From Pseudomonas neustonica (GTDB lineage Bacteria > Pseudomonadota > Gammaproteobacteria > Pseudomonadales > Pseudomonadaceae), in assembly GCF_003797945.1 (NCBI RefSeq), contig NZ_RKKU01000017.1, forward strand, positions 1 to 64,000: DNA of 64,000 nucleotides, given 5' to 3'. The translations under genes were made by a program, and so were the position numbers. Within the stretch, counting starts at the first letter, position 1. Each line of letters starts with the position of its first letter. The notes under the pieces were generated by a model. It was not told where the DNA came from, searched no databases, and saw only the letters and a program-made list of their open reading frames with translations. Positions 1 through 64,000 of this stretch are shown one piece after another.

Positions 1-2
1 AT

Positions 3-107
3 TACATTGAGATGTTTTATAACCCAAGGCGCCGGCACGGCACGAGTGGTGACCTGTCACCGGTCGAGTACGAAAAGCGTCATTACCAGAGTCTGGCGAG
101 TGTCTAG
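3..107 (+). CDS. IS3-family transposase OrfB, C-terminal fragment
   Basis: The open frame from the window edge reads YIEMFYNPRRRHGTSGDLSP and continues to VEYEKRHYQSLASV, then TAG. This is the typical end of the DDE integrase core (rve domain) of IS3-family OrfB proteins, where FYN-x-RRRH and LSPVEYE are conserved just after the catalytic Glu region. The protein cuts and joins DNA during transposition. The start and catalytic residues are outside the window, so activity cannot be judged. Confidence 0.8.
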   Translation, partial: YIEMFYNPRRRHGTSGDLSPVEYEKRHYQSLASV

Positions 108-125
108 AATACTGGGGGCGATTCA
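101..125. repeat. Probable IS3-family right inverted repeat
   Basis: The 25 bases overlapping and following the transposase stop end in GGGGGCGATTCA, whose complement TGAATCGCCCCC looks like an IS3-type terminus. In-frame coding similarity to the AlbA_2 gene begins directly after it (DSRQQFKEN from base 126), so base 125 is the likely boundary between element and host DNA. The matching left repeat is not in the window. Confidence 0.55.
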
Positions 126-1248
126 GACAGCCGCCAGCAATTCAAGGAAAACGTCACCAATGCCGATGCCCTTGCGGCCGAGATAGTTGCCTTCAGCAAC
201 ACCGCAGGCGGGAAGATTTTCATTGGTGTGCGGAACGATGGCTCGGTGCTTGGCTTGTCCGGCACGGACATCGACCGGCTGAATCAACTCGTCTCGAACA
301 GCGCATCACAAAACGTGCGTCCTGCCGTGAACCCGCTCACCGAAAATGTGCCGCACCCGAATGGCACCGTGATGATGCTCACGATTGCCGAAGGCGTCAG
401 TAAGCCCTATATGGACAAGAACGGTGCCATCTGGGTGAAGAACGGCTCGGACAAGCGCCGCGCCACCTCGCGTGAGGAAATTCAGCGTCTATTCCAGCAA
501 GCGGGTCTGGTTCACGCCGACGAAACGCCTGTGGCGGGTTTGAGCGTGGGTGATGTGGACATCCCCTATTTCGAGGCCTTCTTTGAACAGCAGTTCGGCG
601 AGCGGCTGGCACAGCCAGCCGCTACCACAGTTGCTGACCAACATGAACCTGATGAGCCAGGAGCAGTTGAATGTCGCGGGCAGTCTGCTGTTTGCCAAAG
701 CGCCGCAGTACTCACTGCCTGCCTTCATCGTCAAGGCGGTGGCTTTTGTCAGCAATGAGATCGAAGACCAACGCTACGTCGACAGCCGTGACATCACCGG
801 CAAGCTGGCCGATGTGTTTCAGCAAACGCTGGGCTTCGTTGTCGCCAACACCCGCGCAGTGCAGGGGGATCAGGGGTTCAATTCCCAGGGCCAATCGGAG
901 ATTCCGCGTATCGTCTGGGAAGAGCTGGTCGCCAACGCACTCATTCACCGCGACTACTTCGTTAGCGCTCCGGTGCGTGTGTTGGTCTTTGCCGATCGAG
1001 TCGAGATCATCAGCCCCGGCCATTTGCCCAACAACCTGACCATCGAAAACATTAAGGCGGGCAACTCCAATATGCGCAACCCCATCCTGGCATCGTTTGC
1101 AGCTAAGCTCCTGCCGTATCGCGGTCTGGGAAGCGGCTTGCTGCGCGCGTTACGTGAGTGGCCTGAGATTGAGTTAATTGATGATCGGGGCGGAAACCTT
1201 TTCAAGGCAATCGTAGCGCGCCCTCTTTTGCTGGAGGAAGCCAGATAA
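126..1248 (+). pseudogene. AlbA_2 / RecG-like ATP-binding regulator, 5'-truncated and frameshifted
   Basis: From 126 the frame reads DSRQQFKENVTNADALAAEI and on through FSNTAGGKIFIGV, the nucleic-acid-binding AlbA_2 (Schlafen-type) domain. From about 640 a different frame continues with the C-terminal half, including a HATPase_c_4-type ATP-binding region (EELVANALIHRDY, ISPGHLP, GLGSGL). Two lesions are visible. The start is missing, with the IS end immediately upstream. The frame also shifts (frame 0 to frame +1) around 600-640, near QFGERLA / QPLPQLLTNMNL. Intact relatives are often tied to defence islands or called putative transcriptional regulators. A GTG at 228 could open a 176-residue frame, but it would lack the domain start and end in junk, so I call the locus broken. 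Confidence 0.8.
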
Positions 1249-1473
1249 AATTGACCGATTGATTATGTAAACGGGGTAAACCTTCAGCAATAGGTTCTAC
1301 ATTTAATTTCGTTCGTCAGGGGCAAAGTGTAAACAAAATAGCCGAAAAACCGCCCATGGATTACATTTTAACGGTGAAATCAAGCCCCAGCTTTCGACAC
1401 CTGCGATATCACTGCAATCCTAGCCGTTTACACTTCAGTCTTGTGTATAGAAGGAGACTACTTCACGCATGCC
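1249..1473. other. Intergenic accessory DNA with repeated GTAAAC motifs
   Basis: No gene is visible. The hexamer GTAAAC occurs at 1267-1272, 1276-1281 and 1329-1334, and inverted (GTTTAC) at 1426-1431. The third and fourth copies are part of a perfect 10-bp inverted repeat, AAGTGTAAAC (1325-1334) and GTTTACACTT (1426-1435). The stretch is poorer in G+C than its surroundings. Multiple short sites near a gene end look like transposase- or regulator-binding sites of an element end, but no element family is recognised. Confidence 0.4.
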
Positions 1474-1926
1474 CTACCCCTTACGCTCATTCAATACGTG
1501 CTGTACGCCAAGATTAGCCAGCTCGTCGGCAATTTCGTTTTCGCGGTGACCGGTATGTCCACGCACCCAACGCCACTCAACCTGATGCTGACTGACCAGT
1601 TCATCCAGCTGCTGCCAAAGATCAGCATTCTTTACCGGCTGCTTGCTGGCTGTCTTCCAGCCGCGTTTTTTCCAGTTGGGCATCCACTCACAGATCCCCT
1701 TCATTACATACTGCGAGTCGGTAGTAATTACTACCTCTGCGGAACGCTTGAGCGCCTCCAGACCGCGAATAGCTGCGAGCAACTCCATGCGGTTATTGGT
1801 CGTATTCAACTCTCCGCCATAAAGGCTTTTTTCGTTCTCACCAAGGCGCAGTAACGCACCCCAGCCGCCTGGCCCCGGATTGCCCTTGCAGGCCCCGTCA
1901 GTAAAAATCTCAATGGGTTGAGTCAT
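1474..1926 (-). CDS. rnhA: Ribonuclease HI
   Basis: A 150-residue enzyme that cuts the RNA strand of RNA-DNA hybrids, removing R-loops and primers in the cytoplasm. The catalytic set is complete at E. coli numbering: D10 (FTDGAC), E48 (NNRMEL), D70 (TTDSQY), H124 (GHTGH) and D134 (EIADE). Length is that of the family. It overlaps the methyltransferase gene by four bases (ATGA), so the two are co-transcribed. In P. aeruginosa dnaQ follows rnhA on the same strand; here accessory DNA lies on that side instead. Confidence 0.97.
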
Positions 1927-2696
1927 TGCCTATCTCGTTTATGCGTGCGCCGAGTACCCGCTGCCATAGGTGGTAGCGTCAGCGTTGGAAAAGCCCTGCT
2001 GCGCTGACGTTGCGGCAGCGCCCCGAACATCTGCCGGCGCGCCAGCAGACAGTAAAAACCGCCGCCGGGCAGGAGCCGCTGCTGTCCCAACTGTTCGAAA
2101 AAGGTGAGACGCTGCAGCCAGGCCGGCGACATGAGCGGCGGACGATAGCACCCATCAAGACGTTTCTCCACCGCAAACCCCAGCAGTTCAAGCCAATCAA
2201 TCAGCCGACCCGGGCGCACAAACCCGGCCTGCCCTAGCCAGCTCTGGCCCAGGTAGTGCGGTGCCGCCCAAGTGCTCAGCGGATTAAAGCCAAAAACAAC
2301 CAGATGACCTCCAGCCCGAACCGCCTGACTGGCCTCACGCAACAACAGTCGCGGAGACAGGCTGAAGTCCAAGCCATGGTGCAACACCACTGCATCCAAC
2401 GATTGCGGAGAAAACGGCCAGCGCGTCTCTTCAACGGCCAGGGTGCCCTCACGGGCCTCCATATCCAGATGCCAATGATGCCGCATCACTGCCTCTTCAG
2501 GATCCAGCATCCCGGGCGCCAGTCCGTACTGAACCAGATGCTGGCCAAAGCATTGAGGCAGCAACTCCTGCTGCGCTGCCCTCTCCGCGGCAAGCAGCAT
2601 TTGGCCCGGCGCGGAAGCCAGCCACTCACGCGCCTCGTGCAACAGGCGGAGTAAATCGGCCTGTCCGTTGGAGTGCGAGGATTGCTGACGAGCCAT
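1923..2696 (-). CDS. Class I SAM-dependent methyltransferase (PA1814-like), substrate unknown
   Basis: A 257-residue protein with a degenerate Rossmann methyltransferase core. The middle carries [17 protein letters not shown] and [20 protein letters not shown], matching the motif II-III region of Methyltransf_11 proteins where a methyl donor site is closed by the post-II strand. The N-terminal glycine motif is not obvious. The gene sits between gloB (divergent, 75 bases away) and rnhA (four-base overlap), the same place as in other pseudomonads. The substrate is not known. Confidence 0.75.
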
Positions 2697-2771
2697 GAAA
2701 TCTCCAGATAGGGGTTGGCGCAGGCGCAGAGTTGGTTAAGATGAATCTACAGATTAAAGAATAGGCTTTCC

Positions 2772-3551
2772 ATGTCCACTTTTATCGCGCTACCTGCATT
2801 CAATGATAACTACATCTGGTTAATACTGGCTGACGACGGCGAGCGTGTTGCCGTGGTTGATCCCGGTGACGCCAAGCCTGTCATCAACTGGTTAGGCAAG
2901 CATCCCGAGTACAGCCTCAGCGATATTCTCATTACCCATCACCACCCCGATCATGTCGGCGGCGTTGCCGCGCTCAAGGCCGGGACAGGTTGCAAGGTGT
3001 GGGGCCCCGCCGCCGAAAACATTCCGGCACGCGACCGTGCGCTTGAGCAGGGTGACACGCTAAAGCTCTTTGGCCTTGAGCTACAGGTTATTGCCGTACC
3101 CGGCCATACCCTTGGGCATATCGCCTATTATTGCGAAAACCACGGCGAGCCTTGGCTACTCAGTGGCGATACCCTGTTCGCTGGCGGCTGCGGCCGACTG
3201 TTTGAGGGCACGCCCGCACAAATGCATGCGTCACTCAGCACTCTCGCTGCGCTACCAGCAGCGACTCGCATCTATTGCGCTCACGAGTACACCCAAGCCA
3301 ATCTGCAGTTCGCGCACGCGGTCGAGCCAGACAACAAGGACATTAAAGTGCGGCTGGAGGTGGTGCAGGATTTGCGCGCGGCAGGACGCATGACACTGCC
3401 CAGCGAGATGGCTCTTGAGCTCCTTACCAACCCCTTTTTACGGGCTGACAACCCATCGGTAGTGAGCGCTGCCAGCAATCATACAGGCAAGCCTCTGGCG
3501 CCCGGCGTAGAGACCTTCGCGGCAGTTCGCGCCTGGAAGGACAGCTTTTAA
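2772..3551 (+). CDS. gloB: Hydroxyacylglutathione hydrolase (glyoxalase II)
   Basis: A 259-residue metallo-beta-lactamase-fold enzyme that hydrolyses S-D-lactoylglutathione to D-lactate and glutathione, the second step of methylglyoxal detoxification in the cytoplasm. The metal-binding motif [10 protein letters not shown] lies near residue 55, followed by VPGHTLGH near 112, [12 protein letters not shown] near 132 and the third-histidine region [11 protein letters not shown] near 170. These supply the two-metal site, and FEG/GRLFEG is typical of the family. The C-terminal HAGH domain is present. It is divergent from the methyltransferase gene. Confidence 0.96.
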
Positions 3552-3616
3552 ATCGAGCACGTCTTGACCGTAACCGGATGACTCAATAAAATCTCCACCA
3601 TTTTGTGGGGTCTAAA

Positions 3617-5164
3617 ATGAGCTATCCGGTAGTTGCCATCTTGCCCAAAGCACTGGTATTCGGAACTTTAGCAGGTGTCTTAGCACTTTCAGGTTGTCAG
3701 ACTACGGAACGCTCCGATTATCGATTCTTGGGGCAGTCTGAACAGCAGAAGGCGCAAGAAGCGCAAAAACGCCAACAGCTGATTCGCCCCACCAGCCCCG
3801 TGGTCAGTGTAGAGCCGCAGACGCCGGCCACGCTCTGGGGCCGAATCCGTTCTGGATTCATGTTAGACCCCGCCCTGATCGACAACCCGCGCATAGACCA
3901 GCAACGCCTCGTATTCGCCAGCCAAAGCCGCTACTTCGAACTCGCCACCCCCCGCGCTCAACGCTACATCTACTACGTTGTGCAGCAGCTTGAAGCGCGT
4001 GACATGCCACAGGAACTAGCCCTACTACCCTTCATCGAGAGCGCCTACAACCCCAAGGCGCTATCCAGCGCACAAGCTGCGGGCCTCTGGCAATTCATCC
4101 CGTCTACCGGCCGCAACTTCTCTCTCAGGCAGGACTGGTGGTATGACGGGCGCCGTGATGTTACCGCTTCAACCCAAGCTGCACTCGATTACCTCAGTCT
4201 CCTGCATAACTACTTCGACGGCGACTGGCTGTTGGCGCTAGCCGCCTACAACTGCGGTGAAGGTTGCGTGGGACGCGCGGTCAAACGCAATGAATCATTA
4301 GGCCTGCCGACCGATTACTGGAATCTGCAACTACCGCGCGAAACCATGAACTACGTCCCCAAGCTGCTGGCTCTGGCACAAATCATTGACAGCCCCACCA
4401 GCTACGGAACCCATTTGCCAGAGCTGGCAAATGAGCCTTACTTTGCCGAGGTAACTGTCGATCAGCAGATTGACCTGTATAAAGTTGCCGAACTGGCGGA
4501 CATACCGACTGAAGAACTACTCAAACTCAACCCCGCATTCAACCAACGTGTGACCGCACCGCAGGGCGAATACCAGCTACTAATCCCCATTGACCAGGCC
4601 GAGCAGTTCACCGAGGCGCTAGCCCAGCTGCCCAACGACGAACGACTCAATTATCAAGCTTATAAGGTGCGCAGTGGCGACACCCTGTCCCAGATCGCAC
4701 ACCGCTATCAATTGACCGTCGGCGTTATTCGCGAAACCAATGACATAAACGGCACCCTGCTGCATATCGGCCAAGTGCTGATGCTACCGCAGCTCAGCGA
4801 CGGCCCGGTCGAATTACCCACGCCGGCCCAGGCATTAGCCAGCAATTCGGCCCTCAGTTACCGTATCAAGCCTGGTGACAGCCTGTGGAGCATTGCTCGG
4901 GCGCACGGCACGACGGTTAACTACATCAAGCGCTATAACGAGCTGAGCGACAATGTCCTTAGCGTCGGTTCAACACTGATGCTGCCGGGTGGCAGCAACA
5001 GCAGCAATTCAGATAACCGCAGCGTCACCTATACAGTGCAGTCAGGTGACTCGCTTTCCACTATTGCTGCTCGCTTCAATGTAAAGATCGAAAAGATCCG
5101 CAGCTGGAACAAACTGGATCGCTATCTGCAACCGGGGCAGCAACTCACCCTGTTCGTGCCCTGA
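3617..5164 (+). CDS. mltD: Membrane-bound lytic murein transglycosylase D with three LysM repeats
   Basis: This cleaves the glycan strand of peptidoglycan, forming 1,6-anhydromuropeptides, and is anchored to the outer membrane. I place the start at ATG 3617, which gives a lipoprotein signal peptide with lipobox LALSGC; an upstream GTG at 3605 is less likely. The SLT domain (about residues 110-225) has the catalytic Glu in FIESAYNP and the motifs AAGLWQFIPSTG and ALAAYNCGEG. Three LysM cell-wall-binding repeats follow (YKVRSGDTLSQIA, YRIKPGDSLWSIA, YTVQSGDSLSTIA). About 515 residues, usual for the family. It is downstream of gloB, as in other Pseudomonas. Confidence 0.95.
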   Translation: MSYPVVAILPKALVFGTLAGVLALSGCQTTERSDYRFLGQSEQQKAQEAQKRQQLIRPTSPVVSVEPQTPATLWGRIRSGFMLDPALIDNPRIDQQRLVFASQSRYFELATPRAQRYIYYVVQQLEARDMPQELALLPFIESAYNPKALSSAQAAGLWQFIPSTGRNFSLRQDWWYDGRRDVTASTQAALDYLSLLHNYFDGDWLLALAAYNCGEGCVGRAVKRNESLGLPTDYWNLQLPRETMNYVPKLLALAQIIDSPTSYGTHLPELANEPYFAEVTVDQQIDLYKVAELADIPTEELLKLNPAFNQRVTAPQGEYQLLIPIDQAEQFTEALAQLPNDERLNYQAYKVRSGDTLSQIAHRYQLTVGVIRETNDINGTLLHIGQVLMLPQLSDGPVELPTPAQALASNSALSYRIKPGDSLWSIARAHGTTVNYIKRYNELSDNVLSVGSTLMLPGGSNSSNSDNRSVTYTVQSGDSLSTIAARFNVKIEKIRSWNKLDRYLQPGQQLTLFVP

Positions 5165-5307
5165 TTGCGACGCAGCCCCTTCCGTCTAACCTGCGGGAAT
5201 GTTAGCTTTGGCAGCAATTGGCGACGTGCGGCCGGTCGGGTCACCTTAAAAGGTCAGATCCACTGCGCCGCGCGGACGTTCTCTGGCTATATTCCGCGTA
5301 GGTATTC

Positions 5308-7149
5308 ATGTCGCTGCTGTTCCGTCCTTACACCATCACCGTATTCCTGCTCTGCTGGCTGATATCGCTGACTGCAGGCGCGGCGGTGCACACGCAGCAT
5401 GGCTACGCCCTCTATGGCTTGCCCAAGTACCCGGAAAATTTTCAACACCTCGATTACGTCAACCCCGACGCGCCCAAGGGTGGCACCTTAAGGGTTATGG
5501 GCTCTGGTACCTTTGATACCCTCAACCCCTACACCCTCAAAGGCACCAGTCCGATCAATACCGGGGATTTTGCCCAGTTTGGTATAAGCGAACTGAACGA
5601 GCCACTCATGGCCGGCAGCGGCATTTACGACCCCTCCGGAGATGAGCCCTACTCCGCTTACGGACTGATTGCCGAAACCCTGGAATTTGCCGATAACCGC
5701 AGCTGGGTCGTGTTTAACCTGCGCCCGCAAGCGCGCTTTCACGACGGCACACCCATTACTGCCGAGGACGTCGCGTTCTCCTATCGCTTACTCAAGGAGA
5801 ACGGACACCCCAACTACCGCTCCATGCTGCAGGATGTAGAGCGGGTCGACATTCTGGGTGAGCGGCGTATTCGTTTCGTTTTCTCACGCCCCAATAACAG
5901 TCTGCTGATCCTGCGATTAGGCGAACTACCCGTATTGCCTGAGCATTACTGGAAAGATCGAGAGTTTACTGAGACCACCTTCCAGCCCGGACTCAACAGC
6001 GGGCCATACCGCATCACCCGGGTCGATCCGGGACGCAGCGTGGTGTACGAGCGCGTAAAGGACTATTGGGGCGCAGACCTGCCGATCAACCGCGGCAAAT
6101 ACAACGTCGACCGCATGGAAGTCGAGTTCTATCGCGATAACAGCGTAGCCTTCGAAGCTTTCAAGGCCGGCGAATTCGACTTGTATATTGACCACAAGGC
6201 CAGCAACTGGGCTAACGCTTACGACTTTCCGGCAATCGCTGACGGCGACGTAGTAAAGCGCGCCATTTCACATGAAATCCCCAGCTCTACCCAGGCGCTG
6301 TTCTTTAATACTCGCCGACGCCCCTTCGATAGCCTCGCGCTGCGCAAGGCCATGGGCATGCTGTTTGATTTCGAATGGTCTAACCGAGTGCTCTTTTATG
6401 GGGCATATGAGCGGTCGTTGAGCTACTACCCGAACAGTCCGTTCAGCGCTACCGGCCTCCCGGCGGGCCAGGAATTTCTGTACCTGTCACCGCACCGCGA
6501 AGAACTACCGCCGGAACTCTTTCTACAGCCCTTCAGTCTACCCGTGACAGATGGGCGCGGTATTCCGCGTGAAACCCTGCGTGAAGCCGTTGACCTCTTT
6601 GATCAGGCTGGCTGGACACTGCGTAACGGCCGCCTGGAAAATGAAGACGGCAAGCCACTGGTGTTCGAGGTACTGCTGGTTAACTCGAGTCTGGAACGCA
6701 TCCTGCAGCCCTATCGAGCCAACTTGGCGCGACTGGGTATAGACATGCACATTCGGACCGTGGATCGCGCCCAGTACAAGGCGCGCCTGGACCAGTTTGA
6801 CTACGACATGATTCTTGCCACCTTGCCGCAGGGGTTATCACCGGGACTTGAGCAATTCGGTTATTTTCACTCCAGCCAACGCAACGTCAAAGGCAGTCGC
6901 AATTACGCCGGGGTGAATAATCAGGTAGTCGATGACCTAATTGATAAATTAAGCGGCGCGACCAGCCGCAGCCAGCAGGTGGCTGCAACGCGCGCTTTGG
7001 ACAGGGTACTGCTGTGGAATCACTATACAATTCCGAACTGGTATATAAACTACCATCGCATCGCCTATCGCACCTGGCTGCAGACCCCGAATATACCGCC
7101 CTACTCGCTGGTCATCCGCAGCTGGTGGGAAGAGCCTGCAACACACTAG
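5308..7149 (+). CDS. Extracellular solute-binding protein, YejA type (first of two)
   Basis: A 613-residue periplasmic binding protein of family 5 (SBP_bac_5), expected to deliver peptides to the YejBEF permease. A signal peptide covers about residues 1-25 (FLLCWLISLTAGAAV). The motifs [28 protein letters not shown] and the late IPNWYINYHRIAYR are those of YejA relatives. It is followed 17 bases later by a paralogue of nearly equal length, then by permease and ATPase genes. An imperfect palindrome (ACCTTAAAAGGT) lies in the 143-base leader region, but no promoter is clear. Confidence 0.9.
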   Translation: MSLLFRPYTITVFLLCWLISLTAGAAVHTQHGYALYGLPKYPENFQHLDYVNPDAPKGGTLRVMGSGTFDTLNPYTLKGTSPINTGDFAQFGISELNEPLMAGSGIYDPSGDEPYSAYGLIAETLEFADNRSWVVFNLRPQARFHDGTPITAEDVAFSYRLLKENGHPNYRSMLQDVERVDILGERRIRFVFSRPNNSLLILRLGELPVLPEHYWKDREFTETTFQPGLNSGPYRITRVDPGRSVVYERVKDYWGADLPINRGKYNVDRMEVEFYRDNSVAFEAFKAGEFDLYIDHKASNWANAYDFPAIADGDVVKRAISHEIPSSTQALFFNTRRRPFDSLALRKAMGMLFDFEWSNRVLFYGAYERSLSYYPNSPFSATGLPAGQEFLYLSPHREELPPELFLQPFSLPVTDGRGIPRETLREAVDLFDQAGWTLRNGRLENEDGKPLVFEVLLVNSSLERILQPYRANLARLGIDMHIRTVDRAQYKARLDQFDYDMILATLPQGLSPGLEQFGYFHSSQRNVKGSRNYAGVNNQVVDDLIDKLSGATSRSQQVAATRALDRVLLWNHYTIPNWYINYHRIAYRTWLQTPNIPPYSLVIRSWWEEPATH

Positions 7150-7166
7150 AACAATAAGGTCTCTGA

Positions 7167-9026
7167 ATGCATCTTTTGCTGAAATCTGCCTGTCTGGCTC
7201 TGCTCACCTGCTGCACCGCCGTCGCTACCGCCAGTCAGCCACTGCCACAGCACGCCTTGACCCTCTACGATGAAGCGCCCAAGTACCCGGTCGACTTTCA
7301 ACACTTTGACTACGCCAACCCGGACGCCCCCAAGGGAGGAACCTTACGGCTGGCTGGCTTCGGTGGTTTTGACTCACTCAACCCCTACATCAGCCGCGGC
7401 ACCTCAGCCGACAACCTTAACCTGATTTACGACACTCTTACCTTCCATGCCCTTGACGAGCCCTTCACCGAGTACGGGCTTATCGCCGGGAGTATGGAGA
7501 AGGCACAAGACGGCACTTGGGTGCGCTTTCACCTGCGCCCCGAAGCCCGTTTCCATGACGGGGAAGCCATCACCGCCGAGGACGTCGTCTTTACCTTCAA
7601 TACCTTGGTAGAACAGGGTGCGCCCTTTTACCGCGCCTACTATGGTGATGTTCAGGAAGTGGTTGCCGACGATCCGCACACCGTGACCTTTCACTTTCAT
7701 CACGGTAATAACCGCGAGCTGCCGCTGGTGCTTGGACAACTACCGGTCCTTCCCAAGCATTACTGGGAAGGACGTGATTTCACCAAAGGCTCACTGGATA
7801 TACCCTTGGGTAGCGGCCCCTACGAGATTGACGATGTCCGCCCCGGTCGCAGCATCAGCTTCAAGCGCGATCCTGACTACTGGGCCGCGGATCTTCCGGT
7901 TCAGCGCGGCTTCAACAACTTTGACCGTGTGGTGGTCGATTACTACCGCGACGGCGGTGTGACGCTGGAAGCCTTCAAGGCCGGACAGTTCGATTTCAAC
8001 CAGGAAATGGCAGCAAAAAACTGGGCCATAGGCTACGACAGCCCGGCATTGCGCGAAGGTCGCATCATTAAAGAAGAGCTCCCCAACAACAACACCCAAG
8101 GCATGCAGGGCTTTGTCTTCAACCTGCGCAAACCTTACTTCCAGGATGTACGCGTGCGTGAGGCGATCAGCCTGCTGTTCGACTTTGAATGGGCCAATGC
8201 CAAACTATTTCACGGTGCCTACACCCGAACGGCCAGTTATTTCGACAATTCGGAGCTGGCTGCTCAAGGTGAGCCCGATGCCGCTGAACTTGAGCTACTA
8301 ACGCCATTGCGCGACCAACTTCCAGCTGCGGCCTTTGGGCCTGCGTATATCCCGCCAACAACTGACGGCAGTGGCAATCTGCGCGAGCAAAGACGAAAAG
8401 CCTATGCGCTGCTGCAGGAGGCCGGCTGGCAGATCGTTGACGATCAGTTGGTCAATCCTGAAGGCGAGCCGCTGAGCTTCGAGTTTTTGCTGGTTCAAGC
8501 CGAATTTGAACGCGTCTTGCTACCCTTCAAACGCAACCTCGCGTCGCTGGGTATCGAGATGACACTGCGCCGGGTTGACGTCTCGCAGTACATCAATCGT
8601 TTGCGCTCGCGCGACTTCGACATGGTGGTTAGCGGCTTTGGCCAATCCAACTCACCAGGTAATGAACAGCGTGAATACTGGCACTCCAGCAGCGCAGATA
8701 ATCCCGGCAGCCGCAATTTAATGGGGCTGAAAGATCCAGCCGTCGACGCGCTGGTTGATGGTCTGGTGCAAGCCGACACGCGCGAGTCACTGGTTACCCA
8801 TACGCGCGCACTGGACCGCGCGTTACGCGCGCAACACCTGCTCGTACCCAACTGGTACACCAAGGTCTATCGCGTCGCTTACTGGGACAAATTTGCCCAC
8901 CCGCAAACGTCGCCAAAATACGGTATCGGGCTGTTCACCTGGTGGGTCGATCCAGATAAAGCAGACACGCCCATGCAAAGCGATGACGTGCCCGCCGTCA
9001 CCACGCCTGTCAGCGAGGCAGACTAA
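7167..9026 (+). CDS. Extracellular solute-binding protein, YejA type (second of two)
   Basis: A 619-residue periplasmic binding protein with signal peptide ([19 protein letters not shown]) and the SBP_bac_5 fold. [39 protein letters not shown] and [14 protein letters not shown] align along its whole length with the preceding protein, so the pair arose by duplication. It has an acidic C-terminal tail beyond the WWVDP block. The gene stops two bases before yejB. Two binding proteins sharing one permease may widen the range of oligopeptides taken up; that is inference. Confidence 0.9.
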
Positions 9027-9028
9027 GC

Positions 9029-10102
9029 ATGCTGGCTTATATCGTTCGCCGCCTGCTACTGATCATCCCTACGCTGTTCGGTATTCTGCTGATCAACTTT
9101 CTGATCATTCAAGCCGCACCGGGCGGCCCGGTTGAGCAAATGATTGCCAATCTGGAAGGCTTTGAAGGCAGCGCCACCAGCCGCGTATCCGGAGGCGGTG
9201 GCGAAGTCGCCAGCGGCGGCAACTATCGCGGGGCCCAGGGGCTGGACCCGGACATCATCAAAGAAATCGAGAAGATGTACGGTTTCGACAAACCGGCCCA
9301 CGAGCGCTTCTGGCTGATGATCAAGGGCTACCTGCAGTTTGACTTTGGCGATAGCTTCTTCCGTGACGCCAAAGTGACTGACCTCATACTCGAGAAGATG
9401 CCGGTCTCCATCTCCCTCGGGCTATGGACTACGCTGATCACCTACCTCATTTCCATTCCTCTGGGTATCCGCAAGGCCATCAGGCATGGCTCGGCCTTTG
9501 ATATCTGGACCAGCTCGCTGATCATTGTGGGCTACGCCATCCCGGGCTTTCTGCTCGCCATACTGCTGATCGTGGTATTTGCCGGCGGCAGTTATCTCGA
9601 CTGGTTTCCACTGCGCGGCCTGACCTCCAACAACTTCGATCAGATGAGTACCTGGGAGCAGATTGGTGACTACTTCTGGCATTTGGTACTTCCCATCTTC
9701 GCCATGGTGGTTGGCAGCTTCGCGACCCTGACCATGCTGACCAAAAACTGCTTCCTGGATGAGATCGGCAAACAATATGTGACTACCGCGCGAGCCAAGG
9801 GGCTATCCGAAAGCCGCGTGCTCTACGGCCATGTGTTTCGTAACGCCATGCTGCTGATTATCGCCGGCTTTCCATCAGCGTTGATCAGCATCTTTTTTAC
9901 CGGCTCGCTGCTGATCGAGGTTATTTTCTCTCTGGACGGGCTCGGCTTGCTGGGCTTCGAAGCCGCGATCAATCGAGACTATCCGGTGATGTTCGGCACC
10001 CTCTTTATCTTTACGCTGCTGGGTCTGGTGGTAAAGCTGATCGGCGACATTACCTACACCCTGGTTGATCCACGGATCGACTTCGACAGCCGGGAGGGTT
10101 GA
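9029..10102 (+). CDS. yejB: ABC transporter permease, YejB type
   Basis: A 357-residue inner-membrane permease of the oligopeptide/microcin C importer. It starts [20 protein letters not shown], the classic first membrane helix of DppB/OppB proteins. A periplasmic loop with a Gly-rich insert (about residues 50-70, [15 protein letters not shown]) follows, which is typical of YejB rather than DppB. The EAA-loop region [17 protein letters not shown] contacts the ATPase. It sits two bases after the second binding protein and two bases before the yejE start. Confidence 0.93.
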
Positions 10103-10104
10103 AC

Positions 10105-11136
10105 ATGAGCCTGATCAAGCTGTCACCGCTTAATCAACGCCGCTTTGCCCGTTTTCGCGCCAACAAGCGCGGCTGGTGGTCGCTGCACCTGTTCATGCTG
10201 TTATTTGTACTCAGCCTGGGCGCAGAACTGATCGCCAACGACAAACCACTGGCCGTTGGTTTTCAGGGCGAGCTGTTCTTCCCGGTATTTAAACGCTACC
10301 CAGAGACGGACTTCGGTGGTGAGTTCCCCATCGAGGCCGACTACCGCAGCCCCTACATTCAGCAACTGATTGAAGGCGATGGCGACGGCTGGATGCTCTG
10401 GCCACCCATCCCCTATCACTATGGCACCATCAATTACGATCTGGATGTGCCGGCGCCCGCGCCACCTTCGGCGGACAATTGGCTGGGAACCGATGATCAG
10501 GCCCGCGATGTCATGTCACGGGTGATTTACGGCTTCCGCATCTCAGTACTGTTTGCTCTTACGCTCACCATCTTCAGTTCCATAATTGGCGTGATCGCGG
10601 GGGCGATTCAGGGCTTTTACGGCGGACGCGTGGATCTGATCGGGCAACGCTTTATCGAGGTCTGGTCCGGCCTCCCCGTCCTTTACCTACTGATCATTCT
10701 GGCCAGCTTCGTGCAACCGAACTTCTGGTGGCTGCTGGGCATCATGCTACTGTTTTCCTGGATGTCGCTGGTCGACGTAGTACGCGCCGAGTTCTTGCGC
10801 GGTCGCAACCTCGAGTATGTCAGGGCAGCCCGTGCGCTGGGGGCAAGCAACGGGGTGATCATGTTCCGACATATTCTGCCCAACGCCATGGTCGCCACCC
10901 TGACCTTCTTCCCGTTTATCCTTACCGGCGGCGTCATCACCCTGACCTCTCTGGACTTTCTTGGCTTCGGTCTGCCGCCGGGCTCACCTTCGCTGGGCGA
11001 GCTGATTGCACAAGGCAAGGACAACCTCCAGGCTCCCTGGCTAGGCATTACGGCTTTCGTTGTGTTGTCTCTCATGCTGAGCTTGCTGGTGTTTATCGGC
11101 GAGGCGCTGCGCGATGCCTTCGACCCAAGGAAATGA
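10105..11136 (+). CDS. yejE: ABC transporter permease, YejE type
   Basis: A 343-residue inner-membrane partner of YejB. ATG 10105 is preferred over the upstream TTG because GGGAGGG lies just ahead. The N-terminal block LNQRRFARFRANKRGWWSL and the extended periplasmic loop with YHYGTINYDLD are YejE/OppC features. The binding-protein-dependent transport domain contains the EAA loop ARALGASNGVIMFRHILPNA. The gene stops one base before the yejF start, indicating tight translational coupling. Confidence 0.93.
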   Translation: MSLIKLSPLNQRRFARFRANKRGWWSLHLFMLLFVLSLGAELIANDKPLAVGFQGELFFPVFKRYPETDFGGEFPIEADYRSPYIQQLIEGDGDGWMLWPPIPYHYGTINYDLDVPAPAPPSADNWLGTDDQARDVMSRVIYGFRISVLFALTLTIFSSIIGVIAGAIQGFYGGRVDLIGQRFIEVWSGLPVLYLLIILASFVQPNFWWLLGIMLLFSWMSLVDVVRAEFLRGRNLEYVRAARALGASNGVIMFRHILPNAMVATLTFFPFILTGGVITLTSLDFLGFGLPPGSPSLGELIAQGKDNLQAPWLGITAFVVLSLMLSLLVFIGEALRDAFDPRK

Positions 11137-11137
11137 G

Positions 11138-12769
11138 ATGACCAATACGCCCCTGATCAGCATCCGCAACCTGAGCGTGGCCTTTAATCAAGGCGACAGT
11201 CAGGTGACGGCAGTCCACGACGTCAGCTTTGATATTCAGCCGGGCCAGACCCTGGCATTAGTCGGCGAGAGCGGCTCCGGCAAATCTGTCACGGCGCACT
11301 CGATCCTGCGCCTGCTGCCCTACCCTGTCGCCCATCATCCTTGCGGTGAGATCTATTACGACGGCGAGGACCTGCTAAAGGCAAGCGAGAAAAAACTGCG
11401 CAAGGTGCGTGGCAATCGCATCTCCATGATTTTTCAGGAGCCCATGAGTTCGCTTAACCCGCTACACACGGTCGAGCGACAAATCAACGAGGTGTTGGCT
11501 CTGCACAAGGGGCTGAACAAGAAGGATGCCCGCGCTCGCACGTTGGAGCTGCTGACGCTGGTCGGCATTCCCGATCCCGAAAAGCGTCTTGCCTCCTACC
11601 CCCACGAGCTATCGGGCGGACAACGCCAGCGAGTGATGATTGCCATGGCGCTGGCCAACGAGCCAGAGCTGTTGATCGCCGATGAGCCCACTACCGCACT
11701 GGATGTAACAGTGCAGCTGAAGATCCTGGATTTACTCAAAGAGCTGCAGCAAAAGCTTGGTATGGCGCTACTGCTGATCAGCCATGATCTCAACCTGGTA
11801 CGCAAGATTGCCCATCGCGTATGTGTCATGTATCAGGGTCGCGTCGTCGAAGAGAATGATTGCACCACTCTTTTTAGTGACCCGCGCCATGAGTATACCC
11901 AGCAATTGCTGGCGGCGGACCCCAGCGGCGAGCCGGTGCCGGTGGACGCAGGCGCTAAAGAAATCTTGCGCGTCGAGCATCTCAAGGTATGGTTTCCTAT
12001 TAAAAAGGGAGTACTCAAGCGTACCGTTGATCACGTCAAGGCGGTGACCGACATCAGCTTCAGCCTGCAGCAGGGCCAGACCCTCGGCATCGTTGGTGAG
12101 AGCGGTTCGGGCAAGACAACGCTGGGCATGGCACTACTGCGGTTGATCGATAGCGAAGGCCTTATTGAATGTAATGGCAATCGGCTGGACAATCTCAGTC
12201 AGAATGATGTGCGGCCACTAAGACGCGAGTTTCAGGTGGTTTTTCAAGACCCCTTTGGCAGTCTGAGCCCGCGTATGTCGATTAGCCAGATCATTAGCGA
12301 AGGACTGGAGATTCATCGTATAGGCACGGCTGCCGAGCGTGAGCAGATGGTGATTCAGGCGTTGCAGGAAGTCGGTCTCAACCCCGATACCCGGCACCGC
12401 TACCCGCACGAGTTTTCCGGTGGCCAACGCCAGCGGGTATCCATCGCGCGGGCACTGGTACTCAAACCCAAGCTGATTCTGCTCGATGAGCCGACATCCG
12501 CATTGGACCGTACCGTGCAGGGACAAGTAGTAGAACTGCTGCGCGATCTGCAGCAGAAGTATAATTTGAGTTATTTGTTTATCAGCCACGATCTGGCGGT
12601 AGTAAAGGTCCTCAGTCATCAGCTGATGGTCATTCGTCAGGGACAGGTAGTCGAACAGGGACCGGCAGGCGATATCTTTGCTTCACCTCAGCATGACTAT
12701 ACTCGTCAGTTGCTGGATGCGGCTTTTGCCATACCCAACACCCTTAACAAGGCCACGACGGCCCAGTAA
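11138..12769 (+). CDS. yejF: ABC transporter ATP-binding protein with two nucleotide-binding domains, YejF type
   Basis: This powers the YejBE importer from the cytoplasmic face. ATG 11138 with AAGGA ahead is chosen over ATG 11114, which would overlap yejE. The protein of about 543 residues is two fused ABC domains. The first has [23 protein letters not shown] and [12 protein letters not shown]; the second has [26 protein letters not shown] and [12 protein letters not shown]. Both Walker sites look intact. Each half ends in an oligopeptide-ATPase C-terminal segment ([16 protein letters not shown]). fabI follows after 17 bases. Confidence 0.95.
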
Positions 12770-12786
12770 CAAAACAGGAAAGCACT

Positions 12787-13581
12787 ATGGGATTTCTCAG
12801 CGGAAAGCGCGTACTCATCGTTGGCGTTGCCAGCAAACTCTCCATTGCCTCAGGGATTGCCGCGGCGATGCACCGCGAGGGCGCCGAACTGGCGTTCACC
12901 TATCAGAACGAAAAACTGAAGGCACGGGTTGAAGAATTCGCCGCCGGCTGGGGCTCAGGTCCTGAGCTGTGCTTCCCGTGCGATGTTGCCGATGATGCCG
13001 AGATCGATCAGGTATTCGTCGAACTGGGCAAGAAGTGGGATGGACTGGACTGCATCGTCCACTCGGTCGGCTTTGCTCCCGGTGATCAGTTGGACGGCAA
13101 CTTTGCTGAAGTCACTACTCGTGAAGGCTTCCGTATCGCCCACGACATCAGTGCCTACAGCTTTGTCGCACTGGCCAAGGCCGGTCGCGAAATGATGAAA
13201 GGCCGCAACGGTAGCCTTTTGACCCTGTCCTATCTTGGCGCCGAGCGCACCATGCCCAACTACAACGTCATGGGTATGGCCAAGGCGAGCCTGGAAGCTG
13301 GCGTACGTTATCTGGCCACCAGCCTGGGTCCGGAAGGCACCCGCGTCAACGCAATCTCGGCTGGCCCGATTCGCACTCTGGCGGCCTCTGGCATCAAGAG
13401 TTTCCGCAAGATGCTGTCGCACAACGCGGCACAAACCCCGCTGCGCCGCAACGTCACCATCAACGAAGTCGGCAACGTCGGCGCCTTCCTTTGCTCCGAC
13501 CTGGCATCCGGTATGTCCGGTGAGATCACCTACGTCGACGGTGGCTTCAACATCACCGCGATGGGTAATCTGGAAGAGTAA
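12787..13581 (+). CDS. fabI: Enoyl-[acyl-carrier-protein] reductase [NADH], FabI type
   Basis: A 264-residue short-chain dehydrogenase-fold enzyme that reduces trans-2-enoyl-ACP in the last step of each fatty-acid elongation cycle; this family is the target of triclosan. The nucleotide-binding motif is the FabI-specific [13 protein letters not shown], not the usual SDR TGxxxGIG. The catalytic pair is in YNVMGMAK (Tyr-x6-Lys). [13 protein letters not shown] and the closing [10 protein letters not shown] are diagnostic. It ends just before a strong terminator. P. aeruginosa also has fabI beside this ABC block. Confidence 0.97.
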
Positions 13582-13590
13582 ATCTGCCAT

Positions 13591-13620
13591 AAAAAAACCG
13601 GGCTTATGCCCGGTTTTTTT
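13591..13620. terminator. Bidirectional intrinsic terminator between fabI and amtB
   Basis: A perfect hairpin: seven A, CCGGGC, loop TTAT, GCCCGG, seven T. Poly-T follows the stem on both strands, so it can stop transcription from fabI (plus) and from amtB (minus, ending at 13632). Confidence 0.9.
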
Positions 13621-13631
13621 ATGCTCGAAAA

Positions 13632-14840
13632 TCAATCTTCCGAGATGGCTCCAATCTTGTGAATGGCGAGGTCGGCGCCCTGAAACTCGTCCTCCTCGCT
13701 TAGACGTATGCCAACGATGGCTTTAATCACGCCATACACCAGCAAGCCACCCGACAGCGCCACTACCACGCCAGCCAGGCTGCCGAGCAGCTGTGAGATA
13801 AAGCTGACGCCGCCTAAACCACCCAGACTCTGCAGGCCAAAAATACCGGCAGCCAACCCACCCCAAACACCGCACAACCCGTGCAGCGGCCAGACGCCGA
13901 GTACATCATCGATCTTCAAACGGTTCTGCGTGAGGATGAAGGTCCAGACGAACAAACCGCCAGCAACTACGCCAGTCGCCAGCGCGCCTAGCGGGTGCAT
14001 CAGGTCAGAACCAGCACATACTGCCACCAGCCCCGCCAGCGGACCGTTATGAATAAAGCCAGGGTCCGCGCGACCAACCAGTAACGCAGCCAGGGTGCCC
14101 CCCACCATCGCCATCAACGAGTTGACCGCAACCAGCCCGCTGATACCCTCCAGCGTCTGCGCCGACATCACATTGAAGCCGAACCAGCCAATCGAAAGAA
14201 TCCAGGCACCGAGCGCCAGGAAGGGTATATTGGATGGCGGCATGGCAACCACATGCCCTGCACGGTAGCGCCCGCGTCGTGCGCCCAGCATCAACACGGC
14301 GCCCAGCGCCAGCCAGCCGCCGACGGCATGCACTACCACAGAGCCGGCAAAGTCATGAAATGGCGCACCAAAGCTGACTTCCAGCCACGCCTGAAAACCA
14401 TAATTGCCGTTCCATACGATACCTTCGAAGAAGGGGTAAATCAGACCCACAATCAACAGCGAGGCGCACAACTGCGGAGCAAACTTGGCGCGCTCGGCAA
14501 TGCCGCCGGAGATAATAGCCGGGATGGCTGCAGCAAAGGTCATCAGAAAGAAGAACTTGACCAGCGCATAGCCATTATTCTCGGACAGGGTCGCTGCATC
14601 GGCAAAGAAATTGGCGCCGTAGGCAATCCAGTAACCAACGAAGAAATATGCCAGGCAAGAAATGGCAAAATCACTGATGATTTTAGATAGCGCGTTGACC
14701 TGGTTCTTTTGGCGGACAGTACCGACCTCCAGAAAAGCGAAACCCGCGTGCATTGCCAGCACCATGATAGCGCCCATCAGAATAAACAGGGTGTTGGCGC
14801 CGTGAACCAGAGTTTCCACAGCGCTGTTCAGGTTTTCCAT
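13632..14840 (-). CDS. amtB: Ammonium transporter, Amt family
   Basis: A 402-residue inner-membrane channel that brings ammonium into the cell. It has about 11 hydrophobic helices and the Amt signature region DFAGSVVVHAVGGWLALG, with the first of the twin pore histidines in VVVHAVGG and the second in VWPLHGLCGVWGG. There is no long signal peptide, unlike E. coli AmtB. A good ribosome site (AGAGGC) precedes the ATG. No glnK (PII) gene is adjacent, although amtB usually forms a pair with it. A sigma-54-like site lies upstream, in line with nitrogen control. Confidence 0.94.
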   Translation of the reverse strand: MENLNSAVETLVHGANTLFILMGAIMVLAMHAGFAFLEVGTVRQKNQVNALSKIISDFAISCLAYFFVGYWIAYGANFFADAATLSENNGYALVKFFFLMTFAAAIPAIISGGIAERAKFAPQLCASLLIVGLIYPFFEGIVWNGNYGFQAWLEVSFGAPFHDFAGSVVVHAVGGWLALGAVLMLGARRGRYRAGHVVAMPPSNIPFLALGAWILSIGWFGFNVMSAQTLEGISGLVAVNSLMAMVGGTLAALLVGRADPGFIHNGPLAGLVAVCAGSDLMHPLGALATGVVAGGLFVWTFILTQNRLKIDDVLGVWPLHGLCGVWGGLAAGIFGLQSLGGLGGVSFISQLLGSLAGVVVALSGGLLVYGVIKAIVGIRLSEEDEFQGADLAIHKIGAISED

Positions 14841-15235
14841 TCAGACAGCCTCTTTATGAACAGACAGTTCGCACCAATCTTGTGCAATCAAGCCGCTTTG
14901 GTTCCATTGTGGTGCCTTACTCCCAATGAAATAAAACTGTCTTGATTTGCATACAAACTGATAGCGGTTAATTTTATTTTTTATTATCAATAAGTTATTT
15001 TTAAAATTGCGTAACACAAGCCAGCTAAAAGCACCGAATTAGGGCGCCAAGCAGGTGTGAAATCACCTTTAAAGTGCAAGACACATACCAAAATCCTGCG
15101 TTATTGCACCGATGTAGCCCCGGACTATCCAAAACCCGATTAGGTTGATGCCGAACGCAGCCACAATGCGGGCTCAACCAGCCTTGGCTATAATCTTGCA
15201 TACCGCTACCCGCCCATTCCGACCCGGAGAATAAT
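14841..15235. other. Intergenic region between amtB and the EAL gene
   Basis: A 395-base gap between divergent genes with no credible coding frame. It holds a very A+T-rich patch around 14965-15010, the sigma-54-like site for amtB at 15075-15090, and a TATAAT at 15189-15194 that could be the -10 of the EAL gene, with a weak -35. A TGCACC half-site near 15105 might be part of an NtrC site, but no full palindrome is visible. Confidence 0.5.
15075..15090 (-). promoter_or_regulatory. Sigma-54-like promoter for amtB
   Basis: On the minus strand the site reads TGGTAT, five bases, TTGCA, against the sigma-54 consensus TGGCAC-N5-TTGC(A/T). The essential GG at -24 and GC at -12 are kept with exact spacing. 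The predicted transcript would have a 5' leader of about 220 bases. Ammonium transporter genes are classic NtrC/sigma-54 targets, which supports the call; the long leader is a point against it. Confidence 0.45.
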
Positions 15236-16399
15236 GTGTTTAATGGTCAGCCACTGCCTTACTTCCAACCTCTGATCGATACCGCAACAGGCCGTATCGC
15301 AGGGTACGAAGCGCTTGCCCGCCTACGTGACGACGAAGGCAACATCACCAGCGCCGGCCCGCTATTTACCGATCCGGAGGTAAACCCCGCTGATCTGCTG
15401 GAATTAGACCGCTGTATACGTCGCATGGCACTCGAACGTTTCCGCGACAACCCGGACGGGTTTATCAGCTTGAACATATCGCCATCCTGGGTAAGCCAGT
15501 TAAAACCCGGGCAGCCGCTACCCAGCCTGCAGTTGCTGGAGGAAATAGGCTTGCCACCTGACCAAGTGGTATTCGAGATTACCGAATTACAGGGCAGTAT
15601 TGATCAGCTACGTGATGTGGTTCAGCGCTACCGCCAAGCAGGTATTCGAATTGCCATCGACGACTTTGGCGCTGGCTACTCCATGCTTGACCGTGTTCTG
15701 GCGCTGGAGCCAGACATCCTCAAACTCGATATCCAGCTATTTCGCAAAGCCGCCAGCGGCAATGGCAACAGCGGCGATTTCGTTAGAGCCCTGGCATTGA
15801 TGGCGGAGAAAAGCGGCTGCTGGATTATCGCAGAAGGTGTTGAGACCGAGCAGGAGCTGCACTTCGCACTCGAGTGCGGCGCTCGCTACGTACAGGGTTA
15901 TCTGTTCGGCAGGCCTGAAGAGAATTTCTTGCCAGCCGAAGCGGTAAAACAGAAGTTTTCAGACATGCGCGATCACTATGTGCTGGATAAGTTGGCCGAG
16001 CGGGAGAAGCTCGCCAGCCTGCGCAAATCATTGGCCGAGCTGTTTGCAGACTTGCGCTTATGGCTCAGCAAGGGCGGCCAACCTGCCCACCTGCCCGCTC
16101 CAGAATCCTACCCATGGCTGCTGCGCTGCTTCCTCTGTGATGCCCATGGCACGCAGATTTCACCCAACTATGAGTGGAAAGGTGACGCCTGGCACACCGA
16201 TCCGCGCTACTTGGATCACAACTGGTCCTGGCGGCCATACTTCTACCAGATTCTGGCAGAAGGCGGCGAAGACAGCAGAGTCATACTGTCCAACAGGTAT
16301 CGCGATGCCACTACCAATCAGTACTGCCTGACCTCAGGACTATTCATTGATGACAGCCGTCACTTGTTGCTGGTCGACATAGATACGTCTTTTCTTTAA
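15236..16399 (+). CDS. EAL-domain cyclic-di-GMP phosphodiesterase with extra C-terminal domain
   Basis: A 387-residue cytoplasmic protein starting at GTG 15236 (GGAGA ahead). The EAL domain covers about residues 5-245 and keeps the catalytic and metal-binding motifs: YEALAR, SLNISP, FEITELQ, IDDFGAGYS, DILKLD, AEGVETE and VQGYLFG. It should therefore hydrolyse c-di-GMP. After a short helical linker the last 110 residues form a separate domain with aromatic blocks (YEWKGDAWHTDPRYLDHNW, RPYFYQIL, SNRYRDATTNQYC), resembling Cache/PAS-like ligand-binding folds. No GGDEF domain or membrane segment is seen. Confidence 0.9.
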   Translation: MFNGQPLPYFQPLIDTATGRIAGYEALARLRDDEGNITSAGPLFTDPEVNPADLLELDRCIRRMALERFRDNPDGFISLNISPSWVSQLKPGQPLPSLQLLEEIGLPPDQVVFEITELQGSIDQLRDVVQRYRQAGIRIAIDDFGAGYSMLDRVLALEPDILKLDIQLFRKAASGNGNSGDFVRALALMAEKSGCWIIAEGVETEQELHFALECGARYVQGYLFGRPEENFLPAEAVKQKFSDMRDHYVLDKLAEREKLASLRKSLAELFADLRLWLSKGGQPAHLPAPESYPWLLRCFLCDAHGTQISPNYEWKGDAWHTDPRYLDHNWSWRPYFYQILAEGGEDSRVILSNRYRDATTNQYCLTSGLFIDDSRHLLLVDIDTSFL

Positions 16400-16417
16400 C
16401 GCCCAGCCGCTGCGCAT

Positions 16418-17731
16418 CTAGGTGCGTAGCGGCAACCATACCTCAACCAGCAGACCACCGAGCGTCGCTTCAGACAACTGCAGACTGCCTGCATAGGCAC
16501 TCACCAGATCGGTGACAATACCGAGCCCAAGCCCGTGACCAGGCACCTGCCGATCAAGGCGGGTACCACGATTCAAGACCTCTTCACGCTCGCGAGGTGC
16601 GATACCCGGCCCGTCATCCGCTATTTGCAGATACAAACCCTCAGAGTTCAATTTCCAGCCAACCTGGACCTGCCCCTTTGACCACTTGCAGGCATTGTCG
16701 ATCAGATTGCCCAACAGCTCCTGCATATCTTCACGGTCGTAGGGCCAACTCAGTTCACCAACCCCATCAACGCTGATATCCATCTCGTTATAGAGCGACT
16801 TGAAGGTGGCAATCAGGGCGTGCATATCGCGCTCTGCCTGAAAACGCTCTGCACGTTGCTGCTCGGGCGCCAGGCGTGCGCGCTGGAGGGTTCTCTCCAA
16901 CTGGCTGTGAATGATATCAAGCTGCTCGCGCAGGGGCGTCACGTGCTCGGGCGCCAAGGTGCTGGTCAGATTATCCAGGCGACTCTCGAGCACCGCCAAA
17001 GGCGTTTTCAACGCGTGCCCCAAGTCACCAGCACTACTGCGCCCTCGCTCCAGAACCCGTTCTACCTGTCTACCCAAGTGATTGATTTCCACTACCAGCG
17101 GATGTAACTCCAGCGGCACAGTTTCACTCAGTTGCATGCGCGCACCCGTGCGCCACTCGGATAACTCAGCCTGCGCTCGACGCAGAGGACCCAAGGCACG
17201 CTGCAATAGCCATTGCTGCAACAGCAGAGCCACCACAATCACAGCTGCTCCCAGCCCCCAGAGCCACCAGCGCGCGCGCTGAAAAGTCGCGAGCAGCGGC
17301 TGATAATCCAGCGCCACCGTCACCCTCAATTGTTCGCCATGACTACTGTACTGCTGAGACCAAACCAGTAGCTGCTGGCCTTTGGGTCCAGGTACCAGGC
17401 CGGTAGACTGAGCGTCGCTGTCGCTGGGTACTGGCAGGCGTTGATCCCAGAGTGAGCGTGAGCGCCAGCGCTCCCGACCCTGAACGATAAAATAGCGACC
17501 GGAGTAAACTCGACGGTAATCCGGGTCAACCTTACTCAGGTCAAGATACAGCCCGTCAACACCAGGCGTCATGGCCGCCAGCAGACTATCTGTCTCACTT
17601 TGCAATAACGTCAGCAGATAGGCGCGTTGTGCCCGGTCGTACAACCAGACACTGCCCTGACCAAGCAACACTATGCTGAACAGCATGATTAGCAAAAGGC
17701 CGACGCCAAGACGGCGCCCGATGGAGATCAC
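16418..17731 (-). CDS. Sensor histidine kinase of an OmpR-family two-component system
   Basis: A 437-residue inner-membrane kinase. Helix 1 (about residues 8-28) and helix 2 (about 153-175) bracket a periplasmic sensor of about 120 residues, followed by HAMP-like sequence. The phospho-accepting His is in [20 protein letters not shown]. The ATP-binding domain has an N box ([13 protein letters not shown]), a G1 box ([14 protein letters not shown]) and GHGLGLGI. It starts at GTG 17731, overlapping the regulator stop by four bases (GTGA), so the two are co-translated. PhoQ-like in layout; the stimulus is unknown. Confidence 0.93.
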
Positions 17732-18399
17732 GGCGCCAGCCCTACCAACACATAGCCCTGGCCACGCCGCGTTTCTATCGCAGCGCGCCCCAGCTTGCTG
17801 CGCAAATGATTAATCTGTACTTCAATAACGTTGGAGTCGCGCTCGTCTTCATAATCGTACAGATGCTCGGCCAAGCGTGCTTTGGACAGTACCTGGCCAG
17901 CATTGAGCATCATGTAGCGGAGTAGTTTGAACTCGGTGGCAGATAGACCGGTCGACGCCAGACCCGCACCGCTAACCTGCTGCGTTGCTTCATCCAGGGC
18001 CAAGCCGCCGACATTGAGCGTTGCGCTCGGCTCGCGACCATGCGCGCGACGCAACAGCGCCTGGATACGCAACAGCAACTCTTCATTATGAAAGGGTTTG
18101 GTCAGATAATCGTCAGCACCAGCCTGCAGGCCAGCCACGCGCTCAGTCCAGCGACTGCGTGCAGTCAACATCAATACGGGCGTCGCCTGTCCCGCATTTC
18201 GCCAACGTCGCACCACCTCAAGCCCATCCATACCAGGCAAGCCGAGATCAACGATCGCCAGGTCATAGGGTTCCTGCTCCCCCAGAATCAGGGCATCGCG
18301 CCCATCCGTGCGCCAGTCCACCGCATAACCGGCACGCTTAAGGGTCAGGGTCAGGGAGTCCGCCAGTGCTACGTTATCTTCGACCAGCAGTATCCGCAT
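17728..18399 (-). CDS. OmpR/PhoB-family response regulator
   Basis: A 223-residue DNA-binding regulator. The receiver domain has the acidic pair E7-D8, phospho-acceptor D51 ([13 protein letters not shown]), the Thr switch (MLTARSR) and Lys in DDYLTKPF. The winged-helix DNA-binding domain ends in [16 protein letters not shown] and [12 protein letters not shown] 18399 overlaps the stop of the upstream PepSY gene, with GAGGAT ahead. Operon order is PepSY, PepSY, regulator, kinase. I cannot name it as PhoP, PmrA or QseB from sequence alone. Confidence 0.93.
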
Positions 18400-18740
18400 C
18401 AATCATCCTCTTCTACCTCAAGCAGTTCGCCACTCAGCGCATCATACTCAAGTTCCATTACCACCCGCTCACGGGTGATCACTTCAATTTCATAAACATA
18501 GCGGCCATCGTCGGCCTCCAGTTCGGCACTCAGAAAGCGTCCGGGGTAGCGCAGCAGCGCATCATCAATAAACTGCTGGAGCGGAGCTATTCGCCCCTGC
18601 TCCACCAGTTCCAGCACCTCGTCCTGACCGATATCGTCAGCCTGAATAGCGGCACTGCACAGCAAAAGGCCCAGCACAACACGGCTAGACCTTAGCAGCG
18701 TATTATTAATTGTCCTGCTTGTGTTCAAGTACTTCACCAT
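18399..18740 (-). CDS. PepSY-domain periplasmic protein (second of pair)
   Basis: About 113 residues. A signal peptide-like helix ([14 protein letters not shown]) leads to a mature part starting DDIGQDE and one PepSY domain ending [20 protein letters not shown] with acidic ELLEVEEDD. PepSY proteins are thought to act as inhibitors or sensors outside the cytoplasm. The start is uncertain: ATG 18740 overlaps the upstream gene by 35 bases and lacks a good ribosome site, but no better start precedes the signal peptide. It touches the regulator gene. Confidence 0.75.
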
Positions 18741-19014
18741 TGCTGGCGTCCATATCAACATCCCATTCCTGCCCCTGGCCATCCAGAATTTCTACCTGGT
18801 AAACATAACGACCGTAGACCTTTTCGAGATCGGTGTCAGTAATAGTGCCGGGCTGAACGCTCAGTGCCTTTTGGTTAAGTTCTTCAAAGTTCATGATGGT
18901 ACCCTGCTCGATCAAGGTGTTAGCCTCGTCCAGGCGGACGTCATCATCTGCCAGCAGCGCACCGCTGCCCAAACTCAAAAATGCTGCGCAGGTAAGTGCA
19001 ATTGCCTTGTTCAT
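18706..19014 (-). CDS. PepSY-domain periplasmic protein (first of pair)
   Basis: A 102-residue protein whose ATG at 19014 is preceded by AGAGGTAC. It has a signal peptide (MNKAIALTCAAFLSLGSGAL, likely cleaved after LLA) and one PepSY domain with YGRYVYQVEILDGQGQEWDV and [10 protein letters not shown]. The next gene product has the same plan, so this is a local duplication or an old pair. Small PepSY proteins encoded ahead of two-component genes are often induced by that system and may feed back on the kinase; here that is inference. Confidence 0.85.
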   Translation of the reverse strand: MNKAIALTCAAFLSLGSGALLADDDVRLDEANTLIEQGTIMNFEELNQKALSVQPGTITDTDLEKVYGRYVYQVEILDGQGQEWDVDMDASNGEVLEHKQDN

Positions 19015-19050
19015 AAATAGTACCTCTGTCGTCTTAGGGTGTAAGCACAG

Positions 19051-19080
19051 ACTATAGTCAGCAGCTGAAACCAACCTTAA
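19051..19080 (-). promoter_or_regulatory. Candidate promoter of the PepSY / two-component operon
   Basis: On the minus strand a TATAGT (complement of 19051-19056) lies about 40 bases before the PepSY start. There is no TTGACA-like -35; instead a TTTTAAGGTTGG block covers that position, as in promoters that need an OmpR-type activator. Autoregulation by the downstream response regulator is likely but not shown. Confidence 0.35.
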
Positions 19081-19125
19081 AATAACTCGCTTTCGCTTTT
19101 CGGACTGTAAAGGAACCGCCGAGAC

Positions 19126-20205
19126 ATGCCCGCCATTCATGTTGCCGCCCCTGCATTGACGCTACGCGCAGGCCATCGTGCTATCGAGCACATCCGCCAT
19201 AACGGCCTGCAGCCGCAGGATGTGCACATGATTCCCGGTGCAGCCGGCGGCCCCAAGGCGCTGGGTATTCAAGGCCTGGACCTGGCCCTGTTTGGCGAGT
19301 GGCTACCTCGCGCGCCGCAACCGCGCAGCCTGATCGGCGCCTCTATTGGCAGTTGGCGCTTTGCCAGTGCCTGCATGCCAGATCCGGTCACCACCCTGCG
19401 TCAACTGGGTGAACTCTACACCAACATGCGTTTCCCCAAAGGGGTGAGTATTCAGCGTATCAGTGCTGCCTGTGGCGAGATGCTGGACGAGCTGCTGGGC
19501 GGAGAGTTCGACACTATCCTGACCAATCCTAACTACTACCTCAACATCGTAGTAGTAAAAAGCCTGGGCCTGCTACAGCATGATTCACGCACCCGTCTGG
19601 GGCTTGGCCTAAGCGGTGTCATTGGTGCCAACCTGCTGGGACGCAGGCACCTGGGGCGTTTTTTTGAGCGGGTAATACTACACGATCCCCGCCAGCGACC
19701 GGCACTGGATGACCTGCATGATTTCAAGAGCAGTCACGTCAACCTTACGCCCGCCAACTTGCGTGCAGCCCTGCTCGCCTCCGGCTCCATCCCCATGGTG
19801 ATGGAAGCGGTACGCGATATTCCTGGCACAACAGCCGGGGTATATCGAGATGGTGGCCTGCTCGACTATCATCTTGACCTGCCCTATACGGCTCCTGGCG
19901 TGGTGCTTTATCCGCACTTTCTGGACCGCGTAGTACCCGGCTGGTTTGACAAAAGTCTGCCGTGGCGTAAAGCCAACCCGCAACAGATGCGTGACGTTCT
20001 GCTGGTTGCTCCGTCGCGCGAGTATCTCGACAGTCTGCCCTACCGCAAGCTCCCCGACCGTAAGGATTTCAACCGCTTTGTCTATGATAACGACGGCCGC
20101 GAAAAGTATTGGCGCACAGCCATGAGTGAAAGCCAACGACTGGGTGACGAGTTTCTGCGCCTGGTCGAAAGCGATGATCTGATCAGCCGCGTGCAGCCCC
20201 TGTGA
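19126..20205 (+). CDS. Patatin-like phospholipase family protein
   Basis: A 359-residue acyl hydrolase candidate. The nucleophile elbow is GASIGSWR (Gly-x-Ser-x-Gly, about residue 72) and the second catalytic residue sits in YRDGGLLDYH (Asp-Gly-Gly, about residue 240), the Ser-Asp dyad of patatins. An oxyanion-hole-like Gly-rich segment, GAAGGPKALG, is near residue 39. No signal peptide is seen, so it probably acts in the cytoplasm on phospholipids or acyl esters; the substrate is unknown. The next gene starts within its stop codon (GTGA). Confidence 0.85.
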   Translation: MPAIHVAAPALTLRAGHRAIEHIRHNGLQPQDVHMIPGAAGGPKALGIQGLDLALFGEWLPRAPQPRSLIGASIGSWRFASACMPDPVTTLRQLGELYTNMRFPKGVSIQRISAACGEMLDELLGGEFDTILTNPNYYLNIVVVKSLGLLQHDSRTRLGLGLSGVIGANLLGRRHLGRFFERVILHDPRQRPALDDLHDFKSSHVNLTPANLRAALLASGSIPMVMEAVRDIPGTTAGVYRDGGLLDYHLDLPYTAPGVVLYPHFLDRVVPGWFDKSLPWRKANPQQMRDVLLVAPSREYLDSLPYRKLPDRKDFNRFVYDNDGREKYWRTAMSESQRLGDEFLRLVESDDLISRVQPL

Positions 20206-20873
20206 TAGAGACGCCAGCGTATTCACGCTGCCCACTCTGCCAGGCGGCAGCAGCCTGGTTTTACAATGACGTCAAGCGGCCCTACTTCCAGTGTAACGAC
20301 TGCCTGATGGTCCATGTTCCCACCCAGTGGCACCTTGATCCTGCCGCCGAGCGCGCCGAATATGACAGACATGAAAACCACCCGAACGATGCCGGCTATC
20401 GGCAGTTTCTATCACGCCTTGCAACGCCTTTGCTGGAGCGCCTAAGGCCCGGCAGCAACGGGCTGGATTTTGGCTGTGGCCCTGGCCCCGCCTTGGCGGC
20501 CATGCTGCGTGAGCACGGCCATGAGGTTAGCCTGCACGACCTGTACTACCACCCCAACCCGCAGGCGCTGAGCCAACGCTGGGACTTCATCACCGCGACT
20601 GAAGTAGTCGAACACCTGTCCCAACCCTTGTTGGTCCTGGATCAATTGTGGACCTGCCTGAAGCCTAATGGCTGGCTCGGCATCATGACCAAAAGGGTCA
20701 AGAACCAGGAAGCCTTCAAGCATTGGCACTATAAAAGCGATCCCACCCATATCAGTTATTTCAGCGAACAGAGCTTCACCTGGCTAGCACAGCGCTGGGA
20801 CGCCAGGCTAGAGATCCTTGGCAACGACGTGGTCTTGCTGCAGAAGACAGGAGCCCACCTGCATAAACAATAA
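20202..20873 (+). CDS. Class I SAM-dependent methyltransferase with N-terminal zinc-binding knuckle
   Basis: A 223-residue protein starting at GTG 20202 in a four-base overlap with the patatin gene. Four cysteines near the N-terminus (CPLC then CNDC) look like a zinc ribbon. A Methyltransf_23-type domain follows with motif I LDFGCGPGPAL, motif II region ITATEVVEHL and the post-motif LKPNGWLGIMTKR. The closing DPTHISYFSEQSF is common in this group. The substrate is unknown; overlap with a lipase-like gene hints at a shared role in lipid or envelope chemistry, which is inference. Confidence 0.85.
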   Translation: MIETPAYSRCPLCQAAAAWFYNDVKRPYFQCNDCLMVHVPTQWHLDPAAERAEYDRHENHPNDAGYRQFLSRLATPLLERLRPGSNGLDFGCGPGPALAAMLREHGHEVSLHDLYYHPNPQALSQRWDFITATEVVEHLSQPLLVLDQLWTCLKPNGWLGIMTKRVKNQEAFKHWHYKSDPTHISYFSEQSFTWLAQRWDARLEILGNDVVLLQKTGAHLHKQ

Positions 20874-21017
20874 TGCAGGCTTCATTTCCCTTCTCCCTTT
20901 GCTATCTCGCCGTATTATCGAGCGGCTATTGCCCTTGCGCAGATCGCACAAGGCCCTGTATCGAGCGCATGTAACCCAAGGCTATTAGTGCTGTATCCAT
21001 AACCATGATAAAAGCGC

Positions 21018-21455
21018 TCAGAAAAACCAGAAGCAAAGCCCCTTGGCAGCGCCTTGTCGCTTGATTCGCTTGCTTGGCGGGCGCACAGCTACAGAGTAGG
21101 CGGCAGGCAAATAACGGCAGCAATAGCGCCATTCAGTCTCGATGATGTCTATTACCTGATTGACTGACAGCATTCCCATAGGTCGATAAGCAGTAATCCG
21201 CTTACCAATAACGGCGCAGATACGCTCGCACAGCCAGCCATCATCAAACCCGGCCCATTCACCCGCCACATCGCGCAGGTTGTCGCACAGCGCAGGAAAC
21301 ACCTCAAGCCAGAGCACCTCCAGCACCCCTTCTGGCGAGAGCCCGGAGCTTATTACCTGTCGTGCGATATATCGGTGGGTATCAGCGGAAATCTCTGTGT
21401 CCAGAAACAAAAAGGACAGCGCAGACCATAACGGAAGTCGTTCTTGCGTATTCAC
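21018..21455 (-). CDS. DUF7079-like hypothetical protein
   Basis: A 145-residue protein starting at GTG 21455. LWSALSFLFLDTEI, the mid-protein VFPALCDNLRDVAGEWAGFD and LCERI match what I recall of the DUF7079 group, found widely in Pseudomonas. There is no signal peptide or membrane helix, and the C-terminus is basic. Function is unknown. It is the last gene of an apparent three-gene minus-strand group with a C40 peptidase and a small membrane protein. Confidence 0.7.
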   Translation of the reverse strand: MNTQERLPLWSALSFLFLDTEISADTHRYIARQVISSGLSPEGVLEVLWLEVFPALCDNLRDVAGEWAGFDDGWLCERICAVIGKRITAYRPMGMLSVNQVIDIIETEWRYCCRYLPAAYSVAVRPPSKRIKRQGAAKGLCFWFF

Positions 21456-21504
21456 CCGAACACACTGCGCGCGCTAGCCAGACCGCTGCTGAAAAGCGCA
21501 GCGC

Positions 21505-21750
21505 TCATAACAGAAAGCCCGAGTTACGTATGTTTTCGCTGAACAGACCGCCGACAAACCAGAGACTGGTAAAAAACCACATCACGACAGCAAACAGACG
21601 AATGCCTTCTGCGCTCCACGCAGGCGCGAGAAAGTGAATAAAGAACCAGGATTTCCAGCCCTCAACCCACTGAGCGCCGCCCCAGCTGATTATCCACTTC
21701 CAGAGCAGCGAAGTGATGACATAAAGCAAAGTCCATTCCAGCAGCGTCAT
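21505..21750 (-). CDS. Small hydrophobic membrane protein, unknown function
   Basis: I choose the inner ATG at 21750, giving 81 residues (MTLLEWTLLYVITSLLWKWI...). Two hydrophobic helices are visible: about residues 5-25 and 50-70 (FAVVMWFFTSLWFVGGLF). The protein is unusually rich in Trp. The longer frame back to 21912 runs over the C40 peptidase gene in another register and is unlikely. No recognisable family. Its position between two co-directional genes suggests joint transcription. Confidence 0.55.
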   Translation of the reverse strand: MTLLEWTLLYVITSLLWKWIISWGGAQWVEGWKSWFFIHFLAPAWSAEGIRLFAVVMWFFTSLWFVGGLFSENIRNSGFLL

Positions 21751-21863
21751 GTGTTTTTTCTTACTATGTGTAAGCCCGACAACGAATAGCTTGACGTAAT
21801 TAAGACGCGGATTGAGCCGGGTAGAGAGAAGAAGAGGGGGTGAAGCCGTCCTGGTGGACCAAT

Positions 21864-22406
21864 TCAGTTGCTGCTGAGTACCCGGCGCGCGCCCTTGAAG
21901 GTACGCTGCCAAAAGCTGGACCCAAGCTCATCCACCCGCACCACACCACCGGTGCTGGGCGCATGCAGGAAACGCCCTTCGCCAATGTAGATACCGGCGT
22001 GATTGACTCGTCCGCCGTTCATGGCAAAAAGCAGCAGATCACCGGGCACCAATGCGCTTTCGCTGGGCTTGTCGGTCTGCATCGAGGTAAGGCCTGCGGT
22101 GGTGCGGGGCAAGGTAACCCCAGCCGCTTCGCGGTAAACATACTGAATCAGACCACTGCAGTCGAACCCCGTATCCGGCGAAGTGCCGCCCCAGCGGTAG
22201 GGGGTACCAATAAGGCTGAATGCCTGGAAGACAACATCATTACCCAAAGCATCGGCGGTGTTGGAACGAACAGCGGGGACAGAGGGGACGGGGGTGCGTA
22301 CGTTGGATTTAGCGGTAACGTCTAACGGCGCTCTTGGCGCACTGCTACAGCCTGCCAGCAGAGCTATGACGAGTAACATCAATAGAGCACTAAACCGCAT
22401 CCGCAT
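21864..22406 (-). CDS. NlpC/P60 (C40) family lipoprotein peptidase
   Basis: A 180-residue envelope enzyme expected to cut peptide stems of peptidoglycan. The N-terminus is a lipoprotein signal with lipobox LLAGC (Cys about residue 20), then a linker and a C40 domain. The catalytic Cys is in FDCSGLIQYV and the His in VNHAGIYIG, with a third polar residue in FLHAPSTGG. This is the same architecture as E. coli Spr/MepS and NlpC. Two small minus-strand genes follow. Confidence 0.93.
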   Translation of the reverse strand: MRMRFSALLMLLVIALLAGCSSAPRAPLDVTAKSNVRTPVPSVPAVRSNTADALGNDVVFQAFSLIGTPYRWGGTSPDTGFDCSGLIQYVYREAAGVTLPRTTAGLTSMQTDKPSESALVPGDLLLFAMNGGRVNHAGIYIGEGRFLHAPSTGGVVRVDELGSSFWQRTFKGARRVLSSN

Positions 22407-22491
22407 ACCTTTCTATCATTGAACTTTGATTAAAAAATGTACGATTGCGCACACCATGTCAAGATTTTACTTTAACTTTGTACGCCAAGTC

Positions 22492-23163
22492 TCAGTGATT
22501 TACCGTAAAAGCCAACATCGCCGATAACTGGCACAGCGGTCTGCCGCTCTGTTCCATCCAATGATTAAACGCCGCCTGAGCCGCATTCTGATCACGCTGA
22601 CTGGCCGGAGCCCGGTCTATAACCCCTTGGGCCTTCAATCCCGCAACCACGTCTTCTGTAGCAACCCAGGTATCCTTACCGACCATGCGCAAAAAACGCG
22701 GCATGGATTGGCCGCCAAGCTGACTGCCCCGTTTAGCCAACATACGCCACAAGCCGACGATATCATCTACCGGCCAATCGGCTATAAGTTGCCCCATGCT
22801 GCCGTATTCAGTGCGTATGTCGAGCACCAACTGGGCGTTACGTGGAACACTGCGCAACTTGCCCAAGTGACGAATGATGCGCTTGTCGGCCATCAACCGC
22901 TCTAAATGCTCGGCGCTCATCAGCACCACTTTGTCCGGGTCAAAGCCGAAAAAGACCTCTTCGAATACCGGCCATTTGGCGTCTACCAGGCTGTGCTTCA
23001 ATCCGGCACGAAAAACTCGCAGCGCCATGGTGGAAAGGTAACGATCATCAGTTATCGTACGTAATTGGGCGGCCGACCTTGGCTTGGGCAAATGTGCCTC
23101 GAGCTGGGCCTTTGAGCCAAACCGGTTCAAGCAATAACTCTCAAGCCAGGCATAGTCCTGCAC
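22492..23163 (-). CDS. DNA-3-methyladenine glycosylase I-like protein (Tag family)
   Basis: A protein of about 223 residues that would remove 3-methyladenine from DNA in base-excision repair. I place the start at GTG 23163, with GGAG seven bases ahead; a TTG at 23169 is the alternative. The Tag core is seen in MALRVFRAGLKHSLVDAKW, FFGFDPDKVVLMS, DKRIIRHLGKLRSVPRNAQ and the C-terminal MPRFLRMVGKDTWVAT. The N-terminal Cys and C-terminal zinc-binding His/Cys residues of E. coli Tag are not all obvious, so this is a divergent branch, and substrate use is uncertain. Confidence 0.75.
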   Translation of the reverse strand: MQDYAWLESYCLNRFGSKAQLEAHLPKPRSAAQLRTITDDRYLSTMALRVFRAGLKHSLVDAKWPVFEEVFFGFDPDKVVLMSAEHLERLMADKRIIRHLGKLRSVPRNAQLVLDIRTEYGSMGQLIADWPVDDIVGLWRMLAKRGSQLGGQSMPRFLRMVGKDTWVATEDVVAGLKAQGVIDRAPASQRDQNAAQAAFNHWMEQSGRPLCQLSAMLAFTVNH

Positions 23164-23188
23164 AGTCAAACTCCACAGCAGAGGTGAA

Positions 23189-24013
23189 TCAGAGATTCGT
23201 CACATTAAGGAAACGTGGCGCGACGGACTCATCGATGCTCAGACTGGCAAAATCGAACAGTTTGCTATCGGCCAGCTGCGATGGCTGCACATGCTGCAAC
23301 GAGCGAAAGACATTGTCGAGACGGCCAGGTGTCGCACGCTCCCAACCTTGCAACATATCCTTGACCACCTGGCGTTGCAGATTCTCCTGCGAGCCGCAGA
23401 GGTTACAGGGAATAATCGGAAAGCCCTGAAGCTCAGAGTAAGCAGCAATGTCTTTCTCATTGCAGTATGCCAAAGGCCGAATCACCACATTACGGCCATC
23501 ATCCGACCGCAGCTTGGGTGGCATGGCTTTGAGATTGCCGCCGTAAAACATGTTGAGGAAAAAGGTCTCAATAATGTCGTCGCGGTGATGCCCCAGCGCC
23601 ATCTTGGTCGCACCTATTTCATCGGCAAAAGTATAAAGATTGCCACGACGCAGCCGCGAACAAAGCGAACAGGTCGTTTTACCTTCGGGGACTTTTTCTT
23701 TAACGATGGAATAGGTGTCGCGCTCAAGGATGTGATACGGCACGCCCAGCTCACTCAAATAGGCGGGCAATACGTCTTCCGGAAAGCCTGGCTGCTTCTG
23801 ATCCATATTGACGGCAACCAATTCAAACTGGATCGGCGCAACCTTTTGCAGGTGCAGTAGCACATCAAGCAGCGTGTAGCTGTCTTTGCCGCCGGATAGG
23901 CAGACCATGATCTTGTCACCATCTTCAATCATGTTGTAATCGGTCACCGCTTCGGCGGTCAGGCGACGCAAACGTTTTTGCAGCTTGTTTTGGTTAACGC
24001 TGAGACGGCTCAT
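23189..24013 (-). CDS. ttcA: tRNA 2-thiocytidine(32) synthetase
   Basis: A 274-residue cytoplasmic enzyme that thiolates C32 in a set of tRNAs, using ATP and an iron-sulfur cluster. The PP-loop is [10 protein letters not shown] (about residue 40). The two CxxC pairs holding the cluster are CSLC (in [12 protein letters not shown]) and CNLC (in [11 protein letters not shown]). [16 protein letters not shown] and [10 protein letters not shown] are TtcA signatures. The start is ATG 24013 ([14 protein letters not shown]); an upstream GTG in frame adds only four residues. Confidence 0.96.
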
Positions 24014-24073
24014 GGAGAGGCACACCGGTAGAGTAAAACCGGCATTTTACTGGAAACCGCTGTACATAAAAAC

Positions 24074-24108
24074 ATCAACCCCTCTTGGCATTGCCGAGAG
24101 GGGTTGAT
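24074..24108 (-). terminator. Intrinsic terminator after the YIP1 gene
   Basis: A 17-bp stem (one G-T pair) with CAACCCCTCT/AGAGGGGTTG at its base sits between the YIP1 gene and ttcA. On the minus strand the stem is followed by GTTTTTA, so it stops the YIP1 transcript before ttcA. Confidence 0.8.
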
Positions 24109-24126
24109 CGGTGAACTTGCAAGATA

Positions 24127-24726
24127 CTAACGAAGGTAAACGGGCCCTACGCCAAAGCCCCAAAAAATAACTGATGTAGCCATCATAGCAACCAGTACCA
24201 CTAACCCTACGGCCAGGATAGAACTGGAAAACAGGAAGCCTTCATCACGAGGAATATCCATAAAAATGGGAATCCCCTGGTAAAGCAGGTAGACGGTATA
24301 GGCTACCGCAGCAGTACCCACCAACATCCCCAACCAGAGGCTGGGATAAAGCGCAGCCAGACCGGCTATAAACAGCGGCGTTGCGGTATAAGCGGCAAAC
24401 ACAACGCAATCATTGAAGGTGGGGGTTGAGTCGTAGGTACGAGCCATCCAGTGGATAAAGGCGCCCATCACGGCTACGCCAGCAAGCATCGCGAGATAAG
24501 ACAGCAGCGTCATCGATAGCGCACTGGCTTGAGTCAGCTTGACCGCTTCTTCGGTGCCAATGTACCAACCTACCTGAGTGGTACCAATATAAGCAGAGAC
24601 AACCGGAATCGCAGCCAGAACAAGCACATGGGTCAAGTACATATGCCCAATGCTTTCGTCCTCGCCTTTTATTTCTCTCCATTCCTCATCGGGATGGGTG
24701 AACAGCCCCACTACATGGTGGATCAT
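24127..24726 (-). CDS. YIP1-family membrane protein
   Basis: A 199-residue inner-membrane protein with about five hydrophobic helices. The start MIHHVVGLFTHPDEEWREI, with the short amphipathic lead (tail-anchor-like HPxxxW), matches bacterial YIP1 (PF04893) proteins. A strong ribosome site (AGGAGG) precedes ATG 24726. The function of bacterial YIP1 proteins is not established. It is a single-gene unit ending at an intrinsic terminator. Confidence 0.85.
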   Translation of the reverse strand: MIHHVVGLFTHPDEEWREIKGEDESIGHMYLTHVLVLAAIPVVSAYIGTTQVGWYIGTEEAVKLTQASALSMTLLSYLAMLAGVAVMGAFIHWMARTYDSTPTFNDCVVFAAYTATPLFIAGLAALYPSLWLGMLVGTAAVAYTVYLLYQGIPIFMDIPRDEGFLFSSSILAVGLVVLVAMMATSVIFWGFGVGPVYLR

Positions 24727-24860
24727 GGTCTGACCTCCTAATTATTATTCAGCGCTTTAGCATCAATGGCAGCGCACAGGTACCTGAACTTCAGCACCCT
24801 GCATTGACTATAGCGAAGAATAAAAAGGGAGAGCCGATTTGCTTAGAGAGATTAGCGACT

Positions 24861-25475
24861 TCAACTTCGGCCGTAATAGCGTTCAAGAATTAGCATGGCT
24901 TGATTTATTTCCTGGACCCGCGCCGTGCTGCCACCCTTGTCCGGATGATGCACCCTCACCAACGCGCGATAACGCTGCTTTACTGCCCGCGCATCGGTCG
25001 GCTCCTGCAGCTCCATCACAGCCAATGCCTGTTGCAGCTCGTCTACACCTACAACGCCCCTCCCCCGCCGCCAGAAACCGTCAAGCAGACGCTGTACATC
25101 CTCAGCGTGGGTTTCACGCCACTGCTGCCAATCCAGGTAGTAGGCGCGTAGCGGATCCGTTTGTGTGATCCCAGGCTGAGCTGCAGATCGAGGTGCCAGG
25201 CGAATACTCAAGGCATGAATGCTTAGCATCTGCCCCGCTTCTGATAGTTCATCTGCCAGACGATACAACAGGTGGAAAAGAAGAAAGTGCAACTGAAAAA
25301 GGCGCAGAGAATCCTGTAACGCGCCTGGCTCTGCGAACAGCGAATCAGGGTAACGCTCAGCCAACTGCCGAATCAGCGCGTACTCCCCCAGCCCTGAGGG
25401 TGCGGCGCGCAATATTATCAGCAGTTCATCGCTGAAGCCGTCGGGGAGTAAATCGTCTGGTTGCACATCGTCCAT
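24861..25475 (-). CDS. DnaJ-domain protein with N-terminal DnaJ-related domain
   Basis: A 204-residue protein. The N-terminal two thirds (about residues 10-120) look like the DnaJ-related DNAJ_related domain found in Pseudomonas and Vibrio proteins. The C-terminal J domain carries VKQRYRALVRVHHPDKGG with the HPD signature that stimulates Hsp70 ATPase. There is no Gly/Phe or zinc-finger region, so it is a type III J-protein, probably recruiting DnaK to a particular client. The client is unknown. Confidence 0.88.
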   Translation of the reverse strand: MDDVQPDDLLPDGFSDELLIILRAAPSGLGEYALIRQLAERYPDSLFAEPGALQDSLRLFQLHFLLFHLLYRLADELSEAGQMLSIHALSIRLAPRSAAQPGITQTDPLRAYYLDWQQWRETHAEDVQRLLDGFWRRGRGVVGVDELQQALAVMELQEPTDARAVKQRYRALVRVHHPDKGGSTARVQEINQAMLILERYYGRS

Positions 25476-25618
25476 GACCGAAGTGTATCAGTCCGCCTGC
25501 GGTGGAACGAGCCATGCTTTTTCAACCACAACCAAAGTGCCATCAAAGAGTAAAGGCACTGTCATGGAAGCTGCGTATCAATGTCACCCTCACCAAACTA
25601 GGGGAAGGGGCCAATAAA

Positions 25619-27478
25619 ATGAACAAATGGATCATTACCGCCACCAGCGCTGCCATGATGGCAGCCGTTGTCGGCTGTAAAAGCAGCAGCAACAGTGACA
25701 CGCCGCAAGTCTCAGATGAGATCACGCCAGAGAGTATTTCACTTAGCTATCTCGGACGTTACAGCTCTGGCGTATTCGGCAAGAGCGCCGCAGAAATTCC
25801 AGCCTACGATGCGGCCAATCAGCAGATTTTTATTGTTAACGCACAAAAAGGTGCAGTAGACGTGCTGGATGCCAGCGATATTGGCAACCCAACACTGATC
25901 ACCACGCTGACCGTGGAAAGCGTCGCTACAGGCGCCGTCGTCAATAGCCTTGCCTACCGGGACGGTTATCTAGCCGTGGCCGTAGAAGCCGCAAGTAAAA
26001 CAGACCCTGGTTACGTCGCTCTATTTGATGCTGCTACGCTCGCGCTGCTGGACTCGAAGCAGGTTGGCGCACAGCCTGACATGCTGACCTTCACTCCAGA
26101 CGGCCTGCATATACTGGTCGCCAACGAAGGCGAACCAAACAACGATTACAGCATAGATCCGGAAGGCTCTGTGAGCGTCCTGCGCCTGGACGGCAATAGC
26201 CTGGCCGAGATAAAAACCGCTGATTTTTCTGCATTCAATAGTCAAGCCGCTGCGCTGAGAGACGCTGGCATACGTATTTTCGGCCCTAATGCCAGCGTCG
26301 CGCAGGACCTGGAGCCCGAATACATTGCTATCTCCGCCGATAGCAGCACCGCTTGGGTCAGCCTGCAGGAGAACAACGCCCTGGCCAAGATCGACATTGC
26401 CAGCGCCGCCGTTATTGACATACTGCCGCTGGGTTACAAGGACCATGGTGCCAGCGGCAACGGTATCGACGTCAGCGACAAGGATGGCACCATCAATATC
26501 GCTACCTGGCCAGGCCTGCTGGGCATGTATCAGCCTGACGCAATCTATGCCTACGAGGTAGCAGGTAGCACCTATCTGGTGACGGCCAATGAAGGTGACT
26601 CGCGTGCCTGGGGTGAGGATGATCAGGCCTATTGGGATGGCGATGCCAGCAAGGGCTTTGTTGAAGAGTTCCGCATGAAAAGCCTGACCGATAGCCGCGG
26701 CTTTGATCGCCGGGTCGGCGATGATCTCGCCCCGCAGCTGCATGCACTGGCTGAAGGCGCGCTCATTAACCCTTCGGTATTCGCCTACTGCGGCGCAACG
26801 ATAGCAGACCGCGGTACCTGTGGTGATGACGACAAGCTCGGAAGGTTGACCATTGCCTGGACTGACGGCTACCGCAAAGACGCCAATGGCGACCCAGTGA
26901 TGTTTGATAGCACGGGCAACGAGAACGTTGCTGGCGACCGCCTGATGTACGACAACCTCTACGCCTACGGCACACGTTCTTTCTCGATCCGCGATGCTGA
27001 TGGCAAGCTGGTCTGGGACTCGGCAGATCAGATCGAGCAGCACTTGGCCAGCGCCGACTGCATGCTGGGCCGCAACCGCGACATCCCTTGCGCAGACTAC
27101 TTCAACTCGACCCACGATGAGGGCGATACCTTCGACAACCGCAGTGACAACAAAGGCCCTGAGCCCGAGGGGGTGACTGTCGGTCATCTGGGTAAAAAGG
27201 CCTTTGCCTTTATCGGTCTGGAACGTATCGGTGGCGTGATGGCCTACGACATCACCGATCCTGCCGCTCCCTTCTTTGTGGACTACCTCAATACCCGCGA
27301 GGACTGGACCACGGAAGACCCGGAAACAGTGCTCAGCAGTGTTGGCGATCTGGGGCCGGAAGGACTGGTATTTATCAGCGCTGAAGACTCACCGAACGGT
27401 GAAGCCCTGTTGGTGATTGGTAACGAGGTCAGTGGCACTACCGCCGTGTATCAAATCAACCAGGTGTTAGGAAAATAA
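25619..27478 (+). CDS. Choice-of-anchor I family lipoprotein (beta-propeller-like)
   Basis: About 619 residues from ATG 25619, with a lipobox-type signal MAAVVGCKSSS. The motifs MLTFTPDGLHILVANEGEP, YLVTANEGDSRAW and the late PEPEGVTVGHLG with AFIGLERIGGVMAYD are those of the choice-of-anchor I family (mesenchyme-specific glycoprotein-like repeats), predicted to fold as a propeller outside the cytoplasm. Some relatives are annotated as alkaline phosphatase by association; I see no phosphatase site. A terminator follows. Its role is unknown. Confidence 0.85.
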   Translation: MNKWIITATSAAMMAAVVGCKSSSNSDTPQVSDEITPESISLSYLGRYSSGVFGKSAAEIPAYDAANQQIFIVNAQKGAVDVLDASDIGNPTLITTLTVESVATGAVVNSLAYRDGYLAVAVEAASKTDPGYVALFDAATLALLDSKQVGAQPDMLTFTPDGLHILVANEGEPNNDYSIDPEGSVSVLRLDGNSLAEIKTADFSAFNSQAAALRDAGIRIFGPNASVAQDLEPEYIAISADSSTAWVSLQENNALAKIDIASAAVIDILPLGYKDHGASGNGIDVSDKDGTINIATWPGLLGMYQPDAIYAYEVAGSTYLVTANEGDSRAWGEDDQAYWDGDASKGFVEEFRMKSLTDSRGFDRRVGDDLAPQLHALAEGALINPSVFAYCGATIADRGTCGDDDKLGRLTIAWTDGYRKDANGDPVMFDSTGNENVAGDRLMYDNLYAYGTRSFSIRDADGKLVWDSADQIEQHLASADCMLGRNRDIPCADYFNSTHDEGDTFDNRSDNKGPEPEGVTVGHLGKKAFAFIGLERIGGVMAYDITDPAAPFFVDYLNTREDWTTEDPETVLSSVGDLGPEGLVFISAEDSPNGEALLVIGNEVSGTTAVYQINQVLGK

Positions 27479-27487
27479 GCCACGGAT

Positions 27488-27522
27488 AAAGCAGCGGCTG
27501 GCCGGAGCCAGCCGCTGCTTTT
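27488..27522. terminator. Convergent intrinsic terminator between lipoprotein gene and ggpPS
   Basis: A perfect 15-bp stem (AAAGCAGCGGCTGGC, loop CGGA, and its complement) ends in TTTT on the plus strand and TTTAT on the minus strand. It lies between two convergent genes and can serve both. Confidence 0.85.
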
Positions 27523-27533
27523 CAGGTACCGGA

Positions 27534-29801
27534 TCAGGCTACCTTGTCAGCCAGATGCTCCAATGCCAGCGCCCGGGCATGTCGTACGCCCTCCAAGAAC
27601 TCATCGCCCCAGCGTTTGATGTCGTTGTGCTGCACCACACCGAACAATTCCTTCAGTCGTGCCTCACGCTCGCTCCGCCCCAGGGTAAGGCCGATATACA
27701 GTGTATCGCGCAGATCATGCGGATCATGTGGATTAGTTAGCAGCGCACCATGCAGTTCAGCTGCGGCGCCAGCAAACTCCGACAATACCAAGGCGCCACT
27801 ACCGCCGAGCAGACCCTGAGTAGCCACGTACTCCTTCGCGACCAGGTTCAAACCATCACGCAATGGCGTAATCCACATGACATCAGCCATTAAGTAATAG
27901 GCAATCAGCTCGTTGAATGGCACCGCACGGTAGAAAAACTGTACCGGCGTCCAGCCGACCCTGGAGAAGCGTCCATTGATGCGCCCAACCGCTTGTTCAA
28001 TCTGACTCAGCAGCTCATCATAAATGGTCATCTCGCGGGCTGCCGGTACGCAGATGGTGATCAGCGTCACCTTGCCGATCAACTCCGGATGCGCCTCAAG
28101 TAGCGCCTCAAACGCCAACAGCTTGGCATGCGTACCCTTGGTGTAATCCAGACGCTCTACCGAGAGCACAACGCGCACACCTTTTAGCTGTTCGCGCAGC
28201 TCGTCAATTTGCTCCTGGCACTCCGCCGTTTCAGTAATCTTTTTAACCCGCCCTACATCCAGGCCAACCGGATGCGCACCCAGACCAATCGGACGACCAT
28301 GTACCGAGATCATGGTGGCCATCCGATCCAGCCCAACAGCACAGCCATAGGTAAGATAGCGCGGTGCGCAGCCCTTCTCTTCCAGCACTTCGACTGGCGC
28401 GACACCACGCACCACATCGACAAAGTTCTCGGCCTGACGTGGAATATGAAAGCCAATATAGTCGCACTGCAACAGGCTACCGATAATCTCGCGGCGCCAT
28501 GGCAGCACATTGAATACATCCGCTGAGGGGAAATAAGTGTGGTGGAAAAAGGCGATATTCAGGTCAGGTCGCAGCGGCCGCAGAAAGGCCGGCACCATCC
28601 ACAGGTTGTAGTCGTGCAACCAAACTACCGCGCCCTCTGCCGCTTCCGCTGCGGTGCGCTCGGCAAACAGGCGATTGACCTTGAGGAACACGGCCCAATC
28701 TTCCTCACGGAACACCGCCCGCTCCCAGAAGGTGTGCAGCGTTGGCCAGAACGCCTCCTTGGAAAATCGTTTGTAAAAGACATCCACGTCGTTCTTGCTT
28801 AGCGCTACCCGCGCCGCCACCAGGTTGGGATAATTCTCGGCGTCTACCTTGGTATGCACTTCAAAGGCTTCACGCTTGCGCGCGTCGTGTATCGACCAGG
28901 CAACCCAGGAACCAGGCTGATCACCCGCAAAGAAACTCAGTAAGGTAGGCAAAATACCATTGGGCGAGGTCGGTGGGCGGCGGACCAGCTTGCCATCTTC
29001 GATCACCTCTTCGTAGGGCAGCCGGTGGTAGACCATCACCAGATCTGCCTTGCCCTTGATCTGCAAGTCACGCAACTCGGAATCTACGCCCAGTGGGCCC
29101 AGGAAACCAAAGTGCGAGATAGCTTCAAGGATGCCGCCACAGCCACTAAGCCGCGCATGCAGTACCTTGGCGCGATCGCCGGTAGCCTCCAGCAATGCTG
29201 GCTCAGACTCTCCCACACACACGCCCTTGAAACCGTGTTCGTACATTGACAGGTCATTAAGGGTATCGCCCGCGACCAGCACTTCTTCCATTGAACTGCC
29301 CAGGTGCTTTACCAGCCGGCGCAGAGTAGAGCCCTTGTTCACGCCACGCGGCAGACAGTCAAGGTACATGCCGGCGGAGAACAGCAGGTCACAACCCAGG
29401 CCTTCCATCGCATCACGGACCTTTTCCGTTACCGCGCCTGGCTCACAGAAATACGAACACCGACGCTGCTGCGGCACATCCTGGCGCTCGAGTCCGGGGA
29501 AGACCGACAGACGCTGAGCGACCACCTGCTCACCCGGCCAGTCTGCTTCGATGTCGCTTTGTACCGGGTACACCGGCTGCAGCGTTTCGCCATCAACCAC
29601 GGTCGCACCAACATCACAAATAATGTAATCAGGCCGCGGGATGGCCGGGTCAGAAAGCAGCGGCACTACCACTTCAAGTCCGCGACCGGTAACAAACACC
29701 AGCTTAATGCCGGGATGCGCATTAATCAGCTGATACAGCCGCTGACGATTATCGGGGTCACCTCCAAGAAAGGTACCGTCCAAATCAGTTGCCAACATCA
29801 T
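27534..29801 (-). CDS. ggpPS: Bifunctional glucosylglycerol-phosphate synthase/phosphatase (GgpPS-like)
   Basis: A 755-residue two-domain enzyme. Residues 1-250 are a HAD phosphatase: motif I LATDLDGTFLGGD, motif II FVTGRG, motif IV VLVAGDTLNDLSMYEHGF. Residues about 260-745 are a GT20 glycosyltransferase: VWLHDYNLWMVPAFLR, FFHHTYFPSADVFNVLPW, SVERLDYTKG, ITPLRDGLNLVAKEY, VLSEFAGAA. HAD-first plus GT20-last order, and the FHHTYFPSADVF and GFHIPR blocks, fit glucosylglycerol-phosphate synthases such as Stenotrophomonas rhizophila GgpPS better than trehalose-phosphate synthases. It would make the compatible solute glucosylglycerol from ADP-glucose and glycerol-3-phosphate. Trehalose-phosphate synthesis is the alternative. 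Confidence 0.82.
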   Translation of the reverse strand: MMLATDLDGTFLGGDPDNRQRLYQLINAHPGIKLVFVTGRGLEVVVPLLSDPAIPRPDYIICDVGATVVDGETLQPVYPVQSDIEADWPGEQVVAQRLSVFPGLERQDVPQQRRCSYFCEPGAVTEKVRDAMEGLGCDLLFSAGMYLDCLPRGVNKGSTLRRLVKHLGSSMEEVLVAGDTLNDLSMYEHGFKGVCVGESEPALLEATGDRAKVLHARLSGCGGILEAISHFGFLGPLGVDSELRDLQIKGKADLVMVYHRLPYEEVIEDGKLVRRPPTSPNGILPTLLSFFAGDQPGSWVAWSIHDARKREAFEVHTKVDAENYPNLVAARVALSKNDVDVFYKRFSKEAFWPTLHTFWERAVFREEDWAVFLKVNRLFAERTAAEAAEGAVVWLHDYNLWMVPAFLRPLRPDLNIAFFHHTYFPSADVFNVLPWRREIIGSLLQCDYIGFHIPRQAENFVDVVRGVAPVEVLEEKGCAPRYLTYGCAVGLDRMATMISVHGRPIGLGAHPVGLDVGRVKKITETAECQEQIDELREQLKGVRVVLSVERLDYTKGTHAKLLAFEALLEAHPELIGKVTLITICVPAAREMTIYDELLSQIEQAVGRINGRFSRVGWTPVQFFYRAVPFNELIAYYLMADVMWITPLRDGLNLVAKEYVATQGLLGGSGALVLSEFAGAAAELHGALLTNPHDPHDLRDTLYIGLTLGRSEREARLKELFGVVQHNDIKRWGDEFLEGVRHARALALEHLADKVA

Positions 29802-29849
29802 AGCCCTGTTCTCCCTGTCACTACTGAATACATATATAGCCTCCGAGGC

Positions 29850-31244
29850 TCAGTTGCGGCCTTGTTGCTCTTCATCATCTTTCGCCAGAGTTTGCCGGTT
29901 CTGTTCTACCGATAATGGCTCTGGCGCTCCCTCAATACTGTCTATTTCGTTAGTCTCGTCCGCGCGCTTGTCAGTTGCATCCCCGCTGGCTGCCTGTGGT
30001 TTCACTTCACCATGTTCTTCATGGGTGGCATCTTCCAGCATCATTTCCAGTACGGCGTTGGAGGTGCGCACCATAGGTACATAATGCGCCGCCTCATCAA
30101 CAATGCGATCACGGCCCTGGCGCAGTTGCCACAGTGCGTAGAGCGCACAAAGCGTAAACATCGCGGTAAAGAACAACGGCAACGCTACCGGACTGGTCAT
30201 GCCCATTAACCAACCGGCCAAAGCCGGCCCAACAGCCGCACCAATACCATGCAGCATCAGCAGCGAACCATTGCCGGACAAAATATCTTCCTGGTGTAAA
30301 TGATCGATCAGATGCGCAACCACGGCTGGGTAGACTGCAAACGAACCCGCACCAAAGACGGCGGCGGCAACCAGCAACCACTGACCGAAAGGCGCCAGCA
30401 GCGCCATCAATACACCACCAACGGCGGCCATACCGCTGATAACGACCAACGCCTTGCGTCTATCAATCTGGTCGGAAAGACGCCCCATAGGCCACTGTGA
30501 TAGCGCACCAGCGACAATCACCAGCGACACGAAACCAGCGATCTGGGCGGTATCCATACCCATACGTCCAGCATAGACCGCACCCAGGCCCCAGAAGCCA
30601 CCCATGCCCAGACCGGATAGCACAGCGCCAGCGCAGGCCACTGGTGCAGCCTGCCATAGCCGTTTGAGAGAGAGCGGTGGCGTATCGGTGATAACGGGCT
30701 GTGCCAAACGTGTCGCGGCAACCGGCATAACGGCCACCACAATGAGGATGGCTGCAATCGCAAACAGGGTGAATGCCATAGGGCTATCCCAGCGCAACAA
30801 CTGCTGCGCCAAAGCCAGCGAGCCCAGATTTACCGCCATATAACAGGCAAAGACCTGACCCCGCCGCTCGGACGGCGCAGTGGTGTTGAGCCAGCTTTCA
30901 ATGATGGTGTAAATACCGACCAAGGCTACGCCTGTAATAACCCGCAGCAACAACCACATACCGGGCTCGATCCAGAGCACATGGATCAGCACGCAGGCCG
31001 CTTCTGCGGCGGCAAGAAAGGTAAACGAACGGACGTGCCCCATACGACGGATAAGCCGCGGGCATAGCCAGGTACCAAGGATGAAGCCGGCAAAATAGGC
31101 CGACCCCAGCAGACCCAGAGTTTGATCAGCAAAACCTTCAGCGCTGCCGCGCAAGGCCAGCAAGGTATTGAGCAGGCCGGTGCCCAGCAACAACAGGGCG
31201 ATACCGGTAAGCAATGCCCCAATGGGCACAAGAAGCCTAATCAT
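29850..31244 (-). CDS. MFS transporter, YcaD-like, paired with ggpPS
   Basis: A 464-residue inner-membrane protein with 12 predicted helices. Loop motifs include RLIRRMGHVRSF, NTTAPSERRGQVFACYM and GRLSDQIDRRKALV. The last 70 residues form a hydrophilic, very acidic tail (DATHEEHGEVK, ending KDDEEQQGRN), unusual for the family. It lies 48 bases upstream of the GgpPS-like gene on the same strand, so they probably form an operon. A ycaD gene beside ggpPS is also known in S. rhizophila, where a role in solute transport has been proposed. Confidence 0.85.
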   Translation of the reverse strand: MIRLLVPIGALLTGIALLLLGTGLLNTLLALRGSAEGFADQTLGLLGSAYFAGFILGTWLCPRLIRRMGHVRSFTFLAAAEAACVLIHVLWIEPGMWLLLRVITGVALVGIYTIIESWLNTTAPSERRGQVFACYMAVNLGSLALAQQLLRWDSPMAFTLFAIAAILIVVAVMPVAATRLAQPVITDTPPLSLKRLWQAAPVACAGAVLSGLGMGGFWGLGAVYAGRMGMDTAQIAGFVSLVIVAGALSQWPMGRLSDQIDRRKALVVISGMAAVGGVLMALLAPFGQWLLVAAAVFGAGSFAVYPAVVAHLIDHLHQEDILSGNGSLLMLHGIGAAVGPALAGWLMGMTSPVALPLFFTAMFTLCALYALWQLRQGRDRIVDEAAHYVPMVRTSNAVLEMMLEDATHEEHGEVKPQAASGDATDKRADETNEIDSIEGAPEPLSVEQNRQTLAKDDEEQQGRN

Positions 31245-31484
31245 GGAGCCGAAATCTCCCCTTAAAGGTGTGGTAGATTCCAGGCAGGACGGGTGTCAAA
31301 TAACGTGCTTATGCATCTATAATTTATATTCAGCTGTAAACACCCTACCCCAGCGAACGCTGCATGACCAGCCTGAATTTTTCCGCAGCGCTTGCGCCAA
31401 AGATAGCAACACCCGCTTCTATTCACCGGCTTTAAGGCGCTAAACTGAGCCCTACCAGCCCTCACAAACAAACCGGCTCACACC

Positions 31485-31778
31485 ATGTCCAGCTTGAAAG
31501 AATTTGCCCGAAAACTCTGCGCGCCTCTGCTCAAGCCACTCGAAAATAGCGATGCGCCCTACCACTACACGCCCAAAAGTCGCGGCATTCTGGTCATCAT
31601 GAGCTTGCTGTTTCTCAGCCTCGCCACCGGACTGGCCGTGTTTTTGCCCTCCGGTATAGAGCGCACCTTCCTGATTCCGGTCACGGTATTTGGCTTGATC
31701 GGTTTGCTCGGTCTATTGGTTGCCTGGCTGGGTTCCGAGCGTGCAGTTGCTCGGCTGTGGAACAGCAAACAGGGCTGA
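31485..31778 (+). CDS. Small two-helix membrane protein, unknown function
   Basis: A 97-residue protein. An N-terminal soluble segment (about residues 1-32) is followed by two hydrophobic helices (ILVIMSLLFLSLATGLAVFL and FLIPVTVFGLIGLLGLLVAW). No family is recognised. It is 18 bases ahead of the flavodoxin-like gene on the same strand, so co-expression is likely. Confidence 0.7.
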   Translation: MSSLKEFARKLCAPLLKPLENSDAPYHYTPKSRGILVIMSLLFLSLATGLAVFLPSGIERTFLIPVTVFGLIGLLGLLVAWLGSERAVARLWNSKQG

Positions 31779-31795
31779 CACCAACCGGAGTGCGT

Positions 31796-32263
31796 ATGTC
31801 CAGCAAGACCCTATTGATCGTTGCCCACGCCCCATCGGACAACACCCGCGCCCTGCGCGAAGCGGTGCTACGGGGTGCTCGCCATGGCGATATCGAAGAC
31901 GTAGAGATCAACTGCAAGCCGCCGCTGGAGGCGGGCCCGGAGGACGTCATGAGCGCCGATGCCATCATCCTCGGCACCACTGAAAATCTAGGCTATATGA
32001 GCGGCGCGCTGAAAGACTTTTTTGACCGCAGCTATTACCCCGTTCTGGAAGAAAAACAGGGCTTGCCCTGCGCGCTGTACATCCGCGCGGGGATGGATGG
32101 GACCGGAACTCGACGCGCAGTCGAATCCATTGTGACCGGGTTGCGTTGGAATTGGGTGCAATCTCCCCTGACGTTCAAGGGCGACTGGCAGGACAGTTTT
32201 TTGCAGCAAGCGGAAGAGCTGGGCCTGTACATGGCTGCAGGACTCGACAACAGCGTCTTCTGA
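31796..32263 (+). CDS. Flavodoxin-like / NAD(P)H-dependent FMN reductase family protein
   Basis: About 155 residues from ATG 31796 (CGGAG ahead). The Rossmann-like flavodoxin fold shows the phosphate loop AHAPSDNTRALREAV, the strand MSADAIILGTTENLGYMSG where FMN would bind, and LKDFFDRSYYPVL. It probably binds FMN and moves electrons in the cytoplasm; partners are unknown. Confidence 0.85.
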   Translation: MSSKTLLIVAHAPSDNTRALREAVLRGARHGDIEDVEINCKPPLEAGPEDVMSADAIILGTTENLGYMSGALKDFFDRSYYPVLEEKQGLPCALYIRAGMDGTGTRRAVESIVTGLRWNWVQSPLTFKGDWQDSFLQQAEELGLYMAAGLDNSVF

Positions 32264-32326
32264 CGCTGTCTTTCGCGCGTTCAAGCGCACTTTCTGGCAA
32301 GGCACGTTCAACGGTATACTGCGCCA

Positions 32327-32821
32327 ATGGATCGTATTCTTGCCCGCCTTGAAGGCTGCTATCAGCTCGCCGAGCAGCACTTCTCCCGCCACTTTCCCCG
32401 CCCGGATATAGAACTGGATCTGCGCGGCCAGCGTGCGGGTGTCGCTTATCTAAATCAGAATCTGCTGCGTTTCAATGGTCAGCTTTACCGCGACAACGCA
32501 GACGACTTTCTACTGCAAACCGTGCCACACGAAGTGGCTCATCTGATCGCACACCAGGTCTATGGCGCCCGGATTCGCCCGCACGGCCGCGAGTGGCAAG
32601 CCGTCATGACCCAACTGTTCCAGCTGCCAGCCAATCGTTGCCACAACTATGCAGTGGCTAAGCGCCGCAGCACCCGTTATCTCTACCGCTGCGCCTGCCC
32701 CGACCATATGCACTTCACGCCGCAGCGACACGCCTGGGTCAGGAAAGGCCGCCAATACCAATGCCGGCGTTGTGGCGATCTGCTGCACTTTACCGGCCAG
32801 CAGCAAGCCTTGGTGGTATAG
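32327..32821 (+). CDS. sprT: SprT family zinc metalloprotease-like protein
   Basis: A 164-residue protein. The zinc site is VPHEVAHLIAHQVYG (HExxH) with a third ligand candidate in RPHGREWQAVM (His-Gly-x-x-W). The C-terminal part has a zinc ribbon formed by YRCACPDHMHFTP and QCRRCGDLLHF. This SprT architecture is shared with eukaryotic Spartan, which degrades DNA-crosslinked proteins; the bacterial role is less clear. Length is normal for SprT. Confidence 0.92.
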   Translation: MDRILARLEGCYQLAEQHFSRHFPRPDIELDLRGQRAGVAYLNQNLLRFNGQLYRDNADDFLLQTVPHEVAHLIAHQVYGARIRPHGREWQAVMTQLFQLPANRCHNYAVAKRRSTRYLYRCACPDHMHFTPQRHAWVRKGRQYQCRRCGDLLHFTGQQQALVV

Positions 32822-32872
32822 CCGGCGCATGTATTAGGTTCGTCGATCTACCCTGATGACGCGCTGGCCACC

Positions 32873-33697
32873 TTATTCCTCTTGTAGCCTGGGTACGTCG
32901 CCAGCGCGCCTTAGGGTCATGATATACGGCCTTAGCGAGTAGCCGAGCTGTGGCTCAAGCTGATCCGCCCACTGCAGCATGGCGGTGCGGTCCAGCATCA
33001 ACTCACCGGACTGCGGAATAAACAGAATAATGTTGCCCTCCTCCACCTCAACCTGCAGGTAGTGGGTACCGAACAGACGCTGCAGCGGGCTGGCAGCATA
33101 AGGACGCCCGCTCTGCCCCAACTGCCATTGATTCACTACCAATAGCCCACCTGGGCGCAGCGCTGCCCTGCAGGCTGCAAAGAAATCAGCCTGCAACTGC
33201 AGGCGCGCGATGCCTCCCTCCAGATAAAGATCGACGAACAGCAGGTCACAGCTGTTTGGCTGGCTGGCAATGTAGCTTTCGGCGTTGGCGACCACCACCT
33301 CAAGACGCGGGTCCGCGCTCAGCCCGAACCAGCGGCGAGACAATTCAACGACCTTGGCACGCAGCTCAACAGCGGTGCATTGTTGTGGCGTTAAATACGC
33401 CAGCACGGCGTTTACCAGAGTGCCGCCACCCAGCCCCAGAGCAACTGCGCGCGAGGCCTGCGGCTGCCAGAATCCAGCCAGCAACATGGCACGTGTATAG
33501 TCATATTCCAGCCACGCAGGATGATTGACCAAACCGCAACTCTGCTCGGTTTGGCTGCCAAAATAGAGATAACGCAGCTCGCCCTGCTCGCTGACCCGCA
33601 GCGTGCCAAAATCATCTTCACAGCGCTCCAGCTCCCTCTCAGGTTTAGCCGGGCCCAGGTTAACTAGATACTTATAAAGCGTACTGATCCAGCCCAT
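32873..33697 (-). CDS. Spermidine synthase-like methyltransferase-fold protein
   Basis: About 274 residues from ATG 33697 (GGGGG upstream). The Rossmann core holds ALGLGGGTLVNAVLAYL, AVELRAKVVELSRRWFG and LLFVDLYLEGGIA. These are the SAM/decarboxy-SAM-binding steps of polyamine synthases, but the usual acidic D-S-x-D-P-x-GP loop is replaced by DLYLEGG, so true spermidine synthesis is doubtful. It is common in Pseudomonas as an orphan spermidine-synthase-like protein. It is divergent from the DAHP synthase gene. Confidence 0.75.
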   Translation of the reverse strand: MGWISTLYKYLVNLGPAKPERELERCEDDFGTLRVSEQGELRYLYFGSQTEQSCGLVNHPAWLEYDYTRAMLLAGFWQPQASRAVALGLGGGTLVNAVLAYLTPQQCTAVELRAKVVELSRRWFGLSADPRLEVVVANAESYIASQPNSCDLLFVDLYLEGGIARLQLQADFFAACRAALRPGGLLVVNQWQLGQSGRPYAASPLQRLFGTHYLQVEVEEGNIILFIPQSGELMLDRTAMLQWADQLEPQLGYSLRPYIMTLRRAGDVPRLQEE

Positions 33698-33770
33698 AGG
33701 CTGTTTAACCCCCAAAAGTCGCGTTACCATTCGCTGGCACGCACATTGATACCCACCCAAGAAGAAGCCC

Positions 33771-35123
33771 ATGACCGCAATCTGGACACCTGACAGCTGG
33801 CGCAGCAAGCCCGTTCTGCAACAACCCACCTACCCAGACCAACGGGCCTTGTCGAGCGTAGAGGACACCCTGGCAAGCTACCCACCCCTGGTATTTGCTG
33901 GCGAGGCCCGTGAGCTGCGCCGTCAGTTTGCGGAAGTAACTCAAGGTCGTGCCTTCCTGCTGCAAGGCGGCGATTGCGCGGAGAGCTTTGCCGAATTCTC
34001 TGCACCCAAGATTCGCGATACCTTCAAAGTACTGCTCCAGATGGCCGTTGTCATGACCTTTGCCGCCGGCTGTCCGGTGGTCAAGGTTGGCCGCATGGCC
34101 GGTCAGTTTGCGAAACCACGCTCAGCCGATGACGAAACCCAGGGCGGCGTGACTTTACCCGCTTACCGCGGCGACATCATCAACAATATAGCGTTCGACG
34201 CGGCTGGCAGAACGCCTGACCCACAGCGCCTGCTGAGCGCATACCACCAGGCAACCGCCACCTTGAACCTGCTGCGCGCCTTCGCCCAGGGCGGTTTTGC
34301 CAGTCTGGATCAGGTGCATCAATGGAACCTGGACTTCATTGCCAACTCCTCGATGGCCGATCGCTTCCAGCAACTGGCCGACCGCATCGACGAAAGCCTG
34401 GCCTTCATGCGCGCCTGCGGCTTTGATAATGATCACAGCCCGCAATTGCGTGAAACCGCGTTCTTTACCGCGCATGAAGCCTTGCTACTAAACTACGAGC
34501 AAGCCTTTACCCGCCGCGACAGCACGACCGGCGACTGGTACGACTGCTCTGCACACATGCTCTGGATTGGCGATCGCACGCGTCAGCTGGACGGCGCTCA
34601 TGTTGAGTTTATGCGCGGTATTCACAACCCGATTGGCATCAAGGCTGGCCCCACCACCGACCCGGACGATCTGCTGCGCCTGATAGACCGGCTAAACCCG
34701 GACAACCGCGACGACCGAATCAACGTGATAGTGCGCATGGGGGCGGACAAGGTAGAGCAGCATATGCCGGCGCTGGTGCGTGCGGTTGAGCGTGAAGGAA
34801 AGCACGTGCTCTGGAGCTCGGACCCCATGCACGGTAATACCATGAAGGCCTCAAGCGGCTACAAAACTCGTGATTTCGCGCGCATTCTGGCCGAGGTAGA
34901 ACAGTTCTTCGCGGTACATCGCGCCGAGGGCACCTGGGCTGGCGGGATTCATATCGAGATGACCGGGCAAAACGTGACCGAGTGCATTGGCGGGGCCACA
35001 CCGGTGACCGAAGACGGTTTGTCGGATCGCTACCACACCCACTGCGACCCGCGGCTGAATGCCGACCAGTCGCTGGAGCTGGCATTCATGATTGCCGAGA
35101 CACTGAAAAAAGCCCGTCGATAA
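33771..35123 (+). CDS. Class II 3-deoxy-7-phosphoheptulonate (DAHP) synthase
   Basis: A 450-residue plant-type DAHP synthase joining phosphoenolpyruvate and erythrose-4-phosphate at the entry to the shikimate pathway. Motifs of the class II family are present: [70 protein letters not shown]. The metal-binding Cys is in GGDCAE. This is a second, unrelated DAHP synthase in the window (see the class I gene at 61210-62268). It starts after AAGAAGAAG with no leader peptide visible. Confidence 0.95.
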
Positions 35124-35244
35124 CTGATAAAAGCGACCACACAGAGCGGTTCAAGGCGTATTATCAGCCCATTCTTTCTCGCCTGTATTATGCGGCAGCC
35201 TCACTTCCTCCAGTCTGGCTGCCGTTTGTGTCCTGGAACCCTTC

Positions 35245-37077
35245 ATGCACGAACAAAGCAGCTTCCTTCTCGTCGCCGTTGTCTTCCTGCTGGCCGCTGT
35301 TGCGGCGGTACCGCTGGCCAAAGGTTTGCGCCTGGGCGCAGTGATCGGCTACCTCTTGGCAGGCGTAGTCATCGGGCCCTCGGTGCTGAATCTGATAGAT
35401 CACCCCGAAGACATCCGCCATATCTCCGAGCTGGGGGTCGTGCTACTGCTGTTTATCATCGGCCTGGAGCTATCACCGCGTCGGCTCTGGGTGATGCGCA
35501 AGTCCGTATTTGGCGTGGGCCTGGCGCAAGTACTGGTGTGCGGCGGCCTGATTGGCTCAGTAGCCTATTTTGGCATGCACCAACAGCTGAACACCGCGGT
35601 GATACTGGGCCTTGGACTGGCGCTGTCATCGACCGCCTTCGGCCTGCAGATTCTCGCTGAACGCAAGGAACTGACCAGCCCCCACGGGCGCCTGGCCTTT
35701 GCTATTTTGCTGTTTCAAGACATCGCCGCCATCCCGCTGATTGCGCTGATCCCGCTACTGGGCAACGCTGCCAGCGAGACGAGCGGCAGTAGCAATCTTG
35801 AGCAGATCATCAAGATCGTCGGCAGCATCGCCATTATCGTGGTCGGCGGACGTTATCTGTTGCGGCCGGTGTTTCGCATAGTGGCCAGAACCGGCTTACA
35901 GGAAGTATCAACGGCCACCGCCCTGCTGGTCGTTATCGGTACCGCCTGGCTGATGCAAAGCGTAGGCGTCTCCATGGCGCTGGGCGCCTTCCTCGCCGGC
36001 CTGCTACTGGCAGACTCAGAGTACCGTCACGAGCTGGAATCACAAATTGAACCCTTCAAGGGGCTGCTGCTTGGGCTGTTTTTTATCAGCGTAGGCATGA
36101 CCGCCGACATCGGTCTGCTGCTGAGCAGCCCCGGCGCGGTGTTGCTACTGACCACGATGATCATCGGCTGCAAGCTGCCGTTGATCTACCTGGTTGGCCG
36201 CGCCGCTGGCGGGCTCAACCGTCTCAGTGCCCTGCGGCTCGGCGTGGTGCTGGCCGCCGGCGGTGAGTTCGCCTTTGTGGTATTCCAGATGGCCCGCGAT
36301 CAAGCGCTGTTTGACCAGCGCATGCACAGCATGCTGGTACTGGCCATCACCCTATCGATGGCCGTGACGCCCCTGATCATTCTGTTGCTGTCACAGCTGA
36401 TTAAGCCCAAGCCGGTAACCGTCGAGGTGCCCGAGCAATACAAACAGATTGATGCCGCTGCGCCGCGCGTGGTGATTTCGGGTATGGGCCGTATGGGGCA
36501 GATCATCGCCCGTGTGTTGCGCGCGCAACGCATACCCTACATCGGCCTGGAGACATCGGTAGACAGCATCGAAATGTCACGTGCCATGAGCAGCGACATG
36601 CCGATTTTCTATGGCGACTCCCTGCGTCCGGAGATACTGCGCGCCGCCCAGGTCGATAAGGCTGAGTACTTCATCATCACCACCGACGACCCGGAAACCA
36701 ATCTGAAAACCGCCGAGCTGGTAAGCCGGCTTTACCCGCAACTGACGATAATCGCGCGCGCCCGCAACCGGCAACATGTGCACAAGCTGATCGATCTGGG
36801 GGCTTTGCCGGTGCGCGAGACATTCCACTCCAGCCTGGAAATGAGCAAACACATATTGACCGGACTGGGTTTGAGTGAAGCGCAAGCCGACTCACGGCTG
36901 AAGCGTTTTCGACAGCACGATGAACAGGTGCTGGCAGCCCAGCATAAAGTCTATGACGACGCTGCCGCGGTGATACAGACAGCGCGCGAAGCCCGCGCCG
37001 ATCTGGAGAGGCTGTTTGACTCCGACGAGATTGAAGCACGCAGCATTGACGAGCTGTTGCAACCCAGGCAAGAGTAA
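35245..37077 (+). CDS. Monovalent cation:proton antiporter-2 family protein with RCK domain (KefB/KefC-like)
   Basis: A 610-residue inner-membrane antiporter. About 12 helices span residues 1-385 and include AVIGYLLAGVVIGPSVL, LFQDIAAIPLIALIPL and ALGAFLAGLLLADSEY. A cytosolic TrkA-N/RCK domain follows (VVISGMGRMGQIIARVL, then FYGDSLRPEILRAA), binding NAD or similar to gate transport. The C-terminal 80 residues are helical. It likely moves K+ out in exchange for H+; the glutathione-binding details of KefC cannot be confirmed. Confidence 0.9.
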   Translation: MHEQSSFLLVAVVFLLAAVAAVPLAKGLRLGAVIGYLLAGVVIGPSVLNLIDHPEDIRHISELGVVLLLFIIGLELSPRRLWVMRKSVFGVGLAQVLVCGGLIGSVAYFGMHQQLNTAVILGLGLALSSTAFGLQILAERKELTSPHGRLAFAILLFQDIAAIPLIALIPLLGNAASETSGSSNLEQIIKIVGSIAIIVVGGRYLLRPVFRIVARTGLQEVSTATALLVVIGTAWLMQSVGVSMALGAFLAGLLLADSEYRHELESQIEPFKGLLLGLFFISVGMTADIGLLLSSPGAVLLLTTMIIGCKLPLIYLVGRAAGGLNRLSALRLGVVLAAGGEFAFVVFQMARDQALFDQRMHSMLVLAITLSMAVTPLIILLLSQLIKPKPVTVEVPEQYKQIDAAAPRVVISGMGRMGQIIARVLRAQRIPYIGLETSVDSIEMSRAMSSDMPIFYGDSLRPEILRAAQVDKAEYFIITTDDPETNLKTAELVSRLYPQLTIIARARNRQHVHKLIDLGALPVRETFHSSLEMSKHILTGLGLSEAQADSRLKRFRQHDEQVLAAQHKVYDDAAAVIQTAREARADLERLFDSDEIEARSIDELLQPRQE

Positions 37078-37142
37078 TACGCCCTGCGTTGCTGCGCCCG
37101 GCCCTGCTACAATGGCCAATTATCGTTTTCAGGAAAACCAGC

Positions 37143-37979
37143 ATGGCCGACATCGGACGCTTCAACAGACTGCAAATCGTCAAACACACCGGTTTCGGCC
37201 TGTATCTCAATGGCGGTAATGACGGCGATATTCTGCTGCCCAATCGCTACATCCCCAAGGATGAGCCGACCGAAGTCGGCGATTGGCTGAACGTATTCAT
37301 TTACTTCGACAGCGAAGACAAGATCATCGCCACCACCGAGCAGCCCAAGGCACAGGTCGGCGACTTTGCCAGTCTCAAGGTGGTCGCCAAGAACAATGTC
37401 GGATTATTTCTGGATTGGGGCCTGCCCAAAGATGTGCTGCTGCCCTACTCAGAGCAGAAGAAGCCGCTGGAAGAAGGCAGCTACGTGGTGGTGCATCTCT
37501 ACTTGGACAAGCACACCAGCCGCGTAATCGCGACCAGCCGCCTCGACCGATATCTGGACAAGACCCCAGCGCGCTACAAAGCCGGCGAGCAAGTCGAGCT
37601 ACTCGTAGTCGAGCGCACTGATCTTGGCCACAAGGCAATTATCAACGGTCTGCATTGGGGCCTGATTCACAAGAACGAGGCCTTCAAGTACCTGCGCGGC
37701 GGCCAGCACGAAACCGGCTACATCCGCGAAATGCGTGCTGACGGCAAAATCAGCCTCAGCCTGCAGCCTGTCGGCGCTGCCGCTGGCGATCAACTGCAGG
37801 ATCAGATCCTACAGAAGCTGCTGGACAACGACGGTACCCTGGCACTCAGCGACAAAAGCACGCCAGAAGCGATCAGCCGCATGTTTGGCGTCAGCAAGGG
37901 TAACTTCAAGAAAGCCATCGGCGGTTTGCTCAAACAGGAAAAAATCAGCATTCACAGTGATCATATCGAACTGCTCTGA
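37143..37979 (+). CDS. S1 RNA-binding-like protein, CvfB/YitL family
   Basis: About 278 residues from ATG 37143. Several OB-fold S1-like units are evident: TGFGLYLNGGNDGDILLPNRY, NNVGLFLDWGLPKDVLLPYSEQ and GHKAIINGLHWGLIH. A winged-helix C-terminus follows, ALSDKSTPEAISRMFGVSKG and FKKAIGGLLKQ. This is the CvfB layout, an RNA-binding protein linked to virulence-gene control in Staphylococcus; the role in pseudomonads is not defined. Confidence 0.88.
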   Translation: MADIGRFNRLQIVKHTGFGLYLNGGNDGDILLPNRYIPKDEPTEVGDWLNVFIYFDSEDKIIATTEQPKAQVGDFASLKVVAKNNVGLFLDWGLPKDVLLPYSEQKKPLEEGSYVVVHLYLDKHTSRVIATSRLDRYLDKTPARYKAGEQVELLVVERTDLGHKAIINGLHWGLIHKNEAFKYLRGGQHETGYIREMRADGKISLSLQPVGAAAGDQLQDQILQKLLDNDGTLALSDKSTPEAISRMFGVSKGNFKKAIGGLLKQEKISIHSDHIELL

Positions 37980-37982
37980 GCC

Positions 37983-38795
37983 TCAGGCTGCGCGATAAAA
38001 CGCTCGGTACTGACCGGGCGTAAGCGCTGTGCGCAGTTTGAAATGACGCTGAAAATGCGCTTGATCGGCAAACCCCAGATCCAGCGCCAGCCCATTCAGA
38101 CTGCATGCTCCCCGACGTAACTGAACCCGCGCCTGCTTGATCCTTGCATCCAATTGATAGGCATGCGGTGCCTGGCCAAACTCGCGCTTGAAGCCACGAA
38201 TCAGTTGATAGCGATTGAGGCCGGCAACCTCGGCCAGGGTATCCAGCTGCAGGTTGGCATCGAGCTGATCCATGATTAAGTCCCGCGCCAGCAAAACACC
38301 ACCATGTTTAGCTTCAGGTGCGAGCGGCTCGGCAGCGAATAGTGGTTGCATGAGTTCGATCAACTGAGTTTGCGCCGCCAAAGGCGTATCAGCCTGGAGC
38401 AAACTGGCAAACAAATGATCAAAACGCTTACCCGCATCCGAGCGTCTATTCGTCACCTCAGGGAAACACTGGTAGTCAGCGCTACCGCCCGATAACTCGC
38501 GCTGCAACTCGCCCAACCAGGCGGCGTTCAAAAAAATCATCCGATAGGACCACAGACCTGCCGCCGGATTACAAGAGTGCACCTCGCCCGGATTAACCGT
38601 GACCATGCTGCCTGCGCCAATAGGCTGCGACTGACCACGGTTACGATACAGCGTGTGCCCCTGATCTATCAGCCCAAACGAAAACTCATCGTGCGTGTGC
38701 TGCTGATAGCAGGCGCTGGAGCGATCAGCCTGACGCAGCTCGACAAAGGGCAACGCCGGACTGCGCTGCAGAAACTGTGATGTCGATTCAGCCAT
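37983..38795 (-). CDS. AraC-family transcriptional regulator
   Basis: A 270-residue regulator. The N-terminal cupin-like domain (THDEFSFGLIDQGHTLYRNRG, MVTVNPGEVHSCNP) probably senses a small molecule. The C-terminal HTH_18 domain has LDTLAEVAGLNRYQLIRGFKR and DLGFADQAHFQRHFK. It lies 15 bases downstream of a LysE-type exporter gene on the same strand. Such AraC-LysE pairs usually control export of an amino acid or related compound, so it likely regulates its neighbour. Confidence 0.9.
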   Translation of the reverse strand: MAESTSQFLQRSPALPFVELRQADRSSACYQQHTHDEFSFGLIDQGHTLYRNRGQSQPIGAGSMVTVNPGEVHSCNPAAGLWSYRMIFLNAAWLGELQRELSGGSADYQCFPEVTNRRSDAGKRFDHLFASLLQADTPLAAQTQLIELMQPLFAAEPLAPEAKHGGVLLARDLIMDQLDANLQLDTLAEVAGLNRYQLIRGFKREFGQAPHAYQLDARIKQARVQLRRGACSLNGLALDLGFADQAHFQRHFKLRTALTPGQYRAFYRAA

Positions 38796-38810
38796 TGCTC
38801 GCTCCGTTCT

Positions 38811-39410
38811 CTAATGCATCAGAATAAGGCCCACACTGCCGGCCAGCAACAAGCCCATCAAAGGATTGAACCACAGCAGCGCAGGATGGCCGGACAAGCG
38901 CCGCCCCAGCAGGTGACCGGCCAGTGCCCAGCTACCCACGCCAAGCAGGCACATCAACAGTGACAGCAGAGTAAAAATCGCCAAATCACCTGCACCGGGC
39001 TCTGCGCTGCTGACAAACATGCCGATACCGGAGACCGAGAACAACCAGGCCTTGGGGTTTAACCACTGAGCCCAGGCGCCCGCCCAAAACCCCGGGACCT
39101 TATGCTGTTCATTTAAGTCCATTACCGCCGCCCCTGAGGTCCCGATGCGCCAGGCCAGATACAACAAATAGGCGGCACCAATCCAGCTCAGGGCCTGCAT
39201 GATAGCTGGCTGGCGCTGCAGACTACCGAGTAAGCCCAGCCCGACCAATATCACCATCAGCGTATAACCAATAGTGGCGCCCAGCACAAAACCCAGTGCA
39301 CGGAAAAATCCGGCCTGCGCCGCAGAACTGACTGCGACCACACACACCGGACCCGGTGCAATAGAGCCGACCAACGAGAAAGCCAACATGGAAATAACGA
39401 CCGACAACAT
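38811..39410 (-). CDS. LysE/RhtB-family exporter
   Basis: A 199-residue inner-membrane protein with six hydrophobic helices. The N-terminal signature SLVGSIAPGPVCVVAVSSAA and the second segment LLYLAWRIGTSG fit LysE/RhtB translocators, which export amino acids. WAQWLNPKAWLFSVSG in the middle is also typical. It is co-directional with the AraC-type gene behind it. The exported compound is unknown. Confidence 0.9.
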   Translation of the reverse strand: MLSVVISMLAFSLVGSIAPGPVCVVAVSSAAQAGFFRALGFVLGATIGYTLMVILVGLGLLGSLQRQPAIMQALSWIGAAYLLYLAWRIGTSGAAVMDLNEQHKVPGFWAGAWAQWLNPKAWLFSVSGIGMFVSSAEPGAGDLAIFTLLSLLMCLLGVGSWALAGHLLGRRLSGHPALLWFNPLMGLLLAGSVGLILMH

Positions 39411-39805
39411 CTACAGGCACCCATATTACCGAGGCCGCATTGCCCCGCTAACGCCATAGTGCCCAGAACACCCAGCCTTGTATTGAACGCAATTGCACGA
39501 GACTTAACGGCAAAAAAAGGCGCACAAGGCGCCTTTTTTGGTTGCGACCGCCCTTCGGCCTCAGCCAGCTGGCCGGCCAAGGTCCGGCTTACTGTAGTCA
39601 CAGACGCCCTGCGGGAAAATCGTATTTAGCTGGCCGACCTCCTCACTCGAAAACGAAGGACATCCTCGCTCAGGGAGACATCAACCAGCAGCATAGGGAA
39701 AAGAGCAACAGACGGACTGGTTCAATAAGCAGGCAAGGAGCCGCAGAAAAAAGCGCCAAACCAGTGCGAATGAGTTGGCGCAATTCACATAAAGAAGATT
39801 AACAA
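39411..39805. other. Intergenic region upstream of lysE and downstream of soxR
   Basis: A 395-base gap with no convincing gene; the frames present lack family features and ribosome sites. It contains a strong hairpin at 39512-39540. The remaining 265 bases between that hairpin and the soxR stop show a small GC-rich dyad near 39575-39590 (GCTGGCCGGCC) but nothing else recognisable. A small RNA ending at the hairpin is possible on either strand. Confidence 0.4.
39512..39540. terminator. Strong intrinsic terminator with no adjacent gene end
   Basis: AAAAAAAGGCGC, loop ACAAG, GCGCC and six T. Both strands have a T tract. No plus-strand gene ends here, and soxR (minus) ends 266 bases away, so it either ends a long soxR trailer or an unannotated short transcript. 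Confidence 0.75.
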
Positions 39806-40270
39806 CTACTCGCGAAAATGCGGCCCCGGCCCTTCATCCGCCAACTCATCACCGGCGTTACGCAGCGGGCAGGCCTTGAGAGATAGACAACCGCAACCGA
39901 TGCAGCCGTCTAACTGATCACGCAGCTGGGTCAAGGCATGAATACGCTCGTCCAATGACTGCTGCCAGTGCCGCGATAAACGGCGCCAATCACGGAGCCC
40001 AGGCGTGCGCTCGGCGGGCAGAGCCTGCAGGGCTTCAGCTATTTCAGTCAAGGAGACGCCAACCCGCTGCGCCACCTTGATCACAGCAAGCCGCCGTAAC
40101 ACTGAGCGCGGGTAACGGCGCTGGTTGCCCGCCGTGCGATAAGCCTTGATCAACCCTTTCGACTCATAAAAATGCAACGTGGAAATAGCGAGCCCACTGC
40201 GCTCAGCAGCCTCTCCGACACCAATACTGCTGTATTCTGTGCCCTGCTTATGTTGCATTTTCACAGCCAT
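39806..40270 (-). CDS. soxR: Redox-sensitive transcriptional activator SoxR
   Basis: A 154-residue MerR-family regulator whose [2Fe-2S] cluster senses redox-cycling compounds. The DNA-binding part has IGVGEAAERSGLAISTLHFY and YESKGLIKAYRTAGNQRRY. The cluster motif is CIGCGCLSLKACPL, giving the diagnostic C-x2-C-x-C-x5-C spacing near the C-terminus. The ATG at 40270 has AGGGG upstream. It is divergent from a RidA-MFS operon whose promoter carries a matching box. In pseudomonads SoxR typically controls efflux and oxidase genes. Confidence 0.95.
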   Translation of the reverse strand: MAVKMQHKQGTEYSSIGVGEAAERSGLAISTLHFYESKGLIKAYRTAGNQRRYPRSVLRRLAVIKVAQRVGVSLTEIAEALQALPAERTPGLRDWRRLSRHWQQSLDERIHALTQLRDQLDGCIGCGCLSLKACPLRNAGDELADEGPGPHFRE

Positions 40271-40291
40271 CGCCCCTGGTGAGAGTTTTGC

Positions 40292-40322
40292 TTGACCTCA
40301 AGTTAGGTTGAGATTTTAAAGT
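40292..40322 (+). promoter_or_regulatory. SoxR-controlled promoter of the RidA-MFS operon
   Basis: A -35 TTGACC (40292-40297) and -10 TAAAGT (40317-40322) are separated by 19 bases, the over-long spacer typical of MerR-type promoters. The spacer region holds CCTCAAGTTAGGTTGAGA (40296-40313), very close to the known SoxR box with its CTCAA...TTGAG dyad. Activated SoxR would twist the DNA and switch on the plus-strand genes. Confidence 0.88.
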
Positions 40323-40360
40323 GCGTAACATCTTCACACAACGTCCAGGATCAAACCGCA

Positions 40361-40804
40361 ATGCAGCCCTCTTTTAGACACCAGCAAACCATAGCAATCA
40401 ACCCTGCCGAACTCTACGACCCCCGACCCAACGGTTACTCGCATGTAGTGATCGCGCCAGCCAACGCCCGCTGGATTTTCGTAGCAGGTCAAGGTGGTGA
40501 GGATGCCAGCGGACTGCTGGCTAAGGGGTTTAACTCGCAGCTACAACGTTGCCTGAGTAACCTGCGTATAGCATTGGCCGCCGCAGATGCATCGCTGCAG
40601 CATGTGGTGCGCCTTACGGTGCTGGTGGTAGACCATGACCAGCAGCGGCTGGACCTTATTAGCAAAGCATTGCGCAAAGCCTGGGGTGATCACCACACAC
40701 CGGCCTGCACACTAATGCCAGTACCCCGGTTGGCGCTTGACGGCATGCTGGTAGAAATAGATGCAACCGCTTGCATCGGCGCGACTGAGGCCACAGCAGC
40801 ATGA
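40361..40804 (+). CDS. RidA/YjgF-family protein
   Basis: A 147-residue member of the Rid family. Motifs include FVAGQGGEDASG, RCLSNLRIALAAADASLQHV, RLTVLVVDHDQQRL and the tail LALDGMLVEIDATA. RidA proteins hydrolyse reactive enamine/imine intermediates; the Arg that binds the carboxylate in RidA proper usually lies in the C-terminal R-x-x-LP-x-x-A-x-VE motif, here PRLALDGMLVEID, so the Rid subgroup may differ. It is the first gene after the SoxR promoter and overlaps the MFS gene by four bases (ATGA). Confidence 0.88.
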   Translation: MQPSFRHQQTIAINPAELYDPRPNGYSHVVIAPANARWIFVAGQGGEDASGLLAKGFNSQLQRCLSNLRIALAAADASLQHVVRLTVLVVDHDQQRLDLISKALRKAWGDHHTPACTLMPVPRLALDGMLVEIDATACIGATEATAA

Positions 40805-42024
40805 GTGACAACCAAGGACTAAACATCGGCGTACCCAAGAGCAGCAGCTACCTCACCACCAGCACCTTGCTACTAATGGCCATTGCCACCGGTCTATGTG
40901 CCGGGGCTAACTACTTCAATCAACCGCTGCTGAATTCAATAGCACTGTCGCTTGGCGTCAGCGAAGGGCTTGCCGCCACCACGGTTACCCTGTCGCAGGT
41001 GGCCTATGCCGTCGGCCTGCTGTTTCTTGTTCCCCTGGGCGACAAACTGGAGCAACGGGGCTTGGCAGTCGGCTTGATGCTGATCGCCGCGGCCGGCTTG
41101 CTGATCAGTGGCTATGCGCACAATTTCAGCATGCTGCTCTTGGGGACCTTGATCACCGGTCTGTTTTCGGTGGCGGCACAAACCCTGGTTCCCATGGCGG
41201 CCAATCTCTCGGACCCGCAGCGCAGCGGGAGAGCTGTTGGACTGGTAATGAGCGGCTTGTTGGCTGGCATTCTACTCGCGCGCACTGCCGCCGGCCTGTT
41301 GTCCGAAGTGGACGGCTGGACCACCGTCTACCGCGTTACTGCGGTGCTGATGCTGGTACTCGCGGCGACACTCTGGTTGATTTTGCCAAAGGCACGAAAT
41401 CCGCATCCAAAAAGCTATGCCGCCACCCTGAAGTCACTGCTGGCGCTGGCTATAACCTACCCTCGCCTGCGTAGCCGGGCCATCCTTGGCGGTCTGGTAT
41501 TTGGTTCGGTCAGCGTCCTGTTTTCAACCATGGCACTGCTGCTATCAGGCCCCGGCTATCACCTGAGTGATAGCCAGATCGGCCTCGTTGGCTTGCTCGG
41601 GATTGGTGGTGTCATTACCGCCAACCTGGCAGGCCGTCTGGCAGACCGAGGACGCGGCCAGGTGGTCAGTACCTTTGCACTGGTGCTGCTCCTGCTGGGC
41701 TGGCTGGGACTGTATTTGGGGCTGGGCAACCTGTGGCTGTTTCTGCTGCCGCTACTGCTACTCGATATCGCCTTGCCCGCAATACACATCAGCAATCAGA
41801 GCGTTATTTACCGCCTGGCGCCAGAGGCCAAGGCACGGGTTAATGCGGTGTACATGACGGTGTACTTTATCGGTGCTGCCAGCGGCTCGGCCCTGGGCGC
41901 GGCTGCCTGGAGCCATGGCGGCTGGGGTGCGACCTGCGCGACCGGGATGGTGCTGGGTGCGCTCGCATGGCTGGTACTTATTTATGATCAACGTCTGCTC
42001 AAACGCGAAGTCAAAGAGCGCTAA
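40801..42024 (+). CDS. MFS transporter, probable SoxR-regulated drug exporter
   Basis: A 407-residue inner-membrane protein with 12 helices. The N-terminal half contains ATGLCAGANYFNQPLLNSI and the loop PLGDKLEQRGLAVG; later NLAGRLADRGRGQVV lines the second-half loop. It is similar in type to YbcL/PA3718-like exporters, and PA3718 is itself a known SoxR target in P. aeruginosa. Its ATG overlaps the RidA stop, so both respond to SoxR together. Likely substrate: redox-active small molecules (inference). Confidence 0.88.
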   Translation: MSDNQGLNIGVPKSSSYLTTSTLLLMAIATGLCAGANYFNQPLLNSIALSLGVSEGLAATTVTLSQVAYAVGLLFLVPLGDKLEQRGLAVGLMLIAAAGLLISGYAHNFSMLLLGTLITGLFSVAAQTLVPMAANLSDPQRSGRAVGLVMSGLLAGILLARTAAGLLSEVDGWTTVYRVTAVLMLVLAATLWLILPKARNPHPKSYAATLKSLLALAITYPRLRSRAILGGLVFGSVSVLFSTMALLLSGPGYHLSDSQIGLVGLLGIGGVITANLAGRLADRGRGQVVSTFALVLLLLGWLGLYLGLGNLWLFLLPLLLLDIALPAIHISNQSVIYRLAPEAKARVNAVYMTVYFIGAASGSALGAAAWSHGGWGATCATGMVLGALAWLVLIYDQRLLKREVKER

Positions 42025-42265
42025 CCACACAGCCCACCGCGTGTTTGCCGTCAAAGCTTGAACGCTTTTCCTCTGATGCGCAGCTGACTGGGCTGTGCGT
42101 CACATAACACGAACGTCTCGCCTATTTGGGTGGCTGCCCAATCCTGCACAAATACCTACCATGAGCAGAGGCATTAACCACTTTTGTCTCACTATTAAGT
42201 TTTAATCAATGCCTGACTTATGTTTCAGGTGAGACTGCGTGCTAACAACAATAAGAGGAATACTC

Positions 42266-42940
42266 ATGCAGCTGATGCAAACACTCATCAAAGGCAGCCT
42301 AGCCATCGTGGCCGTAGGGCTGCTATTAAGCGGTACGGCTCAAGCAACGAACCCTGGCTCCCGCACGCCCGACACCATGATTCTGGGCGATTCGATATTT
42401 GCTCTTTCCGGCGACATTCACGATTACCTGGAATCCGACCTGGATGAAAACATCGAGACCTATGCGCGCTCAGGCTGTCAGTTGAGTGGCGGTAACGTGC
42501 TCTGCTCGCGTCTGTATTCGGTGGAACGTCAATATGCACGTGCCAGCAAGACAGGTATCAAAACCGTGATCTTTAATGGTGGCGGCAATGACATCCAGCT
42601 AAACAGCTGCCGTCCATCACTGAGTGCTTGCATGCCGCTGCTCAACGAGCTGGAAGACAAAATTGCTGCATTGGTTGAGGACATGCGTGACGACGGTATT
42701 GAGGAAATCATCTTCCTCGGTTACTACAACGCCACCGGTGGTGCTGAGGAGCTGCGCGCTATCAACAACTACAGCATGGACTACAAGAGTGCCGCCTATC
42801 CCGGCATGAACGTAAAGTTTGTTGACGTGCGCGCTGCCTTTGCCGGCAAGGAAGCGCTGTACATCAAAGCCGATGGCATTCATCCAACAGCGGCGGGCTC
42901 GCGCGTGCTGGCTGACCTGCTGCTGCAAGCACTGGATTAA
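42266..42940 (+). CDS. Secreted SGNH/GDSL hydrolase family protein
   Basis: About 224 residues from ATG 42266 (AAGAGGA ahead). A signal peptide (about residues 1-30, VAVGLLLSGTAQA) leads to an SGNH fold: block I MILGDSIFA with the nucleophile Ser, block III FNGGGNDIQ with the Asn of the oxyanion hole, and block V ADGIHPTAAG with Asp and His. Paired cysteines near residues 75-85 and 120-130 suggest disulfides in the periplasm or outside. The ester substrate is unknown. Confidence 0.88.
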   Translation: MQLMQTLIKGSLAIVAVGLLLSGTAQATNPGSRTPDTMILGDSIFALSGDIHDYLESDLDENIETYARSGCQLSGGNVLCSRLYSVERQYARASKTGIKTVIFNGGGNDIQLNSCRPSLSACMPLLNELEDKIAALVEDMRDDGIEEIIFLGYYNATGGAEELRAINNYSMDYKSAAYPGMNVKFVDVRAAFAGKEALYIKADGIHPTAAGSRVLADLLLQALD

Positions 42941-43068
42941 TGATGCGAACAGGCCACGGCACCCACTCCGTGGTCTGTGCGCTTTCACTGTTACCAATCT
43001 TCCCTTGAGGGCTGCAATCGCGGCGCTCATAATGCTCGGCCTGCTCACCTAGCCACAGGCCCTTTTGC

Positions 43069-44922
43069 ATGTTTCGCTGGTTTGAAAACCGCCTTGATCC
43101 CTTCCCCGCTGCCGAGTTGAGCGAGCCGCCGCGCAAGCTGCTGCCGTTCTGTATGCACTTTACCCGTGGCGCGTGGCCCTACATCATCCTCGCCGCTATT
43201 CTCACGGCCGGTATTGCGCTGACCGAAGTTTGGCTGTTTGCCTTTCTAGGCAATATCGTCGATTGGCTATCAGGCCAAAGCCGGGAAACCTTCCTGCAAA
43301 ACGAGGGCTGGAAGCTGGTCGGTATGGCTCTGATGGCACTGGTCGTGCTACCGCTGCTGGTATTCAGCAGCAGCCTGCTGACGCATCAAACGCTCATGGG
43401 CAATTACCCCATGCGCATCCGCTGGCTGGTACACCGTTACCTGCTCAAACAATCAATGGCCTTCTATCAGGACGAGTTCGCCGGACGCATCGCCACCAAA
43501 CTGATGCAGACCGCCCTCGCGGTACGCGAATGCGTCATCAAGCTGATCGACGTACTCAACTACATATGCGTCTATTTCATCGGCACACTGCTGCTGGTCG
43601 GCATGGCTGACTGGCGGCTAACGCTGCCCATGTTTGCCTGGCTGATCGGCTATATTTTGCTCATGCGCCATTATGTGCCGGTGCTGGGCAAGGTCGCAGA
43701 AGTCCAGGCTGACGCACGCTCGGTCATGACCGGTCGCATCGTCGACAGCTATACCAATATTCAAACGGTAAAACTGTTTTCCCACGCCAAGCGCGAGTCG
43801 AGCTATGCCCGTGAAGGCATGGACGGCTTCATGCTCACCGTGCACCAGCAGATGCGTCTGGTCACCACGCTCTATAGCCTGCTCTATCTGCTCAATGCAC
43901 TGCTATTGCTTGGCGTTGCCGGTACGGCGATCTGGCTTTGGACACAAGGCTCCATCAGCGTCGGTGCGGTTGCCGTGGCGGTTGGTATTGTTCTGCGCCT
44001 GTCCGGCATGTCGCAGTGGATCATGTGGGAGCTCTCTGCCCTGTTTGAAAACATTGGCACTGTGCAGGACGGCATCAACTCGATTTCACGCCCGCAGCAG
44101 GTCGACGACCAACCTGATGCCAAGCCGCTACGGGTGACCCAGGGCGAGATTCACTTTGATCAGGTGCACTTCCATTACGGCAAAGGCCACGGGGTCATGG
44201 CTGACCTGAACCTGCATATCAAACCTGGCGAAAAGATCGGTCTGGTCGGCCGCTCCGGTGCGGGCAAATCAACACTGGTCAATCTGCTGCTGCGTTTCTA
44301 CGACGTGGAGTCCGGCCGAGTCATGATCGACGGTCAGAATATTGCCGACGTCGAGCAAGACAGCTTGCGGGCACAGATCGGCATGGTCACGCAGGACACC
44401 TCCCTGCTCCACCGCTCAGTGCGCGACAACATCCTCTATGGTCGCCCGGATGCGGACGAGCAGTTGATGCGGGAGGCGACGCACAGTGCCGAAGCAGATG
44501 CCTTCATCGCCGAACTGGAGGACGCCAAGGGCCGCCGTGGCTTTGATGCGCATGTGGGTGAGCGCGGCGTCAAACTGTCGGGCGGTCAGCGCCAGCGTAT
44601 CGCCATCGCCCGCGTCATGCTCAAGGATGCCCCTATCCTGATTCTGGATGAGGCTACTTCGGCGCTGGATTCCGAAGTCGAAGCGGCGATTCAGGAAAAC
44701 CTGAACAAGCTGATGCAGGGCAAAACCGTGATCGCCATTGCCCATCGCCTCTCCACCATCGCTGAGATGGACCGGCTGATCGTGATGGACCAGGGCCGCA
44801 TCATCGAAGACGGCAGCCATGCTGAGCTGGTCGCGCGCGGCGGTCTCTATGCCAATCTGTGGGCACGCCAGTCCGGCGGTTTTTTGGGTGAAGAACTGGA
44901 CGAGCCCGCAGCAAAAGTCTGA
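43069..44922 (+). CDS. ABC transporter, fused permease and ATP-binding domains (exporter type)
   Basis: A 617-residue half-transporter that would work as a homodimer. Six helices lie in residues about 35-340, and the cytoplasmic nucleotide-binding domain has GLVGRSGAGKSTLVNLLLRF (Walker A), [16 protein letters not shown] (signature) and ILILDEATSALDSE (Walker B), with the H-loop in IAIAHRLSTIAEMDRL. It is most like MsbA/multidrug exporters of the LapB-less type; the substrate is unknown. A terminator follows. Confidence 0.92.
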   Translation: MFRWFENRLDPFPAAELSEPPRKLLPFCMHFTRGAWPYIILAAILTAGIALTEVWLFAFLGNIVDWLSGQSRETFLQNEGWKLVGMALMALVVLPLLVFSSSLLTHQTLMGNYPMRIRWLVHRYLLKQSMAFYQDEFAGRIATKLMQTALAVRECVIKLIDVLNYICVYFIGTLLLVGMADWRLTLPMFAWLIGYILLMRHYVPVLGKVAEVQADARSVMTGRIVDSYTNIQTVKLFSHAKRESSYAREGMDGFMLTVHQQMRLVTTLYSLLYLLNALLLLGVAGTAIWLWTQGSISVGAVAVAVGIVLRLSGMSQWIMWELSALFENIGTVQDGINSISRPQQVDDQPDAKPLRVTQGEIHFDQVHFHYGKGHGVMADLNLHIKPGEKIGLVGRSGAGKSTLVNLLLRFYDVESGRVMIDGQNIADVEQDSLRAQIGMVTQDTSLLHRSVRDNILYGRPDADEQLMREATHSAEADAFIAELEDAKGRRGFDAHVGERGVKLSGGQRQRIAIARVMLKDAPILILDEATSALDSEVEAAIQENLNKLMQGKTVIAIAHRLSTIAEMDRLIVMDQGRIIEDGSHAELVARGGLYANLWARQSGGFLGEELDEPAAKV

Positions 44923-44941
44923 TTTTGCAGCTGACAGACAC

Positions 44942-44974
44942 AACAAAGCCCGCATAAGCGGGCTTTGTTTTTTT
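44942..44974 (+). terminator. Intrinsic terminator after the ABC exporter gene
   Basis: AACAAAGCCCGC, loop ATAA, GCGGGCTTTGTT and five further T. It ends the ABC exporter message and separates it from the convergent tRNA-Pro gene. Confidence 0.9.
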
Positions 44975-45005
44975 GCCTGATTGAGCAAATCAATCAACAC
45001 GGATA

Positions 45006-45082
45006 TGGTCGGAGAGGCTGGACTCGAACCAGCGACCTTCTCGTCCCGAACGAGACGCGCTACCAGGCTGCGCTACACTCCG
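45006..45082 (-). tRNA. tRNA-Pro (anticodon CGG)
   Basis: On the minus strand a 77-base cloverleaf runs from CGGAGTGTAGCGCAGCCTGG to a genome-encoded CCA. The anticodon stem-loop is CTCGT-TCGGGAC-GAG, giving anticodon CGG (codon CCG). The T arm GCTGGTTCGAGTCCAGC is canonical and the acceptor CGGAGTG pairs with the 3' strand. It sits beside mobA, as in other pseudomonads. Confidence 0.96.
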
Positions 45083-45164
45083 TCATGGGCGAATATTTTA
45101 CCTCAATGATCGAATCGTTCAAGAGGTCGGCGGAGAAATCATGACCGTTTTCCGAGGGTTAGCG

Positions 45165-45737
45165 CTAACGCCAGTCAACGCTATGGTTGGCGTTATGCAA
45201 TCGCACATCGTCTTCAGATAAATCATAAAAGCCGGGGTTCTGCGCTAATTGCCAGCGCAATGGGCTACGCTCCCCTTGCTGCCAAGCTGCCTCCATCTCT
45301 GCCAGTAGCGAGCGTGGAATAACGCAGAGCAGCGGCTGCCAACGCGTACCCACACGCACCATACAAGGCGCCCGTGGATGCCGCACAGCACAGCTCAGCA
45401 AGCCCTGCAGCAAATCCTCATCAACCCGCGGCATATCACAGGGCACCACCAGCAAGTGACTCGTGGTGCACGCGCGCAAACCCGCCAGAATGCCTGCCAA
45501 CGGCCCAGGAAAATCAGGCTCATCATCAGCCACCAGCCGATCGGCCCAAGCACTGTAAGTCGCCTGATTACGATTGCAGCTGATCAACAGCTCACCACCC
45601 ATACTGCGCAGCAACTGACTCAAGTGCGCCGCAACCGGCTCGCCCTGAAAAGACATCAAGCCTTTGTCACGTCCGGCCAGCCTGCTGCCACGGCCACCGG
45701 CGAGCAAAAGTGAGGTGTGGGTCGAAGCGCCAAACAT
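45165..45737 (-). CDS. mobA: Molybdenum cofactor guanylyltransferase
   Basis: A 190-residue cytoplasmic enzyme that adds GMP to molybdopterin to make the bis-MGD cofactor. The nucleotide-binding signature is [16 protein letters not shown] (residues about 11-26). [19 protein letters not shown] and [14 protein letters not shown] are further MobA motifs, with Asp in PCDMP binding Mg2+. It is divergent from moaB-moeA, so three molybdenum cofactor genes are grouped. Confidence 0.95.
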
Positions 45738-45858
45738 AGTGCAAAACTCGGGTAATCAATGGCTGTGTGTTATAACACTCGACCTATCTCAATAGAAAGC
45801 TGACCGCCTTGATACACGCATTGGCGGCGGTCACCACAGCCGTTTTAAGGAACCCAGT

Positions 45859-46395
45859 ATGGCCAAGCCAGACGCGCCCTTCATCCCGCTCTCCATCGCG
45901 GTTCTGACCGTCAGCGATACCCGCACACTCGACAGCGATACCTCCGGCCAATTGCTGAGCGACAGCCTGAACGCAGCCGGACATCAGCTCGCCGATCGCC
46001 AGTTGCAACCCGATGATATCTACCAGATTCGCGCCACTGTTTCGGCCTGGATTGCCCGATCTGACGTGCAGGTGGTGCTCATCACCGGCGGTACCGGTTT
46101 TACCGGTCGTGATAGTACTCCCGAGGCCATAACGCCCCTACTCGACAAAATGGTCGACGGCTTTGGTGAGCTGTTCCGGCATATTTCCTGGCAGGAAATC
46201 GGCACCTCTACCTTACAGTCACGCGCACTAGCGGGCTTGGCCAACCGCACGCTGATCGTCTGCGTGCCCGGCTCTACCAACGCCTGCCGCACTGCCTGGA
46301 CGAAAATACTGCACGAGCAACTGGATTCGCGCACGCGGCCCTGCAACTTTGTGCAGCACCTGGATAATACCGAGCAATGCGGCAGCCGCACATGA
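45859..46395 (+). CDS. moaB: Molybdenum cofactor biosynthesis protein B
   Basis: A 178-residue MogA/MoaB-family protein, thought to adenylate molybdopterin before metal insertion. Motifs: ILTVSDTRT-type start (AVLTVSDTRTLDSDTSG), VVLITGGTGFTGRDSTPEA and the later PGSTNACRTAW. It overlaps moeA by four bases. P. aeruginosa carries the same mobA / moaB / moeA arrangement (PA3030-PA3028). Confidence 0.94.
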   Translation: MAKPDAPFIPLSIAVLTVSDTRTLDSDTSGQLLSDSLNAAGHQLADRQLQPDDIYQIRATVSAWIARSDVQVVLITGGTGFTGRDSTPEAITPLLDKMVDGFGELFRHISWQEIGTSTLQSRALAGLANRTLIVCVPGSTNACRTAWTKILHEQLDSRTRPCNFVQHLDNTEQCGSRT

Positions 46396-47600
46396 GCCTG
46401 ATGCCGGTTGCCCAAGCCCTGCAGCAACTGCTCGACAGCGCCCGTAGCCATCCGACTCAGCCGGTTGACGAACTACCGTTGGAGCAGGCTTTGGGTCAGG
46501 TTTTAGCGGCACCCGTCATCGCTGCGCATGACGTACCGCCGTGGGACAATAGCGCCATGGACGGGTATGCCTTCAACGCCAACGACGTGGCCAAAGCGCA
46601 AGCCGAAGGTTTACCCATCAGCCAGCGGATCACCGCTGGTATGGCCCCGGCTCCACTGCTGGCTGGCAGCTGCGCGCGTATCTTCACTGGCGCACCGCTG
46701 CCAGCTGGCGCCAATTGCGTGGAAATGCAGGAGAACGTCGAGCTGACCGAAAGTGGCTTGGCGCGGCTAATGCAACCAGTACACGCAGGTCAGAACGTGC
46801 GTGCGCAAGGTCAGGATGTGCAGACCGGGAGTCAGGTACTGAGCGCCGGTTTGCGCCTACGTCCACAGGATCTGGGCGTGATCGCTTCGGTAGGTTTGGC
46901 GCGCGTGGCCGTGCATCGTCCGTTACGGGTGGCCGTGGTATCCACGGGGGATGAACTGGTCGAACCCGGTGAACAGCTACATCCTGGGCAGATTTTCAAC
47001 AGCAACAGGTTTACCTTGATTGGCGCGCTACAGCGGCTTGGCCAACCTGTTATCGACGGCGGCATATTACCGGATGATCCTGAGCAGACGCGCAGCCGTT
47101 TAAGCGCGCTGGCGGGTCAGGCTGACGTGATCATCAGCTCCGGCGGTGTTTCTGTCGGTGAGGCCGACTGCCTTGGCCAGGTACTGCGTGACAGCGGTGA
47201 GATCACGCTATGGAAGCTGGCGATCAAGCCGGGCAAGCCCTTTACCCTGGGTAGCTTCGCCGGCACGCCGGTGCTGGGCCTACCCGGTAATCCGGCGGCC
47301 ACGCTGGTAACCTTCCTCCTGCTGGTTCGGCCCTATCTGCTGACGCGGCTTGGCTGTACCACCGTCGAGCCGTCCCATTTTGCTTTGCCCGCCGGGTTTA
47401 CATGGCAGCGGCCAGGCAACCGCGATGAATACCTGCGAGCCACATTAGTCGATGGTTGCATTCAACTTGCTGGCAACCAAAGCTCAGGGGTGCTCAGTTC
47501 GGCCAGCCACGCCAGCGGACTGGTTTTGATTCCAGCCAATACACGCGTCGAACGCGGTCAAGCGCTGAGTTTTCTGCCCTTCACTGGATTGTTTGACTGA
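46392..47600 (+). CDS. moeA: Molybdopterin molybdenumtransferase
   Basis: About 402 residues from ATG 46392, which overlaps the moaB stop (ATGA); an upstream in-frame ATG at 46377 is less likely. MoeA inserts molybdate into adenylated molybdopterin. Key motifs: VPPWDNSAMDGYAF near the N-terminus, IFTGAPLPAGANCVEMQE, VVSTGDELVEPGE, SSGGVSVGEADCLG and LGLPGNPAATLV. All four family domains are present. Confidence 0.95.
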   Translation: MSLMPVAQALQQLLDSARSHPTQPVDELPLEQALGQVLAAPVIAAHDVPPWDNSAMDGYAFNANDVAKAQAEGLPISQRITAGMAPAPLLAGSCARIFTGAPLPAGANCVEMQENVELTESGLARLMQPVHAGQNVRAQGQDVQTGSQVLSAGLRLRPQDLGVIASVGLARVAVHRPLRVAVVSTGDELVEPGEQLHPGQIFNSNRFTLIGALQRLGQPVIDGGILPDDPEQTRSRLSALAGQADVIISSGGVSVGEADCLGQVLRDSGEITLWKLAIKPGKPFTLGSFAGTPVLGLPGNPAATLVTFLLLVRPYLLTRLGCTTVEPSHFALPAGFTWQRPGNRDEYLRATLVDGCIQLAGNQSSGVLSSASHASGLVLIPANTRVERGQALSFLPFTGLFD

Positions 47601-47729
47601 CCCCACGCCCGGCAGCGCGGCCCCGCCACGTTTATTCAACGCCATCAACCCCACCTATGCCGCGAGCATCTGACAATTAGCTGGCTAGAATCGAGACATA
47701 CCTGCAAACAACAATAATAGGAATCTCGC

Positions 47730-49346
47730 ATGAAGCCATCCTTCCAGGCCGCCGCCTTTGCCTCGCTGGTCAGCCTTTGCGGCGCGGTGTTCGCGACCGA
47801 GTACTCCGCGCCCGAAGCGCTAGTAGCGCCGTCGTCCTTCAAAGGCGTGCATGGCCTTGCGGTCGATAAGCAAGGCCGCCTGCTGGCAGGCAGCGTGGTG
47901 GGCAACAGCATCTATCAGGTCGATATTGACAGCGGTGAAACCAGCGTCTTTATTGGGCCCGATCAAGGGCAAGCGGATGACATTGCAATCGGCCCCAAGG
48001 GTGAGATGGCCTGGACCGGATTCTACGCCGGTCAGTTGCTGATACGCGACAACGACGACGCCCCGATACGCGTGGTCGCCACCGACCTACCCGGTATGAA
48101 CTCGCTCGATTTCAATGATGAAACCGGCCAACTGTATGCCAGCCAGGTATTTCTGGGCGATGCGCTCTGGGAAATCGACCCCACGGGTAGCGAGGCTCCG
48201 CGGTTGATCGCCAAGGACTTGGGCGGCTTCAACGGCTTTGAAGTCGGCAGCGATGGCTGGTTATATGGGCCACTCTGGCTCAAAGGGGAAGTCGTACGCA
48301 TCAACCCGGCTGATGGCCAGATTCAGACAGTCGCGACCGGCTTCGGCACACCCGCCGCCGCCAATTTCGACTCCAAAGGCAACCTGTACGCCATCGACAC
48401 GCTCAGTGGACTGCTCAAGCGCATCAATCTAAGCAGCGGCGAAACCACCAACATCGCCCAGCTCAGCAGCTCGCTGGATAACCTGGCCATCGACAGCCAG
48501 GATCGAATCTTTGTCTCCAATATGGCCGATAACAGCATTCAGGAAGTCAATCCAGCGACCGGCAAGGTACGCCTGATCACCGGCGGTAAGCTGGCAGTAC
48601 CAGCGGGGCTGGCACTGACGGAGGACGGCGCAGACCTCTACGTCGCCGACGTTTTTGCCTTTCGCAAAGTGGATACCACTAGCGGCGAGGTTACCGATCT
48701 GCGCCGCGCGCACGGCTCGGATGCCGAGTACCCGATCAGCGTTGGTCTGGGTAAAGAGCGGTTACTACTAACGAGTTTTTCAACCGGCACGCTGCACGTC
48801 ATTGACCGCCAGGACAACAAGACGCTGCACATGATTCACGGCCTTAAAGCCCCCTCTGGCGCCGTAGAGTTGAGCAATGGCGACATAGTGGTCAGTGAGA
48901 TGGAAAGCGGCAAGCTGTTGCGCCTGAGCGGCGGGAGCCTGGACCAGCAGCAGGTGCTGAGCGAGGGATTGCAGGGTCCGGTACAGATGATCCTCGGCCA
49001 CGACGGCATGATTTATCTGACAGAGATCGCGGGATTCCTGACCCGCGTTGATCCTGCCACAGGCAAACTGGAACGCCTGGTCAGTGATCTGCAACTGCCA
49101 GAAGGCTTGAGCGAAACAGCCGATGGCAAGTTTGTCGTCGCCGAAAGTGCCGCTCACAGACTACTGCTGGTTGATCCCGCAACCGGCACTAAAAGCGTGC
49201 TCGCCAGCGAGCTACCCATTGGCTTTCCCGCTGGCCCAGGTATGCCGCCAACCGGCATTCCGACCGGCGTAGCCGTGGCTGCAGACGGCACTATTTTCTT
49301 CAGCTCGGACATCGACAACGGCCTGTACAGGTTGCAGCCCGAATAA
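47730..49346 (+). CDS. Secreted SMP-30/NHL-type beta-propeller protein
   Basis: A 538-residue protein with a signal peptide (FASLVSLCGAVFA) and repeated blades of the kind DKQGRLLAGSVVGNSIYQVD, DSKGNLYAIDTLSGLLKRIN and ADGKFVVAESAAHRLLLVD. Blades of this type occur in SMP-30/gluconolactonase and NHL proteins; I count at least ten repeats, so it may form two propellers. No catalytic acid-metal set typical of lactonases can be fixed. Probably periplasmic and ligand- or metal-binding; function unknown. Confidence 0.78.
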   Translation: MKPSFQAAAFASLVSLCGAVFATEYSAPEALVAPSSFKGVHGLAVDKQGRLLAGSVVGNSIYQVDIDSGETSVFIGPDQGQADDIAIGPKGEMAWTGFYAGQLLIRDNDDAPIRVVATDLPGMNSLDFNDETGQLYASQVFLGDALWEIDPTGSEAPRLIAKDLGGFNGFEVGSDGWLYGPLWLKGEVVRINPADGQIQTVATGFGTPAAANFDSKGNLYAIDTLSGLLKRINLSSGETTNIAQLSSSLDNLAIDSQDRIFVSNMADNSIQEVNPATGKVRLITGGKLAVPAGLALTEDGADLYVADVFAFRKVDTTSGEVTDLRRAHGSDAEYPISVGLGKERLLLTSFSTGTLHVIDRQDNKTLHMIHGLKAPSGAVELSNGDIVVSEMESGKLLRLSGGSLDQQQVLSEGLQGPVQMILGHDGMIYLTEIAGFLTRVDPATGKLERLVSDLQLPEGLSETADGKFVVAESAAHRLLLVDPATGTKSVLASELPIGFPAGPGMPPTGIPTGVAVAADGTIFFSSDIDNGLYRLQPE

Positions 49347-49350
49347 GCTA

Positions 49351-49388
49351 ACGGTGACCGTGCCAAGAGTATCAGGGGCGGTCACCGT
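49351..49388. terminator. Perfect inverted repeat after the propeller gene, terminator-like but without a T tract
   Basis: ACGGTGACCG (49351-49360) and CGGTCACCGT (49379-49388) are perfect complements around an 18-base loop. It starts four bases after the stop codon. With no T run it is not a classic intrinsic terminator; it may protect the transcript end or be a protein-binding dyad. Confidence 0.4.
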
Positions 49389-49497
49389 AACATCCAGTCA
49401 AATACGCGGTTGTGCTTTTTTATGAACGTTTTCAGAGCGAACCAGTCAATTTTAACAGACTGAATTGAACTGATTAGCTATAACAGGAGACGTGTTC

Positions 49498-50022
49498 ATG
49501 CATTACCTGCTGAAAAAAGCCCTCATTCCTGCCGTCGCCCTTGCCGCCATCGCCGGTTCCGGTCTGTCTCATGCAGACGCACCAAACTCGCTGGGCTGGC
49601 TGGAAGAAGGCGTGATCATGCCTGAGGATGTGACGGTGAAATTCAAACTGGATTCAGGCGCCCTCACCTCCTCGATGCACGCACAACACATCGAGCGTTT
49701 TGAAAAGGATGGCGAGGACTGGGTGCGCTTTCAGGTAGAGCTTGAAGATATCAAGACAGAGCAAACCGTCGCCTCGACTTTTGAGCGTCCACTTGAACGC
49801 AACCTGAAAGTACGTGGCGCTGGCGGTTCGGAAGAACGCCCGGTGGTAAAAATGGAAGTCTGCGTGGGCGAAGAGGTACTCAATCAGGAGTTCTCTCTGC
49901 GCGACCGCAGTAACATGCACTACCCGGTTTTGCTTGGTCGCCGCACGCTGGATGAACTGGGCATGGTAGATACCTCCCGCACCTTTACCACCAAGCCTGC
50001 CTGCTCTGCCAGCCAGGCTTGA
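49498..50022 (+). CDS. Exported retropepsin-like putative zinc/aspartic protease (RimK-associated type)
   Basis: About 174 residues from ATG 49498 (AGGAGA at a good distance; GTG 49492 is too close). A signal peptide is clear (ALIPAVALAAIAGSGLSHA). The domain is the one annotated as putative ATP-dependent zinc protease (PF05618), with the retropepsin-like FKLDSGALTSSMHA (Asp-Ser-Gly), ERPVVKMEVCVGEE and YPVLLGRRTLDELG. Cytosolic relatives sit beside RimK; this one is exported, and no rimK is nearby. Substrate unknown. Confidence 0.82.
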   Translation: MHYLLKKALIPAVALAAIAGSGLSHADAPNSLGWLEEGVIMPEDVTVKFKLDSGALTSSMHAQHIERFEKDGEDWVRFQVELEDIKTEQTVASTFERPLERNLKVRGAGGSEERPVVKMEVCVGEEVLNQEFSLRDRSNMHYPVLLGRRTLDELGMVDTSRTFTTKPACSASQA

Positions 50023-50047
50023 TAAGCGAGCATAGAGTGCGCTGAGA

Positions 50048-51475
50048 CTAAAGCGTCTCGGCGCCAGCCTCAGCCAACAGCAAGGTCACCTCTCGACTAA
50101 CCACCACCAAAGCCTCATACATTTGCGCGCTGGCCTGCGTGTAATTGATGCGCAGGCAATCACGATATTTGCCTGATGCCGAGAACAGCGAACCGGGGGC
50201 GATCTGAATACCCGAGCTAAGTAGACGTTCGTTCAGGCGTACCGAATCCAGCCCCTTGACCTCCACCCAGAGCAAAAAGCCGCCCTGCGGGTAACTCACA
50301 CCGGTACCCACAGGAAACAACGCCTGCACCCAGCCCAGAACCACATCCAGATTGCGCTGATACTGACGGACCACTTGGCGCAAATGCCGCTCGTAGTGCC
50401 CCTGCTCGACAAACTCGGCAACGGCCAGCTGCGGCAAGGTCGCCGACGCACCGGTAGATACATACTTCTGATGCAAAACCTGATCACGGTAGCGACCAGG
50501 CGCTATCCACCCTACCCTCAGCGAGGGAATCAGGGTTTTGGAAAAAGAACTGCAGAGCAGCACGCGGCCATCGTCATCAAAGGATTTGAGCGTCCTTGGA
50601 CGCGGTGCGCGATAGGCCAGATCGCCATAGATATCATCCTCAATGATCGCCACATCAAAACGCTGAGCCAGCGCCACCAGCTCGCGCTTGCGCGCTTCAG
50701 GCATGGTATAGCCCAGCGGGTTATTGTGCGTGGGCGTAATCTGTATCGCTTTGATTGGCCACTGCTCCAATGCCAATTCCAACGCCTCCAGACTGATTCC
50801 GGTCTCCGGGTCGGTGGGGATCTCCATCGCCTTGAGCTGATGCGCCTTGAGAATCTGCATGCTGCCGTAAAAGCTGGGCGAGTCGACCGCGACCACATCC
50901 CCTGGAACGGTGAGCGTACGAATGGCAATCGACAGCGCTTCCTGGCAACCAGTGGTAATCAGGATGTCGTCCGGATGCAGCAGGCAACCTGAACTTGAGG
51001 CTAGCCGCGCGAGTTGCTTGCGCAGCTGCGGACTCCCGGCCAGGGAGTCGTACCTTAAACCAGCGGCATGGGCACTGCGGTGCAGGCCAGCCAGCACCTG
51101 AAACAGGGGCTTCAACGTTTTGGCTTCGACGTCGGGTATGCCCCGCCCCAACGAAATAATGTGATCGGCACTGGGCTCACCCACCAGGTTCAGCACATGA
51201 TCCCACTGGGATACATCGAGGGGCCGCTGAGCAGGACGAGTCACGCCCGGCAGCACCGCCGGAGCCGTGCGCGCGAGTACAAAGTAACCGGACTTCGGAC
51301 GCGCCTCTATCAAGCTCTGAGCCTCCAACCCCGCGTAGGCGGTCTGTACCGTTGAAATACTCACAGCAAACTCGGCACACAGCTCGCGGATCGACGGCAA
51401 TCTATCACCTGCGCGGTACAGACCATGCTCGATGCGCTGGCGCATCGTCGCCGCAACCTCTTCATAGCGTTTCAT
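50048..51475 (-). CDS. MocR-type regulator: GntR HTH fused to aminotransferase domain
   Basis: About 475 residues from ATG 51475 (MKRYEEVAATMRQRI). The N-terminal GntR winged helix has GDRLPSIRELCAEFAVSIST. After a linker the fold-type I aminotransferase domain has ITTGCQEALSIAIRTL, NNPLGYTMPEARK and the PLP-Lys in SSFSKTLIPSLRVGW. Such proteins use PLP or an amino-acid adduct as effector. It is divergent from a DUF1127 gene, its probable target, and three CTGTATC repeats lie between. Confidence 0.9.
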   Translation of the reverse strand: MKRYEEVAATMRQRIEHGLYRAGDRLPSIRELCAEFAVSISTVQTAYAGLEAQSLIEARPKSGYFVLARTAPAVLPGVTRPAQRPLDVSQWDHVLNLVGEPSADHIISLGRGIPDVEAKTLKPLFQVLAGLHRSAHAAGLRYDSLAGSPQLRKQLARLASSSGCLLHPDDILITTGCQEALSIAIRTLTVPGDVVAVDSPSFYGSMQILKAHQLKAMEIPTDPETGISLEALELALEQWPIKAIQITPTHNNPLGYTMPEARKRELVALAQRFDVAIIEDDIYGDLAYRAPRPRTLKSFDDDGRVLLCSSFSKTLIPSLRVGWIAPGRYRDQVLHQKYVSTGASATLPQLAVAEFVEQGHYERHLRQVVRQYQRNLDVVLGWVQALFPVGTGVSYPQGGFLLWVEVKGLDSVRLNERLLSSGIQIAPGSLFSASGKYRDCLRINYTQASAQMYEALVVVSREVTLLLAEAGAETL

Positions 51476-51551
51476 AACAAAAGTCACCCGACTCACGTTT
51501 ACCAGTACAGATTCAACCAAAATACAGCATACAGCCCGCTCACACCCGCCT

Positions 51552-51588
51552 CTGTATCTATTTATTATTTTTTTACTGTATCTGTATC
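51552..51588. promoter_or_regulatory. Three CTGTATC repeats, probable MocR operator
   Basis: CTGTATC occurs at 51552-51558, 51576-51582 and 51582-51588, all in the same direction, within the 162-base gap between the MocR regulator and the DUF1127 gene. MocR regulators are known to bind direct repeats in such divergent gaps. The two adjacent copies overlap by one base. The region is A+T rich and also likely holds the DUF1127 promoter. Confidence 0.5.
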
Positions 51589-51637
51589 AAGAATAACGAA
51601 AACCTTAATCTAGCTCCACGCTAACAGGAGAACCGTA

Positions 51638-51862
51638 ATGAACAGCAAGTCACTCACTGCCATCTTCAGCCTGGCGCTGAAGCATCACCAACAAAGGCGC
51701 GACTACCGCCATTTGTTGAAACTCGACGAACATCTATTGGCCGATATCGGCCTGACCCGTGCACAGATTCGTCGCGAGCTGGCTCGCCCCTACTGGGCCG
51801 GGTTAAAGCTCAACCTGCGCTGCAACGGCATGCTCACGCAGAAGCCGCGCTTGCGCGCCTGA
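51638..51862 (+). CDS. DUF1127 small protein (YjiS-like)
   Basis: A 74-residue basic protein with the DUF1127 signature: RDYRHLLKLDEHLLADIGLT followed by RAQIRRELARPYW. The ribosome site AGGAGA precedes ATG 51638. DUF1127 proteins of this size are linked to RNA turnover and phosphate or carbon metabolism in some alphaproteobacteria; here the role is unknown. Position opposite a MocR gene suggests control by it. Confidence 0.9.
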   Translation: MNSKSLTAIFSLALKHHQQRRDYRHLLKLDEHLLADIGLTRAQIRRELARPYWAGLKLNLRCNGMLTQKPRLRA

Positions 51863-52004
51863 AATGGCTATTGGCGCCTGGGCAGCAGCATGATTAGACC
51901 CGTTGTGCGCAACGCAGACTGAGACTCGCTTTACCGACTAACTTAATTTTAGCGCTGATATTCAGTACCCTTGAATCCTTAACAGCCTCATGCGGATAAA
52001 CCGA

Positions 52005-52826
52005 ATGTCCAGTGCCCTGCCCCACGACCTGAATATTGAAGCACGTTACGTCCTCGCCAAACAGGTAGCGCAAGAGGCGGCCCGACGCGGTATGGCCTAT
52101 TACCAAAAGCGCGAAGAACTCAATATTGAACATAAGGGAGATGATCGCCAGGATCTGGTGAGCATCGCTGACCGCGCGCTGGAAGATTATATTCGCGCCG
52201 AATTGCTGGCTGCCTTTCCTGAAGACGGTTTTCTCGGTGAAGAAAGTGGCTCCGCCGACCTGAGTGCGCGCTGTCTTTGGGTGGTAGACCCGATCGATGG
52301 CACGGCCTGTTTTGTCAACGGTCTGCACAATTGGTGCGTGTCTATTGGCATGCTGCTGGATGGTACCCCACACATTGGTGCTATAGCGGACCCCAACCAC
52401 ATTGAGCTATTTCATGGGGTGCGCGGTCAGGGCGCGTTCGTCAACGAACGACCACTGCGCGTCAGCAAGGCATCGCATGTGCGCGAGGGCCTGATGGGCG
52501 TGGGCACGTTTTATCCGCGCGGCACAGAGTATTTCTTACCCTTTCTCACCAGTCTGCTCGGCGAAGGTGGCATGTTTTTGCGCAACGGTTCAGGCGCGCT
52601 GATGACTGCCTACGTAGCCGCAGGACGTTTGCTGGGATATTACGAAACACTGCTCAAGAGCTGGGACTGCGCTGCCGGGTTGGTATTGGTTGCTGAAGCA
52701 GGCGGTCGAAGTAATGACTTTTTACGTGGCGAGGGCTTGCTGCACGGCAATCCCTATCTGGTCGCCTGCCCCGGCGTATACGAGCAGGTTGCCGAAATGA
52801 TAGGCCCAATGCTCAATAGCGACTAA
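52005..52826 (+). CDS. Inositol monophosphatase family protein
   Basis: About 273 residues from ATG 52005; ATG 51990 adds five residues and cannot be excluded. Metal-site motifs of the family are complete: FLGEESGSADL (Glu), VVDPIDGTACFVNG (Asp-x-Ile-Asp-Gly-Thr) and SWDCAAGLVLVAEAGG (Trp-Asp). It hydrolyses a small phosphate ester in a Mg2+-dependent way; candidates include histidinol phosphate, inositol phosphate or PAP. The sequence alone does not choose among them. Confidence 0.88.
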   Translation: MSSALPHDLNIEARYVLAKQVAQEAARRGMAYYQKREELNIEHKGDDRQDLVSIADRALEDYIRAELLAAFPEDGFLGEESGSADLSARCLWVVDPIDGTACFVNGLHNWCVSIGMLLDGTPHIGAIADPNHIELFHGVRGQGAFVNERPLRVSKASHVREGLMGVGTFYPRGTEYFLPFLTSLLGEGGMFLRNGSGALMTAYVAAGRLLGYYETLLKSWDCAAGLVLVAEAGGRSNDFLRGEGLLHGNPYLVACPGVYEQVAEMIGPMLNSD

Positions 52827-52877
52827 AAGCGGAATTAAAAACACTATCCCGCAGTGCCCGGTTTAGCGATTAAGCAA

Positions 52878-53930
52878 TCAGGCCAGCGCGATCTCTACCC
52901 TGTTGCGCCCAGCTGATTTGCCCGCATACAAGGCGTGGTCCGCGCGGGCAACCGCACTGCTTAACAACTCTTCGGCACGGTACTGCGTAATCCCAATCGA
53001 CAAGGTCACGCTGACTCGCTCCCCGTCCTGCTCCAGCTCCAGCGACTCAATCGCGCTACGTAACCGCTCGGCACTGGCGGTCGCCTGTTCAAGATCCGTA
53101 TCTGGCAGTATCACCAGAAACTCTTCGCCACCCCAACGACCAATAAAGTCTTGCTCACGTAGTGCGCCTTGCAGTGCCTTACTAACCGCAACCAGAGCAC
53201 GATCTCCCATATCATGACCGAATTGATCATTGATCTGCTTAAAGTGATCTATGTCCATCAACATGAATGTCAGGTTACTCGGCCGACGATGATGACGTGC
53301 CAATTCTTTTTCTGTCAGCTCGATAATATGTCGGCGATTGAATAAACCGGTCAGAGGATCAGTTGTCGCCATACGCGCCAGCCGCCGGTGCGCGCGCGTG
53401 ACCGTTACCACATAGAACAGCGCCAGATAGCTGAACATACAAAATACGATGGTCAGATTGAAAACATGCACGCCCAGTAGAGCGCCTGAGGATATTGGCT
53501 GCAGGGGCTCGATGTACCACATAAGCACATCCAGGCCGACATAGTAGAGCCACAGGCAAACCGCTAGTATCCAGGCACTGCGCGCCCGCATGCTGACGAA
53601 CAAGGCAGGTATAAACATCAGCAGAAAATAGTGAAAACCACTTTCCCAACCTACCAGCACAGTGCCCAACCCTGCGTGCACCAGCACTTCCGTGCGAATC
53701 AACATGATCGCCAAACGATTACGCCGTTGGCTGAACGCACGATAGGCGTAAACGTACATCGCCACACTAATGACGTTGACCCACGCCAAAACAGGAGAAC
53801 CCAGGATCAGAAAAATAAAGAAAAAAGCGACATCAACGCCGCCGGCCAACTGGCAACAACGCATTGAAAGCTGCCAAAACTCAGGCCGCGCGTCGCGCTT
53901 GTGTGGATTTTCTGGGTGCGACCCTGGCAT
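52878..53930 (-). CDS. Diguanylate cyclase with N-terminal membrane domain
   Basis: About 350 residues from ATG 53930 (a GTG at 53942 is the alternative). Five or six helices fill residues about 25-185, followed by a GGDEF domain starting ATTDPLTGLFNRR. The active-site loop is RWGGEEFLVIL, with GGEEF, so it should make c-di-GMP. No RxxD inhibitory site is obvious before it: the four residues ahead of the motif are FIGR. The membrane part has no named sensor family. It opposes the EAL enzyme encoded at 15236. Confidence 0.9.
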   Translation of the reverse strand: MPGSHPENPHKRDARPEFWQLSMRCCQLAGGVDVAFFFIFLILGSPVLAWVNVISVAMYVYAYRAFSQRRNRLAIMLIRTEVLVHAGLGTVLVGWESGFHYFLLMFIPALFVSMRARSAWILAVCLWLYYVGLDVLMWYIEPLQPISSGALLGVHVFNLTIVFCMFSYLALFYVVTVTRAHRRLARMATTDPLTGLFNRRHIIELTEKELARHHRRPSNLTFMLMDIDHFKQINDQFGHDMGDRALVAVSKALQGALREQDFIGRWGGEEFLVILPDTDLEQATASAERLRSAIESLELEQDGERVSVTLSIGITQYRAEELLSSAVARADHALYAGKSAGRNRVEIALA

Positions 53931-54100
53931 AAAGGCTATCACCTAAAGTCATATTATTATTAAGGTCAACTGCCAGAGAGCCGACAGCAAGAGTGCCTGA
54001 AGTGTAGTTAATTGGGGCAGCCGCAGCTACTACTAATAAAGCCAATTCAGCTTGAGCAGGTCGTCTATGACGTACTCCAGCCGAACCGGCTTCGGTCAAT

Positions 54101-54865
54101 TTAATGCAGTATCTGACTCAAGAATAATTGTGTTCGTTCGTTTTCAGGGTTGCTGAAGAACTTGTTTGGCTCAGCCTCTTCGACTATCTCGCCACGATCC
54201 ATGAAGATCACCCGGTTGGCCACCGTTCGCGCAAAACCCATTTCGTGCGTCACGCAGAGCATAGTCATACCGTCTTCGGCCAGGCCAATCATAGTGTCCA
54301 GCACCTCTTTTACCATCTCGGGGTCCAGCGCAGAGGTTGGCTCATCAAACAACATGATCTTGGGCTGCATACATAGCGCACGCGCTATCGCTACTCGCTG
54401 CTGCTGACCACCAGACAACTGCCCCGGAAACTTGTGCGCCTGCTCCGGAATGCGTACCCGCTCCAGATAATGCATGGCCATTTCTTCCGCTTCACGGCGC
54501 GGCGTCTTGCGCACCCACATCGGCGATAGCGTACAGTTCTGCAGCACCGTCAGATGGGGAAACAGATTGAAGTGCTGAAATACCATGCCTACTTCACGGC
54601 GAACCGCTTCAATTTGCTTGAGGTCATGGGTCAGCTCGGTACCGTCGACCAGAATGCGTCCCTGCTGATGCTCTTCTAGCCGGTTCAGGCAGCGAATAGT
54701 AGTCGACTTACCTGACCCTGACGGCCCGCAGAGCACAATACGTTCGCCCTGCTGCACATTCATGTTGATGTCTTTCAATACGTGGAACTGGCCATACCAC
54801 TTGTGTACCCCATCCATCTGGATAATGCCTTCAGGCTGGGTTGGCTGCATGTTTACGTCGCTCAT
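54101..54865 (-). CDS. aapP: General L-amino acid ABC transporter, ATP-binding protein
   Basis: A 254-residue ATPase of the polar amino acid uptake family. Walker [20 protein letters not shown], signature [17 protein letters not shown], Walker [15 protein letters not shown], and the H-loop [19 protein letters not shown] are all intact. It is the last gene of aapJ-Q-M-P and begins nine bases after aapM. The block as a whole imports a broad range of L-amino acids, as in Rhizobium and Pseudomonas. Confidence 0.94.
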
Positions 54866-54874
54866 CTCTTGCTC

Positions 54875-55972
54875 CTAACGCTTGTGGCCTGTGTCCAGCT
54901 TGCGCTCCAGATGCATGGAGTAGCGGGACATACCGAAACAGAAAATCCAGAACACCAGAGCGGCGAAGACATAGCCTTCGGTTGCCATCCCCAGCCAGGC
55001 CGGGTCGGTGGTCGCTTGTTTAATGCTATTGAGCAAGTCGAAGAGGCCGATAATGATCACCAGACTGGTGTCTTTAAACAGCGCAATAAAGGTATTGACG
55101 ATACCCGGGATGACCATCTTCAGCGCCTGCGGCAATATCACCAGACCCATCATCCGCCAGTAGCCCAAGCCCATCGCTGCTGCGGCCTCGTACTGCCCCT
55201 TGGGAATGGCCTGCAGACCACCACGTACCACCTCGGCGACGTAAGCAGATTGAAACAGAATGACGCCGATCAACGCGCGCACCAGCTTGTCGAAATTCAT
55301 TCCTTCCGGCAGGAACAACGGTAACATCACCGATGACATGAACAGCACCGTGATCAGCGGGACGCCCCGCCAGAACTCGATGAAGGTCACGCAAATCACG
55401 CGAATGGCCGGCATATCAGAACGACGCCCCAGCGCCAGCATAATACCGAGAGGCAGTGCGCCAGCGATGCCCACTGCGGCGATCACCAGCGTCAGCGTCA
55501 AGCCGCCCCACTGACTGGTAGGCACAAGATCCAGCCCCAGAAAGCCGCCGTGCAGCAGCCAGTAGGCCAGCAGCGGATAAACGACCAGGAAGGCGATGCC
55601 ATAACGGGCTTTACGCGGCATGGCATCAATAAACAAAGGCGCTGCGCCGACAATTGCCAATATCACCGTGAGGTCAACGCGCCAACGCAGCTCAGACGGA
55701 TAGAAGCCGTACATAAACTGGCCAAAGCGCTGCTGAATGAAAACCCAGCAGGCACCCTCGCTGGTGCAGTCGGCTCTGGTAGTACCAACCCAGTCGGCGT
55801 TAATAATGGCCCAATTGATCAACGGCGGTACTATCAGCCACAGCAGATACAAGGCAAAGAGCGTGAGCAGGCTGTTAAACAAGCCGGAGAACAGATTTTC
55901 ACGAAGCCAGGCGAGCACCCCGATCGCCTGTTTGGGCGGCGGCATGTCAGGTTTGAAAGTATGTGTCTGCAT
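54875..55972 (-). CDS. aapM: General L-amino acid ABC transporter permease AapM
   Basis: A 365-residue inner-membrane permease. An N-terminal hydrophobic segment with a long periplasmic loop (TTRADCTSEGACWVFIQQRF, containing two Cys) precedes the HisM-type core with the EAA loop EAAAAMGLGYWRMMGLVILP. AapM is longer than simple HisM permeases, which matches. It pairs with AapQ to form the channel. Confidence 0.92.
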   Translation of the reverse strand: MQTHTFKPDMPPPKQAIGVLAWLRENLFSGLFNSLLTLFALYLLWLIVPPLINWAIINADWVGTTRADCTSEGACWVFIQQRFGQFMYGFYPSELRWRVDLTVILAIVGAAPLFIDAMPRKARYGIAFLVVYPLLAYWLLHGGFLGLDLVPTSQWGGLTLTLVIAAVGIAGALPLGIMLALGRRSDMPAIRVICVTFIEFWRGVPLITVLFMSSVMLPLFLPEGMNFDKLVRALIGVILFQSAYVAEVVRGGLQAIPKGQYEAAAAMGLGYWRMMGLVILPQALKMVIPGIVNTFIALFKDTSLVIIIGLFDLLNSIKQATTDPAWLGMATEGYVFAALVFWIFCFGMSRYSMHLERKLDTGHKR

Positions 55973-55981
55973 AGCGGCTCC

Positions 55982-57166
55982 TCAGCGCTCAATCAGCGCT
56001 ATGCGCCCGTTGTACCAGTTCATAAACAGCGAGATGCTGATGCTGATCGCCAGGTAAACACTCATGGTAATCGCGATGACTTCGATAGCCTGCCCCGTCT
56101 GGTTAAGCACGGTACCGGCGAACAGCGACACCATATCGGGATAACCGATGCCGGCAGCCAGCGACGAGTTCTTTGCCAGGTTCAGGTATTGACTGGTCAA
56201 CGGCGGAATGATGACCCGCAAGGCCTGCGGAATGATCACCAAACGCAGCGTTTTACCCGCCGGCAACCCCAGTGAGTGGGCCGCCTCTGTCTGGCCATGA
56301 CTTACGGACTGGATGCCCGCACGCACGATTTCAGCAATAAAGGCAGCGGTATAGATACTCAGCGCGAGCGTTAACGCGATCAGCTCGGGGATCAGCACCC
56401 AACCACCGGCAAAGTTGAAGCCCGATAGCTCCGGTACCGTCCAGACCAGCGGATTACCGGCTATCAGGACGGCGGCGCCCGGAATTACCAGCAATAACGC
56501 CAGAACCGAGACCAGCACAGGGAAAGGTTGCCCGGTCGTCTCACGACGCTTGCGCGCCCAGCGCCCCAAGAACACTGACGCCACAACAGCCAGCAGCAAC
56601 GCGGCAAAGAACAGCCCAAAAGTCTCGGATAGCCCTGGCGAAGGCATGTACAGACCACGGCTGTTGAGATAGAAACTATCGAGTACACCCAGGCTTTGCC
56701 GCGGCCCGGGCAAGGAGAGCATAACCGCGAAGTACCAGAACAAAATCTGCAGTAGCGGCGGAATATTGCGGAAGGTTTCGATATAGAGCGTCGCTAGCTG
56801 GCGAACTAGCCAGTTGGGCGACAAGCGCGCCACGCCAAGCAGAAAACCGATGATGGTCGCCAGTACGATACCAATCACCGAGACCAGCAGCGTATTGAGC
56901 AGGCCCACAAAAAACACGCGCCCATAGCTATCGGTCTGAGTGTAATCAATCAGATGCTGAGCTATGCCAAAGCCCGCAGTGTTGTTGAGAAATGCAAACC
57001 CGGAAGTGATACCGCGCTGTTCCAGGTTGGTCTGTGTATTGTCGAATAGATACCAGCCAAGCCCCACCACCGCGGCTATGGCAAGCAGCTGAAAAATCAA
57101 TGCCCGCAGCTTTGGGTCGGTCAGAACCGAGCCTCCGCGTCGCGGCACATTGGCAGTATTTTGCAT
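55982..57166 (-). CDS. aapQ: General L-amino acid ABC transporter permease AapQ
   Basis: About 394 residues from ATG 57166, with GAGAGGC ahead. The longer frame from 57211 lacks this. Eight hydrophobic segments and the EAA loop TEAAHSLGLPAGKTLRLVIIP identify the HisM/AapQ permease group. A periplasmic insert (ITSGFAFLNNTAGFGIAQHL) in the N-terminal half is typical of AapQ. A hairpin lies between it and the upstream aapJ. Confidence 0.92.
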   Translation of the reverse strand: MQNTANVPRRGGSVLTDPKLRALIFQLLAIAAVVGLGWYLFDNTQTNLEQRGITSGFAFLNNTAGFGIAQHLIDYTQTDSYGRVFFVGLLNTLLVSVIGIVLATIIGFLLGVARLSPNWLVRQLATLYIETFRNIPPLLQILFWYFAVMLSLPGPRQSLGVLDSFYLNSRGLYMPSPGLSETFGLFFAALLLAVVASVFLGRWARKRRETTGQPFPVLVSVLALLLVIPGAAVLIAGNPLVWTVPELSGFNFAGGWVLIPELIALTLALSIYTAAFIAEIVRAGIQSVSHGQTEAAHSLGLPAGKTLRLVIIPQALRVIIPPLTSQYLNLAKNSSLAAGIGYPDMVSLFAGTVLNQTGQAIEVIAITMSVYLAISISISLFMNWYNGRIALIER

Positions 57167-57226
57167 ATAAGCCTCTCGCATCCTCGGCTCAAACAGCGAG
57201 CGAAGATCCAACTTGTCAGAACAAAA

Positions 57227-57252
57227 TCAGCCCGATCTTGCGACCGGGCTGA
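57227..57252 (-). terminator. Hairpin between aapJ and aapQ, probable partial terminator
   Basis: On the minus strand TCAGCCCG, a 10-base loop, CGGGCTGA, then TTTTGT. It lies after aapJ and before aapQ. Such hairpins let most transcripts stop after the binding-protein gene, giving more binding protein than permease. The short T tract fits incomplete termination. Confidence 0.6.
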
Positions 57253-57267
57253 CGTGCCGGTTAGGAA

Positions 57268-58296
57268 TCAGCGCACAGGGGGTGCGTACTGAAGCCCACC
57301 TTGGTTCCACAAAGCATTGAGGCCACGTTCGATCTTCAGCTCGCTGCCGGCACCGACATTGCGCTCGAAGCTCTCGCCGTAGTTACCTACCTGTTTAATG
57401 ATGTTCACTGCCCAGTCAGCAGGCAGCTTCAGATCTCTGCCGTACTCGCCTTCCGCACCCAGCAGGCGCGCCACATCAGGCTTACCCGTTGCCTTGGCCA
57501 TCTCGTCAACGTTGCTGGATGTCACACCCAACTCTTCTGCGTTAACCATGGCGAACAGCGACCAGCGCACGATGTTGAACCACTCGTCATCACCCTGACG
57601 TACCACAGGCCCCAATGGCTCCTTGGAAATCACCTCGGGCAAAACCACATACTCCTCTGGAGCAGCCAGCTTGATGCGCTGCGCATACAACTGTGACTGG
57701 TCTGAGGTCAGCACATCGCAACGACCTGACTCGAGTGACTTGGCGCTCTCATCCGAGGTGTCATAAGTGATAGGAGTAAATTGCAGATTATTGGCACGGA
57801 AGTAGTCAGACAAATTCAGCTCGGTGGTAGTACCGGCCTGAATGCAGACGGTAGCCCCATCCAATTGCTTGGCACTGGTCACACCCAGCTTCTTGTTCAC
57901 CAGAAAGCCCTGACCGTCATAATAGTTCACACCGGTAAAGTTCAGACCCAAACCAGCGTCTCGCGAACTGGTCCAGGTTGTGTTGCGCGACAACACGTCT
58001 ACTTCACCTGACTGCAGCGCGGTGAAACGTTCCTTCGCAGTCAACGGGCTATACCTGACTTTGGTCGCATCACCGAACATGGCTGCGGCCACGGCGCGGC
58101 ATACATCAACATCCAACCCCAGATAGTTCCCCTTATCATCGGCATAGGAGAAACCGGGTAAGCCATCACTGATACCGCACTGAACAAACCCTTTCTCTTT
58201 GACAGCATCAAGGGTTGAACCTGCCTGCGCAAAACTGCTTACACCCAATACCGCGGCGGTGGTACATACTGCCAGAGTAGATTTCACCATCTTCAT
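57268..58296 (-). CDS. aapJ: General L-amino acid ABC transporter, periplasmic binding protein
   Basis: A 342-residue binding protein of SBP family 3. The signal peptide covers about residues 1-25 (TAAVLGVSSFAQA). Motifs: GISDGLPGFSYADDKGNYLGL, EVDVLSRNTTWTSSRD and the C-terminal LNALWNQGGLQYAPP. AapJ is longer than HisJ and this one agrees. It is the first gene of the block on the minus strand, with a promoter candidate about 110 bases upstream. Confidence 0.94.
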   Translation of the reverse strand: MKMVKSTLAVCTTAAVLGVSSFAQAGSTLDAVKEKGFVQCGISDGLPGFSYADDKGNYLGLDVDVCRAVAAAMFGDATKVRYSPLTAKERFTALQSGEVDVLSRNTTWTSSRDAGLGLNFTGVNYYDGQGFLVNKKLGVTSAKQLDGATVCIQAGTTTELNLSDYFRANNLQFTPITYDTSDESAKSLESGRCDVLTSDQSQLYAQRIKLAAPEEYVVLPEVISKEPLGPVVRQGDDEWFNIVRWSLFAMVNAEELGVTSSNVDEMAKATGKPDVARLLGAEGEYGRDLKLPADWAVNIIKQVGNYGESFERNVGAGSELKIERGLNALWNQGGLQYAPPVR

Positions 58297-59084
58297 TTGA
58301 ATCTCCAGTTGCTATTGTTTTGTTGGAGTCTCGAGCGCTTCCCTTCATGCTCTTGTGAAGCACTGGGTGAGAGCCTGCGGCCGTTCAGTGGAGCCAGCCT
58401 GCCCATTAACTATAGTGGACACGAGACTGATAGCAATTTGCCTATGATCGAACATAGTGCGTTCGACGTTCCCTTTTGCCTCGCCCATCAGACGAGTCTC
58501 TCCAAAGCGCATCAGCAGCTAAATTCACATAGCTGAATCAAGCGAGGCGCGCTCAGTGCCGATGGAGAATGCAAGCGTCGTACCAGAGCCCGTTCTAGAG
58601 CGCTTGCCAAAAACCGCTCATCCTTGATTTGTCTTAGTGCGACATTTTCTTCCTAAATTCGACACAGAGTGTTCCGCTAAGCGCATCAAATAAGCGCACG
58701 GGTGCTACCAAGAGGAACAAAAAAGCACAGCAAATAACCTGCCTAGGTATTGTGAAAGGTGGAGTGGCTCATCAGAGCAGGCGGAAGAAACTGATAGCGC
58801 AAAGCAAATGCAGACTGAGCTGAACGATTCAAAGTGACGACCAGCCAGCCGCCGCACTGCAAAAGCGCTTGCCTAACAATCGCGCTGGCTGAAAGCACCC
58901 CGCCCGCCACCACCCTCACCCTCCGCCTGAAGAACTTTATTCGTAAGCCTTTAGCAACTTGACTTTGTTTATATGATAGGCGACATTTTAATATTACAAT
59001 CATCATACAAGTCAACAGCGAGTTAACAGGTGGCCTCTTACCGACCCGCCATCACATCAAAACCAATATCAGGAAGCCTGCAAA
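58297..59084. other. 788-base intergenic region between aapJ and the hydrolase-MFS pair
   Basis: The genes on either side point away from each other. I see no gene with a plausible start and family features. The left end holds the aapJ promoter candidate (58409-58436). The right end is A+T rich from about 58950, with TTGACT near 58961 that could be a -35 for the hydrolase gene. A roughly mirrored pair of ATGAT/ATCAT motifs lies at about 58973-59008. The central 450 bases show nothing that I recognise. Confidence 0.45.
58409..58436 (-). promoter_or_regulatory. Candidate sigma-70 promoter of aapJ
   Basis: On the minus strand TTGCTA (complement of 58431-58436), a 16-base spacer, then TATAGT (complement of 58409-58414). 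The expected start is about 105 bases before the aapJ ATG. Matches are good but this is the only evidence. Confidence 0.4.
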
Positions 59085-59918
59085 ATGAATCCACAAACCT
59101 CACCCATCTCGCAGCGCCAAAACTCAGCGGAAAATGCTTTTACGCAAGCCTGTATTGCTTTCAGCAGGCCACGTCGCATTGCCGCCAGTGAGGCAGAGAC
59201 AGCGGCACTGGCAACAGCAACACGCACAACTCACGCGCATGAAGGTGAAGATATCGCCGTCTGGACTTGGGGCGAAGGCCCTCGCGTTCTTTTGGTACAC
59301 GGGTGGGACAGCCGTGGCTCGCACCTGGCGGGCTTCATTCAGCCACTATTGCAAGCCGGCTTCTCCGTTACCCTGTTTGATATGCCAGCACACGGTGATT
59401 CCGCTGGCGAGCATGGCAGCGTAGTGCATTCAAGCCGAGCCCTGCTCTCACTAGCCACTGCCCTAGCCGACGTACAAGCGGTAATTGCGCACTCAATGGG
59501 CTCGGCGGCAGCCCTGATTGCCTTCTGCCAGGGACTGCAGGTACAAGCCAGCGTGCACCTTTGCGGCCCGAGCTCACTGTCCACCATGGTGAAACTGCAG
59601 GCTCGTGGCTATGGCCTGAATCCCCAGCAAAGCCAGGCCTTTCACGCATGGGTAGAGCAATTCATCGGCCAGTCTACTCAGTCAGTAGACCTTGAAAGCC
59701 TGCTTGATGGCCTGCGCCACCCCGCGCTGATCATGCATGATCCTGAGGATAAAGTAGTCCCCTTCGCGGCTTCAATGGCTCTCAATCAGGCCTGGTCAGG
59801 GTCACAGCTGATAGAGACACACGCCTTGGGGCATCGCCGAATACTCACTGACGATGACGTGATCATCGGCACAGTCGCTCATCTTGCGCATAACGTTGCA
59901 ACGGACCAACCAGCATGA
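59085..59918 (+). CDS. Alpha/beta hydrolase
   Basis: A 277-residue cytoplasmic enzyme. The oxyanion region is LLVHGWDSRGSHLAGF and the nucleophile elbow is VIAHSMGSAAAL (A-H-S-M-G). A late Asp is in IMHDPEDKVVPF and the His in THALGHRRIL, giving a full Ser-Asp-His triad. The substrate cannot be named. It shares a four-base overlap with the following Bcr/CflA transporter, so both act in one unit. Confidence 0.88.
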   Translation: MNPQTSPISQRQNSAENAFTQACIAFSRPRRIAASEAETAALATATRTTHAHEGEDIAVWTWGEGPRVLLVHGWDSRGSHLAGFIQPLLQAGFSVTLFDMPAHGDSAGEHGSVVHSSRALLSLATALADVQAVIAHSMGSAAALIAFCQGLQVQASVHLCGPSSLSTMVKLQARGYGLNPQQSQAFHAWVEQFIGQSTQSVDLESLLDGLRHPALIMHDPEDKVVPFAASMALNQAWSGSQLIETHALGHRRILTDDDVIIGTVAHLAHNVATDQPA

Positions 59919-61147
59919 GCGCACCTACACAGCGTCAACCGATTAATGTGTTGAGTAGCCAGGCTGCAGACCAGCCAGGCCTGTCGGTTTTAGTGCTACT
60001 CGCTAGCCTGGCTGCATTGGGTACACTCTCAACCAATATTATCCTGCCATCCTTCCCATCCATGGGCGCTGAGCTCGGTATATCTTCACGCGAGATGGGA
60101 CTGACACTTTCCTATTTCTTTGTCGCCTTTGCCGTCGGGCAACTACTGGTTGGCCCGCTATCAGATCGTTACGGCCGCAAGTGGCTGGTCATTGGTGGCT
60201 TACTGATTTTTTCACTCGGCAGTTTGCTCTGCGCCTATGCGAGCAACCTTGAGACCTTACTTGCCGGGCGCGTGGTTCAGGCGCTGGGAGTCTGCGCGGC
60301 GTCAGTACTGTCTCGCGCCATAGCGCGCGATCTGTTCGAGGGCGAGACTCTGGCGCGTAGCCTGGCCATGATCATGGTAGCAATGGCTGCCGCGCCCGGT
60401 TTTTCACCGCTGCTGGGCAGCGCCTCCGACAGCTATCTAGGTTGGCGAGCAACCTTTGGCATCGTTGGTTTAGTCGGAATACTGGTGGCTATCGGCTACG
60501 CCCGTACCCTTGGTGAAACCCATGCGCCAGAGCGACGCCAGTTAGTTACCGCAGCAGCCATCACCAGCCAGTACCTGCGGCTAATGGCTGACCCCCGCTT
60601 TGCGCGACCAGCACTGGCGGTAAGCCTTATTGTTGGCGGGCTCTATGCCTTTTTTGGCGCGGCACCTGCCGTACTCATGGTCGATATGGGGCTGAGTTCC
60701 GTTGAGCTTGGCTTGTTATTCGCGGGCACTGTTGTCGTGGTCTTCGCTTCCGGTCTGATGGCACCCAGGCTGGCGCACCGGTGGGGAGCAGAGCGCGTAG
60801 CCGTCAGTGGCATTGCGCTGGCACTGTTGGGTGGTACAGCTATTTATCTGGTGCAAGATCAACACAACCTGGTGACCTTCACTCTGGCACTCACGATTTT
60901 TCTCGCCGGCATGGGCGTAGTCAATCCACTGGGTACTGCCCTTACCCTGCAGCCCTTTGGCCAGCAGGCGGGCGCAGCATCGGCCCTACTGGGTTTTCTA
61001 CAGATGAGCTGCGCCGCGCTTGGCACCTGGGCAACCAGCGCGCTTCCCATCACCGCTGCAGCGGCGATGGGCCTGGTATTGACGGTTTTTTCACTGCTGG
61101 CGCTGTTTATATTTGCTGTTGTCCGCAAAAAGACCGGCACCGGCTGA
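59915..61147 (+). CDS. Bcr/CflA-type MFS multidrug efflux transporter
   Basis: A 410-residue inner-membrane drug:H+ antiporter with 12 helices. Motifs: LSTNIILPSFPSMGAELGIS, FAVGQLLVGPLSDRYGRKWL and GRVVQALGVCAASVLSRAI, the last being close to the drug-antiporter motif C region of Bcr/CflA proteins. ATG 59915 overlaps the hydrolase stop (ATGA). Hydrolase plus exporter suggests modifying and removing a toxic ester (inference). Confidence 0.9.
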   Translation: MSAPTQRQPINVLSSQAADQPGLSVLVLLASLAALGTLSTNIILPSFPSMGAELGISSREMGLTLSYFFVAFAVGQLLVGPLSDRYGRKWLVIGGLLIFSLGSLLCAYASNLETLLAGRVVQALGVCAASVLSRAIARDLFEGETLARSLAMIMVAMAAAPGFSPLLGSASDSYLGWRATFGIVGLVGILVAIGYARTLGETHAPERRQLVTAAAITSQYLRLMADPRFARPALAVSLIVGGLYAFFGAAPAVLMVDMGLSSVELGLLFAGTVVVVFASGLMAPRLAHRWGAERVAVSGIALALLGGTAIYLVQDQHNLVTFTLALTIFLAGMGVVNPLGTALTLQPFGQQAGAASALLGFLQMSCAALGTWATSALPITAAAAMGLVLTVFSLLALFIFAVVRKKTGTG

Positions 61148-61209
61148 ACCATCATGACCGCTCAGGCAGCTGAGACCTCAGGTCCCGGCTGCATGAACAG
61201 TGCACAATG

Positions 61210-62268
61210 TCAGCGCAGCCGCTGCGCGGCACTAAGCAGCGCATCTTCTGTAGCACTCCAGCCAAGGCAGCCATCGGTAATGGAAACGCCATAGCGCAGT
61301 TCCGGCGAAAGCGGCTGGCAACCATCAAACAAATGGCTCTCCAACATGATGCCTCGCAGACTATCCTGCCCGGCCAAGCGCTGACCAATGACCGCCTCCA
61401 ATACCGCAGGCTGTTGCAGCGGGTTCTTGCCACTGTTTGCATGGCTGCAATCCACAATCAAGCCTGACTGAATACCCTGGCTGCGCAGCGCCGTCACGGC
61501 CGCCTGCACCGACTCCGGCTGATAATTCGGCCCACCGTGTCCACCACGCAACACCAGGTGCGTATCCGGATTCCCGTTAGCCTGTATAAGCGCTGGATGC
61601 CCATGATCATCCACACCAAAGTACTGATGTGCATGCGCGGCAGAGCGCATCGCATCACACGCAATAGTGAAACCACCATCAGTGCCGTTCTTGAAACCCA
61701 CCGGCAAATCAAGCCCGCTAACCAGTTCGCGGTGAACCTGGGACTCACTGGTACGCGCGCCAATTGCCGCCCAGCTCAGCAGGTCATCCAGATACCCGGC
61801 AGCTAATGGCTGCAACAACTCGGTCGCTACTGGCAAGCCCAGCTCGGTAATGCCAAGCATCAAGCGGCGTGACAGCGCCAAACCTGAAGCCATATCGCCA
61901 CTGCCATCGAGTTGCGGGTCGTACATCAGCCCCTTCCACCCTACGGTGGTGCGCGGCTTCTCAACATAGGCCCGCATTACCAGCAGCATCTGATCGCCAA
62001 CTCGGGATGCCAAATTGGCCAGACGCTCAGCATACTCGAGCGCGGCATCCGGATCGTGTAGCGAGCACGGGCCGGCAATCACCAGCAGCCTGGGGTCATC
62101 GCCCTGCATGATGGCGCGTATGGCTTCACGGCCATATTTTACCGTCGCTAAGGACTGGGCACTGGCTGGCATACGGGCACGTAATTGGGCGGGCGTTGGC
62201 AGAGGTTGAGCAGAGCGCAGGGCAGAGTTGGGCGCAACAGGGGTAAGAGCGGTAACAATGGCATTCAT
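61210..62268 (-). CDS. aroF: Class I 3-deoxy-7-phosphoheptulonate (DAHP) synthase
   Basis: A 352-residue AroF/G/H-type enzyme making DAHP from phosphoenolpyruvate and erythrose-4-phosphate, the first step to Phe, Tyr and Trp. Motifs: VIAGPCSLHDPDAALEYA, RAYVEKPRTTVGWKG, GFKNGTDGG, LRGGHGGPNY and DCSHANSGK; the metal ligands Cys (PCS), His and Glu (LESHLFDG) are in place. A ribosome site AAGGAA lies ahead of ATG 62268. Upstream are two aromatic-rich leader peptides and a terminator. The isozyme type (Tyr-, Phe- or Trp-sensitive) cannot be told, so the symbol is a group name. Confidence 0.93.
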   Translation of the reverse strand: MNAIVTALTPVAPNSALRSAQPLPTPAQLRARMPASAQSLATVKYGREAIRAIMQGDDPRLLVIAGPCSLHDPDAALEYAERLANLASRVGDQMLLVMRAYVEKPRTTVGWKGLMYDPQLDGSGDMASGLALSRRLMLGITELGLPVATELLQPLAAGYLDDLLSWAAIGARTSESQVHRELVSGLDLPVGFKNGTDGGFTIACDAMRSAAHAHQYFGVDDHGHPALIQANGNPDTHLVLRGGHGGPNYQPESVQAAVTALRSQGIQSGLIVDCSHANSGKNPLQQPAVLEAVIGQRLAGQDSLRGIMLESHLFDGCQPLSPELRYGVSITDGCLGWSATEDALLSAAQRLR

Positions 62269-62308
62269 ATATTGGATTCCTTATTCGCGCGGCCAGGCCG
62301 CTGCGATT

Positions 62309-62410
62309 CTATCTGAGCGTTCGATGATCTGATGTTCGCTGCGTCGCAGCTGCATAGCTGAGTGACCAGTAACTGCAGAAAAATCCGTTAAAAGTGCGGT
62401 AGCTATTCAT
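62309..62410 (-). CDS. Second aromatic leader peptide before aroF
   Basis: A 33-codon frame (ATG 62410 to TAG) with a good ribosome site, AGAGGA eight bases ahead. It reads MNSYRTFNGFFCSYWSLSY before a hydrophilic tail: seven aromatic residues (three Tyr, three Phe, one Trp) in the first 19. It lies after the attenuator terminator and 40 bases before the aroF start. Its density of Phe/Tyr/Trp codons is that of an attenuation leader. Bases 62344-62350 can pair with 62300-62306, or a local hairpin (62289-62301) can form near the aroF ribosome site, so translational control is conceivable. Confidence 0.6.
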   Translation of the reverse strand: MNSYRTFNGFFCSYWSLSYAAATQRTSDHRTLR

Positions 62411-62443
62411 CTATAAATCCTCTTGAAAACTGAAAAAGCCAAT

Positions 62444-62477
62444 AAAAAACCCCGATCGGGAAGCCGACCGGGGTTTT
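62444..62477 (-). terminator. Attenuator terminator upstream of aroF
   Basis: On the minus strand AAAA CCCCGGTCGG, loop CTTC, CCGATCGGGG, then six T. It lies 47 bases after the stop of leader peptide 1 and before leader peptide 2, so it can abort transcription ahead of aroF. On the plus strand there is also a T run, but no gene ends there. Confidence 0.9.
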
Positions 62478-62500
62478 ACTGTTTCTCTGGTGGCGACCCG
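62457..62500 (-). promoter_or_regulatory. Predicted anti-terminator competing with the aroF attenuator
   Basis: CGGG (62500-62497) and GCCACC (62494-62489) can pair with CCCG (62460-62457) and GGTCGGC (62469-62463; one bulged C). This would break the terminator stem and its loop. A second competitor exists: the sequence UCGCCA (62496-62491) can pair with UGGCGA (62577-62572), just before the aromatic codons of leader 1. A ribosome stalled on those codons would cover that copy and so favour the anti-terminator. Pairings were found by eye. Confidence 0.55.
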
Positions 62501-62510
62501 TTTATAAAGG

Positions 62511-62532
62511 GCGCCTGTGGGGTATCAGGCGC
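62511..62532 (-). promoter_or_regulatory. Hairpin over the leader-1 stop codon (candidate pause site)
   Basis: GCGCCTG (62532-62526) and CAGGCGC (62517-62511) pair perfectly around an eight-base loop. The 5' arm overlaps the last codons and stop of leader 1. In known attenuators an early hairpin of this kind pauses RNA polymerase so that translation can catch up. Confidence 0.5.
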
Positions 62533-62656
62533 GCCTATGGCTAAACCAATACCCAAAATAAAAGTTTTCCATCGCCATCGCCAACAACGCACGCGACGCC
62601 GCAACGCGAGTAGCGCTGACGATCGAAGCAATGCAGATGGAAGACAGGGATGACAT
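62525..62656 (-). CDS. Aromatic leader peptide 1 (attenuation leader of aroF)
   Basis: A 43-codon frame from ATG 62656 to TGA, with GGAG seven bases before the start. The first 31 residues are bland (Ala, Ser, Val, Ile rich). Residues 32-38 are FYFGYWF, six aromatics in seven codons, followed by SHRRA. A pause-type hairpin, an anti-terminator and a T-tailed terminator follow in order, then aroF. A stalled ribosome on these codons would report shortage of any of Phe, Tyr or Trp. An inner ATG at 62578 would give a 17-residue form but lacks a ribosome site. Confidence 0.78.
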   Translation of the reverse strand: MSSLSSICIASIVSATRVAASRALLAMAMENFYFGYWFSHRRA

Positions 62657-62680
62657 AGAAATCTCCGTTTGATGAGGATA

Positions 62681-62710
62681 AATGTAGTCGATTGAGTACA
62701 GCCTTGGCAA
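62681..62710 (-). promoter_or_regulatory. Candidate promoter of the leader-aroF transcript
   Basis: On the minus strand TTGCCA (complement of 62705-62710), an 18-base spacer, and TACATT (complement of 62681-62686). Transcription would begin about 20 bases before the leader-1 ATG, a position suited to an attenuation leader. Only sequence match supports it. Confidence 0.5.
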
Positions 62711-62804
62711 CCTGACACTCAAAAACACCAATAACAGGGGCAGTTTTTATCGCTCAGCTGCTTAGCCTACTACCCCGCCAGACCACTTCATTGCTCGCCC
62801 GGTA

Positions 62805-64000
62805 TCACTTGCGTTTTGGCGGCGCCAGACCATCGGAGCTGGTGACAACCTGTCCCTCTGGAGGCCTGGAAGGACGCTTACCGGCCTTTGGCTTTTTCGG
62901 CCTGGACGATTTCTTCTTGTCATCCTTTTTCTTCTTGGCCCCTACCGGCTTGCCTGAAGACTTAACCTTCTTGGGCCCCTTAAAGCTACCCGGCACCTCT
63001 TTAAGAATTCGGCGCTCAAACTGACGACGCAAATAACGCTCGATACTGGACATCAGGTTCCACTCGTGTGGACTGATCAACGAGATAGCCAGACCGCTAG
63101 CACCAGCGCGCCCGGTGCGCCCAACACGGTGCAGATAATCATCGCCACTGCGGGGCATATCAAAGTTGATGACGCGATCCAGCTCGGTAATGTCCAAGCC
63201 ACGTGCGGCCACATCAGTGGCAACCAGCACACCACTTTGCCCCTGCTTGAAACGCTCTACCGCCATATTGCGATCTTTCTGATCCTTTTCGCCATGCAGC
63301 ACATAGACTCGCAGGTCCATAGCGCGTAGCACGCCATTCAGGCGATCCGCCGCCACACGGGTGTTGGTGAAAACGATGGTCTTGCCCTCGCCTTCGTTAA
63401 CCAGGAGCCACTTGAGCATCGCCTCCTTGTGGGCAGTGTCGTCCGCTGGCATCACCTGCTGCGCAATCGCTGGCGTGTCATCTCGCACGCTGGTTAGCTC
63501 AAGAATCTCGGGCTCACGCAACACCGAGTCGATCATGCGCTGCAGGCCACGGTTGCCTTTTGTCGCAGAGTAAAGAGCTGTCTGTCGCCCCTCCGGACAG
63601 GCATTGGCTAGTGTGGTGACGTCTTCACTAAAGCCCATGTCCAGCATGCGGTCTGCTTCATCCAGAACCAGGGTTTGTACACTGCCAAGATCAAGGTTAC
63701 CTGCAGAAAACTGCTCGAGTGCGCGGCCAGGTGTTGCTACCACGATATCCGGATTCTTGCGCAAGCGGGCAGCCTGAACCTTGAAGTCCTCGCCCCCAGT
63801 CACCAGCTCGGCCTTAAGGAAAGTGTATTTACCCAGAATATCAATATCCTTGACTACCTGCCGAGCCAACTCGCGAGTCGGCACCAGAATAAAGCCTCGT
63901 GGCGCCAAGGGTTTGGACTCATCGTGCAGTAATCGCTGCAGCAACGGCAAAACGAACGCAGCGGTTTTGCCACTGCCTGTCTGCGCAATGACATAAAGAT
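62805..64000 (-). CDS. DEAD-box RNA helicase (5' end beyond window)
   Basis: The frame runs off the window at 64000. From there it reads LYVIAQTGSGKTAAF, which is motif I, then PTRELA (Ia), VATPGRALEQF (Ib), VLDEADRMLDMGF (II, DEAD), YSATK (III, SAT), VLVATDVAARGLD (V) and DDYLHRVGRTGRAG (VI). The core is followed by a Lys/Arg-rich tail (VGAKKKKDDKKKSSRPKKPK) likely to hold RNA. It unwinds RNA duplexes; RhlE/RhlB/SrmB-like, exact member unclear without the N-terminus. The Q motif is outside the window. Confidence 0.92.
   Translation of the reverse strand, partial: LYVIAQTGSGKTAAFVLPLLQRLLHDESKPLAPRGFILVPTRELARQVVKDIDILGKYTFLKAELVTGGEDFKVQAARLRKNPDIVVATPGRALEQFSAGNLDLGSVQTLVLDEADRMLDMGFSEDVTTLANACPEGRQTALYSATKGNRGLQRMIDSVLREPEILELTSVRDDTPAIAQQVMPADDTAHKEAMLKWLLVNEGEGKTIVFTNTRVAADRLNGVLRAMDLRVYVLHGEKDQKDRNMAVERFKQGQSGVLVATDVAARGLDITELDRVINFDMPRSGDDYLHRVGRTGRAGASGLAISLISPHEWNLMSSIERYLRRQFERRILKEVPGSFKGPKKVKSSGKPVGAKKKKDDKKKSSRPKKPKAGKRPSRPPEGQVVTSSDGLAPPKRK

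Follow-up and report, generated by a model that had tools for sequence, protein, structure and literature searches.

The window, the whole 64,000-nucleotide stretch of Pseudomonas neustonica DNA that was analyzed, carries on its minus strand, in this order, a first leader reading frame (leader 1), a terminator, a second leader reading frame (leader 2), and aroF, the gene for a class I DAHP synthase (Table 1). The preliminary description of this DNA had listed a promoter-like site, both leaders, a hairpin over the stop codon of leader 1, the terminator, and aroF on one strand, and all of these are present as described. The C-terminal part of the leader 1 peptide reads ENFYFGYWFSHRRA, and seven aromatic residues fall within the first 19 of leader 2, the stop codon of which lies 40 nt before the aroF start. 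Across the six frames of the window, no 7-mer other than FYFGYWF contains six or more aromatics, and no Shine-Dalgarno-like start other than that of leader 2 is followed by seven or more aromatics in 19 residues. The promoter-like site alone is at chance level, with one found against 0.8 in shuffled sequences. By eye, a TTGnnn / TAnAGT-like pair is seen at a similar place before leader 1 in most of the 24 relatives' sequences inspected, of which L003 was mis-anchored and L160 absent. The small hairpin ahead of aroF is likewise present, by eye, in most relatives' sequences inspected. The terminator of the window was missed by the automatic terminator scan and is plain in the sequence.

Table 1. 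Features of the aroF leader region, in window coordinates
Feature	Position	Strand	Basis
DEAD-box RNA helicase gene, directly upstream	62805..63998	-	best NCBIfam match SrmB, below cut-off
Promoter-like TTGCCA - 18 nt - TACATT of the leader transcript	62681..62710	-	9/12 matches
Shine-Dalgarno GGAG of leader 1	62663..62666	-	sequence
Leader 1, 43 codons, MSSLSSICIASIVSATRVAASRALLAMAMENFYFGYWFSHRRA, ending in FYFGYWFSHRRA	62525..62656	-	ORF
Aromatic run FYFGYWF of leader 1, proposed sensor codons	62543..62563	-	relatives' alignment
Rfam RF00627 (P15 "sRNA") match	62449..62567	-	105.8 bits, E 2.4e-22
Segment A, GGGTATTGG, partner of B	62546..62554	-	consensus fold
Segment B, AGGCGCGCCTGATACCC, spanning the leader 1 stop; partner of A or C	62520..62536	-	folds
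Segment C, CAGGCGCCC, partner of B or D	62509..62517	-	folds
Segment D, GGGTCGCCACC, partner of C, or of E as antiterminator	62489..62499	-	pairing and f36 covariation
Segments E and F, intrinsic terminator CCCCGGTCGGC-TTCC-CGATCGGGG and T tract	62444..62477	-	14 pairs, -23.3 kcal/mol
Shine-Dalgarno AGAGGA of leader 2	62418..62423	-	sequence
Leader 2, 33 codons, MNSYRTFNGFFCSYWSLSYAAATQRTSDHRTLR, beginning MNSYRTFNGFFCSYWSLSY	62309..62410	-	ORF
Small hairpin GCGGCCTGGCCGC, past the leader 2 stop and ahead of the aroF Shine-Dalgarno	62289..62301	-	sequence
aroF Shine-Dalgarno AAGGA	62278..62282	-	sequence
aroF, class I DAHP synthase, 352 aa	61210..62268	-	TIGR00034 423.7 bits (cut-off 173.2), NF009395 493.7 (cut-off 343)

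Both reading frames are conserved in relatives. The best Shine-Dalgarno-ATG start of leader 1 is in frame with its core in 202 of 206 distinct relatives, despite varying distance. A Shine-Dalgarno-ATG start of leader 2 is in frame with a WRF core in all 172 distinct sequences having that core, at a start-to-core distance that ranges from 27 to 72 nt and is always a multiple of three. Because an earlier count of Phe, Tyr, and Trp was biased, leader 1 having been selected by a TAY TGG motif and leader 2 by its Trp (and the rows of one other family, f43, possibly being leader 1), these residues were recounted with leaders picked by Shine-Dalgarno start and place only, at the 212 AroF loci of Pseudomonadaceae that had sufficient upstream sequence. 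All three aromatics occur in the last 15 residues of leader 1 in 142 of 144 distinct Pseudomonadaceae sequences, and in leader 2 in 133 of 134. The exceptions are L016 and L161, with leader 1 picks that are seemingly out of frame, and L061, with a leader 2 that has no Trp; at five of the 212 loci (L060, L131, L159, L168, and L196), no leader 1 was picked, and a leader 2 was picked at every one. Up to its Trp, leader 2 has an aromatic share of 38% in frame versus 1.6% and 3.6% out of frame (126 distinct sequences), a less neutral comparison since these leaders had to hold Trp. Within the leader 1 run, Phe and Tyr interchange and the peptide before the run is variable; the tightest constraint in the leaders falls on nucleotides and codons. 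Both leaders combine a ribosome-binding site with richness in product codons, as does the short ORF of a his- or trp-type attenuator. The earlier suggestion that a mixed run lets one leader sense all three products of the pathway is upheld as to composition, Phe, Tyr, and Trp being found in nearly all leaders. In both leaders, the last Trp codon belongs to a near-fixed string, TGG TTT AGC in leader 1 (62548..62539, minus strand) and TGG CGA TTT AGC in leader 2 (e.g., L098 and L207).

The 3' half of leader 1 together with the terminator is P15, which the Rfam entry RF00627 catalogs as a Pseudomonas sRNA. The match scores well above the gathering score of 70 and spans the aromatic run of leader 1, the stop codon, the hairpins, and the terminator. 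Comparison with Rfam gave 10 matches up to E 10 at 61800-63000 of the window and 10 up to E 1 in L207, L247, L031, and L098, with no T box or TPP riboswitch in either set; such an element, or any other Rfam element besides P15, was rejected for want of a match. In the parts of the literature available, PMC2375449 lists P15 with the sRNAs of Livny et al., and PMC2527527 suggests a riboswitch role for P15 on the basis of synteny, its passages on P15 mentioning neither a leader peptide nor aroF. A term search of PMC2965389 and PMC3460626 did not return P15, and the passages retrieved from them give no aroF attenuator; in the passages of PMC4263517 and PMC7857532, PA1750 appears only as a protein or gene hit. 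The likely role of P15, so far catalogued as an sRNA, is that of the aroF leader RNA left by termination.

The distribution of the element follows that of the enzyme. A class I DAHP synthase match was obtained in 36 of 37 genomes of the genus, and P15 was found in 156 of 198 Pseudomonadaceae genomes, covering 14 of 19 genera, and in none of 14 control genomes. Both leaders are present at 118 of 120 loci (L001-L120), the other two (L017 and L029) being cut by contig ends, and AroF lies directly downstream at all 90 loci fetched by P15 alone (L031-L120). These genomes also encode another class I DAHP synthase, which shares about 47-52% identity with the window AroF. None of its 29 loci (L257-L285, one with only 132 nt upstream) has a comparable leader; the one Shine-Dalgarno ORF in which five of ten residues are aromatic is that of L265, in an AT-rich stretch far upstream. 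At the level of the order, no aromatic leader was found at 17 loci with a 47-51% DAHP synthase (L213-L229), and a leader is usual at identities of at least 53%, L209 (56%) and L210 (54%) being without one by the same criterion. Among the 20 P15-less Pseudomonadaceae genomes listed (22 more stand outside this list), 16 have only a 48-51% DAHP synthase; G019, G027, and G031 have a 54-55% AroF preceded by a single aromatic leader of another kind (WAWFGFGFYYRQSSGRLCFS), for the most part lacking a clear Shine-Dalgarno sequence; and G070 has a 61% partial AroF match. The two-leader element goes with the window-type AroF, and the second DAHP synthase is without it.

Beyond the family, a covariance model, R1, was built from 39 diverse sequences and matched 45 of 244 genomes of the order at E of at most 1e-3. 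Outside Pseudomonadaceae, matches better than 1e-7 occurred only in families f36, possibly Halomonadaceae, and f43, and the rest were weak. Class-wide, 4 of 274 genomes matched at 1e-5; G687 among them belongs to a different order, and there too the match lies before an AroF. Leader 1 is present at all 28 newly fetched f43 loci (L315-L342), and 26 of 29 f36 loci (L286-L314) carry an ORF in which five or more of ten residues are aromatic; in L291 and L293 the runs are shorter. The leader 2 core was found in 28 distinct f36 sequences and in only 4 distinct f43 sequences; since 5 f36 loci and 31 f43 loci are without it, leader 1 is the more widespread part.

Two alternative sets of helices are predicted for the RNA of leader 1. 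An alignment of 39 sequences less than 93% alike (A1) was drawn from 117 P15 segments of the 120 loci, the segment motif being missing in L017, L029, and L104. RNAalifold folded these sequences into A:B, C:D, and E:F, with 97.2% of cells paired versus at most 58% when the pairing was slid and with three pairs changed on both sides, none of them in C:D. E:F, which has the form of an intrinsic terminator, is 99.3% paired with two doubly changed pairs. In A:B, L024 has the compensatory GGATAT:ATATCC; this helix accounts for only part of the fixed TGG TTT AGC string. The alternative set, B:C and D:E, is 92.2% paired versus at most 52% slid, with a covariation of 0.093 versus 0.050 in shuffled alignments; its two doubly changed pairs, both in B:C, are not above shuffles in these 39 Pseudomonadaceae sequences, and D:E is 98.9% paired, nearly invariant, and without a double change.

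More divergent sequences were available from f36, where 30 distinct attenuators were aligned of 35 tried (L309 and L312 had no terminator found, and three duplicates were dropped). Despite this divergence, D:E is kept (GGGTTGCC:GGCAACCC, GGGCTGCC:GGCAGCCC, and GTGCTGCC:GGCAGCAC), with 91.6% of cells paired and a covariation of 0.167 versus 0.069 shuffled and at most 0.096 slid. Pairing of E with D would exclude the terminator, and D:E is evolutionarily kept, as expected of an antiterminator. B:C has at least 8 pairs at 27 of the 28 f36 loci scored (35 tried), and the expected B:C helix, again with at least 8 pairs, is found at 25 of 28 in 10 distinct sequence pairs (such as GGCGTGCC:GGCACGCC, GGTGTGCC:GGCACACC, and GGTGCGCC:GGCGCACC); L294 and L301 pair differently. 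Taken one by one, most loci do not reach significance against shuffles (0.02 to 0.26), so the support for B:C in f36 comes from compensation between loci. The preliminary description had looked to upstream sequences of relatives for a conserved run and compensatory changes, and the comparison yielded both: the aromatic run is kept, A:B and E:F carry compensatory changes, and D:E covaries in f36.

In the window, the helix energies are -8.3 (A:B), -11.8 (C:D), -17.2 (B:C), -12.5 (D:E), and -23.3 (E:F) kcal/mol. Folding was predicted for a nascent RNA ending before F, with the ribosome taken to reach about 12 nt past the A site. Masking 20-34 nt, as by a ribosome in the aromatic run, gave B:C and D:E; masking 36-48 nt, as by a ribosome at the stop codon, gave C:D; and masking 50-52 nt gave D:E again. 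The best fold without a ribosome is also B:C and D:E. Across 107 distinct segments, energy alone gave D:E for a stalled ribosome in 100 (first codon) or 93 (last aromatic), and for a ribosome at the stop codon also in 56 (edge +12) or 61 (edge +9), leaving a clean switch in 37 of 107. A purely thermodynamic switch is therefore unsupported across relatives. Since C:D and D:E are about equal in energy, A:B and C:D would have to win by forming first for the model to hold. With this provision, the layout of leader 1 is consistent with a six-segment transcription attenuator of the his type.

Leader 1 and leader 2 are not equivalent, because only leader 1 is tied to the terminator. The preliminary description had put aroF under the control of both leaders and an attenuator; conservation, reading frame, and covariation support leader 1 as an aromatic-sensing attenuator, and leader 2 would have to work in a different way. 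No second terminator was seen between the first terminator and aroF. Lying beyond the terminator without one of its own, leader 2 probably acts on the translation of aroF. Its stop codon lies 15-49 nt (mostly 37-48 nt) before aroF in Pseudomonadaceae and 2-45 nt before it in f36, often 2-11 nt, so that leader 2 has the conserved frame and the stop close to the gene that characterize a translational attenuator. Most relatives have a WRFS core in leader 2. It is missing from the window copy and likewise from the near relatives L002 and L003; in the window, leader 2 retains its start, its frame, and seven aromatic codons. Of 156 distinct leader 2s chosen for W-R-[FYL], 153 encode the Arg by CGA and 155 have TTT as the next codon, while the codons neighboring the TGG CGA TTT core are variable. 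Over the first 100 codons of the aroF genes at the same loci, CGA accounts for 3.1% of Arg codons. By eye, a second rare CGA codon lies near the end of leader 2 (CGA ACA C.. or CGA TGT) in many sequences, such as L037 and L246.

Between the core region and the aroF start region, at least six Watson-Crick pairs are possible in 39 of 123 distinct cases, versus 6% of shuffled sequences and 11% of a coding control. These cases come mainly from Stutzerimonas, Azotobacter, P. nitroreducens, and a small number of further lineages. When G-U pairs are counted too, the share is 52% versus 31% shuffled and 48% in the coding control, and the mean duplex energy is -12.0 versus -10.8 and -11.5 in two coding controls and -9.0 shuffled. 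Masking the core cut the cost of opening the aroF start by over 1 kcal/mol in 51 of the 145 sequences from Pseudomonadaceae (controls 21 and 23), in 4 of 28 f36 sequences (controls 5 and 7), and in 0 of 4 f43 sequences; in the window copy, masking the core region does not free the aroF start. Pairing of the core with the aroF start as a general feature was accordingly rejected, being close to the coding control once G-U is allowed, confined to some lineages, and absent from the window copy.

Overlapping helices, CGGTCGG:CCGACCG and GCCACC:GGTGGC, lie 18 nt past the start of the Trp codon of leader 2 in two groups, one comprising L031-L036, L047, L058, P. capeferrum, and P. cichorii, and the other f36. 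They are 95.0% paired versus at most 53% slid (46 sequences), with a covariation of 0.134 versus 0.103 shuffled; sliding by +3 gives 0.103 as well, and more cells are then doubly changed. In 21 of the 46 sequences one pair is open, and compensations occur in L290 and L299. These helices could form an H-type pseudoknot or two alternative hairpins. Beside one helix arm there is an anti-Shine-Dalgarno-like CACCTCC or CGCCTCC (L031:1723-1790(+), L207:1334-1401(+), and L290:2630-2697(-)). Frameshifting at the core before a pseudoknot was rejected, no slippery sequence being seen by eye. A search of both strands of 39 Pseudomonadaceae genomes with the 12-nt core TGGCGATTTAGC gave 37 matches in 22 genomes. 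In 13 of them (G025, G043, G044, G046, G049, G050, G051, G052, G058, G065, G066, G067, and G071), the single match is the leader itself, so there is no perfect 12-nt trans partner there; some others have scattered matches, and partners that pair only in part may exist.

We consider it likely that this two-leader attenuator sets AroF output according to the supply of charged Phe-, Tyr-, and Trp-tRNA. Its first stage, attenuation at leader 1, is well supported as far as sequence comparison goes, and the response to amino acids is what we infer from it. RNA polymerase would start upstream of leader 1. When charged aromatic tRNA is short, a ribosome would stall in FYFGYWF and cover A; B would then pair with C, leaving D free for D:E, the terminator would not form, and aroF would be transcribed. 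With ample supply, the ribosome would reach the leader 1 stop codon and cover B, so that C:D and E:F form and transcription ends; the short terminated product would be the RNA catalogued as sRNA P15. In the second stage, which we infer as a whole, messages that read through would be translated through leader 2, again needing Phe, Tyr, and Trp. In Stutzerimonas, Azotobacter, and some others, the leader 2 core has the potential to base-pair with the ribosome-binding region of aroF, which a ribosome stalled on the core would then uncover.

For the two stages together, one reading, to which we give a little less than even probability, is that the same three charged tRNAs are tested twice, by transcription attenuation and then by a translational attenuator at the codon-locked WRF (TGG CGA TTT) with a downstream pseudoknot or aroF-start pairing, the P15 RNA being a by-product. 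It is rather unlikely that leader 1 attenuates while leader 2 is no sensor and instead provides ribosome cover against Rho or RNases or couples translation to aroF. Sequestration of the aroF start by the core is not general, the f36 stop codons 2-11 nt before aroF would be ideal for plain coupling, the core is missing at the 31 f43 and 5 f36 loci noted above, and L288, L292, L296, and L307 have a single leader only, all of which would suit such a role; however, Phe, Tyr, and Trp are all present in 133 of 134 distinct sequences and the core is codon-locked, neither of which a neutral coupling ORF would require.

Returning to charged tRNA as the signal, stalling by a nascent arrest peptide that reads free aromatics or metabolites appears improbable: the FYFGYWFS-like and WRFS peptides are conserved, as an arrest peptide would be, but Phe and Tyr are swapped within the run, the peptide before it varies, and nucleotides and codons are constrained most strongly. 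We give still less credence to P15 as a trans-acting small RNA with aroF a mere neighbor. Its catalog entry and its naming in PMC2375449, so far as the available text goes, are those of an sRNA, and some leader RNAs or peptides go on to act in trans, as the available text of PMC7298713 describes for peTrpL; against this stand the AroF gene directly downstream at 90 of 90 P15-fetched loci, the P15-less genomes listed (of 20, 16 with only the 48-51% enzyme, three with another leader, and one with the 61% partial match), and the coding frame, aromatic run, and antiterminator, which point to a role in cis. Finally, the helicase gene ends at 62805 on the same strand, and the ORFs might be chance frames around its terminator; conserved frames, aromatic content, and a run unique in the 64-kb window refute this reading almost completely.

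Leader-peptide attenuators are familiar from the his, trp, pheA, and ilvGMEDA operons of enterobacteria, and the his attenuator follows a six-segment A-F logic. The element before aroF shares with them a translated leader rich in end-product codons, alternative helices, an intrinsic terminator, and a biosynthetic gene downstream, and with his also the six-segment layout. It differs in carrying codons for all three aromatics, before the gene for the first common step, and in being followed by another leader past the terminator. The preliminary remark that each such leader usually senses one amino acid needs qualification, since the ilvGMEDA and thr leaders are exceptions. Two successive checks, on transcription and then on translation, are also made in the Bacillus subtilis at (rtpA) operon, where the same tRNA is read by a T box and then by a Trp-codon leader peptide; that system concerns one amino acid, has a T box at stage 1, controls a regulatory gene, and belongs to a Gram-positive bacterium.

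Attenuation of DAHP synthase itself is not new, having been reported in Corynebacterium and proposed elsewhere. In the passages available, PMC11802643 describes trp, pheA, and pheST attenuation, and, with PMC4046766, the C. glutamicum aroR leader (Phe-Tyr-Phe), which attenuates the DAHP synthase gene aroF and for which Phe limitation matters and Tyr limitation does not. The likeness lies in an aromatic leader peptide before a DAHP synthase gene; aroR differs in belonging to another phylum and in responding to Phe and not Tyr, and those passages mention no Trp or second leader. The available part of PMC8632094 presents the uORFC-13-1 motif before aroF of Acholeplasma, a uORF with a Phe codon before a terminator for which attenuation was proposed, and cites an old proposal for E. 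coli aroF; as presented there, the motif differs in being confined to Acholeplasma and environmental sequences, with at least one Phe and no tandem leader described. A predicted Shewanella aroF element appears in the available text of PMC2659441. No prior report of tandem leaders, of the identity of P15, or of the codon-locked core and pseudoknot-like element of leader 2 was found in the open-access literature searched, and as far as that literature reaches, these three are new. The arrangement suggests how one leader may read a branched pathway whose first common enzyme serves three end products. It is also a case, open to testing, in which attenuation of transcription would be followed by attenuation of translation, with conservation across more than one bacterial family and with a codon-fixed RNA core; if the proposal is true, starvation would be proof-read in two stages at the entry of a branched pathway. 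Control of DAHP synthase is relevant to the production of aromatics in Pseudomonas chassis.

Two minor observations concern the spread of aromatic leaders. At L212 and L253-L256, a different single aromatic leader of the WAWFGFGFYYRQSSGRLCFS type, with its own terminator, stands before the 53-56% AroF type. Both this leader and its AroF occur in another family as well as in certain members of the window's genus, a pattern that suggests replacement of the gene by transfer. At L363, the locus of G687 in another order, a P15-like attenuator accompanies an aroF about 60% identical, perhaps also acquired by transfer.
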